A stretch of 64,000 nucleotides of DNA from Ardenticatenia bacterium. Lineage in GTDB: Bacteria; Chloroflexota; Anaerolineae; Ardenticatenales; Ardenticatenaceae. Positions 1-64,000 of this stretch are shown here, in pieces; positions within the stretch are counted from its first letter, which is position 1, and every line of letters begins with the position of its first letter. Position numbers and translations under genes: made by a program. The notes below the pieces were generated by a model that saw nothing but the letters and a program-made list of their open reading frames with translations, was not told where the DNA came from and did not search any database. The stretch is from positions 1 to 64,000 of the forward strand of contig JAUZRY010000086.1 of NCBI GenBank assembly GCA_030949995.1. The letters are read 5' to 3'.

Positions 1-1
1 G

Positions 2-505
2 CCGGCGGAACCCGGTTCCCATCCGGTCATGCCGCCGGGCCCCTTTGGCGGCAACATGGACATTCGCCACCTCACCGTGGGTACCAAACTCTTCCTGCCT
101 GTTCAGGTTGAGGGAGCCCTCTTCTCCGCCGGGGACTGCCACGCGGCCCAAGGGGACGGGGAGGTCTGTGTGACCGGCATCGAGTGTCCCATGTACGGCG
201 CGCTGTGCTTCAGGCTGCACAAGAGGCGCTCTATTCCGTCGCCCCAGTTTCAGACGCCCGGGCCACTCACGGCCAAATACGATCACAAGGGGTACTACGC
301 CACAACCGGCATTGGCCCCGATTTGATGGAGGCCGCCCGTGACGCCTTGCGCCACATGATCGATCACATGGCGGCCACCTACGGCCTCACGCCCGAGGAG
401 GCCTACGTGTTGGCCAGCATTGTGGTGGACTTGAAGATCAGCGAGGTGGTGGACAAGCCTAACTGGATCGTGAGCGCTTACTTGCCCCTGGCAATCTTCG
501 AGTAA
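2..505 (+). CDS. Acetamidase/formamidase family protein, C-terminal part (5' truncated by window edge)
   Basis: Frame open from base 2; PPGPFGGNMDIRHLTVGTKLFLPVQVEGALFSAGDCHAAQGDGEVCVTGIE is typical of the FmdA/AmdA family. Confidence 0.88.
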   Translation, partial: PAEPGSHPVMPPGPFGGNMDIRHLTVGTKLFLPVQVEGALFSAGDCHAAQGDGEVCVTGIECPMYGALCFRLHKRRSIPSPQFQTPGPLTAKYDHKGYYATTGIGPDLMEAARDALRHMIDHMAATYGLTPEEAYVLASIVVDLKISEVVDKPNWIVSAYLPLAIFE

Positions 506-2013
506 TCGTGCGGGGGAGCCATCTTCCGGGACGGCACCCTCGTGCTCCTCATGGCTTGCTCGCCTGGGGCGATGCCCCTGTGGGAACCTTCCTCGGGCGC
601 AGGCCGTGGGGCCAAGGGCAGGTGAACGGTGAACGTGCTCCCCTCTCCTTCCCGGCTCTCCACGGTCACGTATCCACCGTGAGCCTCGGCGATCCAGCGC
701 ACAATGGCCAAGCCGAGCCCACTCCCTCCCAGTTCGCGTGAACGAGCCTTGTCCACCCGGTAGAAACGCCGAAAGAGGTGGGGAATGGCTTCTGCGGGGA
801 TGCCGATGCCAGTGTCCTGCACGAGCAGACGCACCCATCCGTCATCCCGGTAGAGGGAGAGGATCACTTCCCCTTCGCGGGTGTACTTGATGGCGTTGTC
901 CACCAAGTTGAGGATCAACTGTTTCAGGCGGTCCCGGTCGCCCAGCACGATGGCCTGGTCCTCGTGGCCGAGGCGTACGCGGATGGGCTTGCCGCTGGCT
1001 TCGGCCAGGACTTTGGCCTGGAGGTAGACTTCCAAGAGGAGTGTGTCTAACTCCACAGGCTTGCGCTCGATAGGTTCCCCTTCATCAGCCCGTGCCAATA
1101 GGAGCAGATCGGCCACCAGCCGGTTGAGGCGAGCCACCTCGCTTTCAATGGTCTTGATGGCCTGGGCACGAGTCTTGGGGTCGTCCAGCACCCCCCGCTT
1201 GAGGAGGTCAATGGTGGCCTGGAGAGCGGTCAGGGGCGTGCGGAGCTCGTGGCTCACGTCGGCTACAAAGCGTTGCTGATCCCGGAAGACATCGTCAAGG
1301 CGGGCGAGCATCTCGTTAAAGGCGCTCACCAGTCGGCCGATTTCATCGCTGGTGCCCGGCTCGGGGATGCGCTTGCCCAAATCCTCCGCACGGGAGATGC
1401 GCAGGGCGGCTTGAGTGACTTGGTCCACCGGAGCGAGGGCGCGCTGGGCCAGCCACGCCCCCACGACCAGCGCCGCCAACAGGGCCAGCATCCCCCCGAA
1501 GAGCACGACAGTGACCAGGCGGCGCATGTTGCGGTCAATCTCGTCCAGGGATTTGCCCACCTGGACGATGGCGATGGGCCTGCCCGAGGCATCGATGACC
1601 GGATAGGTCAAAATGCGCATCCGCCCTCCCTCGGAGCCGCGCACCGTGCGCAAGGTGGGCAGCCCCCGGTAGGCTTGCCGGTACGCCTCCTGGCTCAGCT
1701 CCAGGCTTTCCTCGCCCAAGTTGGCACTGCGCATCCAGACGTTGCCGTCAGCCAAGCGCAGCTCCACGAAGATGTCCGGGGAGCCGAAGGCGTCGAGGGG
1801 GGGCATGGCCAAGGGGGTGTTCACATCGGCCTGGCGGGCCTCGTGCACCACGAGCACCGAGGCGGCCACGCGCCGGGCGACTGACTCCAGCTCCCGCGAG
1901 ACTTGTTGGTTCATGGCAATGTAGACGGAGCCCACCAGCAGCAGGCTGAACAAGACCAACGTGGCTGCCAGCAGGCCGACGTACCAGAGGGTCAGGCGGA
2001 GGCGGATGGGCAT
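478..2013 (-). CDS. Sensor histidine kinase (TM, HAMP, HisKA, HATPase)
   Basis: Two TM segments, HAMP-like region, FVADVSHELRTPLTAL H-box, N/G1/G2 boxes; start re-set to MPIRLRLTLWYVG (the ORF-track start is over-extended). Confidence 0.93.
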   Translation of the reverse strand: MPIRLRLTLWYVGLLAATLVLFSLLLVGSVYIAMNQQVSRELESVARRVAASVLVVHEARQADVNTPLAMPPLDAFGSPDIFVELRLADGNVWMRSANLGEESLELSQEAYRQAYRGLPTLRTVRGSEGGRMRILTYPVIDASGRPIAIVQVGKSLDEIDRNMRRLVTVVLFGGMLALLAALVVGAWLAQRALAPVDQVTQAALRISRAEDLGKRIPEPGTSDEIGRLVSAFNEMLARLDDVFRDQQRFVADVSHELRTPLTALQATIDLLKRGVLDDPKTRAQAIKTIESEVARLNRLVADLLLLARADEGEPIERKPVELDTLLLEVYLQAKVLAEASGKPIRVRLGHEDQAIVLGDRDRLKQLILNLVDNAIKYTREGEVILSLYRDDGWVRLLVQDTGIGIPAEAIPHLFRRFYRVDKARSRELGGSGLGLAIVRWIAEAHGGYVTVESREGEGSTFTVHLPLAPRPAPEEGSHRGIAPGEQAMRSTRVPSRKMAPPHDYSKIARGK

Positions 2014-2044
2014 GTTCTGGTAGAAAGTGCCCCGGAACACGCCG

Positions 2045-2722
2045 CTACTCCTCGCGCAAGACGTATCCCACCCCGCGCACTGTGTGGATAAGCCTGGGCT
2101 CGCCGCCCGCCTCCAGCTTGTTGCGCAGATAGCGAATGTACACGTCCAGCAAGTTGCTCTCCCCGCCGAAATCGTAGCCCCACACCCGCTCGTAGATGAG
2201 CTCACGGGGCAGCACTTGGCGGGGATGGCGCATGAAGAGCTCCAACAAATCGTACTCCTTCGGCGTGAGGTCAATCACTCGGTCAGTGCGGCGGGCCTGG
2301 CGTGTGCCCGTGTCGAGCTCCAAGTCGGCGAAGCGCAACACCTCGGGTGTGGCCTGGGTGCGGGCCCGTCGCAACAGTGCCCGCACGCGGGCCAACAGCT
2401 CCTCGAAGGAGAAGGGCTTGACGACATAATCATCGGCCCCGCTTTCGAGGCCCAGCACGCGGTCGGCCACCGCGTCCTTGGCCGTCAGGATCAGGACGGG
2501 CACGTCGTCGGCCCGTCGCAAGCGGCGCAGGACATCGAGGCCGTCCATGTCGGGCAGCATGAGGTCCAAGATGACCAGGTGAGGGGGACGCTCGCGGGCC
2601 AGGCGGAGCCCCTGCTCCCCGTTTGGGGCGACGTCCACCTCAAAGCCTTCGTAGAGGAGTCCACGGCGCAAGAGGTCGGCAATTTTGGGATCATCTTCGA
2701 TAACCAGAACGCGTTCGGCCAT
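2045..2722 (-). CDS. OmpR/PhoB-family response regulator
   Basis: [22 protein letters not shown] receiver plus winged-helix C-terminus ([23 protein letters not shown]...[13 protein letters not shown]); start re-set to MAERV. Confidence 0.93.
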
Positions 2723-2878
2723 ATTGTGTCCTCTCCGTGTGCTTGCCAAAATAGCCTTTCCCCTTACTATTGTAGCACGTCCGCGCAAGAGGAACGAGAA
2801 CGCGCGTGGCCGGACGAGGAGGAGCACTGGCCGGCCACACCGTCCCCCGACGTGGCAGCTTGTCAACCAATCGAACCC

Positions 2879-5564
2879 ATGCACCACTGGCACACGCTCT
2901 CCCCCGAAGAGGTGGGCACCCAACTGAAAAGCGATGTGCAGCGCGGCCTGTCACAGGATGAGGCTGCCCGCCGGCTGGCCAGGTACGGCCCGAATGAGCT
3001 CCAGACGGCCGGCCACCACAGCCCGTGGCAGATTCTGGCCGCTCAGTTCAAGGAGACCATGGTGCTCATCTTGGTGGCGGCCGGCGTGATCTCATACTTC
3101 ATCGGTGACGTGAAGGACACAGTGGTCATCGCCGCCATCGTAGTGCTCAACGCCGCGTTGGGCTTTGTGCAGGAGTATCGGGCTGAGCGGGCTCTGGAAG
3201 CCCTTCAGCGGTTGGCCGTGCCCCACGTTCACGTGGTGCGTGACGGACACGTGACGGAGATCGAGGCCACGGCACTCGTGCCCGGCGATGTGGTGCTCCT
3301 GGAGGCAGGCAACAGCGTTCCGGCCGACGCCCGGCTGGTAGAAGCGGTGAACTTGCAAGTGCAGGAGGCGGCCCTAACCGGCGAGTCGGTGCCCACGGAG
3401 AAACGGGTTGACCCCATTCCCGACGATACTCTTCCCCTGGGCGACCGTCACAACATGGTCTACATGGGCACGGCTGTCACCTACGGCCGCGGGCGGGCCA
3501 TCGTGGTGGCCACCGGAATGAAGACCGAACTGGGCCGTATCGCCTCCCTGTTGCAGGGCGTTGAACAGGAGGCCACGCCACTCCAGCGCCGAATGGACCA
3601 ATTGGGCAAGCGGTTGGCCCTGGTGGCCCTCCTGCTGGTGGGCGTGGTCTTCGCCCTTGGCATGTGGCGCGGGGGTGATCTGGGCGACATGTTGCTCACG
3701 GCCATTAGCCTGGCCGTGGCCGCCGTGCCCGAGGGGCTGCCCGCCGTGGTCACCATCTCTCTGGCCTTGGGCGCACGGCGCATGGTGCGCCGGAACGCCC
3801 TGGTGCGACGCTTGCCCGCCGTGGAGACGTTGGGCTCCGTCACGGTCATTTGCTCGGACAAGACGGGTACCCTCACCGAGAACCGTATGACCGTCACCGT
3901 GCTCGATATCGCCGGCCGCACGGTGGAGCTGGACGCGCCCCGCAGCGGCCTCTTGGACGCACCTCCCCCAGTTTCCCTCACCCCCTCCCTTGAATTCCTC
4001 ATTGTGGGCGGTGCCCTCTGCAACGACGCCCAAGTGCGCCACGACCGGGCTGAGCTCGGGCGGTTTCACGTGATCGGGGATCCCACCGAGGCCGCGCTGG
4101 TGATGGTGGCCGCCCGTTTCGGCTTCCTGAAGGACGAGCTGGAACAGCTCTTTCCCCGCGTGGCCGAGGTGCCCTTTTCCTCCGAGCGGAAGCGCATGAC
4201 GACGGTCCACCACGTGCCGGCCCGTCACGAGTGGCTCCGAGCTGTGCACACGCCTTACGTGGCCTTTTGCAAGGGGGCCGTGGAGGAGCTGTTGGAACGC
4301 TGTGTGGGGGTCTGGGACGATGGCATCATCCACCCGCTGGACGGGGCATGGCGTCGGCGCATCCTGGCCGCCAACGAACGGCTGGCGGCCAACGGCCAAC
4401 GTGTGTTGGGCGTGGCCTTTCGCCCCCCTCGACGCTGTTGAGACCGGGAGCGTGGAGCAGGAACTGATATTCATTGGGCTGGTGGGCATGATCGACCCAC
4501 CCCGCCCAGAGGCGCGGGAGGCTGTGGAGAGCGCCCGGCGGGCCGGAATTCGTCCGGTCATGATTACCGGGGACCACCCGCTGACAGCTCAAGCCGTGGC
4601 CGCCCGGCTCGGCATGTACTCTCCCGGCGACAGAGTGCTCACCGGCCGGGAGCTGGACCGCATGGACGTGGTGGAGCTGGTCCCCATTGTGGAGCGCGTG
4701 ACCGTCTACGCCCGTGTCAGCCCGGAGCACAAGCTCAACATCGTGGCCGCCCTCCAAGAGCACCATCACATTGTGGCCATGACCGGGGATGGCGTGAACG
4801 ACGCGCCGGCCCTCAAGAAGGCGAACATTGGCGTGGCCATGGGCATCACGGGCACCGACGTGGCCAAGGAGGCGGCCGACATGGTGCTCCTCGACGACAA
4901 CTTTGCCACCATCGTGGCCGCCGTGGAGGAGGGGCGTACCATTTACGACAACATTCGCAAGTTCATCAAATATTTGCTGACCAGCAACTCGGGCGAGATT
5001 TGGACGATGCTTTTTGGCCCGCTTGCGGGGCTGCCCGTGCCCTTGCTCCCCCTCCAGATTCTCTGGATCAATCTGGTCACTGATGGCTTGCCGGCCCTGG
5101 CCCTCAGCGTGGAGCCACCGGAGCCGGATGTGATGGAGCGCTCGCCTCACCCGCCCCGCGAGACCATCTTCGCCAGGGGATTGGGCACTCACATCCTGTG
5201 GGTGGGCCTGCTCATGGGCATGCTCACCTTCGGCGTGCAGTGGTGGGCCTACGGGCGTAGCGACAACTGGCAAACCATGGTCTTCAACACCCTCGCGTTG
5301 GCCCAAATGGCCCACGTGTTAGCTATCCGCTCCGAACGGGAGTCCCTCGTGGTTCAAGGGCTCTTCTCCAACCCGTGGATGGTTTGGGCGGTGGTGAGCA
5401 CATTGCTCTTCCAGGGGCTGGTGCTCTACGTTCCGTTTCTCCAGCGCACTTTCTCCACATCCCCCCTCACGGTCGGTGAACTCCTGCTCACTTGGAGTGT
5501 TGCGGCCATAATCTTCGTGGCCGTGGAGCTGGAAAAGTGGGTTCGTCGGCGTTCCGGCCGTTAA
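2879..5564 (+). CDS. P-type cation (Ca2+-like, P2) ATPase, interrupted by one frameshift near 4422-4428
   Basis: [72 protein letters not shown]-terminal ORF 2879-4441 continues in ORF 4302-5564 if one C of the C6 run is removed. Confidence 0.92.
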
Positions 5565-5598
5565 CACCCCTTTAACAGACCGCTAAGTCGAGGTTAAC
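5561..5598 (+). promoter_or_regulatory. Four direct TTAAC-like half-sites at exact 11-bp period (PhoB/PhoP-type box)
   Basis: TTAAC at 5561, TTAAC at 5572, CTAAG at 5583, TTAAC at 5594; followed by TACACT (5620-5625) in a TGG-TACACT context before the CDS at 5693. Confidence 0.6.
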
Positions 5599-5692
5599 CA
5601 ACTGCCTCCCTGATGTTGGTACACTGGAGACACCACAGGCACGAAGGACGCGAAGGAAAAGCAACGACCAACATGCTTCAGGGAGGAATATC

Positions 5693-6589
5693 ATGAACCG
5701 TGTAGCGCTCTTTCTCTCAGCCGTTCTCACCTCGTTTGTGCTGGTGATTGCCGGTGCCCTCATCGGCAACATGCGTGCCTCGCCGGCCGATTCGGCTGCC
5801 GAGGCACCGGTCTCCACCCAGGTGGTGAGCCAACCAGCCGACTCCGCCGAGGTCACGTCTGTTGGCTCGCACGATCAGGGTGCCTCAGGAGCGGCTACTG
5901 CGGAGGCTGTGCCCTCCCAACCGCCGGCCCCGGACATGGCCGAGGTGGTGAACTCCTTCAACGAGGCCACCGTGGACGCCGTGGAGAACATCATGCAACA
6001 GCGCGAGTCCCAATACCAGGCACTGTTGGATCAGGCCAACCGCCAGTTGCAACAGGCCTACGCCAAACAGGAGGAGCTAGCCCGTATTGCCCAGGAGGCC
6101 CAGGCCGCTCAGGCTCAGGCTGAGCAGTTGGCCCAACAACTGGCCGAACAGCTCGCTGCCGTCCAAGCTGCCCAACAAGCCCAGGCGGCTGCACAGGCCC
6201 AAGCCCAAGCCCAACAAGCCCAAAACCAGACGGCCAGCCGCCCAGCGGCCCAGCCCCCGGCACCGACCTATGCCGTGTCCCCCGATCAGGCCGTTCAGAT
6301 CGCCTTGTCGGCTGCTAATGGGGGCACGCTCACCAAACAGCCCGAGCTGGTGCTCTTCGAGGGGACGCCAGCCTACGAGGTGGGCTTTGACCGTGGAATG
6401 ATTTATGTGGATGCCAACACTGGTGCTATACTGTACAATGGCACAGTGCCTCCTCCTCCGCCCCCCCAACAGACACGCTACGACGATGATGACGACGAGT
6501 ATGAAGAGCGTGAAGATGACGACGATGAATATCGGGAGCGTGATGACGACGACGATCACGATGACGAGCGTGAGGATGACGACGATTAA
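5693..6589 (+). CDS. Membrane-anchored/exported PepSY-domain protein with Q/A-rich coiled coil and Asp/Glu-rich tail
   Basis: N-terminal hydrophobic helix; ...VSPDQAVQIALSAANGGTLTKQPELVLFEGTPAYEVGFDRGMIYVDANTGAILY is PepSY-like; tail PPPPPPQQTRYDDDDDEYEEREDDDDEYRERDDDDDHDDEREDDDD. Confidence 0.75.
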   Translation: MNRVALFLSAVLTSFVLVIAGALIGNMRASPADSAAEAPVSTQVVSQPADSAEVTSVGSHDQGASGAATAEAVPSQPPAPDMAEVVNSFNEATVDAVENIMQQRESQYQALLDQANRQLQQAYAKQEELARIAQEAQAAQAQAEQLAQQLAEQLAAVQAAQQAQAAAQAQAQAQQAQNQTASRPAAQPPAPTYAVSPDQAVQIALSAANGGTLTKQPELVLFEGTPAYEVGFDRGMIYVDANTGAILYNGTVPPPPPPQQTRYDDDDDEYEEREDDDDEYRERDDDDDHDDEREDDDD

Positions 6590-6751
6590 CGGGGGAGGCC
6601 AGGCCCGGTGAGCTCCGGGAGTCCTGGAACTCGCCGGGCAGTCGGCCTTCTCGATGGCTCGGCGCCGCGCCGCACGGCATGACACACGTGTATCGGCAGA
6701 CGCCGAACGACCGGACCTGAACACGCACCTAGGGAATTTCAGGGCACACAT

Positions 6752-7642
6752 ATGCTCAAGGAGATACTCGGCACGATACGGGCGTTGTTGTTGGGAGTGC
6801 TGGTAGGTGTGGTCTTTGTCGTCGGCTTGACTACCGGCACTCGACTGGAGGGCGTTTCCGGAATCCGTGCCGACCGAACGCCGACGCCCGACCTCGTGGC
6901 CACTATCTCTGCCCTTGAGGCCCGGATCGAAGAGCTTGTCCAGGAAGCGCCCGGCGGGGCGATGAGAGCCTCCACACCAACATCGCCGCGCCCACCAACG
7001 CCCACGTTGCGCGTGGTCACCCGGGGCACCGTCGTGGGCACGTGGGGAAGTGTCGAGAAGGACCGGGCCGTCGAGATCGCGCGGGAGTACGTGGGCGGCG
7101 GTGAGGTAATCGCTGTTACCCAGGAGAAGAAGTACGGCACCGTGGTCTTGGAGGTGGAGTTCCGCTACGGCAGTGAGGTCTACGTGGACGTGCAGAGTGG
7201 TCGTGTGCTCTACGCCGAGATCTCGCCAGCCGACCGCCAGGCGGGGACCAACACCACGTCCACGCCGACACCGGTGCCAACGTCTACGCCCACGTTGGTG
7301 CCCCCGACGGCTACGCCGCTGCCCACGGCCACGCTGGCGCCGACGGCCACACCTACGCCAGAACCGGTGCCCCTCGCGACTGGCGACGAGGATGAACAGG
7401 GCGAGATGCGTGATGAGGAAGCTCAACAGCAACCTTCGGCAGAGGAAGCCGAAGAAGATGAACAAGCTGTGTCACCTCCTGCCCCTCAAGAACATGAGGA
7501 GGATGATAGCCCTCATCAGGATGAGAGCCGATCCGACAATGACGATCAGGATGACCGCGACGACGGTACAGACGATGATGACGATAAAGACGATAATAAT
7601 AAAGATGACGATGATGACGATGAGCACGAGGATGACGATTAG
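6752..7642 (+). CDS. Membrane-anchored PepSY-like protein with TPTPTP linker and acidic tail
   Basis: N-terminal TM; DRAVEIAREYVGGGEVIAVTQEKKYGTVVLEVEFRYGSEVYVDVQSGRVLY; Thr-Pro linker; DDDDDKDDNNKDDDDDDEHEDDD tail. Confidence 0.72.
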   Translation: MLKEILGTIRALLLGVLVGVVFVVGLTTGTRLEGVSGIRADRTPTPDLVATISALEARIEELVQEAPGGAMRASTPTSPRPPTPTLRVVTRGTVVGTWGSVEKDRAVEIAREYVGGGEVIAVTQEKKYGTVVLEVEFRYGSEVYVDVQSGRVLYAEISPADRQAGTNTTSTPTPVPTSTPTLVPPTATPLPTATLAPTATPTPEPVPLATGDEDEQGEMRDEEAQQQPSAEEAEEDEQAVSPPAPQEHEEDDSPHQDESRSDNDDQDDRDDGTDDDDDKDDNNKDDDDDDEHEDDD

Positions 7643-7686
7643 TGCCTTGACATAACAAGGCAACGTGGCAAGGCTGGAGGACGATC

Positions 7687-8166
7687 ATGGCAACGCCCAA
7701 GAGAAAGCAACAGAAGCGCAAGTCCCCTGCGGGCATTTCAGACAGCCTGAAGACGCTGATAACCGTGGCCTCGGTGGCGAGCACATTGACTGGGTGGGGG
7801 ATCTTGGCCCGCACGGACGGGAGCACAGCTCAGGCAGCAGCGGAGCCTGTGCCCACCCTGCCGCCCCCAACGCCAACCTACACGGCTACGCCAACGCCGA
7901 TCGCAACGCCAACGCCCGACTTGGCTGCCCTGCAAGCCCAGTGGCAGCAGGAGATCGAGCAACTGGTCAACACCTTGCCCCCGATCCCCACCCTGGTCCC
8001 GGCGCCAGACGTGCCCGACGTGCAGGTCAGGCCTCCGGCCCAGATCACCGTGCCGACCATTCAGGTGCCGCCCCCGCCACCCCCGGCACCAGCAGCAGCA
8101 CCGGCTAGCAGTGGAGGGGGGGGGCTCCGCCCCCACCACCGCCTCAACAGGAACTGCGGTCAGTGA
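7687..8166 (+). CDS. Small TM-anchored Pro/Thr-rich protein (3' end probably frameshifted in a G9 run)
   Basis: KRKQQKRKSPAG basic N-terminus, hydrophobic helix, TPTPIATPTP linker, PPPPPP tract; an alternative frame after 8112 gives GAPPPPPPQQELRSVSAPPPPPPPPPRTSSSR ending at 8216. Confidence 0.55.
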   Translation: MATPKRKQQKRKSPAGISDSLKTLITVASVASTLTGWGILARTDGSTAQAAAEPVPTLPPPTPTYTATPTPIATPTPDLAALQAQWQQEIEQLVNTLPPIPTLVPAPDVPDVQVRPPAQITVPTIQVPPPPPPAPAAAPASSGGGGLRPHHRLNRNCGQ

Positions 8167-8233
8167 GCGCGCCGCCCCCGCCGCCCCCGCCGCCCAGAAC
8201 GAGTTCGTCGCGGTAGGCTGAGGACCAGGAGGC

Positions 8234-9190
8234 ATGGCCATGTTGCTGCTCCACTTTCGTGCCATGGGATGTCAGATGGAAGCTCGCCTGGACTCGGATG
8301 TGCCGGGCGCACAGATGCTGTTGGCCTGGATTCCCGTCTGGTTCGAGGTCTGGGAGAGCATTTTGAGCCGTTTTCGCGACGACAGCGAGCTCTCGCGGCT
8401 CAACGCCCAAGCAGGCCGTGGGCCGGTGAAAGTCTCCACAGTGCTTTGGGAGGTGCTTCGCGAGGCAATGGAGGCAGCCGAGATGAGCGATGGCTTGGTG
8501 GTCCCTACCATATTGCCCGCTCTGCTCGCCTCTGGGTACACTTGGTCCTTCGAGCTCATGGCCAGCCGACTGTGGGACGAGCAGGCATCCATGGCCTATG
8601 CCCCGGTGACCACGGTGGGAGCATGGCGGTCTATTGTGTTGGACGAGCGCCGGCGCACTGTGGCGCTGCCGGCTGGCGTGCAGCTTGACTTGGGTGGTGT
8701 GGCCAAAGGGTGGGCCGCGGAACAAGCAGCCCGCAAGCTGGCCCACCACGCGCCAGCCCTGGTGAACGCCGGAGGGGATATTGCCGTCAGTGGCCCTCAA
8801 CGAGATGGTTCCCCTTGGCGAGTAGCCGTGGCCGATCCTTTCCACCCGGACCGCGATGTGGCCATCATCAAGCTGCACCGTGGTGCTGTGGCTACATCAG
8901 GGCGCGATTACCGGCGTTGGCAATGGGGAATGGAGTGGAAGCACCACATCATTGATCCGCGCCGTGGGGCTCCGGCCGAGACCGATTTGGTGAGCGTGAC
9001 GGCCATCGCCGAACGGGCCACACGCGCTGAGACGGCTGCCAAGACAGTCTTGATCTTAGGCACAGATGAGGGGATGCGCTGGCTCACACATCATGCTGAC
9101 GTGGCCGCCTTACTGGTACGAGAGGACGGTGATATACTCACCACCGCTACGTGGTCGAAGTACATGGTGGACGAGGAAGGAGTGCGCTGA
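8234..9190 (+). CDS. apbE: FAD:protein FMN transferase (ApbE family)
   Basis: AMGCQMEARL..., LDLGGVAKGWAAEQAAR, VNAGGDIAVSG, HHIIDPRRGAPAETDLVSVTAIAERATRAETAAKTVLILG. Confidence 0.9.
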   Translation: MAMLLLHFRAMGCQMEARLDSDVPGAQMLLAWIPVWFEVWESILSRFRDDSELSRLNAQAGRGPVKVSTVLWEVLREAMEAAEMSDGLVVPTILPALLASGYTWSFELMASRLWDEQASMAYAPVTTVGAWRSIVLDERRRTVALPAGVQLDLGGVAKGWAAEQAARKLAHHAPALVNAGGDIAVSGPQRDGSPWRVAVADPFHPDRDVAIIKLHRGAVATSGRDYRRWQWGMEWKHHIIDPRRGAPAETDLVSVTAIAERATRAETAAKTVLILGTDEGMRWLTHHADVAALLVREDGDILTTATWSKYMVDEEGVR

Positions 9191-9191
9191 A

Positions 9192-10433
9192 ATGCAGCCT
9201 ACAACCTTTCGTCAACGTTTTTGGGACGCTCTGTTGACCAACGCCTTGCACTATCGACGCTCAACATGTTGATCGAGTGGCTGGTCATTTCCCACACAGC
9301 CTTTTTTTTCCGGGTGGACCCCTATTTGATTATCGGAGCCGCCGTGGTTCAGGCTGTCGTGTTGGCATTGCCGGCTGTCGAAGGGCGGGCATTGCGGGTG
9401 TTCGTAGCCAACTTCTCGTCGGGAGTAGCCGTCTACACGGCTGTGGAAATGATGATAGAAGGCATGGAGTTCTGGGAGAAGCCAAACCACGTGCTCTATT
9501 GGGTCTACAGCCTGGCCATTGGCCTCTTTGCCGCCTGGGGGACGCGTGTGCCCGAATGCCGCGTGGCCATCTTCGGCGCCTACCTGACCCGAGCCTCGGC
9601 CCTGTTGGCTGTCTACACCGTTGGTGAGTTCTATCTGAGTGACAACGTGAGCCTTCTCCACTGGATCCAAGATGCTACTCACACCTTCATTGGCCTGGCT
9701 GTGCCCCCTCCTGGGGGTTGTCGGGGCTCTGGCCGATGTGAATGCCAAGCGGTATATGCTCCTGCTTCAGGACGCCAACCGCCGCCTACGGACATACGCT
9801 GAGTGGTCGTTCGGCAAGCGGCTCTTCCGGGAACTTCTCAACAATCCCCAGGCAGGGAATCCTCGCCGGCAACATCGAACCATATTCTTCAGCGATGTGC
9901 GCGGATTCACCGCTTGGAGCGAGAAGCGTACGCCTGAGGCTGTCATGGAGATCCTTCAGGCATGGTACTTGGCGGCCGAGAAGGTGTGGGAGCAGTGTGA
10001 GCCGGTGCATTACAAGTTCACTGCCGACGAAGTCATGGCCGTCTTTGCGAGTGTGGAGGAGGCGGCACGGGCGGCCATCCTGTTCCACAGTGCCAGCCGG
10101 TCCATCTGGGAGCCCCACGGCCTTCACGTCGGCATCGGCATCCACTGGGGAGCTGTGGTGGAAGGTCTGATCGGTGGGCGCGAGGTGAAATTTTATGACG
10201 TGATCGGCGACACGGTGAACACGGCTCAGCGCATAGAGAAAGGAGCGAGCAAGGGGCAAATCCTCATCTCTGAGAAAGCATACCGTCACCTCCCGCCAGA
10301 AAAGTTTGAGGCGGGTCCCACAATGCGTATTTCCGTGAAGGACAAAGCTCACTTGGAAGTCCGGGTTCTGCACACGCGGACAGAACAGGAGACTGTGGCA
10401 GAATACATGGAGGCACAGGAGGTATCAGCATGA
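9192..10433 (+). CDS. Membrane-bound class III adenylate/guanylate cyclase (frameshifted near 9702; N-terminal start region ambiguous)
   Basis: Multiple TM helices, then FFSDVRGFTAWSEKRTPEAVMEILQAW...KFTADEVMAVFASVEEAARAA...FYDVIGDTVNTAQRIEKGA; ORFs 9221-9802 and 9672-10433 join as IGLAVPLLGVVGALADVNAKR. Confidence 0.85.
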
Positions 10434-11242
10434 CCACAGCTCAAGGATTTCAGGATTTTGACCAATATCCGCCGGCCGTCGCGTTTCAGACCGTGATGTT
10501 GATGCTGGTGGCTGCAGCCGTGGGCGCCATTGCTGCCGTCTTCGTGGTGCCGACTTGGCTGCCCGGGCTCTCGGCCTCGCTGCTCGGCGAGAGCCCTAAG
10601 GTGTACTGGTACTTAGCCCGCTCCAGCGGAGTGACAGCCTACGTGCTCTTGTGGTTTTCCATGGCCTTTGGCGTGATGATGACCAACAAGATGGCCCGAG
10701 TGTGGCCCGGGGGGCCGACGGCATTTGACTTGCACCAGTACACCAGCCTGCTGGGGTTGACCTTTGCCCTCTTTCATGCCATCATCCTCTTGGGCGACAC
10801 GTACATCGAAGCGGGGCTAACCAACGTGTTGACGCCCTTCGGTTACACAGGATACCGCCCTCTGTGGGTGGGCATTGGGCAGGTCGCCTTTTACCTGATG
10901 GCCGTGATCGCGTTCAGCTTCTACGTGCGCCAGCTCATTGGCCGTCGCATGTGGCGACTCCTCCACTATCTCAGCTTTATCACCTTTGTGGCGGCGTTGG
11001 GCCATGGCATCATGGCCGGCACGGACACGTCCTCGGCGTTCATGCAAGGGCTCTACTGGACCACAGGAGGCGGGTTGCTGTTCCTGACGCTCTACCGGAT
11101 GCTGGTGGGCGTGTGGGGATGGCGCCAAAAGGCCGCCCGCCGTAAGCGTAAGGCACACGCGGTGCCCTCAGCCAACGTGCGAGCGCGCTCGGTGCCTCCC
11201 AGTGAGCCCCAGGATCAGGCCAAGGCCGGGGCCCAAGGATAA
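10430..11242 (+). CDS. Ferric-reductase-like transmembrane protein
   Basis: Six-helix pattern with paired His (DLHQYTSLLGLTFALFH; RLLHYLSFITFVAALGH) and ARSSGVTAYVLLW typical of ferric-reductase-like TM domains. Confidence 0.82.
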   Translation: MTTAQGFQDFDQYPPAVAFQTVMLMLVAAAVGAIAAVFVVPTWLPGLSASLLGESPKVYWYLARSSGVTAYVLLWFSMAFGVMMTNKMARVWPGGPTAFDLHQYTSLLGLTFALFHAIILLGDTYIEAGLTNVLTPFGYTGYRPLWVGIGQVAFYLMAVIAFSFYVRQLIGRRMWRLLHYLSFITFVAALGHGIMAGTDTSSAFMQGLYWTTGGGLLFLTLYRMLVGVWGWRQKAARRKRKAHAVPSANVRARSVPPSEPQDQAKAGAQG

Positions 11243-11256
11243 CTAGGGCGGAGGAT

Positions 11257-12030
11257 GTGAGCACCATGACCCAAGTTGTTCAGGCCACCATCTTGCTCAT
11301 CGAAGACAATCCCGAAATCGCTGAACCCCTTGCCTTTGGCCTGCACCAGGAGGGGTATCGGGTTCTCCACGCACACACTGGGGAAGAAGGGCTCCACCTG
11401 GCCCGAATACACCAGCCAGACCTCATCCTGCTCGACATTATGCTCCCGGGGATGGATGGCTTTCACGTCTGCCGTACTCTGCGGGCGGAGTCCAGTGTGC
11501 CCATTCTGATGCTCACGGCCCGTTCCCAGGAGCTTGACCGGGTGATGGGCCTTGAGCTGGGGGCTGATGATTATATCGTCAAGCCCTTCAGCTTCCGAGA
11601 GCTGGTGGCGCGCGTGCGGGCCATGCTGCGCCGGCGTGAACTGGATCGCACTGAGTGGCAGGCGGATGGCACAGGGGAGGACGAACAGGCACGCTCCTCC
11701 CATCAGCTTCACCTGCATGACCTGCGTCTCGACATGCAAGCTCGCCTGGTCTGGAAGGGCGAAGACCAGTTGGCCCTTTCAGGCCGGGAGTTCGACTTGT
11801 TGGCCCACCTGATGAGCCATGCCGGCGAAGCATTGCATCGCCAGGCGATTTTGGACGCTGTGTGGGGTGAGGAGTGGGTGGGTGATCCCCGCACGCTTGA
11901 TGTGCACATTCACTGGTTGCGCGAGAAATTGGGCGATGATCCGGCACATCCGCGCTATATTCAAACCGTTCGGGGCTACGGCTACCGGTTTTTGGCGCCG
12001 TCTCAGTCCCAGCATGTTCAGGAGAAGTAA
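11257..12030 (+). CDS. OmpR-family response regulator
   Basis: TILLIEDNPEIAEPLAFGLHQEGY receiver, LDIMLPGMDGF, winged helix GREFDLLAHLMSH...VRGYGYRF. Confidence 0.93.
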   Translation: MSTMTQVVQATILLIEDNPEIAEPLAFGLHQEGYRVLHAHTGEEGLHLARIHQPDLILLDIMLPGMDGFHVCRTLRAESSVPILMLTARSQELDRVMGLELGADDYIVKPFSFRELVARVRAMLRRRELDRTEWQADGTGEDEQARSSHQLHLHDLRLDMQARLVWKGEDQLALSGREFDLLAHLMSHAGEALHRQAILDAVWGEEWVGDPRTLDVHIHWLREKLGDDPAHPRYIQTVRGYGYRFLAPSQSQHVQEK

Positions 12031-13470
12031 ACGCTTCTGGACGGCTCCTAAGCTCCACGTGCTCCTCCTTTGGCCCTATCTGGTCTTGGCGACTGTGGGT
12101 CTGGCTGTTTTGGTCCTGTGGGCTGGCCTCATCATTCGCACCCTAATGATCGAAAAGGTCGAGCACGAGCTTGAAATTGAGGCGCTTCTCATTGCCAATG
12201 CTCTGCGCGACGCGCTGGAAAGCTGGATGGAGGAGGAACTGCCAGCCGGGCGCCCCATTGGCAACTTGGTGCTCTCATACGCGGAGGAGACAAATGCCCG
12301 CATTATCGTGACCTTGCCCGACGGGTCCATTGTCTTCAGCTCCGACCCCGACACCCCTTTGCGCGTGCTTCCGGCCAGTGTTGAGTTGCGGGCAGCTCTG
12401 GCCCTCACAGAACAACACAACATTCGCCCTGACGATTTCGGCTCCGGGGAGCTACGCCTCTACACGGCTGCCCCTGTGGTTGAAGGGAATGAGGTGTTGG
12501 GGTTGGTGCAGCTCTCCGTGCCCTATGAGCCTATTCAGCAAGCGATTCTTGTGCCATGTGGCCAGCGACCGGTCTTCTCGTCAGCGCCGGATTGATAACG
12601 GCCATTGGGTTTGCCAGCGTGATGTTAGCCAGATGGCTTTCAGCCCCCATTCGCCACTTGACCGAGATGGCCGACCGCATGGCAGAGGGTGACTTGGAGG
12701 CGCCCATCCGACCCCACGGCCCCCATGAGATTCGCCGGCTGGCTGTGGCCTTCGAGACCATGGCACGCCGTGTGCGGGAGATGTTGGTCCAACAGCGCCA
12801 GTTCGTGGACAACGCCGCCCACGAGCTGCGCTCTCCTCTGGCGAGCATCCGGCTGCGCGTTGACATGTTGGCACGCCTGGCCAACGGCCAAGCACAGGAC
12901 AAGGAGCGTTTCGAGCGGTACCTTCGAGAGACACAGGTACAACTGATTGGCCTTGAGCACCTGGTGAACGATTTGCTCCTGCTCTCCTCTGTGGAACAGG
13001 AACATCTGCCAACAGAGCCGTTGGACTTGGCGCCACTCCTCTACGAGCTGGCGGATGAAATGGCCCCCTTGATGAGGGCCAAAGCCCTCCACGTGCGGAT
13101 GGAGGTGCCTCCCCATTTGCCCACCGTGCAGGCTAACCGCACATACTTGCGCGTGGCCGTGCGCAATGTGTTGGACAACGCTATCAAGTACACGCCTGAG
13201 GGAGGAGAGGTGGTGCTGCGAGCCTATGCTACTGCCAATGAGGTGATTGTCGAAGTGGAGGACACGGGTCCGGGCATTCCCCCTGATGAGGTGGAGCATA
13301 TCTTTGACCGCTTCTACCGCAGCCAGACAGCACGGAGCTCCCGGACGAGCGGTGTGGGATTAGGCTTAGCCCTCGTCCACACGATTGTGACCAACCATGG
13401 GGGACGGGTGGACGTGGAGAGTTGGCCCGGAAAGGGGACCTGTTTCCGTCTCCACTTGCCTACCTCATAA
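12014..13470 (+). CDS. Sensor histidine kinase (frameshifted near 12550)
   Basis: TM + sensor domain in ORF 11819-12595; HAMP, FVDNAAHELRSPLASIRLR and ATPase domain in ORF 12556-13470. Confidence 0.88.
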
Positions 13471-13476
13471 CTTGGA

Positions 13477-13517
13477 GCCCTCCTGCAGAACCACACCGGG
13501 TGATCCTGCGGGAGGGC
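13477..13517. terminator. 12-bp stem (one G-T) hairpin between convergent HK and rpsI ends
   Basis: gccctcctgcag ... ctgcgggagggc with a 17-nt loop; no T tract. Confidence 0.4.
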
Positions 13518-13546
13518 CAGAGGACTCATGAGGATGAGTGTTAACC

Positions 13547-13945
13547 TTACCGTTTGGTGTAGGTGGGTGCTTTGCGGGCCCGTTTCAGGCCCGGCTTCTT
13601 GCGCTCCTTCATGCGGGGGTCGCGGGTGAGGAAGCCGCCACGCCGCAAGAGAGGGCGCAAGGACTCGTCGTACTTCAACAGGGCCCGCGCGATGCCGTGC
13701 TTGATGGCGCCTGCTTGGCCGGTGACGCCTCCGCCGCGAACCACCACAGTAATGTCGAAGTGTTCCTCGTGGCCGGTGTAGCGCAACGGCGCCGTGACAT
13801 CCAACAGGTCCTGGATGCGTGTGAAGTACACGTCCAGCGGCTTCCCGTTGACCGTAATCTGGCCGGTGCCCTCCGGGTAGAGGCGCACCTGTGCGGATGC
13901 GGTTTTCCGGCGGCCGACGGCATAGAAATAGCGGTTCTCGGTCAC
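13547..13945 (-). CDS. rpsI: 30S ribosomal protein S9
   Basis: YFYAVGRRKTASAQVRLYPEGTGQITVNGKPLDVYF...RDPRMKERKKPGLKRARKAPTYTKR. Confidence 0.97.
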   Translation of the reverse strand: MTENRYFYAVGRRKTASAQVRLYPEGTGQITVNGKPLDVYFTRIQDLLDVTAPLRYTGHEEHFDITVVVRGGGVTGQAGAIKHGIARALLKYDESLRPLLRRGGFLTRDPRMKERKKPGLKRARKAPTYTKR

Positions 13946-13957
13946 GATACGCCCCCT

Positions 13958-14392
13958 TTACTTCTCAAACTGAAGCGGTTTTGGCTGTTGGGCCTGATGT
14001 GGGTGCTCGGGGCCGGCGTACACCTTCAGTTTCTTGAACATCTTGCGCCCCAAGCGGTTCTTGGGCAGCATGCGCTTGACAGCCAGCTCAATGACCCGCT
14101 CCGGGTGCTTCTGGAGCTGCTCCCTCAGCGTGCGCTGGTAGAGCCCGCCGGGATACCCGGAATGGCGGTAGTAGATCTTCTGGTCGAGCTTGCGCCCGGT
14201 GACTCGAATCTTTTCGGCGTTCACCACGATCACGTAGTCCCCACAGTCCACGTGGGGGGTGTAGTAAGACTTGTGCTTCCCGCGCAAAATAGCGGCCACC
14301 CTGGAGGCAAGACGCCCCAACGTCTGCCCCTCGGCGTCCACTACCCACCATTCGCGTTCCACGTCGGTTGGCTTGGCAAAGTAGGTTTTCAT
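13958..14392 (-). CDS. rplM: 50S ribosomal protein L13
   Basis: [50 protein letters not shown]. Confidence 0.97.
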
Positions 14393-15189
14393 CGTTCCGT
14401 CCCCCTGGTCTCTTCCCTTGAAAGGATTTGGGCAAGGGCCTCCTCGTGTTCCCTGTACGTGACGGCCACAAGACAGAGGCCTTGTGGGGCTACGGCCGGC
14501 CCGGCCGCGTGGGGCTGACAGGCCATGAGCACCTCCCGAACGTGAGGGGGATCAACCTCACCCCACCCAACCGGCAGGAGGGTGCCCACGATGCGGCGTG
14601 CCATTCGGTAGAGGAAGGCGTTGGCCTCCAGCTCCACGTAGACCCACGCTCCCTGCCTGTGCACATCAGCGCGCATCAGGTGGCGCACGGTCGTCTCCCC
14701 CGATGTGGGCCGGCCGAAGCTGGCAAAGTCATGTTCGCCTACCAGGAATTGAGCGCCCTCGTGCATGGCCTGTGCGTCCAACGGCCGTGGCTCGTGGAGG
14801 GCGAAATGCCGGGCCACAGGGCTGCGAACGCGGTCGTTCCAGATGGTGTACCGGTAGACCCGGCTCACGGCGCTGTATCTGGGATGGAAAGCGTCCGGCG
14901 CCCGCTCCAAGTACCGCACGGCCACATCGTCTGGGAGGAGCGCGTTGAGCGCGCGCCACAGCTTCTCATCAGCGTGCTCCCAAGCCATGAAGAAGTCGAT
15001 TACCTGGCCTTGGGCGTGAACACCGGCGTCCGAGCGCCCGGCCCCTCGCACCCGTACTCGCCGGTTTCCACAGAGCCGTGCCAGCACGGCCTCCAGCTCC
15101 CCCTGAACAGTTCGCGCGTTGGGCTGCACTTGAAAGCCGGCGAAGTGGGTGCCATCGTACTCGATGACCGCCCGGTAGTGTGCGGCCAT
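14389..15189 (-). CDS. truA: tRNA pseudouridine(38-40) synthase TruA
   Basis: [27 protein letters not shown]...[18 protein letters not shown]; start re-set to MAAHYR. Confidence 0.95.
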
Positions 15190-15203
15190 GGCTCGCCAGC
15201 GGT

Positions 15204-15575
15204 TCAGTCCACCAGTTCGAGAATGACCATGGGCGCACCGTCCCCGCGGCGGGGGCCGTATTTCACGATGCGCGTGTAGCCGCCGGGCCGGTCCAAGAAC
15301 CGGTCCACCTTGTCGTCGAACAGGTCGTGAACCACGGTCTTGTCGGTCACGAAGGCCAGGGCCTGTCGGCGTGCGTGCAGGGCGCGCTCTGGGTTCAGGC
15401 GTGCCTTGCGGGCCAAGGTGATGATCCGTTCGGCCATTGGGCGCACGGCCCTCGCTTTGGCCTCCGTCGTCATAATCCGCTCGTGGCGGAGGAGTTCGGT
15501 CACTAAGTTCCGGTAGAGGGCCCGACGGTGGTCGCGGTCCCGGCCGAGATGTCGTCGTTTCACCCGGTGCCTCAT
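15204..15575 (-). CDS. rplQ: 50S ribosomal protein L17
   Basis: MRHRVKRRHLGRDRDHRRALYRNLVTELLRHERIMTTEAKARAVRPMAE. Confidence 0.96.
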   Translation of the reverse strand: MRHRVKRRHLGRDRDHRRALYRNLVTELLRHERIMTTEAKARAVRPMAERIITLARKARLNPERALHARRQALAFVTDKTVVHDLFDDKVDRFLDRPGGYTRIVKYGPRRGDGAPMVILELVD

Positions 15576-16600
15576 GCCGATGTCTCCTCTTTGGTTTTCT
15601 CTTTCTTGCCCCGACGGGCCTTCGTGGTGCCCGCGTCCACTTCGATCTCGACGTATTGGAGATACCCCTTCTCCTCCAAGGCGTTGAGCAACTCATCGAG
15701 GGACTTTTCGCCGAAGTTGCGAATGGCGAGCATCTCCTCCCGGCCCCGTTGCAGGCGCTCCAACACTTCACCGACCTTGGTGATGCCGGCGCGCTTCAAG
15801 CAGTTGAAGGCGCGTACTTGGAGCCCCAAGTCCTCGATGGGGCGGTTGTAGATGGAGTGTGGGATGCCCTCCTCCCGCTTCTTGGGGGGCGTGGGGGTGG
15901 CAATGGTGGGCTCCACGGCGATGCCCTCCTCAACGCCGGCCACAATGGCGAAGTGGCTCATTAGGATCTTGGCCGCCTCGACAAGGGCTTCGTCCGGCCC
16001 CATGGTGCCGTCGGTCCAGACGTTCAGGATGAGGCGGTCAAAGTCGTGGCTTTGGCCCACGCGTTCCTGTTTCACGTTGTAGCGCACGTGGCGGATCGGG
16101 CTGAAGATAGCGTCCACGGGGATTTCGTCAACGGGAAGTCGGCCCCGCTGGTCGGCCGGGGAGTAGCCTCGGCCGCGCTGGACGGTCATCTCCATCTCGA
16201 ACTCGGCCTCATCGCTGTCAAGGGTGAGCAGGTGAAGCTCGGGGTTCACGATTTCCACCTGAGCGGGGGCCTGGATGTCAGCCGCTGTGACCAAGCCGGG
16301 CCCCCGGGCTTCGATCCTCATGCGCACGGGGTCGTCGGTATGGCACCGCAGGCGCAGTTGTTTGATGTTGAGGATGAGTTGGATCATGTCCTCTCGGGCG
16401 CCCGGAATGGGGCTGAACTCGTGGTGGACGCCTGTGACGCGGATGGATGTCACGGCGGCACCGGGCAGGGAGCTCAGCAACACGCGCCGCAGGGCGTTGC
16501 CGACCGTGATGCCATAGCCCCGCATGAGGGGGCTAATGACAAATCGGCCGTGCGTTTTGGTCATGACTTCTCGCTCGATCCGCGGAAATACAATGTCCAA
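15572..16600 (-). CDS. rpoA: DNA-directed RNA polymerase subunit alpha
   Basis: GRFVISPLMRGYGITVGNALRRVLLSSLPGAAVTSIRVTGVHHEFSPIPGAREDMIQLILNIK; alpha-CTD present. Confidence 0.97.
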   Translation of the reverse strand: MDIVFPRIEREVMTKTHGRFVISPLMRGYGITVGNALRRVLLSSLPGAAVTSIRVTGVHHEFSPIPGAREDMIQLILNIKQLRLRCHTDDPVRMRIEARGPGLVTAADIQAPAQVEIVNPELHLLTLDSDEAEFEMEMTVQRGRGYSPADQRGRLPVDEIPVDAIFSPIRHVRYNVKQERVGQSHDFDRLILNVWTDGTMGPDEALVEAAKILMSHFAIVAGVEEGIAVEPTIATPTPPKKREEGIPHSIYNRPIEDLGLQVRAFNCLKRAGITKVGEVLERLQRGREEMLAIRNFGEKSLDELLNALEEKGYLQYVEIEVDAGTTKARRGKKEKTKEETSA

Positions 16601-16641
16601 CGGGCACCTCCTTTATGACTTCTGTCACCGTGGGCTCGGGC

Positions 16642-17277
16642 TCAGCGCGAGTAGAATTCGACCACCAATTGTTCGTTGACGGGGATGTCGATCTGGTGTC
16701 GCTCGGGCATGGCCACCACGCGCCCGGTGAGCTCGTCCGGGTTCACGTCCAACCACTCGACCACTCGCTTGCCGGCCATGATCTCGGGCAGGTATTTGAA
16801 GTACTCGCGTTTGCGGCTTTCGGGGCGCACGCTGATCACGTCGCCCGGCTTCACCAGGTAGCTGGGAATGTTCGTGCGCCGGCCGTTGACCATGAAGTGA
16901 CCGTGGGAGACGAGCTGGCGTGCTTAGGCGCGGGAGTCGGCAAAGCCCATTCGGTAGACCACGTTGTCCAGCCGCCGCTCGAGGAGGCGCAGCAAGTTTT
17001 CTCCGGTCATGCCGGGCTGGCGTTGGGCCTCGCGGAAATACCGGCGGAACTGACGTTCCAGCACGCCGTAAATGCGGCGTACTTTCTGTTTTTCGCGCAG
17101 CTGGAGCCCGTAGTCGGACATTTTCCGGCGGTAACGCTGTTTGGGCCCGTGCATTCCGGGCGGGTAGTTGCGTTTCTCAATGGGGCACTTGGGCGAGTAG
17201 CATTTCTGGCCCTTTAGGTAGAGCTTGACGCCCTCACGACGGCAAAGCCGACAAACAGGTCCTGTGTACCGTGCCAT
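16642..17277 (-). CDS. rpsD: 30S ribosomal protein S4 with an in-frame TAA at 16924-16926
   Basis: [31 protein letters not shown]...MGFADSRA[28 protein letters not shown]; both halves are in the same frame. Confidence 0.93.
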
Positions 17278-17310
17278 GTTGCCTTCCTTCTCCTCTGGCT
17301 CTTTTCCTCA

Positions 17311-17700
17311 CTACACACGCCGTTTCTTGGGTGGCCGGCATCCGTTGTGGGGAATGGGGGTCACGTCGGTGATGCTGACCACCTTCAGGCCGGCCTGCAT
17401 AAGTGCCCGGATGGCCGATTCTCGGCCCGGCCCAGGGCCTTTGACGAAGACATCCACTTCTTGTACCCCGTGCTCCTGGGCCGCGCGAGCGGCCTGGAGC
17501 GCGGCCATTTGGGCGGCGTAGGGGGTGCCCTTGCGAGTTCCCTTGAACCCCACTGTGCCGGCACTGGCCCACGTGATGGTATTCCCCTTTTGGTCGGTGA
17601 TGGTGACGATGGTGTTGTTGAACGTGGCGTGAATGTGGGCCTGGCCGTGGGGCACGTTCTTCCGTTCGCGGCGGCGTGTGCGGCGGGTTCGACGGGCCAT
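17311..17700 (-). CDS. rpsK: 30S ribosomal protein S11
   Basis: [46 protein letters not shown]. Confidence 0.97.
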
Positions 17701-17753
17701 GCTTTTCTTGCCTCCTTTACTCCCTGGGAACTGGACTGATTGCTACGTGCAGG

Positions 17754-18137
17754 TTACTTCTTGGCACGACTGCGCTTCTTGCCCGGCACCGTCTTGCGCG
17801 GCCCCTTGCGCGTGCGCGCGTTGGTGCGCGTGCGCTGGCCGCGGACGGGCAGGTTGCGCCGGTGGCGCAACCCCCGGTAGCAGCCGATTTCGATCAGCCG
17901 TTTGATGTTCATGGTGACTTCACGGCGCAAGTCACCCTCGACTTTGTACTCCCGTTCGATAATTGAGCGCAGGCGCGTGATTTCATCCTCGGTCAGGTCC
18001 TTCACCCGGGTGTCTGGGTTCACCTGTGCCTTGAAGAGGATCTCGTTGCTGCGCGTGCGGCCGATCCCGTAGATGTAGGTCAGGGCGATCTCGACTCGCT
18101 TGTCCCGCGGAAGGTCAACGCCGGCTATGCGTGCCAT
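17754..18137 (-). CDS. rpsM: 30S ribosomal protein S13
   Basis: [34 protein letters not shown]...[24 protein letters not shown]. Confidence 0.97.
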
Positions 18138-18159
18138 GAGTTCCCCTCACTCTTCCTGG

Positions 18160-18273
18160 TTACCCTTGTCGCTGCTTGTGTTTGGGGTTCTTGCAGATCA
18201 CGTACACTTTGCCGTGACGCCGAATAATGCGGCAGTCATCACAGATAGGTTTTACCGAAGGACGCACTTTCAT
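18160..18273 (-). CDS. rpmJ: 50S ribosomal protein L36
   Basis: [37 protein letters not shown], 37 aa; start re-set. Confidence 0.96.
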
Positions 18274-18388
18274 GGGTTGCCTCCTTACCTCGGTTGAGAA
18301 GACACGCTGGGCCGCGGCCAGAGTGCCAAACCAACATTTTACATAAACGGGCGCGTACGTCAAGTGGGCAGTTGCTGCCGTGGTCGCG

Positions 18389-19135
18389 CTACGGCAGCGT
18401 CAAGATGTCGGCGCCGTTGTCGGTAATCGCGACCGTGTGCTCGAAGTGGGCTGTCAGGCTGCCGTCAGCGCTCACGACCGTCCACTGGTCGTGGAGCACA
18501 CGTGTTTCCCAAGTGCCCATGCTGACCATTGGCTCAATGGCCAATGTCATGCCAGGGCGTAGGAGTAAGCCCTTGCCCGACTCCCCGTAGTTGGGCACCT
18601 GGGGGGGTTCGTGCATCTCGCGGCCAATGCCGTGGCCCACATACTCGCGGATGACCGAGAACCCGGCCGCTTCCACCACCTGTTGGATAGCGTGCCCCAC
18701 GTCGCCCAGCCGTTTGCCCGCCCGTGCCTGGGCTATGCCGGCCATGAGGGCCGTCTCGGTGGTCTGCAACAGCCGGCGGGCCTCGGGTGAGATGTCGCCC
18801 ACGGCGTAGGTCCACGCCGAGTCGCCGTGGTAGCCCCGGTAGATGACGCCGATGTCCACGCTGACGATGTCACCGGCGCGCAGGCGACGGCGGCCGGGTA
18901 TGCCGTGGACAAGCTCCTCGTTGATGGAAATGCACGTCGAGGCGGGAAATCCCCGGTAGCCCTTGAAACTGGGCACGGCCTTGTGGGCGCGGATGAACGT
19001 CTCAACGTGCTGATCAATCTCCGCCGTGGTCACGCCCGGTCGCAACAACTCACGCACCAGTTGGTGGGCTTGGGCCACAAGGCGCCCGGCCTGGCGCATA
19101 AGCTCAATCTCTCGGCGCGATTTGAGCACGATCAT
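18389..19135 (-). CDS. map: Type I methionine aminopeptidase
   Basis: [41 protein letters not shown]...[21 protein letters not shown]. Confidence 0.97.
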
Positions 19136-19809
19136 GGGCCCTGCCGGTCAACAATCGCGGCCACAATGGCACGGTTCACGTCGTCAATGGGCGCTTCTCC
19201 GTCGATCGTGGTGAGCACGCCCCGCCGACGGTAGTACTCGATGACCGGGAGCGTCTCCTGCATGTAGATCTCCAGTCGCCGCCGGATGGCCACCTCGTCC
19301 TTGTCGTCGTCCCGCTGGTAGAGGGGGCCGCCGCAGCGGTCGCACACGCCCTCCTCACGTGGGGGGTTGAAGACCACGTGATATGTGGCCTGACATTCCC
19401 GGCACACGCGCCGGCCGGTCAGGCGGCGCAGGAGTTCCGCCTCGCTCACCTCAATGTAGATGGCCTGTGTGACGCGGGCACCCCACTCGGCCAACATGTC
19501 GTCCAGGGCGCGGGCCTGGTTTAAATTTCGCGGGTAGCCGTCCAGAATGGCGCCACCTTGGGCGTCCGTGCGGGAAAGGCGATCTTGGACCATGGCGTTG
19601 GTCACTTCGTCGGGCACCAACTCGCCCCGCTCCATGTACGCCTTGGCCAACCGACCCAGTTCTGTCTCTTCCTTTAAGTTGTAGCGAAACAAATCGCCCG
19701 TGGCCACCTGGGGAATCCCGAAGTGGTCTTGGAGCAAGCGGGCCTGTGTGCCCTTGCCCGATCCTTGGGCGCCGAACAGGATAATGTAGCGGCGAGCCTC
19801 TCCGTTCAT
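19132..19809 (-). CDS. adk: Adenylate kinase
   Basis: YIILFGAQGSGKGTQARLLQDHFGIPQVATGDLFR; zinc lid CRECQATYHVVFNPP...CDRCGGPLYQRDDDK; start re-set to MNGEARR. Confidence 0.95.
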   Translation of the reverse strand: MNGEARRYIILFGAQGSGKGTQARLLQDHFGIPQVATGDLFRYNLKEETELGRLAKAYMERGELVPDEVTNAMVQDRLSRTDAQGGAILDGYPRNLNQARALDDMLAEWGARVTQAIYIEVSEAELLRRLTGRRVCRECQATYHVVFNPPREEGVCDRCGGPLYQRDDDKDEVAIRRRLEIYMQETLPVIEYYRRRGVLTTIDGEAPIDDVNRAIVAAIVDRQGP

Positions 19810-19849
19810 CACTTCTGCCCTCGATAGGTTCCACAGTGCTTCGACTGTG

Positions 19850-21181
19850 CTATGACCGCAGCCCACTCCGCCGGATGAAGCCCTCGTAGTGGCGCATGAG
19901 CAATTGGGCCTCGAGCTGCTTCATGGTGTCAATGACCACGCCCACCACGATCAGCAGGCCCACGCCGCTGATGATCATGGGGTCCACCTGTCCCCCTGGC
20001 AGCGTGATGCCGAAGGGCACCAACACCAGGCGCAGAATGTAGGGCAGCACGGCAATGAAGCCCAAGAAGAGGGCACCGGCAAAGGTAATGCGGTGGAGCA
20101 CGCCGTTCAAGTATTCCTCTGTAGGCCGGCCTGGCCGAATGCCCGGGATCGATCCACCTTGGCGCCGCAACGTTTCCGCCAAGTTCTGCTGGCGGAAGAT
20201 CACGTCGGTGTAGAAGTAGGTGAAGGCGACCACCATGAGGAAGTACATCACCCAGTAGAAGGGACTGTTGCTGCTGAAGGCCTGAGAGATGGAAAAGGCG
20301 ATGTTGGCCACTGTTGGAACGTTCACCGTGCTCAGGTAGCTGGCGATGATGCCGGGAAAGATCAACAGGCTTTGGGCGAAGATGATGGGAATCATGCCCG
20401 ACGAGTTGACGCGCAGCGGGATGTAGGTGTTCTGCCCCCCGTACACCCGCATACCCCGCACCCGGCGGCCGTATTGGACGGGAATACGGCGTTGACCTTC
20501 TTGGATGATCACGATGGCGAAGATGGTCACCACCATCAGGATCAGAAAGAGCACCAACGTCACCACGCCGCTGGCCCCCATGAGCTGAGCCATGCGGGAC
20601 GGCGCTTGGGCCACAATGCCGCCCAAGATGATGATGGAGATGCCGTTTCCCAGCCCACGCTCTGTGATCAGGTCACCCAGCCAGATGGCGAACATGGTGC
20701 CGGCTGTGAGGGCGAAGAGGGTGGCCAAGGTGGCGAGCAAGTTCGGGCCGGCGAAGCTGAAGTTGGGCAACACGCCGGCCTGGCGCATGAGAGCAGCTTG
20801 GCCCAACCCCTGCAGGAAAGCCAGGGGCACGGTGAGCCAATAGGTGTACTGGTTCAACTTATGGCGCCCCTGTTCGCCCTCCTTGCTCAGCTCCTGGAGC
20901 CTGGGGATCAAGGGAGTGAGCAACTGCAGGGCGATGGAGGCGGTGATGTAGGGATACACCCCCATGGCCACCACGGAGAAGTTGGCCAGGGCGCCGCCGG
21001 AGAGCAGGTCAAACAGGGCTCCCAACTGGTTGTTGCGCAGAAAGAGGTCGAGGGCCTCACGGTCCACGCCGGGCACTGGAATGTGGGCCACCAGCCGGTA
21101 GATGACCAGAATGCCCAGCGTGAAGAGCAGCCTGGCCCGCAAGTCGGGCAGACGGAAGGCGTTGCGCATGGCGTCAAACAT
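19850..21181 (-). CDS. secY: Protein translocase subunit SecY
   Basis: RLPDLRARLLFTLGILVIYRLVAHIPVPGVD...; multi-TM. Confidence 0.97.
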   Translation of the reverse strand: MFDAMRNAFRLPDLRARLLFTLGILVIYRLVAHIPVPGVDREALDLFLRNNQLGALFDLLSGGALANFSVVAMGVYPYITASIALQLLTPLIPRLQELSKEGEQGRHKLNQYTYWLTVPLAFLQGLGQAALMRQAGVLPNFSFAGPNLLATLATLFALTAGTMFAIWLGDLITERGLGNGISIIILGGIVAQAPSRMAQLMGASGVVTLVLFLILMVVTIFAIVIIQEGQRRIPVQYGRRVRGMRVYGGQNTYIPLRVNSSGMIPIIFAQSLLIFPGIIASYLSTVNVPTVANIAFSISQAFSSNSPFYWVMYFLMVVAFTYFYTDVIFRQQNLAETLRRQGGSIPGIRPGRPTEEYLNGVLHRITFAGALFLGFIAVLPYILRLVLVPFGITLPGGQVDPMIISGVGLLIVVGVVIDTMKQLEAQLLMRHYEGFIRRSGLRS

Positions 21182-21229
21182 GGCTCACTCCTCTTCTCTC
21201 ACAGCCGCCGTGTGGGCCGGCGGTGCACT

Positions 21230-21706
21230 TCACCCCTCTTCCCAAGCCACTTCCACGGCTCGGCCGCCGGCGGCTTCGATCTTCTCGCGGGCTGAGCCCG
21301 AGAAGGCGTGGGCGTTGACGGTGAGGGCTTTCCGCAGCTCTCCTTGGCCCAGCACCTTGACGGGCGACTTGCCCTTCTTGATCAACCCCCGTTCCAACAG
21401 GTTGTCCGGGGTCACCTCTTCGCCGTCTGCGTACTTGTCGTTGAGGCGTTCCACGTTCACAATGCGGTACACCGTGCGCGAGACCAGGCGGAAGCCCACG
21501 CCCCGGGCGTAGGGAACCCGGTTCATGCGCGTGCTCATGCCCCGAAACCAGGGCTGCTTGGTGCCACCGCTGCGCGCCCCCTGGCCCTTACGGCCCCGGC
21601 CGGCATACGTGCCCCCTTTGCCGGCGTTGCCGCGCGCCACCCGCTTGCGGCGCTTCGTGCTCCCGGGGGCAGGACGCAGGTCGTGCAGTCGAATCTCCTC
21701 GCTCAT
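21230..21706 (-). CDS. rplO: 50S ribosomal protein L15
   Basis: IRLHDLRPAPGSTKRRKRVARGNAGKGGTYAGRGRKGQGARSGG; start re-set to MSEEI. Confidence 0.95.
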   Translation of the reverse strand: MSEEIRLHDLRPAPGSTKRRKRVARGNAGKGGTYAGRGRKGQGARSGGTKQPWFRGMSTRMNRVPYARGVGFRLVSRTVYRIVNVERLNDKYADGEEVTPDNLLERGLIKKGKSPVKVLGQGELRKALTVNAHAFSGSAREKIEAAGGRAVEVAWEEG

Positions 21707-21762
21707 GGCCTTCTCTCCTTGGGTAACAGCCTTGATGCACACTTCCGTGTTGTCGGGACCTC

Positions 21763-21981
21763 TTACCCGTCGGCGCGGGAAGTCTCCTCGGGCCCCTCGA
21801 TCTCCTCGTAGTCCACGAGATGGGCCACTTTTCGGCACATGCCCAGAATGGAGGGCGTGGCCCGGTGGACCACTTCGTCACCCAAGCGGCGCAGGCCCAA
21901 GGCCCTGATGGTTTCCTTCTGGCGCCGGGAGTACCCGATGGCGCTCTTCACGTACCGGACGCGGACGTACTTCTCAGCCAC
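21763..21981 (-). CDS. rpmD: 50S ribosomal protein L30 (GTG start)
   Basis: [56 protein letters not shown]; ggaggaggcacaccGTG. Confidence 0.92.
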
Positions 21982-22519
21982 GGTGTGCCTCCTCCACATG
22001 GTCTCGGTACCAAGGCGGCACAATCTGCTTGAGCGGTTTGCCGCGCCGCTCGGCCTCCTCGTAAATGTCCTTCATTTGCTTGAGGCCCTCGAAGGTGGCT
22101 TGCACGACGTTGAGCACGTTGTTGCTTCCCAACGACTTGGTGAGCACGTCGCGCACGCCGGCGGCCTCCAACACGGCGCGCACGGCGCCCCCGGCAATGA
22201 CGCCGGTGCCAGGCGCGGCCGGCTTCATGAAGACGCGGGCGGCGCCGAAGTCCACCGTGATGGGGTGGGGGATCGTGGTGCCCAACAGGGGCACCTGGAT
22301 CATGTGCTTCTTGGCCCGTTCCACCCCCTTGCGGATAGCAGCCGGCACCTCACGGGCCTTGCCAATGCCGATGCCCACGTGGCCTTGGCCGTCGCCCACC
22401 ACCACGATAACCCGGAAGCCGAAGCGGCGGCCACCCTTGACCACTTTGGCCGTGCGGATGATGCTCACCACCTTTTCCTGCAGTTCGCCTTCTGGTCGGA
22501 CTTCTTGCCGTGCAGTCAT
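21974..22519 (-). CDS. rpsE: 30S ribosomal protein S5
   Basis: [51 protein letters not shown]. Confidence 0.97.
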
Positions 22520-22536
22520 GGGGACGTCTTCCCTCC

Positions 22537-22926
22537 TTAGAATTCCAGCCCGCCCTCGCGAGCGCCTTCGGCGAGCGCTTTGACGCGCCCGTGGTACTTG
22601 TATCCGCCTCGGTCGAAGACCACTTTCGTGATGCCGGCGGCCCGGGCCCGCTCGGCCAAGGCCCGGCCCACGTGGCGGGCTGCCTCGACGGGCCGAAGCC
22701 CCTTGACTTGATCTCGGAGCTGGCGGTCGAGCGTGCTGGCCGACACCAGCGTGTGGCCTTGGGTGTCGTCGATAATCTGGGCGTAGATGTTGGTGAGGCT
22801 TCGGTAGACGTTCAGGCGCGGCCGTTCGGGCGTGCCGAAGACCCGCTTCCGGACTCGCAGGTGGCGCCGCTTACGGGCCGCCCGTGGCATACGGCGTCGC
22901 TGTCGCTGGCTCATTCGCTGGCCCAT
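22537..22926 (-). CDS. rplR: 50S ribosomal protein L18
   Basis: [48 protein letters not shown]; start re-set. Confidence 0.95.
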
Positions 22927-23045
22927 ACCTTTTCTCCTCCGCGCTGCCGACGCCGGCGCTCCTCCGCTCGCCGTCCGCCGGCGAATGTTCATTTCGGCTG
23001 ACCGTGGAAGCCGCGTTGACATGCCTGCATTGGCACACGGTCTCA

Positions 23046-23591
23046 TTACTTGCGGCCGCTCTTGCCGGCCTTGCGGCGAATGACCTCATCGGCATAGCGA
23101 ATGCCCCTCCCCTTATACGGTTCGGGCGGGCGCACGCGCCGCACGCGGGCGGCGATCTCGCCGACGAGCTGCTTGTCAATGCCCCGCACGATGAGTTGTT
23201 TGCCGCTGCGGTCCGGCACCTCGAAGGTGATGCCCTCGGGGGCCGGGATTTCCACCGGGTGGCTGTATCCTACGTTCAGCACCAACTTGTCCCCGCGCAC
23301 GTCGGCCCGGTACCCGGTCCCTTCCAGGATGAGGCGTTTCTCGTATCCCTTGGTCACGCCCTGCACCATATTGTTGATCAACGCCCGGGTCAACCCGTGC
23401 AGGGCCTTGTGCCGGCGGTGGTCACTGGGGCGTTGGACAACGATCTGTCCGTCCCGGACCTCCACCGTCAAGTCGGGGTCGAACGTGTAGCTCAACTCGC
23501 CCTTGGGCCCCTTGACTGTTACCGTGTGGCCCTGGACGTTCACGGTGACACCGTGTGGGACGGGCACAGGCATCCTACCTATGCGAGACAT
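23046..23591 (-). CDS. rplF: 50S ribosomal protein L6
   Basis: [37 protein letters not shown]. Confidence 0.97.
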
Positions 23592-23643
23592 GGCTCTTTC
23601 CCTCCACTGACGAACTCCGCAGCCCAGTACCGGGGCGCTCCCC

Positions 23644-24039
23644 CTACCAGACGTAGCAGATCACTTCGCCCCCAATGCCAAGACGCCGGGCCTGTCGGTC
23701 GGTCATAATGCCCTTGGACGTCGTGAGGATGGCGATACCAATACCGCTCAACACCCAAGGAATCTCCTCCTTGCCGACGTAGATGCGCCGTCCCGGCTTG
23801 CTCACGCGCTTCAGGCCGGTGATGATCGGCTTCTGGTTCCGGTCGTACTTGAGCCACAGGCGCAGCATTGGCCGGGGCTTCTGGTCCAACACATCAAAGC
23901 GTTCGATGTACCCTTCCTTCACAAGGATTTCGGCAATGGCCTTCTTCATCTTGCTGGAAGGGACCAACGCGTACTGCTTGCGCACCATCAGCGCATTGCG
24001 AATGCGCGTCAGCATGTCGGCAATCGGATCGGTCATCAT
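23644..24039 (-). CDS. rpsH: 30S ribosomal protein S8
   Basis: MTDPIADMLTRIRNALMVRKQYALVPSSKMKKAIAEIL...GIMTDRQARRLGIGGEVICYVW; start re-set. Confidence 0.96.
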   Translation of the reverse strand: MMTDPIADMLTRIRNALMVRKQYALVPSSKMKKAIAEILVKEGYIERFDVLDQKPRPMLRLWLKYDRNQKPIITGLKRVSKPGRRIYVGKEEIPWVLSGIGIAILTTSKGIMTDRQARRLGIGGEVICYVW

Positions 24040-24073
24040 GGTTCTCTTCCTCCCTGAGCGCTCCACCCGCCAC

Positions 24074-24256
24074 CTACCAACTCGCCTTGCGGACGCCGGG
24101 GAGCTCGCCCCGCAGCGCCAACTGGCGGAAGCAGATGCGGCAGAGCCGGAAACGCCGCATGAACGCCCGCGGGCGCCCACACCGTTCACACCGGTTACGC
24201 ACTTGGTTTGGGTACTTGCGCCTTTTCTCACGGGCAATCATACACTTCTTGGCCAC
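24074..24256 (-). CDS. rpsN: 30S ribosomal protein S14 type Z
   Basis: 60 aa with CERC...CRIC zinc knuckles. Confidence 0.96.
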
Positions 24257-24299
24257 GGTTCCTCTCCTTCCTTGAGATGCGGATGATCAGGGGGGCAGC

Positions 24300-24845
24300 T
24301 CAGCGCCGGCGGAAGGGCATGCCCAGGAGGGCGAGCAGCCGGCGTGCCTCCTCATCCGTCTTGGCCGTTGTGACAATACTGATCTCCATGCCGCGGATCT
24401 TGTCGATCTTGTCGTAGTCCACTTCCGGGAAGACGAGTTGTTCGCGCAGGCCCAAGGTATAATTGCCGTGGCCGTCAAACGAATCGGGCGAGACGCCGCG
24501 GAAGTCCCGTTGGCGGGGCAGGGCCACGTTAATGAGACGGTCCAGAAAGCTCCACATGCGCTCGCCGCGCAAGGTGACCTTGACCCCAACGGGCTGGCCG
24601 GCGCGGAGGCGGAAGTTGGAGATGCTCTTCTTCGCCCGGGTGACCACGGGGCGCTGGCCGGTGATGGTCATCAGGTCCTGGACGGCGAAGTCGAGGGCCT
24701 TGGGGTTTTGGACGGCTTCGCCCATGCCGATGTTGACCACTACTTTTTGGATTCGCGGCACCTGCATGACGTTTTTGTACTTGAACTCCTCCATGAGGGC
24801 CGACACGACCCGTTCACGGTAGATCTGCTGCAATCTTGCGGCCAT
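24300..24845 (-). CDS. rplE: 50S ribosomal protein L5
   Basis: [57 protein letters not shown]. Confidence 0.97.
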
Positions 24846-24856
24846 ATCTGCTCACC

Positions 24857-25216
24857 TCAATACTTGTCAATGGGCTGACCGCACTTCTTGCACACGCGTA
24901 CCTTTTTGCCCGTCGAACGGTCAATGTGGACTCGTGTGGGGCGGTCGCAATGGGGGCAGACCAGCATCACGTTGCTGTGGTGGATGGGGGCCTCGCGCGT
25001 GATGCGCCCCGTTTGGGTCTGAACGCGGCCGGTGGGCCGCTGGTGTTTGATGATCAAGTTTACCCCGGCCACCACCACGCGGTCCTGTTGGGGATTTCGC
25101 TGGCCCTTCCGCCGGCCGTACTTGAACTTACCGCGCACGACGCGCTGGACCTCGCCCCGCTTGCCCCGGTCCTTGCCCCGCATCACTTCTACAAGGTCGC
25201 CTGTCTTGATGTACAT
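24857..25216 (-). CDS. rplX: 50S ribosomal protein L24 with C-terminal Cys-pair extension
   Basis: MYIKTGDLVEVMRGKDRGKRGEVQRVV...CPHCDRPTRVHIDRSTGKKVRVCKKCGQPIDKY; start re-set. Confidence 0.94.
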   Translation of the reverse strand: MYIKTGDLVEVMRGKDRGKRGEVQRVVRGKFKYGRRKGQRNPQQDRVVVAGVNLIIKHQRPTGRVQTQTGRITREAPIHHSNVMLVCPHCDRPTRVHIDRSTGKKVRVCKKCGQPIDKY

Positions 25217-25251
25217 GGCAGATACCTCCTCCTGGCGGCCATGCCCCTCGG

Positions 25252-25620
25252 TCACCACACCTCGGGGGCCAAGGAGACGATGCGGCTGAACCCCTTCTCG
25301 CGCAACTCGCGGGCTACAGGCCCGAAGACCCGCGTGCCCCTTGGGTTGCCGTGGTGGTCCAGCAAGACGGCCGCGTTGTCGTCAAACCGGATGTAGGTGC
25401 CGTCGGGGCGTTTGTATTCCTTGTGGGTGCGCACGACGACGGCCCGCACGACATCACCCTTCTTCACGGAGCCACCAGGTTGGACTTCCTTCACGCTGGC
25501 GACGATCACGTCGCCCACGGAGGCGTACCGCCGGTGGCTGCCGCCCAGCACGCGAATGCAGAGAATCTCGCGTGCTCCAGAGTTGTCGGCCACTTTGAGA
25601 CGGGATTCCTGCTGGATCAT
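25252..25620 (-). CDS. rplN: 50S ribosomal protein L14
   Basis: [46 protein letters not shown]; start re-set. Confidence 0.97.
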
Positions 25621-25622
25621 AG

Positions 25623-25880
25623 CTACTGCTCCGCCCGTTCGAGAATTTTGGTGACCACCCACCGCTTGGTTTTGCTCAGCGGACGGGATTCGAGGATCTC
25701 CACTCGATCGCCGATGCGGCACGAGTTGTGCGCGTCGTGGGCGTGGTATTTCTTCGAGCGGCGGATCGTCTTGCCGTACAGGGGATGACGGATCATGCGC
25801 TCGACCCGCACCACGACGGTCTTGTCCATTTTGTCGCTCACCACGACCCCGACTAGTCGTCGTCGCCGTTCGCGCGCCAT
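25623..25880 (-). CDS. rpsQ: 30S ribosomal protein S17
   Basis: [41 protein letters not shown]. Confidence 0.96.
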
Positions 25881-25883
25881 CGG

Positions 25884-26129
25884 TTACACCTCCTGCTCGT
25901 TGGCCTGTTCTGCCTGTTGGGCGCGCTCGTACTCGGCCCAGAGCTCCCGTTCGCGCAGGATGGTCTTGATGCGCGCGATCTCGCGGCGCGCCTTGCGCAT
26001 TTGGGAGGTGTCCTGCAGTTGGCCTGTGGCGCGTTGGAAGCGCAGGCTCCACAGGCGCTGGTAAGCCTCGTCGAGCCGTTCGCGCAACTCGTCGTCGGAC
26101 AACCGGCGGAGTTCATCAGCCCTGCTCAT
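25884..26129 (-). CDS. rpmC: 50S ribosomal protein L29
   Basis: [51 protein letters not shown]. Confidence 0.94.
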
Positions 26130-26560
26130 CCGCCACCTCCTTCGATGGTCTGATCAGCCCGGCTGACGATTTGGGTCTTGATGGGCAGTTTGTGGGCGGC
26201 TAACCGCAGGGCCTTGTGGGCGTCCTCTTCGGAGACCCCACCGATCTCGAACATGATGCGGCCCGGCTTGACCACGGCCACCCAGTGGTCCACAGAGCCC
26301 TTTCCAGACCCCATGCGCGTTTCAGCCGGCTTCTTGGTGACCGGCTTGTCCGGGAAGATGCGAATCCAGACGGTGCCGTTGCGGCGCACGAAGCGCACGA
26401 TGGCCCGGCGGGCGGCCTCGATCTGGCGGGCAGTGATCCAGGCGGGTTCGAGGGCCTGCAGGCCGTACTCGCCGAAGCTGATCCGGTTGCCCCGGGATGC
26501 CCGCCCCTTCATGCGGCCGCGGAACTGCTTGCGATACTTCACCCGCTTTGGCATTAACAT
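26126..26560 (-). CDS. rplP: 50S ribosomal protein L16
   Basis: [49 protein letters not shown]. Confidence 0.97.
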
Positions 26561-26615
26561 AATTGCCTCACTCCTTCCCCACAGCCTCGTCCTGTGGTTG
26601 TGCCACCACGCTCCC

Positions 26616-27292
26616 TCAGAGGACGGAGGGCGTGGTGGCTACAAAGGGCTGTTCAGTCTGGCCTTCGGGAAGCACGTCCCCTTTGTAGACCCACACCTTG
26701 ATGCCAATGCGGCCAAAGGTGGTCAGGGCCTCGGTCTGGGCGTAGTCGATGTCAGCTTGGAGTGTGTGGCGCGGCACGCGCCCTTCCTGTGCATCCTCGC
26801 GACGAGCCATCTCGGCGCCGCCCAAGCGGCCGGCCACGCGAATCTTCACGCCCTTGGCGCCGGCCCGCATGGCCCGTTGGATGGCCTGTTTCATGGCCCG
26901 CCGGTGGCTGACGCGCCGCTCGAGCTGGGTGGCGATGTTCTCGGCGATGAGGTAGGCGTCCAAGTCGGGGTTTTCCACCTCGTGCACGTCAATGTGATGC
27001 GCTTGCCGGTCATGGCCTCGAGCGCTTCCCGCAACGCGCGGACGTTCTCGCCTCGCCGGCCGATCACGATGCCCGGGCGGGCGGTCCACAAGGTGATGTG
27101 GATCTCGTTGGGGAAGCGTTCGATGTGGATGTCGCTGATGCCCACCCGGCCCAGCGACTGCCGAATGTGCTCACGAATGCGCCGGTCTTCCTGGACCTGT
27201 TCGGCGTACTGACGGCCTTCGGCGTACCAGCGCCCCTTCCAATCCTTGATAATGCCCAGCCGAAATCCGTAGGGATGAACTTTGCGTCCCAA
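26616..27292 (-). CDS. rpsC: 30S ribosomal protein S3, split by a frameshift near 26996-27000
   Basis: [25 protein letters not shown]...MTGKRI joins [39 protein letters not shown] if one C is restored (cgcatcacattg to cgcatccacattg). Confidence 0.94.
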
Positions 27293-27295
27293 GGC

Positions 27296-27670
27296 TCAAC
27301 TCCTTTGGTCTGCTTCCTCTTCGCGCTCTCGCAACACAACGGTGATGTGACAGCTTCGGCGGATGATGGGTTTCCACCGGCCTCTGGCCTCGAACCGCCG
27401 CCACAAGCGCCGTGGCCCCTCGTCCACGAAGATGCGGTGAATGTAAAGGTCGTGTCGGCTCAACCCTTCGTTGTTTTCAGCGTTGGCCACAGCGCTCTCG
27501 ATGACTTTGGCAATGGGCTTGGCGGCCCGCTGGGGCATCAGGTGAAGCCGGGCCAGGGCCTCGTCCACGTCCATGCCCCGTACCACGTTGGCCACACGGC
27601 GCACCTTGTAGGGCGATAGTGGAAGGTAGCGCGCTACGGCGCGCACTCCGCCCAACTCCTGGTTCTGCAT
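27296..27670 (-). CDS. rplV: 50S ribosomal protein L22
   Basis: RAVARYLPLSPYKVRRVANVVRGMDVDEALARLHLMPQRAAKPIAKVIESAVANAENN. Confidence 0.96.
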   Translation of the reverse strand: MQNQELGGVRAVARYLPLSPYKVRRVANVVRGMDVDEALARLHLMPQRAAKPIAKVIESAVANAENNEGLSRHDLYIHRIFVDEGPRRLWRRFEARGRWKPIIRRSCHITVVLREREEEADQRS

Positions 27671-27695
27671 GGCTGCACCTCGGTTTCCTCAGAGT

Positions 27696-27980
27696 TTACC
27701 GGCGAACCTTGCTCTTGCGGTCTTTGGCATCGTGCCCCCGGAAGGTGCGCGTGGGGGCGAACTCCCCCAGCTTGTGGCCCACCATCTGCTCAGTGATGTA
27801 GACGGGCACATGTTGCCGGCCGTTGTGGACAGCGATGGTGTGGCCCACCATCTGGGGAAAGATGGTGGAGTCCCGGCTCCACGTCTTGATCACTTGTCGC
27901 TTGCCGGTTCGGTTAAGCTCCTCGATCTTCTTCAGGAGCTTGGGGTCAACATAGGGCCCTTTTTTCAGTGAACGTGCCAT
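27696..27980 (-). CDS. rpsS: 30S ribosomal protein S19
   Basis: [55 protein letters not shown]. Confidence 0.97.
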
Positions 27981-28120
27981 ACCACTTTACTCCTTTGCCT
28001 TTTGCCCTCCGTCTCAGAGAGACCCATCTGGTGGACAGCCGTTGGGGTACACCCCACGTGTGCCTGGTGACAGCCCGCTGCCCACGCCCGAGTGCCGGAG
28101 TGCGCCGCGGTGTGTGCCAC

Positions 28121-28945
28121 TTACTTGCGGCGGCGGACGATGAAGCGGTCGCTGCGCTTGTTGCGGCGAGTTTTCTTCCCCAACGCGGGCTTGCCCCATG
28201 GTGTCTTGGGGCCGGGCAGGCCGATGGGCGCCTTGCCCTCGCCGCCGCCGTGGGGATGGTCCCTGGGTGTCATGGCCGAGCCGCGCACGGTGGGTCGCCA
28301 CCCCATGTGGCGCTTGCGGCCGGCCTTGCCCAAGTCGATGTTGCCGTGTTCCACGTTCCCCACTTGGCCGATGGTGGCCCGGCAGCGAATGTGGATCATG
28401 CGCATCTCGCCACTGGGAAGGCGCACGGTGGCGTAGTCACCCTCTTTGGCCATGAGCTGGGCCGAGGTGCCGGCAGCCCGCACGAGTTGGGCCCCTCGTC
28501 CGGGCTCCAGCTCGATGTTGTGGATGACGGTACCCACGGGAATGTCGGCCAATGGCAGGGCATTGCCCACGCGGATTTCAGCCTCCGGGCCACTCATGAT
28601 CACGTCGCCCACTTTGAGTCCCACGGGGGCGATGATGTAGCGCTTCTCGCCGTCGGCGTAGACGACCAGCGCGATGCGCGCCGAGCGGTTCGGGTCGTAC
28701 TCGATGCTGGCCACGCGGGCGGGGATGCCGTCCTTGTCCCGCTTCCAATCAATGATACGGTACTTGCGCTTGTGGCCCCCGCCACGGTGGCGCACGGTGA
28801 TTCGGCCCTGGTTGTTTCGGCCGGCGTGTTTCTTCAGGGGCTCGACCAGGGAACGCTCAGGCTCGGTCTTGGTGATCTCGCTGAAGTCGTACCCGGTCAT
28901 GCCCCGTCGGCCGGGTGATGTCGGCTTGTAGACTTTGATGCCCAT
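28121..28945 (-). CDS. rplB: 50S ribosomal protein L2
   Basis: [33 protein letters not shown]...[15 protein letters not shown]-like [18 protein letters not shown]. Confidence 0.97.
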
Positions 28946-29016
28946 CGTCTTGCTCCTCGTCTGCTCTTGTGGAGTTGCGCGTGGGCGTGGGCCGAGGACG
29001 CCTCATACCCACGCTC

Positions 29017-29304
29017 TCAGACACCTTCGAAGAAGGTGATCTTGTCCCCCGGCGCCAGCGTGACGATGGCCTTCTTCCTGGGGGAGGTCTTGACCACCTT
29101 GCGTCCCCAGCGCCGGGTCTTGCCGGGCAGACGCACGATGCGCACTTTCGTGACGGTGACGCCGAAGGTGGTCTCCACTGCTTCTTTCACTTGCCGCTTG
29201 TTGGCCCGCGGGTCAATCTCGAAGGTGTACTGGTTGAACTCCTCCTGCTGCAACATGGTCTTTTCTGTGATGATGGGCCGCTTGAGCACCTCGTACACGT
29301 GCAT
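29017..29304 (-). CDS. rplW: 50S ribosomal protein L23
   Basis: YEVLKRPIITEKTMLQQEEFNQYTFEIDPRANKRQVKEAVETTFGVTVTKVRIVRLPGK. Confidence 0.96.
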   Translation of the reverse strand: MHVYEVLKRPIITEKTMLQQEEFNQYTFEIDPRANKRQVKEAVETTFGVTVTKVRIVRLPGKTRRWGRKVVKTSPRKKAIVTLAPGDKITFFEGV

Positions 29305-29323
29305 GGTGGTTCACCTCCATCCG

Positions 29324-29950
29324 TTATCCCCACAGGGCCTCAATCTGACGCAGGGCCTCCAGTGGCATGAGGAGGTAGTCGTGGCCCAAGAGGTCCCGCA
29401 CGTTGAGGTAGCGCCAGTGCAGGGTGCGCACGTCCGGCAAGTTCCGGGCAGAGCGCTTGACGTGTTCGTCCCCGTTCACGCCGGTGAGCACGACGACGCT
29501 GTGGCCGGCCAAGCCGAGCCGCTCCAGCAGGGCCGCCATCTCGCGGGTTTGAGGGCGCTCCAGCTCCAAGCGGTCTACGATGACGATGCGCTTCCCTTGG
29601 GCTTTGGCGGCCAATGCCGAGCGAATGGCCAGGCGACGCATCTTCCTGGGCATCTGCTGGGTGTAGTCACGGGGTTTGGGGCCGAAAGCGACGCCGCCGC
29701 CCACCCAGTGGGGTGCCCGGCGGGAACCCTGCCGTGCCCGGCCTGTCCCCTTCTGGCGCCAGACTTTGCGGCCAGTACGGGCCACTTCGGCCCGTGTTTT
29801 GGTGCTGTGGGTGCCCTGCCGCTTGTTGGCGAGCTGCCGCACCAACGCCTGGTGCATGACCGGAATGTTGGGTTCGACCTCGAAGATGTTGGGCGCCAGT
29901 TCTACTTCGTCCACCTGTTCGCCCTGCATATTGTAAACGGCGACCTTCAT
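29324..29950 (-). CDS. rplD: 50S ribosomal protein L4
   Basis: [65 protein letters not shown]. Confidence 0.96.
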
Positions 29951-30609
29951 TTGGTCCTCCTCTCAGCCTGCCGGCGTTCGCGGACTTTGACGGCCTCGCG
30001 GATGATGAGCAGTCCGTTGCGGGCGCCGGGCACGGCCCCCTTGACGGCCAGCAGGTTGCGTTCTGGGTCCACCAACATCACCTTTAGATTTTGGATGGTA
30101 ACCCTGCGGTTGCCCATGCGGCCGGCCATGCGTTGTCCCTTGAAGACCCGGCCGGGGTCGGTGCCGGCACTGATGGCACCCGGCGCGCGTTCGCGGTCGC
30201 TCTGGCCGTGGGTTTTCGGCTGGCGCCGGAAGCCGTGGCGTTTGATGGTGCCCGCGAACCCCCGGCCCTTGCTGTAGCCGGTGACATCCACCAGGTCTCC
30301 CTGCTGGAAAATGGAGACATCGATGCGCTGTCCCACCTCGAACTCCTCGCCGTCGTCCAGCGGGAACTCTCGCAGATAGCGCAGCGGGGGCACGCCGGCC
30401 TTTTCCAGGTGGCCCAGCTCGGGCTTGTTGAGGCGTTTCTTGGTCACTTCCTCGAAGCCGAGCTGTATGGCGCGGTACCCGTCGCGCTCCTCGGTGCGAA
30501 CTTGGGTGACGTAGCACGGGCCGGCCTGGATGACCGTGACGGGCACGACCTCGCCGTTTTCGTCGAAGATTTGGGTCATGCCGATCTTCTTGCCAAGAAT
30601 GCCTTTCAT
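29947..30609 (-). CDS. rplC: 50S ribosomal protein L3
   Basis: [52 protein letters not shown]; start re-set. Confidence 0.96.
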
Positions 30610-30728
30610 CGTATCCTCTCCCGCGCCCATTGGACCAAGGCCCCCGTGTGCTGAACAACCATGGGGGGCAAGGCCCTTCTCAGGGTACGCCGTTGGCACA
30701 TCGCGGTCCCCTGTGGAGGAGGCCGCGC

Positions 30729-31038
30729 CTAGATCTTGATTTCAATGTGGACGCCTGCCGGCAGGTTCAACTTCATCAGGCTGTCAATGGTCCGGCTGTC
30801 TGGGTTGAGCACGTCGATGAGCCGCTTGTGGGTGCGAATCTCGAAGTGCTCCTGCGAGTTCTTGTCGATGAAGGGCGAGCGCATGACTGTGAAGCGCTCG
30901 ATGCGCGTTGGCAGGGGGCACTGGCCCGACCACACGTGCTCCCGTGCGCTCGGCCGTCTCCACGATCAGCCGGGCCGATTGGTCCAGCAGGCGGTGGTCA
31001 TACGCTTTGAGACGGATACGAATCCTTTGATGGGCCAT
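30729..31038 (-). CDS. rpsJ: 30S ribosomal protein S10, frameshifted in a G5/C5 run at 30914-30918
   Basis: [41 protein letters not shown] joins [38 protein letters not shown] when one base of the run is removed. Confidence 0.94.
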
Positions 31039-31136
31039 CGGAACCTCTCAATCAACTCCTCTTGTGTGGTGCCGCTCCCTGCTCCTCCTTGGTGGCCGGA
31101 ACGGCGCCAGTTGACCGCCGATGACGTGAGGGCACC

Positions 31137-32339
<1,203 letters not shown>

Positions 32340-32360
32340 GATTGCTGTCCTCCTCAGATA

Positions 32361-34442
32361 TTACTTTTGTCGTCGGCTTCCGATTATGGTCTCCGCGATG
32401 TTGGGCGGCAAGGGGGCATAGTGGTCAAATTCCATGGTGAACACACCTCGTCCGCGGGTCATGGAGCGGAGCGCCGTGGCGTAGCCGAACATTTCGGCCA
32501 GGGGCACCTTGGCGCGAATGGCGGTCAACCCCTCGCCGCGTGGCTCCATGCCCTCGATGTGGCCTCGGCGGGCGCTCAAGTCGCCGATCACGTCGCCCGT
32601 GTACTCGTTGGGCACGACGGCTTCCACTTTCATGATGGGCTCGAGCAATACGGGGCCGGCCTTGGGCACGGCCTCCTTGAGGGCCAAGGAGCCGGCGATC
32701 TTGAAGGCCAGTTCGCTGGAGTCCACTTCGTGGTAGGAGCCGTCTACCAGTGTGGCCTTCAGGTCCACAATGGGGTAGCCGGCCAACACGCCCGCCTCCA
32801 TGGCCTCGCGGATTCCCTGTTCCACGGCCGGGATGTACTCTTTGGGGATAACGCCGCCCACGATTTTGTTCTCGAACTTGAACCCTTCACCTGAGGGAAG
32901 GGGTTCGAACTCCACCACACAGTGGCCGTACTGGCCCCGCCCGCCGGTCTGACGCACGAAGCGCCCCTCAGCGCGTACCGGCCGGGTGATGGTTTCCCTG
33001 TAGGCCACTTGGGGGCGGCCTACCTTGGCCCCCACGCGAAATTCGCGCATCAGGCGGTCAACGATCACCTCCAAGTGGAGCTCGCCCATGCCCCAGAGGA
33101 GCGTTTGGCCCGTTTCCGGGTCGGTGCGCACTTGGAAGGTGGGGTCCTCTTCGGCCAGGCGCCGGAGGGCATCGGCCAACTTGTCCTGGTCCTGTTGGGT
33201 TTTGGGCTCCACGGCAACGGAGATGACCGGCTCTGGGAACTTGATGCTCTCCAGCACGATGGGGGCGTTGGGGGCACTGAGGGTGTCGCCGGTGAAGGTG
33301 ACCTTGGGCCCCAAGACCGCACCAATATCACCGGCGTAGATGACGTCGATCTCCTCGCGCCGGTTGGCGTGCATCCGCATGAGCCGGCCGATGCGCTCTC
33401 GCTTGCCGCGCGTGGTGTTGAGCACGGTCTCACCGCTGCGCAGGGCGCCGCTGTAGACGCGCACGTAGGCCAGACGTCCCACGTAGGGGTCGGTCATGAT
33501 CTTGAAGGCCAGGGCGGCCAATGGCTCGTCCACGCTGGCCCGCCGGTGGATGACCGTTTCCTCGTCGTCGGGGTGGAACCCTTTGACGGCGGGAATGTCC
33601 ACCGGCGAGGGCAAGTAGTCCACGACAGCGTCGAGGAGGGGTTGCACGCCCTTGTTCTTGAGGGCGGAGCCGCAGAGGACGGGCACGAGTTGGCCACTGA
33701 TGGTGGCCGCGCGCAGGGCGCGCTTGATCTCCTCGGGCGTGATCTCCTCCCCTTCCAGGTATTTTTCGGTGAGTTCATCGTCAGTTTCGGCGACGGCTTC
33801 GATGAGGCGTTCACGGGCCTCGGCGGCTTCGGCGGTGAGTTCAGGGGGGATGTCGGTGTCCTCGCTGCGGGTGCCCAAGTCGTCCACGTAGATGAGGGCC
33901 CTGTTGTGAATCAAGTCCACCACGCCCACAAACGAGTTCTCGGCGCCGATGGGGAGCTGCACGGGAATGGGGTTGGCCCGCAGCCGTTCCCGGATCATGT
34001 CCACACAGCGGACAAAGTTAGCCCCTACGCGGTCCATCTTGTTGACGAAGCAGATGCGGGGCACCCCGTAGCGATCGGCTTGGCGCCACACGGTCTCGGA
34101 TTGGGGCTCCACGCCGGCCACGGCGTCGAAGACCACTACGCCGCCGTCGAGCACCCGCAAGGAGCGCTGGACCTCGACGGTGAAGTCGATGTGGCCGGGG
34201 GTGTCAATGATGTTGATCTGGTGGCCCCGCCATGTGGTTGTGGTCGAGGCAGCCGTAATGGTGATCCCCCGTTCGCGCTCCTGTTCCATCCAGTCCATGG
34301 TGGCCGAGCCCTCGTGGACTTCGCCCATGCGGTGGATCTTGTGCGTGTAGAACAGGATGCGCTCGGTCGTGGTCGTCTTGCCGGCGTCGATGTGGGCAAT
34401 GATGCCGATATTGCGAATTGTGGTGATGTCGTACTCGGTCAT
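32361..34442 (-). CDS. fusA: Elongation factor G
   Basis: [58 protein letters not shown]; start re-set to MTEYD. Confidence 0.96.
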
Positions 34443-34462
34443 AAGTGTTGGCTTGGCTCCTG

Positions 34463-34933
34463 TTACCAGCGGTAGTGGCTGTAAGCTTTGTTGGCCTCGG
34501 CCATGCGGTGCGTGTCTTCCTTTTTCTTCACCGCGCCGCCGGTGTTGTTGTAGGCGTCCATGAGCTCGTTGGCCAGCTTTTGGGCGAACCCCCGGCCGGA
34601 GCGGGCCCGTGCTGCTTGGACGAGCCACCGGAGAGCCAGGGAGATCTGGCGTTCGGAGCGTACTTCGATGGGCACCTGGTAGGTGGCCCCCCCCACGCGG
34701 CGGGGACGCACTTCAACGAGGGGGGTGGCGTTCTTGACGGCCCGTTCGAAGACATCCAAGGCCGGCTTGTTGAGGCGCTGTTCCACGATATCAAAGGCCT
34801 CGTAGACGAGGCGTTGGGCCAAGCTCTTCTTGCCGTCCCGCATGACTTTGTTGATCAGCCTGGCCACGAGCTCGCTGTTGTACTTTGGGTCCGGTGCAAT
34901 GGGCCGACGGGGTGGTTGTCCTCGCCTCGGCAT
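34463..34933 (-). CDS. rpsG: 30S ribosomal protein S7
   Basis: [50 protein letters not shown]. Confidence 0.97.
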
Positions 34934-34975
34934 AGGATGCTCTCCCCTTTTTCAATATTTTTCCGAGTTCCGGGC

Positions 34976-35058
34976 AAAAAAAGTCCCTCGCTCCTTGCAT
35001 CGCCGACACCTGTTCACCTTGTGGCCGGGCAGGCGCACCGGCACTGTTCGCGAGGGAC
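34976..35058 (-). terminator. Terminator/attenuator-like structure in the rpsL-rpsG intercistronic region
   Basis: On the minus strand GTCCCTCGC (35058-35050) pairs with GCGAGGGAC (34991-34983), followed directly by T7 (34982-34976); 58-nt inner region. Confidence 0.55.
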
Positions 35059-35146
35059 CTCCAAGGGCGTGTGATGGGGCCTGGACCCCTTCTCTTGCCT
35101 GCGGTTCTTGCAGCCCGGGGGGGCTACAGCGGAACCGGCCGAGGGC

Positions 35147-35566
35147 TCACGATCTGGGCCTCTCCGTGCCGTACTTGCTGCGGCTACGCCGGCGCCCGTC
35201 GACGCCGCCGGCGTCTAAGGCGCCGCGCACGATGTGATAGAGCACGCCCGGCAAGTCCTTTACGCGGCCACCGCGTACCAGTACCACCGAGTGCTCCTGG
35301 AGGCCGTGGCCTTCTCCGGGAATGTAGGCGGTGACCTCGATGCCGTTTGTCAGGCGCACACGGGCAATCTTGCGCAGGGCCGAGTTGGGCTTCTTGGGCG
35401 TCATGGTGCGCACCACAGTGCACACGCCGCGCTTCTGGGGCGAGCCCTTGGGCAGCCGGACGCGCTTGTTCTTCAGGGCGTTGTAGGTGTACTGAAGCGC
35501 CGGCGCCTTGCTCTTCCCCTTCTTGCGCTTGCGGCCTTTGCGGACGAGCTGGTTGATTGTCGGCAC
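35147..35566 (-). CDS. rpsL: 30S ribosomal protein S12 (GTG start)
   Basis: [107 protein letters not shown]. Confidence 0.96.
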
Positions 35567-35598
35567 CTCTCCTCCCCTTGTTCGGTCTCGTTGGGCAA

Positions 35599-35646
35599 GC
35601 ACGTGAACGGACGGCCTTGGGGACAGCGGGCCGTCCGTTCACGTGC
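35599..35646. repeat. Perfect 18-bp inverted repeat, 12-nt loop, between rpoB and rpsL
   Basis: gcacgtgaacggacggcc-ttggggacagcg-ggccgtccgttcacgtgc. Confidence 0.95.
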
Positions 35647-35758
35647 ATTTTGTCGAGATCGTGGTCCCAAACGGGGACGTTTGCCCGCCTGGGCTCACGG
35701 CAGCATATCCTACCACAGAGCCGCGAGCCTGTCAAATGCCTTGGTCCGAAGGAGCAAG

Positions 35759-39646
<3,888 letters not shown>

Positions 39647-39986
39647 GCTGGCGCCCACTCCTTCACTGGTTTCAAGTCTTTGGCCGGCACTGACCGGAGG
39701 TGGCCCGGCATGAGCTTCGAGGGCTCACGGCACGGGGCAGACCGCCGACAGCGTGGGAGACAAGGGGCCCCACCACGTGCCTTGACCCGTTCGTGCTGTG
39801 TGCGCCGGACGCTTGCGGGGACAACATGAACACGAGCTTTTTGAGGTTAGGGGTAGGCGGCTGGCAGATCGGGGATCAAAACCGGCCAGGCCGGTTCTTC
39901 TGCCAGAGCGTAGACTCGCCCTCTCCGCACATCCCGTCAGACCATATGGTCACAGCACGCGGCGACGAGTGCTGCCGCAACCACCT

Positions 39987-40015
39987 ATTATAACGAGAGG
40001 TGAATCATGTGTCAA
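39987..40015 (-). promoter_or_regulatory. Consensus sigma-70 type promoter upstream of rpoB
   Basis: Minus strand TTGACA-N17-TATAAT (ttgacacatgattcacctctcgttataat). Confidence 0.8.
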
Positions 40016-40121
40016 AAACCAACGCGCTTTAGGGTGGCAGGCGCCGGAGAACAGGAATATAATGATCAACCTGTGGCCGCCCTGCGGCCTTGGAAGGACC
40101 AAGATGGTGTAGGAGGGAACG

Positions 40122-40592
40122 ATGGAGGTTCGCTTTCGTGAGGGGCGACCGGAGGATGTGCCCACGCTGCTTCGCCGGGTGGCGGAGACCGCCTGGCACG
40201 ATCTGCCCGCTGAGGCCAAGGCCATCTACACGCGCGAAGAGGTGGCGCGCCACGCCCAAGAGACGGCCACCTTGCTCCGGCGCCGCGGGGAGAGCCGCTT
40301 GGTCGTGGCCGAGACACCTGGCGGAGAGAACGTGGGCCACGTGTGGCTGGGCGTGGTGCGCGACAGCTACACCGGGGCCAAGCGGGGATACATTTACGAT
40401 CTCTACGTGGAGCCCGCCTGGCGTGGCCGAGGGGTGGGCCGTGCCCTGCTCGCCGAGGCCGAGCGCCACAGCCGCGAGCTGGGCTGTGTTGAGCTGGGCC
40501 TGACGGTTGCTGCTACCAACGTCCCGGCACGGCGCCTGTACGAGGCGGCCGGCTTTGGGGTGGAGCGCCTGCTGATGGGCAAGCGCCTGTGA
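40122..40592 (+). CDS. GNAT family N-acetyltransferase
   Basis: GHVWLGVVRDSYTGAKRGYIYDLYVEPAWRGRGVGRALLAEAERHSRELGCVELGLTVAATNVPARRLYEAAGF. Confidence 0.92.
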   Translation: MEVRFREGRPEDVPTLLRRVAETAWHDLPAEAKAIYTREEVARHAQETATLLRRRGESRLVVAETPGGENVGHVWLGVVRDSYTGAKRGYIYDLYVEPAWRGRGVGRALLAEAERHSRELGCVELGLTVAATNVPARRLYEAAGFGVERLLMGKRL

Positions 40593-40605
40593 GGTCACCT
40601 GCGGC

Positions 40606-41961
40606 TCATGTCCCTTGGGCGAAGCGTTCCACGAAGGCGGCCATCATCAGGATGCCCTCGAAGTAGTCGTCCAGCCGCACGTTTTCGTTGGGAGCGTGGA
40701 CGTTGGAGCCCGGCCACCCGACCCCGAAGCCCACGGCCGGAATGCCGAACGCGTCACACAGGTCATACATGGGGCCGCTGGCTGCCATGTTGGGGTAGAT
40801 CACCGGCTCGTGTCCGCCCACGTCCCGGGCGGCGGCAGCGGCAGCTTGTGCCACGGCCGAGTCCACGGGGCTGCGAGCCGGCCGCACGCCGTCGACCAGG
40901 ATAACCTCCACGTCGGCGAACCCGCGGCGGCGCAGGTGAGCCTCCACTAGGTCGCGCACCAGCTCGGGGGTGAGATCGGGCACCAGCCGGAAGTCCACCT
41001 TGGCCACGGCGTGGGCGGGGAGCACGGTCTTGGTGCCGGGGCCGCCGTAGCCGCTGCACAGCCCGCAGATGGTGCACGTGGGCGCGTAGAGGTGGCGCAC
41101 CAGGGCGTCCGGGCCGTCCACGCCCCCCACGAACTCGGAAATGGCGTGGCGTTCCCGGATGGCAGCAGCGTCAAAGGGGAGCCGGCGCACATGTTCGAGC
41201 TCGGCCGGATCAGGAGGACGCACGTGGTCCATGAGCCCCTCCACCGTAATGGTCTCATCTTCGGCCTTGAGTGTGGCCAAGGCCCAAACAAGCCGCCAGG
41301 CTGCGTTCGGCACCAGCGTCCCCCAGGAGGAGTGGAGGTCCTGCGCGGCGCCCCGGGAGCACAGTTCCAAGTACGCGATCCCCTTGAGGCCGCAGTAGAG
41401 CACGTGGCGGCCGGCCGAGTCCTTGTAGCCGCTTTCCCAGAGACAGCCGTCCGCGTCGGCGAAGCGCTCGCCGTGTTGAGCGGCCACTTGGGCCACGTGG
41501 GGACTGCTGTTTTCCTCCTCCCCCTCTACAATCCACTTGATGCGCAGGGGAAGCTCGCCTTGGACGGCCAGCCACGCCTCCAGCGCCTGAGCGCGGGCCA
41601 CAATGTTGGCCTTGTTGTCGGCCACGCCGCGCGCGTAGAGGTGTCCGCCGCGCACGTGGGGCTCAAAGGGAGGGGTCTCCCATAAGTCGAGGGGGTCAGC
41701 CGGCTGGACATCGTAGTGGTTGTAGATCAGGAGCGTGCGGGATGCGTTGGCCGGCCCCAGTTCGGCGTAGACCACGGGGGGCGCGCCGTTGATCCCCCAA
41801 AATGCCACGTCGGCCCCCAGGGCTTCCAGGCGGCGGGCCACCCAGCGTGCGGCCTCCCATCCGTCGTCGCCCTCGGCCGTCACGCTGGGAATGCGGCAAA
41901 AGGCGATCAGCTCTTCCAAAAACTGCTCACGGTGAGCGCGGACGTACTCTGCCAGGGCCAT
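40606..41961 (-). CDS. M20 family peptidase (dipeptidase-like)
   Basis: LLIYNHYDVQPADPLDLWETPPFEPHVRGGHLYARGVADNKAN...KWIVEGEEENSSPH. Confidence 0.92.
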   Translation of the reverse strand: MALAEYVRAHREQFLEELIAFCRIPSVTAEGDDGWEAARWVARRLEALGADVAFWGINGAPPVVYAELGPANASRTLLIYNHYDVQPADPLDLWETPPFEPHVRGGHLYARGVADNKANIVARAQALEAWLAVQGELPLRIKWIVEGEEENSSPHVAQVAAQHGERFADADGCLWESGYKDSAGRHVLYCGLKGIAYLELCSRGAAQDLHSSWGTLVPNAAWRLVWALATLKAEDETITVEGLMDHVRPPDPAELEHVRRLPFDAAAIRERHAISEFVGGVDGPDALVRHLYAPTCTICGLCSGYGGPGTKTVLPAHAVAKVDFRLVPDLTPELVRDLVEAHLRRRGFADVEVILVDGVRPARSPVDSAVAQAAAAAARDVGGHEPVIYPNMAASGPMYDLCDAFGIPAVGFGVGWPGSNVHAPNENVRLDDYFEGILMMAAFVERFAQGT

Positions 41962-42223
41962 GTGTGCCTCCTCGCCGGTGCACAATGGGGGCTCGGCTGC
42001 CCTTCACGCCAGCGATGTTCTGGTCCGCCATTGTAGTCCCCATGGGCGCGGGCGTCAAAGGAAGACGATATGTGCCAAGGGGGGCTTATGGGGGGGATAA
42101 TCTGTCAAAGCTGTTTTGCCTTTTATGTCCTTCCCCTGAGGGATCCTGGCCGGACCACCCGCTCCGATAATGTGCCTACTATCGTCTGACCGGGATTTCT
42201 CAACAATTGAGCGTCGCTCTGGA

Positions 42224-42301
42224 ATGAGGAACGCGATTGTTGTTGGTCTGATCATCATCCTGATGGGGCTCGGTCTTCTGGGTGTTAGGCTGCACCAATG
42301 A
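42224..42301 (+). CDS. Putative 25-aa single-TM micro-ORF
   Basis: MRNAIVVGLIIILMGLGLLGVRLHQ; below the ORF-track cutoff; no strong SD. Confidence 0.25.
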   Translation: MRNAIVVGLIIILMGLGLLGVRLHQ

Positions 42302-42480
42302 GCACTGAATGTGCACCGTTACAAACCATCACACGGCTGACATCCACTTGAAGCACAAATAGGGGAAAAGACGAACGCTTCCTCGCCCGCCACTTGGGCG
42401 GCCGATATGAACCCGGGCCGGACGGCGGCTGATGGCGCTGGAACAACGTGCCGGAGGGGTGAGCGGAGGGCCCCTCCGGC

Positions 42481-42508
42481 TCGACAAATGAACAAGGTTG
42501 GGTACAAT
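42481..42508 (+). promoter_or_regulatory. Sigma-70-like promoter for tRNA-Leu
   Basis: TCGACA-N16-TACAAT ending 11 nt before the tRNA. Confidence 0.6.
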
Positions 42509-42519
42509 AAAAGTGTTCC

Positions 42520-42604
42520 GGGCCGGTGGCGGAACCGGTAGACGCAGGGGACTTAAAATCCCCTGGGCATCGCGCCCGTGTGGGTTCGAGTCCCACCCGG
42601 CCCA
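42520..42604 (+). tRNA. tRNA-Leu(TAA)
   Basis: Acceptor GGGCCGG/CCGGCCC, anticodon loop CTTAAAA, T-arm GTGGGTTCGAGTCCCAC, long variable arm. Confidence 0.95.
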
Positions 42605-42630
42605 CTCCGCGGCATTCGGCCCTTGGCCGG

Positions 42631-43026
42631 TTATCCGTTGACGTACATGCTGCCCACGGCAAAAGTGAGGAGCACAAAGACAAAGGTCAAACCCGTGACG
42701 GCTGCCGTCGCGTAGGTGCGCCGTACTTCATCGCGGAGGGGCAGCCAAGAGAGCACCAGGTACAGGCCAATGGGGGCAAACCCGCCCACGTAGTGAATGT
42801 AGAGCTGACGCACGCCGTGTCCTTGGTCGAGCAGCTTGATGCCGATGAGCGTCTGTGCGAGCAACAAGAGCTGTAACGCCGCCAACACGCTCACCGTCGT
42901 GCGGCTCAGGGGATGTCGCCGGCGGGCTTCTAGGGCCGTGAGCACAAGGGCTGCCGCGGCCACCAGGAAGAGCACGCCGCCGGCGGCAATGTGAACGCTT
43001 GGGGGAACGACAATTCGGTCAATCAT
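42631..43026 (-). CDS. Small four-TM membrane protein, unknown function
   Basis: MIDRIVVPPSVHIAAGGVLFLVAAAALVLTALEARRRHPLSRTTVSVLAALQLLLLAQTLIG...; start re-set; aaggagt upstream. Confidence 0.75.
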   Translation of the reverse strand: MIDRIVVPPSVHIAAGGVLFLVAAAALVLTALEARRRHPLSRTTVSVLAALQLLLLAQTLIGIKLLDQGHGVRQLYIHYVGGFAPIGLYLVLSWLPLRDEVRRTYATAAVTGLTFVFVLLTFAVGSMYVNG

Positions 43027-43135
43027 GTGGCACTCCTTCCTCCAAGTCCAATTGGTGTGGCCGGCTCCCTCAGGGGGCGGCCGTGAACTACGTTGGCGTG
43101 GGGCCAACACCCGGGCGGGCCGGATGTTGGGAAAG

Positions 43136-43163
43136 ATGATAAACTCAATTAACTTTCTGTCAA
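43136..43163 (-). promoter_or_regulatory. Sigma-70-like promoter for the four-TM protein
   Basis: Minus strand TTGACA-N16-TATCAT. Confidence 0.55.
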
Positions 43164-43197
43164 GTTGAGCCGGCCGGTTGGCAAGCGGGCGCATACC

Positions 43198-43225
43198 TTG
43201 ACATGGGAGCCCGCTGTGGTATAAT
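43198..43225 (+). promoter_or_regulatory. Sigma-70 promoter for tRNA-Cys
   Basis: TTGACA-N16-TATAAT. Confidence 0.75.
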
Positions 43226-43236
43226 GGAAAACGCGG

Positions 43237-43308
<72 letters not shown>

Positions 43309-43313
43309 TCCCA

Positions 43314-43336
43314 GCCCGCCAACGGCGGGCTTTTTT
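43314..43336 (+). terminator. Rho-independent terminator after tRNA-Cys
   Basis: GCCCGCC-AAC-GGCGGGC-TTTTTT. Confidence 0.9.
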
Positions 43337-43491
43337 CCTTGGTTTCCGGTGAATTCGACACATGTTCCCGTGGGATCCCGTGTTCCCGCCAGGGATGACG
43401 TCGGTGGGGCCGGGAACCCGAATCAGCAGTGGGAAGAGTGAGGCGAGGGCGCCCCATCCTCCCACGGCGTACACGAGAGAGGAGGCCCCCA

Positions 43492-45580
43492 ATGCCCAAC
43501 CGCTTGGCCCAGGAAACGAGCCCGTACCTGCTCCAACACAAGGACAACCCCGTGGACTGGTACCCGTGGGGGCCGGAAGCCTTCGAGCGGGCGCGGGCCG
43601 AGGACAAGCCCATCTTCCTCAGCATCGGCTACTCCGCCTGCCACTGGTGTCACGTCATGGAACGGGAGTCCTTCGAGGACCCCGAGACCGCTCGCCTGAT
43701 GAACGCGCACTTTGTGAACGTGAAGGTGGACCGGGAGGAGCGTCCGGACGTGGACGCCATGTACATGGACGCCGTCCAAGCCCTCACCGGCTCCGGCGGC
43801 TGGCCCATGTCCGTCTTCCTCACGCCGGAGGGCAAGCCCTTCTACGGCGGCACCTACTTTCCGCCGGTGCCCCGCCACGGCCTCCCCTCCTTCAAGCAAG
43901 TGCTCCTCTCCATCGCCCATGCCTGGAAACACCAGCGGGACCAGATCGAGGACCAGGCCGGCCGGCTGGTGGAGTACATCCGCCGGCGCACTCTGGTCGA
44001 GCCCCAAACTGATAATCTCACCCCGGACGTGATCGCCCAAGCCCTGGAGCAGGCGATCCGCCACTACGACCCCGAGTGGGGCGGCTTCGGCCGCGCGCCC
44101 AAGTTCCCCCAGCCGTCGGTGCTCGCCTTCCTGCTGCGCGCCCACCACCGCACAGGGGACAATCGTGCCGCCCACATGCTCCGCCGTACGCTGACCCGCA
44201 TGGCTCGTGGCGGCATCTACGACCACCTTGGCGGCGGCTTCCACCGCTACGCCGTGGACCGTTTCTGGCTGGTACCCCACTTCGAGAAAATGCTCTACGA
44301 CAACGCTCAGCTCGTGCGCGTCTACCTGTGGGCGTGGCAGGCCTTTGGTGACCCCCTGTACCGTCAGGTGGCCGAGGAGACGCTGGCCTACGTCCTGAGG
44401 GAAATGCGCCACCCGGACGGGGGCTTCTACAGTGCCCAAGATGCCGACAGCGAAGGGGAGGAGGGCAAGTTCTTCGTCTGGCACGAGGCGGAGATTGACG
44501 CCCTCCTGCCCCCCCGAGGTGGCCCACGCCGTGAAGACCTTCTACGCCGTCTCCGCCACGGGCAACTGGGAGGGCAAGAACATCCTGTGGGTGCCCAATG
44601 ACCCTGACGTAGTGGCGCGCACCTTGGAGATCTCCCCCGAAGAGCTGGACGCCCTCCTGGCGCGCGCACGCCGCACCCTGTTCGAGGCCCGTCGGCAGCG
44701 CGTGCCCCCGGCCACCGACACCAAGGTGCTCACCTCGTGGAATGCCCTTATGTTGGCCGCCTTTGCGGAAGCCGGCCGCATTCTGGGCCGCCCGGAGGAC
44801 GTGGCTGTCGCCGTCGAGAACGCCGAGTTCCTGCTCACCGCCCTGCGCGACAGCGATGGTGCCCTCCGCCACGTGTGGAGCCCCTTGGACGGGCGGGCAC
44901 GGGTGCACGGCCTGTTGGAGGACTACGCCTTCCTCGCGGACGCACTCGTGACCCTCTACGAGGCCACCCTCGACGTACGCTGGCTGACCGAGGCCCGCGG
45001 GCTGGTCGAGCGGATGCTTGCCCACTTCTGGGACGAGGCACGGGGCGGCTTCTTCGACACGTCCGCCGGGACTGACGACCTGATCGTGCGCCCCAAGGAG
45101 CTGGTGGACAACGCCATCCCTGCCGGCAACAGCGTCGCCGCCACAGCACTCCTCCGGCTGGCCGCCTATTGGGACGACGACACCCTGCGGGAGCGGGGCG
45201 AACAGACCGTCCGCCTGGTGGGCCGCGCGGCCGCCGAACAACCCTTGGGCTTTGCCAACTGGCTCTGTGCCCTGGACACCCTCCTCCACCCGCCCGTGGA
45301 GCTGGCCCTAGTGGGGCCGGTTGGGGAGTGGGCGCCCTTCCTGGACGTGTTGGCCCGCCGCTACGTGCCCACACTGCTCCTGGCAGCCGCCGAGGCGGAG
45401 GAACAGGCTGCTCCGCTGCCCCTCCTGCGGGGACGCACCGCTTTGGGGGGAAAAGCCACCGCCTACCTGTGTGAACACTTCGCCTGCCGAGAACCCACCA
45501 CTGATCCCGACGTGCTGGCCGCCCAGCTTGACAGACTCCTTGGCCGGCACGGGGAAGACGAGGAGGAGCCCTTCCCGTGA
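43492..45580 (+). CDS. YyaL/DUF255 thioredoxin-domain protein (frameshift in C7 run at 44519-44525)
   Basis: [61 protein letters not shown]; second half [49 protein letters not shown]. Confidence 0.93.
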
Positions 45581-46164
45581 ACGCACCACCGTCCCTGCGA
45601 CCAACCGACCCGGTCCTGATCGCCTATGTGCCGCGCCCCCGTGACCTCGACTTGGCCCGTCAACAGCACTGGTATCGGGTGCCCGCTGACCGCGCACCTC
45701 GCGCCCTGGAGGACGCCCGCGCCCTGGCCTTCTACCAGGGGGGGCGTTTCGGGGAGGAGCGGTGGCGCGTGGCCTGGTGGGCGCCGGTGGTGGACCGACA
45801 GCACCTGCCCCGCCGGGAGCTGTTGCCCCAGGAGCCCGACCACCCGCGGGCCGATCACCTCTACGTGCGCGTGGACTTGGGGCCCCTGACGCCGCTGCCC
45901 CACCCCCTTGTGGCCCGGCGGGGGCGCCGGCTGCTCTTTAAGCCCACGACGTGGGGCGAACTCTTGGGCGCTGCCACCTTGGACGACCTCTTCGCGGCAC
46001 GTCATGCCGCGCGGGCCCATCCCCTGTACCCTGTGCTTCACGCCCTCTGGCCCGAAGAGCTCTTCCACATCCGGCCGGGGGAAGCGCGCCAACTGCGGCT
46101 CCTGAAGGAGCCTCCCCTCGGAGGCACACAGTGGGCGCGCGCCGGGGGGAGCCCCGCGGCGTGA
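45577..46164 (+). CDS. Conserved-looking hypothetical protein
   Basis: 195-aa ORF starting in an ATGA-type overlap with yyaL; no domain recognised. Confidence 0.6.
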   Translation: MNAPPSLRPTDPVLIAYVPRPRDLDLARQQHWYRVPADRAPRALEDARALAFYQGGRFGEERWRVAWWAPVVDRQHLPRRELLPQEPDHPRADHLYVRVDLGPLTPLPHPLVARRGRRLLFKPTTWGELLGAATLDDLFAARHAARAHPLYPVLHALWPEELFHIRPGEARQLRLLKEPPLGGTQWARAGGSPAA

Positions 46165-46224
46165 GCTGCGGCCCCGAGGCCGAACGCGGCACATGCCACC
46201 ACGAGTGTCAAGGGAGGAACCACC

Positions 46225-46725
46225 ATGCGCGTGGCGGTCTTGAGTGACATTCACGACAACATCTGGAACCTGGAGGCGGCCCTGCACGACATCGCCGGGC
46301 GGGGGGGCGACGTGCTCCTCTTCCTGGGGGACTTCTGTGCGCCCTTCACTCTGGCCCAAATGGCCGAGGGATTCCGGGGCCCTATCCACGCGGTCTTCGG
46401 CAACAACGACGGCGATCCCTTCCTGTTGGCCCAAGTGGCCTCTAAGTTCGACCACGTGCACCTGTACGGCCCCTTCGCCGAGCTGGAACTGGCCGGACGG
46501 CGCGTGGCGCTGAATCACTACCCGGAGATCGCCCGCCGGCTCGTGGAGAGCGGCGCCTACGACGCGGTCTTCAGCGGACACAACCACCAGCGCCACCTGG
46601 ACGTGGTGGGCACCACTCTCTGGGCCAACCCCGGTGAGGTGATGGGCCGCTTTGGGGCCCCGAGCTACGGCCTCTACGATCCGGCCAACCACGTGTTCGA
46701 GCACGTGGACATCCGCCGGGAGTGA
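46225..46725 (+). CDS. YfcE/MJ0936-family metallophosphoesterase
   Basis: MRVAVLSDIHDNIWNLEAAL, GDFCAP, GNNDGD, SGHNHQRHLDVVGTTLWANPGEVMG. Confidence 0.92.
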   Translation: MRVAVLSDIHDNIWNLEAALHDIAGRGGDVLLFLGDFCAPFTLAQMAEGFRGPIHAVFGNNDGDPFLLAQVASKFDHVHLYGPFAELELAGRRVALNHYPEIARRLVESGAYDAVFSGHNHQRHLDVVGTTLWANPGEVMGRFGAPSYGLYDPANHVFEHVDIRRE

Positions 46726-46731
46726 GGGCGG

Positions 46732-47811
46732 ATGGAGGAGATCATCGGGCACCGCCGGGCCGTGGAACGCCTGGCACGGGTGGCCGCCCAACAGGCTCCT
46801 GCCCACGCCTACCTCTTCGTTGGCCCTCCCCACGTGGGCAAGCGCACCGTGGCGCGCTGGTTTGCCCGTGCCCTGGTCTGCGAGGGGGATGGACCGGCCC
46901 CCTGTGGCCGCTGCCGGGCTTGTGGGCTCGTCCACGCCGGCCGTCACCCGGACGTGCGCGCTGTTGACCTGGAGGCCCAACGCCACCTGTTGGGCGAAAA
47001 ACGGCCCTCCGCCGTCTACAAGGTTGAGCTGGTGCGCCGGCTCCAGGCCGACTGGGCCATTCGCCCTCTTGAGGCCCCCTGGAAGGTGCTCATCGTGGAA
47101 CGGGCCGACCGCATGACCCCCCAGGCGGCCAACGCCTTTCTCAAGACCCTCGAGGAACCCCCTCCCTTCGTGGTGCTGATCTTGACCGCCCTGGACGAGG
47201 AGAACCTGCTGCCCACCATCCGCTCCCGGTGTCAGCTTGTCCGCCTGCGTCCCGTGCCGGCAGGCGAGATTGAGGTTGCCCTGCGCGGGCGCGGTGCCGA
47301 CGCCGAAGAGGCGCGCCGGCTGGCTCGCCTGAGCGGAGGGCGCGTGGGATGGGCGATCCGGGCCCTCGATGAGCCCGCCGTGGTGGCCGCCTACCAGGAG
47401 GCTGTCGAGCTCCTGGAGCGCCTGCTGCGGGCCACCCGGAGCGAACGCCTCCAGGAGGCCGAGCGCTTGGCCCGCCGCCCGGACGGGTTGGATATCTTGG
47501 CCTGGTGGCTCACGTGGTGGCGAGATATGTGGCTCCGACACCACGGCGTGGCCGATGCCCTTGGGCTGCCATCACCCCAAGGCCTTCAGGAGGCGGCCGG
47601 CCGCCTGTCACCCCTGGCAGTGTACTGGATCGTGCGTCGCGTGGAGCGCTCGGCGAGGATACTGGAGGAGACCAACGTCAACCCTGAACTCGTGTGGGAC
47701 ACTGTTGTGCTCGGCCTCCCGCGCCTTGGAGATGGAGGCCGGGCGCGGAAGGCCAACCGTGGCCGCGGAGAGCGATTAGCCGGACGGGAGATGCGGGCGC
47801 CGGGGGATTAG
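46732..47811 (+). CDS. holB: DNA polymerase III delta' subunit
   Basis: EEIIGHRRAVERLARVAAQQAPAHAYLFVGPPHVGKRTVARWFARALVC...CGRCRAC...NAFLKTLEEPPPFVVLILTALDEENLLPTIRSRCQLVRL. Confidence 0.88.
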   Translation: MEEIIGHRRAVERLARVAAQQAPAHAYLFVGPPHVGKRTVARWFARALVCEGDGPAPCGRCRACGLVHAGRHPDVRAVDLEAQRHLLGEKRPSAVYKVELVRRLQADWAIRPLEAPWKVLIVERADRMTPQAANAFLKTLEEPPPFVVLILTALDEENLLPTIRSRCQLVRLRPVPAGEIEVALRGRGADAEEARRLARLSGGRVGWAIRALDEPAVVAAYQEAVELLERLLRATRSERLQEAERLARRPDGLDILAWWLTWWRDMWLRHHGVADALGLPSPQGLQEAAGRLSPLAVYWIVRRVERSARILEETNVNPELVWDTVVLGLPRLGDGGRARKANRGRGERLAGREMRAPGD

Positions 47812-48098
47812 CCTGCCGTGGTCGGCGCTGCTGGCTGCTCGCGTCGCTCGACAGTCAACTTCACCGCGGTGCGTTCCTGGCCGTCGATGTCGATCTCCAC
47901 GAACGAGGGAATGCAGACAATGTCAATGCCATCTTCGGCCAGGTAGGTGCGCGCGATGGCCACGGCCTTGACCGCCTGGTTGACGGCGCCGGCGCCAATG
48001 GCCTGCACCTCGGCCACATGGCCCTCCCGGATGACGCCGGCGATGGCCCCGGCCACAGCCGTGGATCGCGAGCGGGCTGAGACTTTGAGAACCTCCAT
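47808..48098 (-). CDS. spoVS: Stage V sporulation protein S
   Basis: MEVLKVSARSRSTAVAGAIAGVIREGHVAEVQAIGAGAVNQAVKAVAIARTYLAEDGIDIVCIPSFVEI. Confidence 0.95.
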   Translation of the reverse strand: MEVLKVSARSRSTAVAGAIAGVIREGHVAEVQAIGAGAVNQAVKAVAIARTYLAEDGIDIVCIPSFVEIDIDGQERTAVKLTVERREQPAAPTTAG

Positions 48099-48234
48099 GC
48101 CACCCTCCTTTATCGCGGGATGCTGCTTTGATTGATACGCTCATGCATGGCCTCACGACCTGCGCCGAAGCCCCCGCGCCCTCCCGTGCCCCGTGGTGGC
48201 AGCCGGGCAGGCGGCGACAGCGTGGGTTGCCCCC

Positions 48235-48264
48235 ATTGTAGCACAAAAGGGGGCATTTGGTCAA
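48235..48264 (-). promoter_or_regulatory. Sigma-70-like promoter for spoVS
   Basis: Minus strand TTGACC-N18-TACAAT. Confidence 0.55.
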
Positions 48265-48324
48265 CGTGGCCCCGTGGAGGAAAAACGTTCAGCCCCAATG
48301 GGCCCCAAAAGGCCCCTCAGCGGG

Positions 48325-48353
48325 TTGACGTTCCGCCCATTTCATGCTATAAA
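48325..48353 (+). promoter_or_regulatory. Sigma-70-like promoter for the dksA-like gene
   Basis: TTGACG-N17-TATAAA. Confidence 0.65.
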
Positions 48354-48426
48354 AGGCCACTTTTGGAGCGATTCCCGTGAGGTTTTCGTTGAACGCCTCA
48401 AAAATCCCCACGCGGAGGAATGCTCG

Positions 48427-48774
48427 ATGGACAAGGACGCCACACGCGAACGCCTTGAACAGGAGAGACGCATTGTCGAACAGGAAATTGAACGCCTCAA
48501 GCGCGCCATCCAGGCCGAAACGGAGTTCGAGCCCGAGGATAGTGCCCCTGACCTCATCGAGCGGGAGAAAAGTGTAGCCCTGCTCCAGTCGTTCGAGGCT
48601 CGCCTGCGGGAGATCCTCGACGCGCTGGAGACCGTTGAACAGGGCACGTATGGCATTTGTGAGCGGTGTGGCCGCCCCATTGACCCGGAGCGCCTCAACA
48701 TCATGCCCGAAACTCGCCTCTGCGTGCGCTGCAAGGCCGAGACCGAACAGCGCTACCGCCGCCGTTTCCTGTAG
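48427..48774 (+). CDS. TraR/DksA-family zinc-finger protein
   Basis: TVEQGTYGICERCGRPIDPERLNIMPETRLCVRCKAE; start re-set to MDKDATRE. Confidence 0.9.
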   Translation: MDKDATRERLEQERRIVEQEIERLKRAIQAETEFEPEDSAPDLIEREKSVALLQSFEARLREILDALETVEQGTYGICERCGRPIDPERLNIMPETRLCVRCKAETEQRYRRRFL

Positions 48775-48816
48775 GGCGCTCTTCCTGTCCGTGAACTTTG
48801 GTGGAGAGAATCTCCT

Positions 48817-49479
48817 ATGGCTGATGTCCACGAGTCACAGCACCCACTGGTGAAGGAGCAACTGACACGGCTGCGCGACCCCGCCACGCCGCCGGCCACC
48901 TTCCGCGCCGTGATGCGCCGGCTGACGGGGTTGCTCATGTACGAGGCCACCGCCGACATGCGCGTTCACCCCGTGACGGTGACCACGCCGCTGCACGCCG
49001 AAGCCCAAGGCGTGTGCGTGGCCGAGCGTGTGGGGCTGATCCCCATCCTCCGGGCCGGGTTGGGCATGGTCGAGGGGGCCCTTGACCTCTTCCCGGACGC
49101 CGAGGTGTGGCACATCGGCCTCTACCGTGACGAGGAAACCTTGCGTCCCGTCACCTACTACAACAAACTGCCCCGCCGTCCCCGGGTGGATGTCTGCTTC
49201 ATCCTGGATCCCATGCTCGCCACCGGCGGGTCAGCAGCGGCGACGGCCTCGATCCTGAAGGCGTGGGGGGTCGAGCGCATCAAATTCGTCGGCATCTTGG
49301 CCGCGCCCGAGGGCATTCATCACCTGCAGGCCCACCACCCCGATGTCGTTGTCCACGTGGCCCACGTGGACCGGCACCTCACGCCCTCCCCCCAAGGTCC
49401 TGACGACCCGCCGGCGGGCTTCATCGTGCCCGGCTTGGGGGATGCCGGCGACCGCCTCTTCGGAACCGGACCACGATGA
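48817..49479 (+). CDS. upp: Uracil phosphoribosyltransferase
   Basis: [13 protein letters not shown]...[36 protein letters not shown]...[17 protein letters not shown]. Confidence 0.96.
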
Positions 49480-50564
49480 GCCTCTTCCTGGTGCCGCTGC
49501 TGGTTGGCTTTGGGGTGACTGTGGCGGCCGTGCCGCCGACCATGTGGTTGGCCGGGCGTTGGCGCCTGATTCAGCACCCCCGCCGGCCCCAGGACGTACA
49601 CGTGCGCCCGGTGCCCAGGGCCGGAGGGGTGGCTATGGTGCTGGGGTTCCTGGTGGCTGTGGCCGTGGCCCAGTGGCTGCCGGTGGAGCGCTCGGACCCG
49701 AACGAAGTGATACGCCTGCGGGGGCTCGTGGTCGGAGCGGTGCTGGCCGCCGTGGCCGGCCTGGTGGATGACAGGCGCGAGCTCCCGCCGGGGCCCCAGC
49801 TCGCCGTTCAAGTGGGGCTGGCGCTCGTGGCCGCGTGGCACCTGATCTTCATCGAACGCTTCCGCAACCCCGTGGACGGCTCCCTGGTGGTGGTGCCCCT
49901 CTGGATCGTGGTGCCCTTCACCGTCCTCTGGTTCGTGGGCACCATGAACACCCTGAACTGGCTGGACGGGCTCGATGGCCTGGCGGCCGGCGTGGCCGCC
50001 ATTGCCGGGACAATCTTCGCCCTCCACATGCTCCGCATGCAACAGTACAGCGTGGCACTGCTGCCCCTGGCCTTGGTGGGAAGCGCGTTGGGGTTTCTGC
50101 CCTACAATTTCAATCCGGCGCGTGTCTTCATGGGCACCACCGGTTCCCTCTTCCTGGGGTACACCTTGGCCGCGCTGAGCATCATGGCCGGGGCCAAGGT
50201 GGCCACCATGCTGTTGGTCCTGGCCGTTCCCATTCTCGACGTGGCCTGGCAGATCGTGGCCCGCCTGCGGCGGGGGGTGAGCCCTTTCCAGGGCGACCGG
50301 GGGCACCTGCACCACCGCCTCTACGACGCCGGCTACTCCCAGCGGCAGGTGGTGGTGGGCTACTGGGGGGTCTGCGCCTTTCTGGGGGCCCTGGCCCTCC
50401 TCCTGCCGGCACCCCTCTACAAGCTCCTGGCCTTGACCTTCTTCGGCTCCTTAGGCGCCTTGGTCCTGCGCGTGCTGGTGCCCCCTCATGTCTCGCCACC
50501 GGTCGCTCAGGGCCCGGCCACCGAGGCAGAGGGCTCCGAGATGGGCACCTCAGGATCGGAGTGA
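49476..50564 (+). CDS. Undecaprenyl-phosphate sugar-1-phosphate transferase (WecA/TagO-like)
   Basis: [72 protein letters not shown]. Confidence 0.92.
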
Positions 50565-51679
50565 ACCGGCCCGCCGTGGGGGGCCTCCGCGTCCAGGCGG
50601 ACCAGCGTGGCGCCGGCCGCGCTCCGGTAAATGGCCTCAATGATCTGCACGCCCACAAGCCCCTCTTCCGGCGTCACCAGGGGTGCTTCCCGCCCCAGAC
50701 AAACGTCCACGAAATGCTGGAGCTCTCGCAGGTGGGAGGGCTCCTCGTTCTCCACAATGTGGGGCTCCAAGTTCATGCGCGTGCCGAAGAGCTCGCCCCG
50801 GACGCGCAACACCTTGCGCCCGCCCACCGGATTGCGCAATTCGGCGGCCCCACGGGTGCCTTCCAAGCAGAGGGAGATCTCGTCCACGTCTTCGAGGCGG
50901 GAGACCCACGAGACATTCAGCCCAATGGCGGCGCCCGTGGCGAAGCGGATCAGGGCTGTGGCCGCGTCCTCCACCGGGTAGGGGCTTGGCTCCATCGGGG
51001 CGATGAGGGCGCCAGGTTCCTCGTCCGTCACGTCCGAGAGGCCTGTGAAGAGGACGCCGAAGACCGTCTCCGGCCTGGGAAAGTCGAGCATCCAGAGGGC
51101 TAAGTCGAGCATGACGATGCCGGTGTCCCAGAGGGGACCGCCCCCGGCCTGAGCCTTGCTGGTGAACCAGCTTGCCATTTGGGGATGGCGGGTGGCGCGC
51201 AGCCAGCTTGCCCGCACGTGGTAGACATCGCCAATGGCGCCCTGGGAGACCATCAGCTTGAGCGCGCGCACGTCGTTGCGGAAGCGGTTGTTCATGCCGA
51301 CGAAGAGGGTGCGGTTGGCGGCCCAGGCTGCCTCGACCATGCGGCGCGCGTCCGCGGCCGTGAGGGCCATTGGTTTCTCGACCAACACGTGAACGCCGTT
51401 CTGGAGACATCCCACGGCGATGGCCGCGTGCAGGTAGTTGGGCGTGCAGATGCTCACGGCGTCCAACTCCGTGTGGGCCAACATGTCCCGGTAGTGGGTG
51501 AAGACGTGGGGGATGTCAAACTTGTCGGCCACGTAGCGGGCCCGTCGGCCGTTCACGTCGCTCAGGGCGACCACCTCCACGTCGGGAATGCGCAGGTAGT
51601 TGGGAATGTGGCCGTGGACATCATCGGTGGCGATGGCGCCCACGCCGATCACGCCCACGCGCAGTTTGCGGGTGGACAT
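50507..51679 (-). CDS. Gfo/Idh/MocA family oxidoreductase
   Basis: KLRVGVIGVGAIATDDVHGHIPNYLRIPDVEVVALSDVNGRRA...VLVEKPMALTAADARRMVEAA; start re-set. Confidence 0.93.
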   Translation of the reverse strand: MSTRKLRVGVIGVGAIATDDVHGHIPNYLRIPDVEVVALSDVNGRRARYVADKFDIPHVFTHYRDMLAHTELDAVSICTPNYLHAAIAVGCLQNGVHVLVEKPMALTAADARRMVEAAWAANRTLFVGMNNRFRNDVRALKLMVSQGAIGDVYHVRASWLRATRHPQMASWFTSKAQAGGGPLWDTGIVMLDLALWMLDFPRPETVFGVLFTGLSDVTDEEPGALIAPMEPSPYPVEDAATALIRFATGAAIGLNVSWVSRLEDVDEISLCLEGTRGAAELRNPVGGRKVLRVRGELFGTRMNLEPHIVENEEPSHLRELQHFVDVCLGREAPLVTPEEGLVGVQIIEAIYRSAAGATLVRLDAEAPHGGPVHSDPEVPISEPSASVAGP

Positions 51680-51791
51680 TGTACCCCTCCTCGTGTCTCG
51701 AAGTTGCGGTGCCGCCGTTGGCAACCGCCTTTGCCTCACCGTTGCCTAGCACTTGGCCTCCCCATCCACGGCTGCCCTCTCCGCCAGGTGC

Positions 51792-54068
51792 TTAGGACAG
51801 CTTCTCCAGTTTGGCCAAGCTGGCCAACAGTCGCCGGGTGCCCTCCTCCACAAAGGCCACGGTGACCTCTTCGTCCTCACCCGATGGGCGGGAGGTGATC
51901 ACGATGCCCTCGCCGAATGTGGGGTGGCGGACGCGTTCGCCGGGCTTGAAGCGGAGGGTGACCTTGTGGGCCCTGGTGGCAGCCTGGCGTCGTTGGCGGG
52001 CGGCGGCTAGCTCCTCGTCGCGCCGGTGGCGTGGCCGTGCCGTGGACAGGGTGTGGCCCACGTCGAGCCCCAGCGGGACCTGGCGCGACGTGCGCGTTCG
52101 TGGGCGCCGGATCAGGCGCTCCGGGATGTCGCGGAGAAACCTGGAGGGCTCAGAGAGCTCGCTGCGGCCCCACATCTGTCGGCGAAAAGTGTGGACCAGG
52201 TAGAGGCGCTCCTTGGCCCGGGTGATGCCCACGTAGGCGAGGCGACGCTCCTCGGCCAGGGCCTCCTGGTCGTCCAAGCTGCGCACGTGGGGGAACAGGC
52301 CTTCCTCCATCCCCACGATGAAGACCACCTTGAACTCCAACCCTTTGGCCGTGTGGAGTGTCATCAACGTGACGGCGTCCCGGGAGGAGTCCACGCGGTC
52401 GGCGTCCGAGATGAGGGCCACCTCCTCCAGAAACGTGCTCAACCCGCTCTCCACGGGCAAGAGGGCGTATTGGGCGGCCACATTGCGGAGCTCCCTGACG
52501 TTGTCCCACCGCTCCTCCCCCTCATTGGAGCCGTCCCGCACGTGGAGCTCGTAGCCGGTGCGCTCCACGATCATGTCGAGGAGTTCCAGCACGTTGCGCT
52601 CCCGCCGGGCGCGAATGAGCTCCTGGAGCAGGGTGAAGAAGGCGGTGAGCACGCGCTCGGCACGCCGGTCAAAGGGGGGTGGGACGTTGGGGAGGAGGGG
52701 AGACCTCCCCTCCTCGCCGGCGCCGTCCTGGCCCTGGTGCTCGGCCAACACCTGGAGGGCCGTGTAGACGGGCAAGCCCATTTCCTCGGCCCACCCCAGG
52801 AGGGCCAACCACGTCCTCTGGCCGATGCCCCTTGGGGGCACGTTGATGATGCGCTCCAGGCTGATCAGGTCAAAGGGATTGTGGACAACGCGCAGGTAGG
52901 CCAGCAGGTCCTTGATCTCGCGTCGCTCGTAGAAGCGGGTGCCCCCTACCAGCACGTAAGGCACCGCGGCCCGCACGAAGGCTTCCTCCAGGGGGCGGGA
53001 CTGGGCGTTGGTGCGGTACATGACGGCGATCTCGCGGCGCTGAGCCTCACCCCGAGCCACCAGGCGGGCGACCTCGCGCACGACGAAGTTGGCCTCGTCC
53101 ACCTCGTCATACGCTTCGTGGACCACGACCTTGGGGCCAGGCCCCTTGGTGGTCCACAGGCGTGTGGGCTTGCGGTGGGGGTTCTTGGCGATCACGGCCT
53201 GGGCCACGTCCAGAATGGTTTGGGTCGAGCGGTAGTTCTGTTCGAGGTAGACCACGTGGGCGTCGGGGAAGTCCTCCTCAAAGCGCAGCACGTTGCGGTA
53301 ATCGGCCCCCCGCCAGGCGTAAATGGACTGGTCCACGTCGCCCACGACGAAGACGTTGCGGTGTGTTTCCCCCAGCAGGCGCACCAGCTCGTATTGGACG
53401 GCGTTGGTGTCCTGGAACTCATCCACGTGGATGAAGTGCCACCGCCGGCGGTAGGCGTTCAGGACATCGGGGACGTGGCGGAAGAGCTCCACGGTGCACA
53501 GGAGCAGGTCGTCAAAGTCGAGGGCGTTGGAGGCGCGCAGGCGCTCCTGGTAGGCGGCGTAGACCCGGCCGACGACTTCCTCCCAGTACGCCGTGGCGTG
53601 CTTCTGGTAGGCGGTGACGCTGATGAGCTCGTTCTTGGCCCGCGAGATGGCCGCGTGGATGGCCGTTGGCCGGTAGGTGCGCTCGTTGAGGTTGAGTTCC
53701 CGGATGATCTGGTGGACCAGCCGGCGCTGGTCGTCGGCGTCGTAAATGGCGAAGTCGGGCTCGTAGCCCAGGTGGTGGATGTGGCGGCGCAGGATGCGGG
53801 CGCAGGTGGCGTGAAACGTGCCCAAGGTCACGTGCTGGGCGCGTTCGCCCAGAAGCTGCTCCAGGCGGGCGCGCATCTCGCGGGCGGCCTTGTTGGTGAA
53901 CGTGACGCCCAAGATGTTGGCGGGCTCGATGCCCGCCGTTTTCATCAAGTAGGCGATGCGGTAGGTGAGCACGCGCGTCTTGCCGGAGCCAGGGCCGGCC
54001 AGGACCAGCACCGGCCCCTCCATGCGCGTCACGGCGTCCCGCTGTTGGGGGTTTAACTCGTCGAGCAT
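51792..54068 (-). CDS. pcrA: UvrD/PcrA family ATP-dependent DNA helicase
   Basis: MLDELNPQQRDAVTRMEGPVLVLAGPGSGKTRVLTYRIAYLM...VDEFQDTNAVQYELVRLL...VGDVDQSIYAWRGADYRNV; start re-set. Confidence 0.95.
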   Translation of the reverse strand: MLDELNPQQRDAVTRMEGPVLVLAGPGSGKTRVLTYRIAYLMKTAGIEPANILGVTFTNKAAREMRARLEQLLGERAQHVTLGTFHATCARILRRHIHHLGYEPDFAIYDADDQRRLVHQIIRELNLNERTYRPTAIHAAISRAKNELISVTAYQKHATAYWEEVVGRVYAAYQERLRASNALDFDDLLLCTVELFRHVPDVLNAYRRRWHFIHVDEFQDTNAVQYELVRLLGETHRNVFVVGDVDQSIYAWRGADYRNVLRFEEDFPDAHVVYLEQNYRSTQTILDVAQAVIAKNPHRKPTRLWTTKGPGPKVVVHEAYDEVDEANFVVREVARLVARGEAQRREIAVMYRTNAQSRPLEEAFVRAAVPYVLVGGTRFYERREIKDLLAYLRVVHNPFDLISLERIINVPPRGIGQRTWLALLGWAEEMGLPVYTALQVLAEHQGQDGAGEEGRSPLLPNVPPPFDRRAERVLTAFFTLLQELIRARRERNVLELLDMIVERTGYELHVRDGSNEGEERWDNVRELRNVAAQYALLPVESGLSTFLEEVALISDADRVDSSRDAVTLMTLHTAKGLEFKVVFIVGMEEGLFPHVRSLDDQEALAEERRLAYVGITRAKERLYLVHTFRRQMWGRSELSEPSRFLRDIPERLIRRPRTRTSRQVPLGLDVGHTLSTARPRHRRDEELAAARQRRQAATRAHKVTLRFKPGERVRHPTFGEGIVITSRPSGEDEEVTVAFVEEGTRRLLASLAKLEKLS

Positions 54069-54161
54069 GACGGACAGGCACTCCTGAGCCGCTGAGAAGA
54101 GGAAGGAGGCGCCTCGACGCCTCCCCCTCGACGCCTTTCTGTGCGGGAGCAACACGCCTCG

Positions 54162-56795
54162 TTACGGCTTGAGGACCCGCTGGAACTTAATCATGTACTC
54201 CACGTGGACAGTGCGCCACCGCTCCTCGATGTCGCCCAGCCCGAGGCCGTTGACTCGCTCGCTCGGCAAGCCATCCACCCAGACGGAGTAGGCCTGGCCG
54301 GCGGCGTACATGGGAAAATTGGTGGCGTACTCGGGGAAGGGCTTGTTTTCGGTCACGCTCACCGTGCGCCCGTCGGCCCAGGCGAAGACGACGGGTTGGC
54401 CCACAATGCGGTTGCCGTTCTCGTCGAGCACTTCGACGTTGACGCTGTGCCGGCCTTGGGCCTCCTGCTCGTCGCGCCAGAGCACCTCGATCACCCGCCA
54501 GTAGGCCTGTCCCGAGGGCACGTCAACCGACTGTATGGAGACGCCCAAGGGGCCTAAGCGTGGGTCCAAGTTGCGTGGCGGCTCGGGCGGCGCCTTGGGC
54601 GGCGCGGGCGTGGCCGTGGGGGGGCGAACCTGGCGGGCCGTTGTGTTGCCGGCTTGCTGAGCTGCCTCGGCCTGTGCCGGCGGGTGGGTGGCCGTAGGCG
54701 CCGGCGTGTTGGTGGGCGTGGCCGTCGGGACGGGCGTCGGCGTCTCGGTGGGCGCGGGCGTGGCCGTCGGGACGGGCGTCGGCGTCTCGGTGGGCACGGG
54801 CGTGGCCGTGGGCGCCGACGTCTCGGTGGGCGCGGGCGTGGCCGTGGGGTCGGACGCCAGGGCCACCACCTGTTCCCCACCGCCCACGTTGCTGCTGCCT
54901 TCCAGGAAAGCGCGGCCGTTGCCGTTGAACATGGCGCTGAGGGCCACGCTGGGGGCGGCGATGCCGGTCAGCCAGAGGAGCAGAATGGCCAGCACGACCA
55001 GGCGCACCTTTGCGGCCGTGCTGCGGGCCACAAACCAGGTGATGAGCTCGGCGAGCAGGCCTGGATGTGTGTCCGCCTCGGCTGCTGGAACGGCGGTGAC
55101 GGGCGCAGCAGCGACTTGACGGGCGGGCGCGGCCGCTGGCTCCGCAGTTGGCGGGGAGGGGGCTTCGGTCTCCCGTTCGGTCATCAGGCGGGCTGTCAAC
55201 ACCCGGGTCAACGTGAGCGTAACTTGGGGGTGGCGGGAGAGCATGGCCTCGAAGGCCTGGCGGGGAAGCACCAGGAGCGTGGCGTCCCGGACCACGTGGG
55301 CCGTTTCCCGCTGGCGGTTGCCCGTCAAGAGCCCCACTTCGCCGAAGAAGCCCGGCGATCGCACCGAGATGCTCCCCTTGCCAGGGCCCTCCAGCCGGAC
55401 TTCGCCCTCGTGGAGCAAGTAGAAGGCTTCAGCCAGCTCGCCCAACCGGTACAGCGTGTGGCCGGCCGGCACGTGCACCTCCTCCAACTGGGCGGCGAGC
55501 TCCTCCAGTTCCTCGGCAGTGAAGGCGGCGAAGAGGGGGAAGCGGCGCAGCGCGCTGATCACTGGCGTCTCGGGCGGGGCCGTCTCCTCGCCCAGCAGTT
55601 GCTGGAGCCGCTGGCTTACAGCGGTGCTCATGGCGGGGAAGCGGCTCGCCATGATGTCGAAGTCGGCCTTGGACAACACCCAGAGGGTGGATGGTTCGGC
55701 TGCCCGGGCACTGTAGGGCCAAGCTCGGCCGGTGAGCAAGGCCATCTCGCCCACGTGATCGCCGGACTGCAACTCGTCGAGGACTTCGTCCCCTTCGACC
55801 ACCTCAACTGTGCCCCGGTTCACCAGGTAGAAGGCGTCGCCGGGGGCACCGGCCCGGAAGAGCTGCTCCCCATCAGCCAGGTGGTAGACCTCCAAGTGGC
55901 CGGCCACCACGTCCAACGCATCATCGGGCACGCTGCTGAAGAGGGGCACGCGCCGGAGCATCTCCTCGGCGGCGGTGCGCTCCGCGGCCGAAAGAGGATG
56001 GTGTTTGACGTGTTGGGTAAAGGCCCGGCGCAGGTCAGCGTGTGTTTCCAGGAGGCGGTTCATGTCGTCGCGGCCAAGGCGCCAGAGCTGGACCTCTGTG
56101 GCCGCCCGGGCCACAGCGCCGTAGGTGTCGCCGGTGACGAGGGCGATGTGGCCGAAGAACTCGCCGGGGCCGATCTGACGGAAGGGCTCCGCGATGTCAG
56201 GGGAGGTGGAGACGAGAATGACCTCACCTGCCTCCAGGAAGAAGGCGCTCTCGGCTTTGGCGCCGGCCTGGAAGATGAGCGCTCCTCGGGGGATGAGTTC
56301 GGGGACCATGCGCTCGGCGAGGGCCCGGCGGCTCTCCGGGGAGACGTTGGCCAGCAGGTCACAGGTGGCCAAGTGGGCTTCCAGGTGACCGGTCAGGTCC
56401 ATCAGGGGTTCGCCCAGAAAGGCGCTCAGCTTGACGGCGATGGAGGGGTGTTGGGCTACCAGCTCGGCCCAGTGCTCAGCGGTCATCACCCACGTGTCCA
56501 GGTCGGTGCGGGCCACGCCGGTCACGCCGTAAGGCTGGTGCCGCAACACGTCCATCTCGCCGGCCAGTCCGCCGGGGCCGATGTTGGCCACGACCCGCCC
56601 ATCGGCCGAGCGTTCCACCAGGCTCAACAGGCCCGATTTGACCAAGTAGAAGGCGTGAGCCGGCCGGCCCTCCTCAAAGAGCACGCTTCCCTTGGGGAAG
56701 CGTGCCACGTCCATGGCGCGGGCCACGAGCCGGCGTTCCGCGTCAGTTAACACGCCGAAGAGCGGCGCGTTTTTCAGGAATTGGTTTTTCACCAT
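54162..56795 (-). CDS. Protein with four tandem CNB-like domains, one TM, Thr-Pro stalk and C-terminal Ig-like domain
   Basis: Four repeats of the (PLF...KGSVLFEEGRPAHAFYLVKSG...) type; TM KVRLVVLAILLLWLTGIAAPSVAL; TPAPTETPTPVPTATP stalk; VNVEVLDENGNRIVGQPVVFAWADG. Confidence 0.85.
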   Translation of the reverse strand: MVKNQFLKNAPLFGVLTDAERRLVARAMDVARFPKGSVLFEEGRPAHAFYLVKSGLLSLVERSADGRVVANIGPGGLAGEMDVLRHQPYGVTGVARTDLDTWVMTAEHWAELVAQHPSIAVKLSAFLGEPLMDLTGHLEAHLATCDLLANVSPESRRALAERMVPELIPRGALIFQAGAKAESAFFLEAGEVILVSTSPDIAEPFRQIGPGEFFGHIALVTGDTYGAVARAATEVQLWRLGRDDMNRLLETHADLRRAFTQHVKHHPLSAAERTAAEEMLRRVPLFSSVPDDALDVVAGHLEVYHLADGEQLFRAGAPGDAFYLVNRGTVEVVEGDEVLDELQSGDHVGEMALLTGRAWPYSARAAEPSTLWVLSKADFDIMASRFPAMSTAVSQRLQQLLGEETAPPETPVISALRRFPLFAAFTAEELEELAAQLEEVHVPAGHTLYRLGELAEAFYLLHEGEVRLEGPGKGSISVRSPGFFGEVGLLTGNRQRETAHVVRDATLLVLPRQAFEAMLSRHPQVTLTLTRVLTARLMTERETEAPSPPTAEPAAAPARQVAAAPVTAVPAAEADTHPGLLAELITWFVARSTAAKVRLVVLAILLLWLTGIAAPSVALSAMFNGNGRAFLEGSSNVGGGEQVVALASDPTATPAPTETSAPTATPVPTETPTPVPTATPAPTETPTPVPTATPTNTPAPTATHPPAQAEAAQQAGNTTARQVRPPTATPAPPKAPPEPPRNLDPRLGPLGVSIQSVDVPSGQAYWRVIEVLWRDEQEAQGRHSVNVEVLDENGNRIVGQPVVFAWADGRTVSVTENKPFPEYATNFPMYAAGQAYSVWVDGLPSERVNGLGLGDIEERWRTVHVEYMIKFQRVLKP
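54720..54850. repeat. Imperfect ~42-bp tandem repeat encoding the Thr-Pro stalk
   Basis: Two full copies of cgggacgggcgtcggcgtctcggtgggcgcgggcgtggccgt (one G/A difference) plus a diverged third. Confidence 0.8.
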
Positions 56796-56824
56796 TCCCC
56801 TCCTTTGTGCTTGTCACCGACGTG

Positions 56825-57645
56825 TTATCGAGCCCGCCTGAAGCGCACAAACCACCCTATTGGCCGGTCGGGCTCCACATCATCGGTGCATTGTGCCGCA
56901 AGTTGTGCAGTTGTCAAATCCAGGGCGATTTCGCTACGCCCCTGGTCCACTTGGAGGGCGTAGCGGCCCTCCTGGGTCAGGGCGAAGTCAGCGTATCCGG
57001 GGTCGTCGGCGTGCAGGCCGGTGAAGAAGCGCTCCTCCCCTCCCGGCCAGGTGACGCGCAGGGGAATGCCGGGCAGGGGCACGCCTTGGCGGTCCTCCAC
57101 CCGCACCACGAGGAGCCGCGTCTCCGTGCCCTCGCCACAGGTAATGGGCCGGCGGGTGACCACGAGCCAGTCGAACCGGCCGGCGGCCACCACGGTGGGG
57201 AGGGGCGAGGGCCTAGGGGTGGGCTCAGGGGGGAGGGTGGGGGAGGGGATGGGGGCAACGGGGGAGCAGACGGAGTGCCGGCCAGCGCCCGGAGCCCTTG
57301 GCCACGCCCCCCAAGGGCGAGGGCCAGGCGGGCCAGCCGCCGGGCGTGCGCCGTTCGGCCCGCTTCGGCCTCCCGTTGGGCCAAGTCGGCCGTCCACTGG
57401 AGGATGTTGGGCGCCTGGAGGGCCTCCAGGCGCCGGCGGGCGGCTGCCAAGTCCCGCTCGACGGCGTAGGCATCGGCCACCATGCCGATGTAGACTTCTT
57501 TTTCGCGGAACCGCAGGGCGGCCGGGGACAACCCCACCGGCTGCACGGGATGAGCGATCCAGGCGATGTAGAGCCCCGCGCCGAAGCCGCCGAGCAGCAA
57601 GGCGAAGGTGCTGATGACGACGAGAAGGCCCCTGTGGTTTACCAT
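56825..57645 (-). CDS. TM-anchored stalk protein with Ig-like C-terminal domain (frameshifted around 57230-57280)
   Basis: [76 protein letters not shown] + (other frame) PTLPPEPTPRPSPLPTVV...LLVVRVEDRQGVPLPGIPLRVTWPGGEERFF. Confidence 0.72.
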
Positions 57646-58662
57646 GATCGCCGAAACTCCACTTCCCACGAGTAGTGGCCGTAGCAGAGCTGGCGGGTGG
57701 CATCTCGCTCCCGGCAGTCGGCCTCATCGGCGCAGTAGCCCCCCTGGATGAGGTCAGCGTAGTCCGGGTTGACGCTGTCGATGCGCCGTGTCTCCTCGCT
57801 CGTGTAGGCGCGTCCGCTCACGTCCCGCACGACTTGGGCCCAGTAGGCCCCGTAGAGGGGGAACTCGGCCCGGCCAGGCCCCTTGGAGCCGCTCACGATT
57901 TCCTCTTGGCCGCCGGCCCAGCGGACGCGCACGATGATGCCGTCCAAAGGGGCGCCGTTGGCGTCCACCACCCGCAGGAAGAGGACGTTCATTCCGTCAC
58001 AGCCGCCGTTCTCCTGCACGGAGAGCATGCGGGCGACGGTCACCACGAAGTCGGCAGCCGCGGCCGGGGTGGCCGTGGGGGGGCATTGGGATGGGCGATG
58101 GGGGCAGGGGAGTGGGCGTCGGCGTGGGCGGCGGGTGGGTGGCCGTGGGCTGAGGCGTCATGGTGGGCAGCGGGGTGGCCGTGGGAGAGGGGGAGGGCGT
58201 GGCCGTGGGCAAAGGAGTGGTGGTGGGAGAGGGACGAGGCGTGGGAGAGGGGGTGGGGGTCGGGGATGGGGAGGCCGTTGGCGACAGCGTGGCGGTCGGC
58301 GTGGGCGTGGGCAACCAGGCGGCGAAGTCGGGCCGGTTCGCCCCCACGCCGTAGCTCAGGGCGGCCAGGGCGGGCGCCAGGGGGTCCCGGCGCCGGATGG
58401 CGGCTTCGGTGATCGCGGCCACGTCGTCGGCGTCGTACCCCAGCGCGGCCAGCCGCTGGCGGGCAAATGCCAGGTCCTGGTTCAACAGGTAGGCGGCGGC
58501 CACCAGGCGCACGTAGTCGTCGCGGTACTCCTGGGCCAAGTCGGCCGGATCCACGTCACGGTACTCGACGGGCGCCACGATCCAGCCGTACACCAGCCCC
58601 AAGACCAGGCCCACAGCGGCCAACATCACGAGCGCGAAGCCGATCCGTAAGGCTCGTATCAT
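57639..58662 (-). CDS. Paralogous TM-anchored stalk protein with Ig-like C-terminal domain (frameshift in G7/C7 run at 58077-58083)
   Basis: [75 protein letters not shown] + TPTPTP stalk + (other frame) [32 protein letters not shown]. Confidence 0.72.
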
Positions 58663-58830
58663 GGAGCACATCACCCGTTGGCCAACACTTTGGCGGCCGG
58701 CCGAAATTGAAGTAGAATCTCCCACAGAGCGCGGCCCGTGAGCACCTTGCCGACGCCTCCAGTATCACAAGCGGGCACCTTGCATCGTTTGACCTGACAT
58801 CAGTACAGGATCGTAGAAGAACGCGGCCAC

Positions 58831-59577
58831 ATGAGTATAACGAAAACCAGGAGGGCGTCAAAACCACATGATGATCACAACCTGAGGGGAAGTGGCCGGC
58901 TGTTCGTTGCCGTAGTGGCCGGCGGACTGTTGGGAGTCCTCTGGTGGGCTTCGGCCTCCGTCGATTCTGACGATGCGGGGAACAGTGACCTGGAGCTGAT
59001 CCGGCGCGCCCAAGCAGGTGATGTGGAGGCGTTCAACCGGCTGGTGGGGCGCTATCAGCGGCTGGCCTACAACGTGGCCTATCGCCTCACGGGCGATCCT
59101 GACATGGCAGCCGATGCCACCCAGGAGGCTTTCCTGGCGGCGTACAGGGCGCTGCACGCCTTCGGGGGCGGCTCGTTTCGGGCGTGGTTGCTGCGCATCG
59201 TGACCAACAAGTGCTACGACATCCTGCGTTACCATCGGCGCCGGCCGGCCACCTCCTTGGACGCCCTCGTGGCCCAGTCCGCCATTCCAAAGGAGTTGGG
59301 CCGTGAAACAGCACTGCGGCCCGAAGAGATGGTGGAGCGCCTGGAGCTGGCGGAACTCCTCCAGGCGGCCATCATGGAGCTCCCCGAGGCCCAGCGGGTG
59401 ACCCTGATTCTGGCCGATGTCCACGGGTTCTCCTACGCCGAGATCGCCGACATCACGGGGGTCGAGCTGGGCACGGTGAAGAGTCGCCTCAACCGGGCAC
59501 GCCGCAGGTTGCGGGCGCTCCTGCGGCGCCACGAGGAACTTTTGCCCCCCCAATACCGTCTTGTGGGCAGCACCTGA
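58831..59577 (+). CDS. ECF-type RNA polymerase sigma factor (start uncertain; N-terminal hydrophobic stretch if the full ORF is used)
   Basis: DLELIRRAQAGDVEAFNRLVGRYQRLAYNVAYRLTGDPDMAADATQEAFLAAYRAL...LPEAQRVTLILADVHGFSYAEIADITGVELGTVKSRLNRARRRLRALL. Confidence 0.92.
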   Translation: MSITKTRRASKPHDDHNLRGSGRLFVAVVAGGLLGVLWWASASVDSDDAGNSDLELIRRAQAGDVEAFNRLVGRYQRLAYNVAYRLTGDPDMAADATQEAFLAAYRALHAFGGGSFRAWLLRIVTNKCYDILRYHRRRPATSLDALVAQSAIPKELGRETALRPEEMVERLELAELLQAAIMELPEAQRVTLILADVHGFSYAEIADITGVELGTVKSRLNRARRRLRALLRRHEELLPPQYRLVGST

Positions 59578-59614
59578 TCTGGTTGGGCACATGAGAGCGG
59601 GAGGCGAGCGAAGC

Positions 59615-60340
59615 GTGGCCCACATTCACCCGGAACAGCTTTCAGCCTACTTGGACGGCGAACTGTCGGAGGAGGAGCGCCGACAAGTGGAGGTTCACTT
59701 GGGCGTCTGTGTGGCCTGTCGGGAAGACGTGGAGGAGCTGCGCTGGGTGGTGGAGCTGGTGAGCACCCTCCCGTCGGTGGAGGTTCCGCGCCCCTTCTAC
59801 GTGCGCCAGGCCGACTTGGCCCCGACGGCACATGTCGCTCCGAACCTCTCCGCCCGCCTTGCCGGCTTCTTCCGCGCCCTCTCCTACGCCAGTGGCGTTG
59901 TCACCCTCTTCCTCGCCCTGATCACGGCCTTTTCAGCCATCTCGGCCCCACGCCCTGCGGCGGATTTGGTGAGGTCACAAGGGCGCGTTGAGCTTTCCGG
60001 GGCGCCGGAGGAGGAGCTGGAGGCATTCAAGACACAGGGCGAGGCGACGACATCTCCTTGGAAGGAGGTCGTGAAGCCCCCGCCGCCGGCCGGGGACGAT
60101 GATGGCGTGCGCAAGGCCGAGGTCGGGCTCGTCGCGCCGCCCACCGTGATGCCGGACGCCAACGCCATGGCCGAGGGAGTCGCTGCCACACCCATGCCCA
60201 CGGCGACCGGTGGGCGCCCCGTGCGGCCATCGGTTCTGCCCCTGTGCTCACACCTGCCGCGCCGTTGGTCCCGGAGGGTCGGGGCGCGGCAAGCCCCTTT
60301 GCCCTGCCGCCAGCCGCCTGGCTCGCCGTTGCCCTCCTGA
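59615..60340 (+). CDS. zf-HC2 anti-sigma factor, membrane-anchored (C-terminus probably frameshifted)
   Basis: VAHIHPEQLSAYLDGELSEEERRQVEVHLGVCVACREDVEELRWVV plus TM YASGVVTLFLALITAFSAIS; GTG start assumed. Confidence 0.85.
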   Translation: MAHIHPEQLSAYLDGELSEEERRQVEVHLGVCVACREDVEELRWVVELVSTLPSVEVPRPFYVRQADLAPTAHVAPNLSARLAGFFRALSYASGVVTLFLALITAFSAISAPRPAADLVRSQGRVELSGAPEEELEAFKTQGEATTSPWKEVVKPPPPAGDDDGVRKAEVGLVAPPTVMPDANAMAEGVAATPMPTATGGRPVRPSVLPLCSHLPRRWSRRVGARQAPLPCRQPPGSPLPS

Positions 60341-60368
60341 GTACGATTCTGTTTGGAGCGCTGGCACG

Positions 60369-62111
60369 ATGGCTGAACGCCCGCTGAGCAACCGGGATGT
60401 GGCTCGTCTCTTCCGGGAGATCGCCGACCTTCTTGACATAAAAGGAGAGAACCGCTACCGGATCCTGGCCTACCGCCGTGCGGCTGAGGCCATCGAGTAC
60501 CTGAAACAGGAGCTGTATCACATCTGGCAGGAAGGGCGCTTGGGCGAGATGCCCCACATCGGCGATGCCATCGCCGGGAAGATCGACGAGCTCTTCCGGA
60601 CAGGCCGAATCGACGACCTGGAACGCCTGGAGGCTGAGTATCCCCGTCAACTGGCGGAGCTGATGAGCGTTCCGGAACTGGGTCCCCGCCGAGTGCGCAC
60701 CCTCTACGAACAGCTCGGCATCACCACGTTGGAGGCACTGGCCGAAGCCGCCCGTGCGGGCAAGTTGCGGCGACTGACGGGATTCGGCCCCAAAATGGAG
60801 GCCAACATCCTGAGGGCCATCGAGGAACGACTGTGCGAGCGGGGCCGCGTGCTGCTCAGCCAGGCGTGGGAGGAGGCACAGGCACTCTTGAGGCCCTGCG
60901 CGCGGCCTCGGACGACGAGCTCCTCGTACGGGCTGAGGTAGCCGGCAGCCTGCGCCGGCGACAGGCCACCGTGGGCGACGTGGACCTGGTGGTGGCGTCG
61001 CCCTCCCCTTGTCGAGGTGATTGAGGCCTTTGTGCGCTTGCCCCAGGTGGAGGCAGTCGAAGAGGTGGGGAGCACCTGGGCTACCGTGCGCCTGCGCTCA
61101 GGCCTTCGGGCTGACCTGCGCGCGGTGGTCCCAGACCAATGGGGAGTGGCTTGGCAGCACTTCACCGGCAGCCAAGCCCACAACGCGCGCTTGCGGGAGC
61201 TGGCCTCCGGCCTGGGGCTACACCTGAACGAGGACGGCTTCCGGCGCCAGGACGGCACTGACATTCCCTGTGCTCATGAGAAGGCGGTGTACGCGGAGCT
61301 GGGCTTGCCCTGGATTCCCCCGGAACTGCGTGAGAACCGGGGCGAGATCGAAGCCGCCAGCGCGGGGCGATTGCCCTCGACGGTCGAGCTGCGCGCCGTG
61401 CGCGGCGACCTGCACGTGCACACCGTGTGGAGTGACGGCCGGATGACGGTGGAGGAGATGGTCCTGGCAGCCCGGGCAAGAGGGTACGAGTACATTGCAA
61501 TCACCGACCACTCCACCGGCTTGGGCGTTGTGAACGGGTTGGACCCGGAGCGCCTGCGACAACAACGAGAGGAGATCCAGGCCATCAATGCCCGGTATGA
61601 CGACATCACCGTGCTCCAGGGGGCCGAGGTGGAGATCCGATCGGACGGCACCCTCGCCTATCCCGACGACGTGTTGGCCTCGCTCGACATCGTGGTGGCT
61701 TCCCTGCACACCGGCCTGCGCCAGCCCCGGAAACAGATCACGGCGCGCCTGGTGGCCGCCATCCGTCACCCCCTCGTCCACATTATCGGCCACCCCACGG
61801 GACGACTGCTCCTGCGCCGGCCGGGGGCTGATCTGGACATGGAGGCCGTGTTGCGGGCGGCCGCCGAGACGGGCACGGCCTTGGAGATCAACGCATCGCC
61901 CCAGCGCCTGGACTTGGATGACCACCACGTGCGGCGTGCCGTCGAGCTGGGCTGTCACCTCGTCATCAACTCGGATGCCCACCGGACTGAGGAGCTGGCG
62001 AACATGTGCTACGGCGTCTGGCAGGCCCGCCGGGGCTGGGCGGAGACACACCACATTCTCAACACGCGCCCCTTGGGGGCGTTGTTGGCAGCCCTCAAAG
62101 GGCGGAGATGA
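60369..62111 (+). CDS. polX: DNA polymerase/3'-5' exonuclease PolX with PHP domain (two frame breaks, ~60880 and ~61008)
   Basis: LSNRDVARLFREIADLLDIKGENRYRILAYRRAAEAIE...VPELGPRRVRTLYEQLGI; AGSLRRRQATVGDVDLVVAS; PHP GDLHVHTVWSDGRMTVEEMVLAARARGYEYIAITDHS. Confidence 0.94.
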
Positions 62112-62251
62112 ACGTCCTCGCGCCTGCCGTGCCCCTTCATTTGCCCTCTAGCCCCTTTTGGGCTAGGATTGCGGCCAACCACGCCCGCGTGAACGGTGAG
62201 GAGAGGAGCAGCACGTGGCACCGGAAGGAAAGCGGAAAGCACCAAATCCTC

Positions 62252-62884
62252 GTGGAGCGCCTTGTGGTGGGGCCACTCCAGGTCAACTGTTACCTGGTGG
62301 CTCACCCTGAAACCCGGGAGGCCATCATCGTGGATCCCGGCGACGATCCGGAGCGCATTGCCGCGCGTGTGCGGGCTCTGGAACTCACGCCGTTGCGCAT
62401 TGTCAACACCCACTGTCACTTCGACCACGTGTTGGGCGTCCACGCCCTCAAGGAGGAGTTCAACATCCCGTTCTGGATCCCCCGTGGCGAGGAATCGCTG
62501 GTACAAATGGCGCCGCAGGTGGCCATGGAGTGGCTGGGCGTGGCGCCCGGCCCCGCGCCCGAGGTAGACGGCCTGATCGCCGAGGGCCAGAACATCGCGC
62601 CGCCGGGCCTCGAGCTGGTGGTCCGTGAGGCCCCTGGCCACAGCCCGAACGGCTGCGTCTTCATCGGCGAGGGGGTCTGCTTCAGCGGGGATGTGGTCTT
62701 CGCGGGAAGCATCGGCCGCTATGATCTGCCCGGCGCCGACTTCAATACCCTCATGCGGAGCATTCGCCGCGTCTTCCTGCCCCTGCCCGACGAGATCGTC
62801 ATCTACCCCGGCCACGGTCCCCCCACCACCATGGGCCAGGAACGCCGGTGGAACCCCTTTATTCAGGCGCTCCTGGGCGCGTAG
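62252..62884 (+). CDS. MBL-fold metallohydrolase (start uncertain)
   Basis: VNCYLVAHPETREAIIVDPGDDPERIAARV...NTHCHFDHVLGVHALKEEF...GHSPNGCVFIGEGVCFSGDVVFAGSIGRYDLPGAD...YPGHGPPTTMGQE. Confidence 0.9.
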   Translation: MERLVVGPLQVNCYLVAHPETREAIIVDPGDDPERIAARVRALELTPLRIVNTHCHFDHVLGVHALKEEFNIPFWIPRGEESLVQMAPQVAMEWLGVAPGPAPEVDGLIAEGQNIAPPGLELVVREAPGHSPNGCVFIGEGVCFSGDVVFAGSIGRYDLPGADFNTLMRSIRRVFLPLPDEIVIYPGHGPPTTMGQERRWNPFIQALLGA

Positions 62885-62939
62885 GCCGAGGAGTGCTCCC
62901 ACATGACCGTGACGCAACACGCTGAGGTAAGAGTTGCCC

Positions 62940-63438
62940 ATGAGCGATCTGACGACCACATTTAAGGAAGCGATGAGCCGGTTCGCCTCGGGCGTGACTG
63001 TGGTGACCACCAGGGACGGGGAGGCTGTCCACGGGTTCACGGCCAGCGCCTTCTGCAGCCTCTCCTTGGCCCCGCCGCTGGTGCTGGTCTGCGTGGCGCG
63101 CACCATTCGCTCCCATGACATGATCGCGCGCGCCGGCGCCTTCGCGGTCCAACATCCTCAACGCCGACCAGCGTCCCCTGGGCGAGCGCTTTGCCGGGCT
63201 GGTTCCCGACGTGGAGGATCGCTTCGAGGGGCTCACCTACACCTCGGCCATAACTGGAGCGCCCATCTTGCCCGACGTGTTGGCGTGGGTGGACTGCCGT
63301 GTGTGGGCGGCGTATGGGGGTGGGGATCACACCATCTTCGTGGGCGAAGTGCTCGCCGCCGGGGTGAACGACCCCGTGCCGGCGCCACTGCTCTACTTCC
63401 ACCGCCAGTGGGCCAAGCTCGACCCGCCGAAGGGATAG
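62940..63438 (+). CDS. Flavin reductase family protein (frameshift near 63147)
   Basis: TFKEAMSRFASGVTVVTTRDGEAVHGFTASAFCSLSLAPPLVLVCVAR joins FAVNILNADQRPLGERFAGLVPDVEDRFEGLTY if one C is removed. Confidence 0.9.
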
Positions 63439-63447
63439 CCGGTTGCT

Positions 63448-63483
63448 GTTGGGGCGCGCTGGGCGCTTTGGGCGCGCCCCAAC
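63448..63483. terminator. 12-bp GC-rich hairpin between convergent genes
   Basis: gttggggcgcgc ... gcgcgccccaac, 12-nt loop. Confidence 0.55.
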
Positions 63484-63491
63484 AGGAGCCC

Positions 63492-63914
63492 TCAGTCGCT
63501 CTCAGCCTCGCCCTTCGGGTCCCCGATTCTGGGGCGGAACTTGTAGCCGTAGAGAATCAGGCCCCGTTCGCCCTCCTCACCCAGCTTGCGGAGCACCATT
63601 TCCACCGGCATCCCGATGGCGACCTCCTCCGGGTCCACGTCGGTCAACTGGGCCGTCACCCGCACCCCTTCCTCCAAGTCCACCAGGGCCACCACGTAGG
63701 GCACGTACTGCTCGAACCCCTCCGGCGCCTGGTAGACCACCGTGTAGCTGTACACCCGGCCGCGCCCCGTAAAGCGATACGGCTCCACGTGGCGCCCCCG
63801 GCAACGCGGACAAACAGGGCGGGGGGGGAAATGGTGGGCGCCACATGAGGCACAGCGCGTGCCCTGGAGCCGGTACCGCTGGTCTCGCAGTCGCCAGTTG
63901 CGCGGGATGTCCAT
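63492..63914 (-). CDS. DUF35/Zn-ribbon OB-fold protein
   Basis: GTRCASCGAHHFPPRPVCPRCRGRHVEPYRFTGRGRVYSYTVVYQAPEGFEQYVPYVVALVDLEEG. Confidence 0.92.
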   Translation of the reverse strand: MDIPRNWRLRDQRYRLQGTRCASCGAHHFPPRPVCPRCRGRHVEPYRFTGRGRVYSYTVVYQAPEGFEQYVPYVVALVDLEEGVRVTAQLTDVDPEEVAIGMPVEMVLRKLGEEGERGLILYGYKFRPRIGDPKGEAESD

Positions 63915-63928
63915 CGCGGTTGCCTCCT

Positions 63929-64000
63929 CTACGTGATGAGTCGTTCCAGAAGAGTGGTGATGACCGTGGCCCCGCTGCCGCCGATGTTCTGGGCCATGGC
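63929..64000 (-). CDS. Thiolase-family protein, C-terminal end (truncated by window edge)
   Basis: Minus strand ...AMAQNIGGSGATVITTLLERLIT-stop; sits next to its usual DUF35 partner. Confidence 0.7.
   Translation of the reverse strand, partial: AMAQNIGGSGATVITTLLERLIT

Follow-up and report, generated by a model that had tools for sequence, protein, structure and literature searches.

What could a bacterial protein do that sets four CNB domains in front of a single transmembrane (TM) helix and a stalked C-terminal domain behind it? CNB domains are mostly known from transcription factors, kinases and channels. Here we analysed a gene of this kind in a 64,000-nucleotide stretch of DNA from an Ardenticatenia bacterium (the window), together with its relatives, its neighbours and the features of its predicted domains that bear on ligand binding and location.

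Architecture of the protein

The 877-residue protein matches cNMP_binding (PF00027) over four stretches (E = 3e-75; 248.7 bits against the curated Pfam cut-off of 27.5) and has one hydropathy peak, at residues 599–617. AAAGGAGG lies ahead of the ATG. With an intact reading frame, four matched stretches and one hydrophobic helix, the order originally predicted (four CNBs, TM, stalk and C-terminal domain) is borne out. Two congeners have the identical architecture at 65–78% identity, and this conservation, together with that across the class, shows that the arrangement is not due to chance.

One structure model was made per domain. The CNB1 model, for which the alignment consisted of the other three repeats of the same protein, has a pLDDT of 89.7 and matches GlxR (Foldseek, E 1.8e-12) as well as CRP and PKA-R structures, as would be expected of the proposed CNB fold. 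Around the TM helix, Lys and Arg residues on the CNB side equal or outnumber those on the other side in 50 of the 50 orthologs listed, and LysM or SH3_3 domains accompany or replace the C-terminal domain in relatives. The C-terminal domain is therefore very unlikely to be cytosolic, in agreement with the export that had been proposed for it.

Table 1 Features of the CNB gene and its neighbourhood, in window coordinates
Feature	Coordinates	Strand	Details
Whole gene, CNBx4-TM-stalk-β-sandwich protein	54162..56795	(-)	877 aa, ATG start, intact frame
CNB1	56385..56795	(-)	aa 1-137; cassette GEMDVLRHQPYGV; Glu80 retained, Asp82 at the Ala202 position of PKA-RIα, Tyr89 replaces phosphate Arg
CNB2	55992..56384	(-)	aa 138-268; cassette GHIALVTGDTYGA; Glu replaced by His, Arg by Tyr
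CNB3	55575..55991	(-)	about aa 269-407; Glu retained, Arg replaced by Trp359
CNB4 and beginning of Pro/Ala-rich linker	55149..55574	(-)	CNB4 about aa 408-545; Glu retained, Arg replaced by Gln495
Single TM helix	54945..55001	(-)	aa 599-617, AAKVR just before; N-in/C-out (positive-inside rule)
Exported Pro/Thr-rich stalk	54591..54944	(-)	aa 618-735; TPTPTP motif
Exported C-terminal β-sandwich domain	54162..54590	(-)	aa 736-877; common to phage wall hydrolases
Partner gene A (TM, helical segment, stalk, β-domain)	56825..57669	(-)	frame broken in Pro-rich tract; intact in congener G005 (L015, 281 aa)
Partner gene B, same plan as gene A	57639..58725	(-)	frame broken in Pro-rich tract; intact in congener G005 (L177)
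Divergent ECF sigma factor	58831..59577	(+)	Sigma70_r2 E 4.9e-19, Sigma70_r4_2 E 1.4e-17; conserved synteny
zf-HC2 anti-sigma factor, apparent TM segment	59561..60340	(+)	zf-HC2 E 3.8e-11; conserved synteny
PolX-type DNA polymerase, two ORFs (HHH_8/HHH_5, then thumb/PHP)	60210-62111	(+)	third broken frame within 5 kb

Cassettes of the CNB repeats

Cassette positions were numbered G0 E1 x A3 … R10 after GELALIYGTPR of PKA-RIα. At positions 1, 3 and 10, repeats 1–4 of the window protein carry EDY, HAY, EAW and EGQ; the phosphate Arg is missing from all four repeats, and repeat 2 lacks the Glu as well. The cassettes were thus quoted correctly in the original prediction, and their description as degenerate stands. 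Glu and the phosphate Arg occur together in no CNB of the window protein, whereas at least one CNB combines them in 52 of the 61 orthologs; 9 of the 61 are without any canonical cassette.

Each repeat has its own pattern among the orthologs. Position 1 of repeat 1 is Glu or Asp in 60 of 60 readable sequences (61 aligned), position 3 is acidic in 55 of 60, and position 10 is mostly R, Y or H (19, 18 and 17 orthologs); the Asp is combined with Arg in 18. Repeat 2 has Arg in none of the 61, the residue there being Y in 28 and H in 23. In repeat 3, Glu is found in 56, Arg in 51 and the two together in 47, and repeat 4 has Glu in 58 and Arg in 24. Two-CNB relatives from another class of the phylum (L183 and L184) have canonical cassettes in both domains. 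For the family as a whole, the cassettes make nucleotide sensing by the array likely; in the lineage of the window it is uncertain. Because all four phosphate Args are gone in the genus of the window and in its sister genus, the array there would either have switched ligand or have turned into a ligand-independent docking platform. The earlier suggestion of altered ligands or a scaffold is accordingly reasonable for this lineage and does not extend to the family, with its largely canonical CNB3 and the canonical L183 and L184.

The alternative that survives best takes the array to be ligand-free, a scaffold for oligomerisation or docking by which cytosolic partners are fastened, via the stalk, to the wall. 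It would fit the Arg losses in the two genera, the invariable lack of Arg in CNB2, the nine proteins with no canonical cassette and the absence of an enzymatic domain. The paired Glu and Arg of CNB3 and the acidic residue of CNB1 would be hard to explain without a ligand, and Popeye-domain proteins bind cAMP without a canonical cassette (PMC5872366), so that binding may survive the loss of the Arg. We regard such a scaffold as possible, on the doubtful side.

CNB1 of the window protein, and none of its other CNBs, combines an acidic residue at the Ala202 position (Asp82) with the lack of Arg at the 209 position (Tyr89). Trypanosomatid PKAR, which has Glu at the Ala202 position and has lost the Arg, binds purine nucleosides and not cAMP (PMC10959531). 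The analogy makes CNB1 a possible nucleoside-type site, though as a lead only: the residue of the trypanosomatid type is Glu. The next position, 90, where Val would be looked for in that type, is Gly in the window protein and mostly Ser, Thr or Ala among the orthologs. Among other CNBs from genomes of the same family, 0 of about 30 distinct sequences inspected by eye have an acidic position 3; Fisher’s test (55/5 versus 0/32) gives p = 8e-20, in which 32 is a rough count and kinship is ignored.

Six matches to class III cyclases in the host genome make cyclic nucleotides plausible there. A class III nucleotidyl cyclase domain also lies in the window, at 9870-10370 (+) (E 4.2e-23).

Family and distribution

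A profile of the four CNBs and TM helix was matched in 129, and a profile of the exported domain (ectodomain) in 119, of 396 genomes sampled from the host class, many of them metagenome bins (E<=1e-40 and E<=1e-12, respectively). Beyond the class, one family only (f62, two genomes) was matched among 301 genomes sampled from the phylum (E<=1e-60). The protein family is large and apparently undescribed: a search of the literature yielded no earlier description of the architecture or the cluster, which, as it covered open-access papers only, is weak evidence.

Among the 61 aligned orthologs, two (L124 and L125) end at a contig edge before the ectodomain, leaving 59 assessable. The exported β-domain is present in 52 of these, 50 by iterated profile and L085 and L109 by inspection, and missing in seven (L096, L097, L122, L128, L130, L131 and L132). 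In the sister genus (g2), the four CNBs and TM helix are followed by a short tail. Genus g126 (L122, L128 and L130) lacks both the ectodomain and the partner genes and keeps the CNBx4-TM part and the sigma gene, a possible co-loss. The ectodomain is dispensable in g2 and g126, since it was lost there while the CNBs and TM helix were kept.

More distant relatives vary the number of CNBs and the module on the wall side. The f62 proteins (L181 and L183) consist of two CNBs, TM, stalk, LysM (E 8.3e-12), a further stalk and the same β-domain; in those of f33 genomes, the stalk and β-domain follow two CNBs and the TM; L192 and L193 put three CNBs and a TM before two SH3_3 domains; and L195 (3823-6954) has five CNBs and a Gln/Gly-rich linker. 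The overall plan is constant across relatives, and the CNB number and wall module differ.

Gene neighbourhood

The CNB gene adjoins partner genes and, divergently, genes for an ECF sigma factor and a zf-HC2 anti-sigma factor (Table 1). In the window, the frames of genes A and B are each interrupted, through either assembly error or real decay. Local assembly error that leaves the CNB gene unaffected is likely, because both genes are broken here and open in the congener, and polX is split too.

Neighbourhoods were counted at the 43 loci whose readable upstream sequence spans 4.5 kb or more. The ECF sigma gene is present at 33 of them and missing from 10; the anti-sigma gene is found at 31 and one or more partner genes at 33. 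The sigma gene runs divergently from the CNB gene in every case (40 of 40). The partner genes, one to three of which lie upstream of the CNB gene, follow one plan (TM, helical segment, stalk and β-domain), and 20 of 47 upstream partner proteins contain SH3_3.

A strong dyad signal turned out to be a tRNA-Leu(CAA) gene, and the dyad scan gave nothing else. This tRNA gene precedes the operon on the same strand at 43 of 60 loci (L076-L135) and was not found there in the window or g2. UvrD, encoded downstream, was rejected as a functional partner, as it adjoins the CNB gene in the window’s own family only.

Slow rearrangement might by itself have kept these genes together, the CNB gene serving some purpose that does not involve the sigma/anti-sigma pair. 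The tRNA gene shows that a neighbour can persist where shared function is unlikely, and no ECF promoter consensus was found between the divergent units, as would fit such incidental synteny. Against this, the partner genes have the same TM-stalk-β-domain plan as the CNB gene, and the sigma neighbour is kept in versions with two to five CNBs, and also in a different class of this phylum. We consider incidental synteny unlikely.

The exported domain

AlphaFold2, run on the last 142 residues together with seven aligned relatives from viral contigs, returned an ordered model (mean pLDDT 92.4, pTM 0.88) that is all β except for one short helix. Judged from this model, the domain is unlikely to be disordered. 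It had been called Ig-like, which holds in the loose sense of an ordered β-sandwich; membership of Big_1 (PF02369)/Invasin was rejected, with scores of 15.7–18.4 bits against a gathering cut-off of 34.9 (E 0.0024–0.016). With a 14-sequence profile of the domain, no Pfam family scored above its cut-off and the sequence search of the PDB gave no relative, and Foldseek gave no PDB or viral match to the model below E 0.001. The best sub-threshold folds were weak matches to surface-protein, Gram-positive surface or pilus and transthyretin-like β domains.

Sequence relatives were found in IMG/VR viral contigs, where the domain occurs in one protein with Muramidase, GH25, GH108, Peptidase_M23, SLT or SH3_3; identity to those on contigs L136-L142 is 32–43% over the ectodomain. 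The fusions with hydrolases on these contigs could possibly serve to recognise phages of this class of bacteria. Viral contigs searched with the CNB part gave no match, nor did a PHROGs search. A scan of genome contigs had a sole match, which lay in the stalk and was spurious.

Because the same module occurs in phage wall hydrolases, and because LysM or SH3_3 is found there in relatives, we strongly infer from these sequence relationships that the ectodomain is turned towards the cell wall or binds it. Several independent lines back both its export and its wall association. That it is instead an adhesin-type module, displayed at the surface under inside-out control by the CNB part, is improbable: the Pro/Thr stalk and the resemblance to Gram-positive surface and pilus domains would suit it, but those fold matches are below significance, the sequence relatives are in phage wall hydrolases, and LysM and SH3_3 indicate the wall.

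A proposed role at the cell envelope

The phage-hydrolase ectodomain, the LysM and SH3 relatives, the sigma/anti-sigma pair and the paralogous wall-facing neighbours shift the interpretation towards sensing or tethering at the cell envelope. On balance, we lean towards a single-pass envelope receptor or tether, encoded in a sigma/anti-sigma cluster, that couples a cytosolic nucleotide-type array to the wall. As computed, four CNBs lie on the N-terminal side of one TM helix, with the Pro/Thr stalk and ordered β-sandwich opposite. The array would read a nucleotide-type signal: CNB3 presumably a cyclic nucleotide in most relatives and CNB1 possibly a nucleoside-like ligand. Through coupling of the array to the wall-facing domain, envelope state and internal nucleotide state could meet in one protein. 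Gating of the surface domain by cytosolic state, as first proposed, would be one of two directions in which the signal might run. Telling against the receptor or tether are the lineages that do without the ectodomain, the 10 of 43 loci that lack the sigma gene, the missing ECF promoter consensus and the want of a PDB fold match below E 0.001. By the computed gene order, the protein belongs to a conserved cluster of ECF sigma, zf-HC2 anti-sigma and one to three paralogous TM-stalk-β-domain genes; it would work with the sigma/anti-sigma pair and partner proteins and may belong to an envelope-stress or envelope-growth regulon.

A bolder version defines an undescribed class of envelope receptors with two to five CNBs, the first remodelled for a nucleoside-like ligand, and with a TM helix and stalk leading to a wall-binding domain, that sets the activity of the adjacent ECF sigma/anti-sigma pair. 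This extended form is speculative, and we would not expect all of it to hold.

If true, the envelope receptor or tether would be a route by which a poorly studied bacterial class reads nucleotide and envelope state together. The acidic residue of CNB1 would offer a direct handle on a CNB of nucleoside type in bacteria, and the ectodomain would constitute a wall-associated family not in Pfam.

Comparison with known systems

Tandem CNB folds are shared with PKA regulatory subunits and other tandem CNB proteins (PF00027), the likeness extending to the structural matches of CNB1. Unlike PKA regulatory subunits, the window protein has four CNBs, a TM helix, an exported domain and no phosphate Arg, and has no known kinase partner. 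Trypanosomatid PKAR (PMC10959531) resembles CNB1 in its replaced cassette Arg and acidic residue at the Ala202 position; the likeness is one of sequence and is confined to CNB1, and the window protein is bacterial and membrane-bound and has Asp, not Glu. POPDC1-3 (PMC5872366) likewise have a membrane-anchored cytosolic CNB-like domain, a non-canonical cassette and no enzyme, but comprise three TM helices and one Popeye domain, without an exported β-sandwich.

Bacterial membranes also house the CNB-gated channels SthK and MloK1, whose CNB is likewise cytosolic; they have a channel pore and one C-terminal CNB, whereas the window protein is poreless, with one TM helix and its CNB array at the N terminus. 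On the wall side, the phage hydrolases share the β-sandwich module, but are lytic, with muramidase, GH25, GH108, M23 or SLT domains and without CNBs. In ECF sigma/membrane anti-sigma envelope-stress systems such as sigmaV-RsiV of Bacillus subtilis, a sigma and anti-sigma pair similarly adjoins envelope-facing proteins; the cluster in the window adds to this a CNB-TM-wall-module protein.
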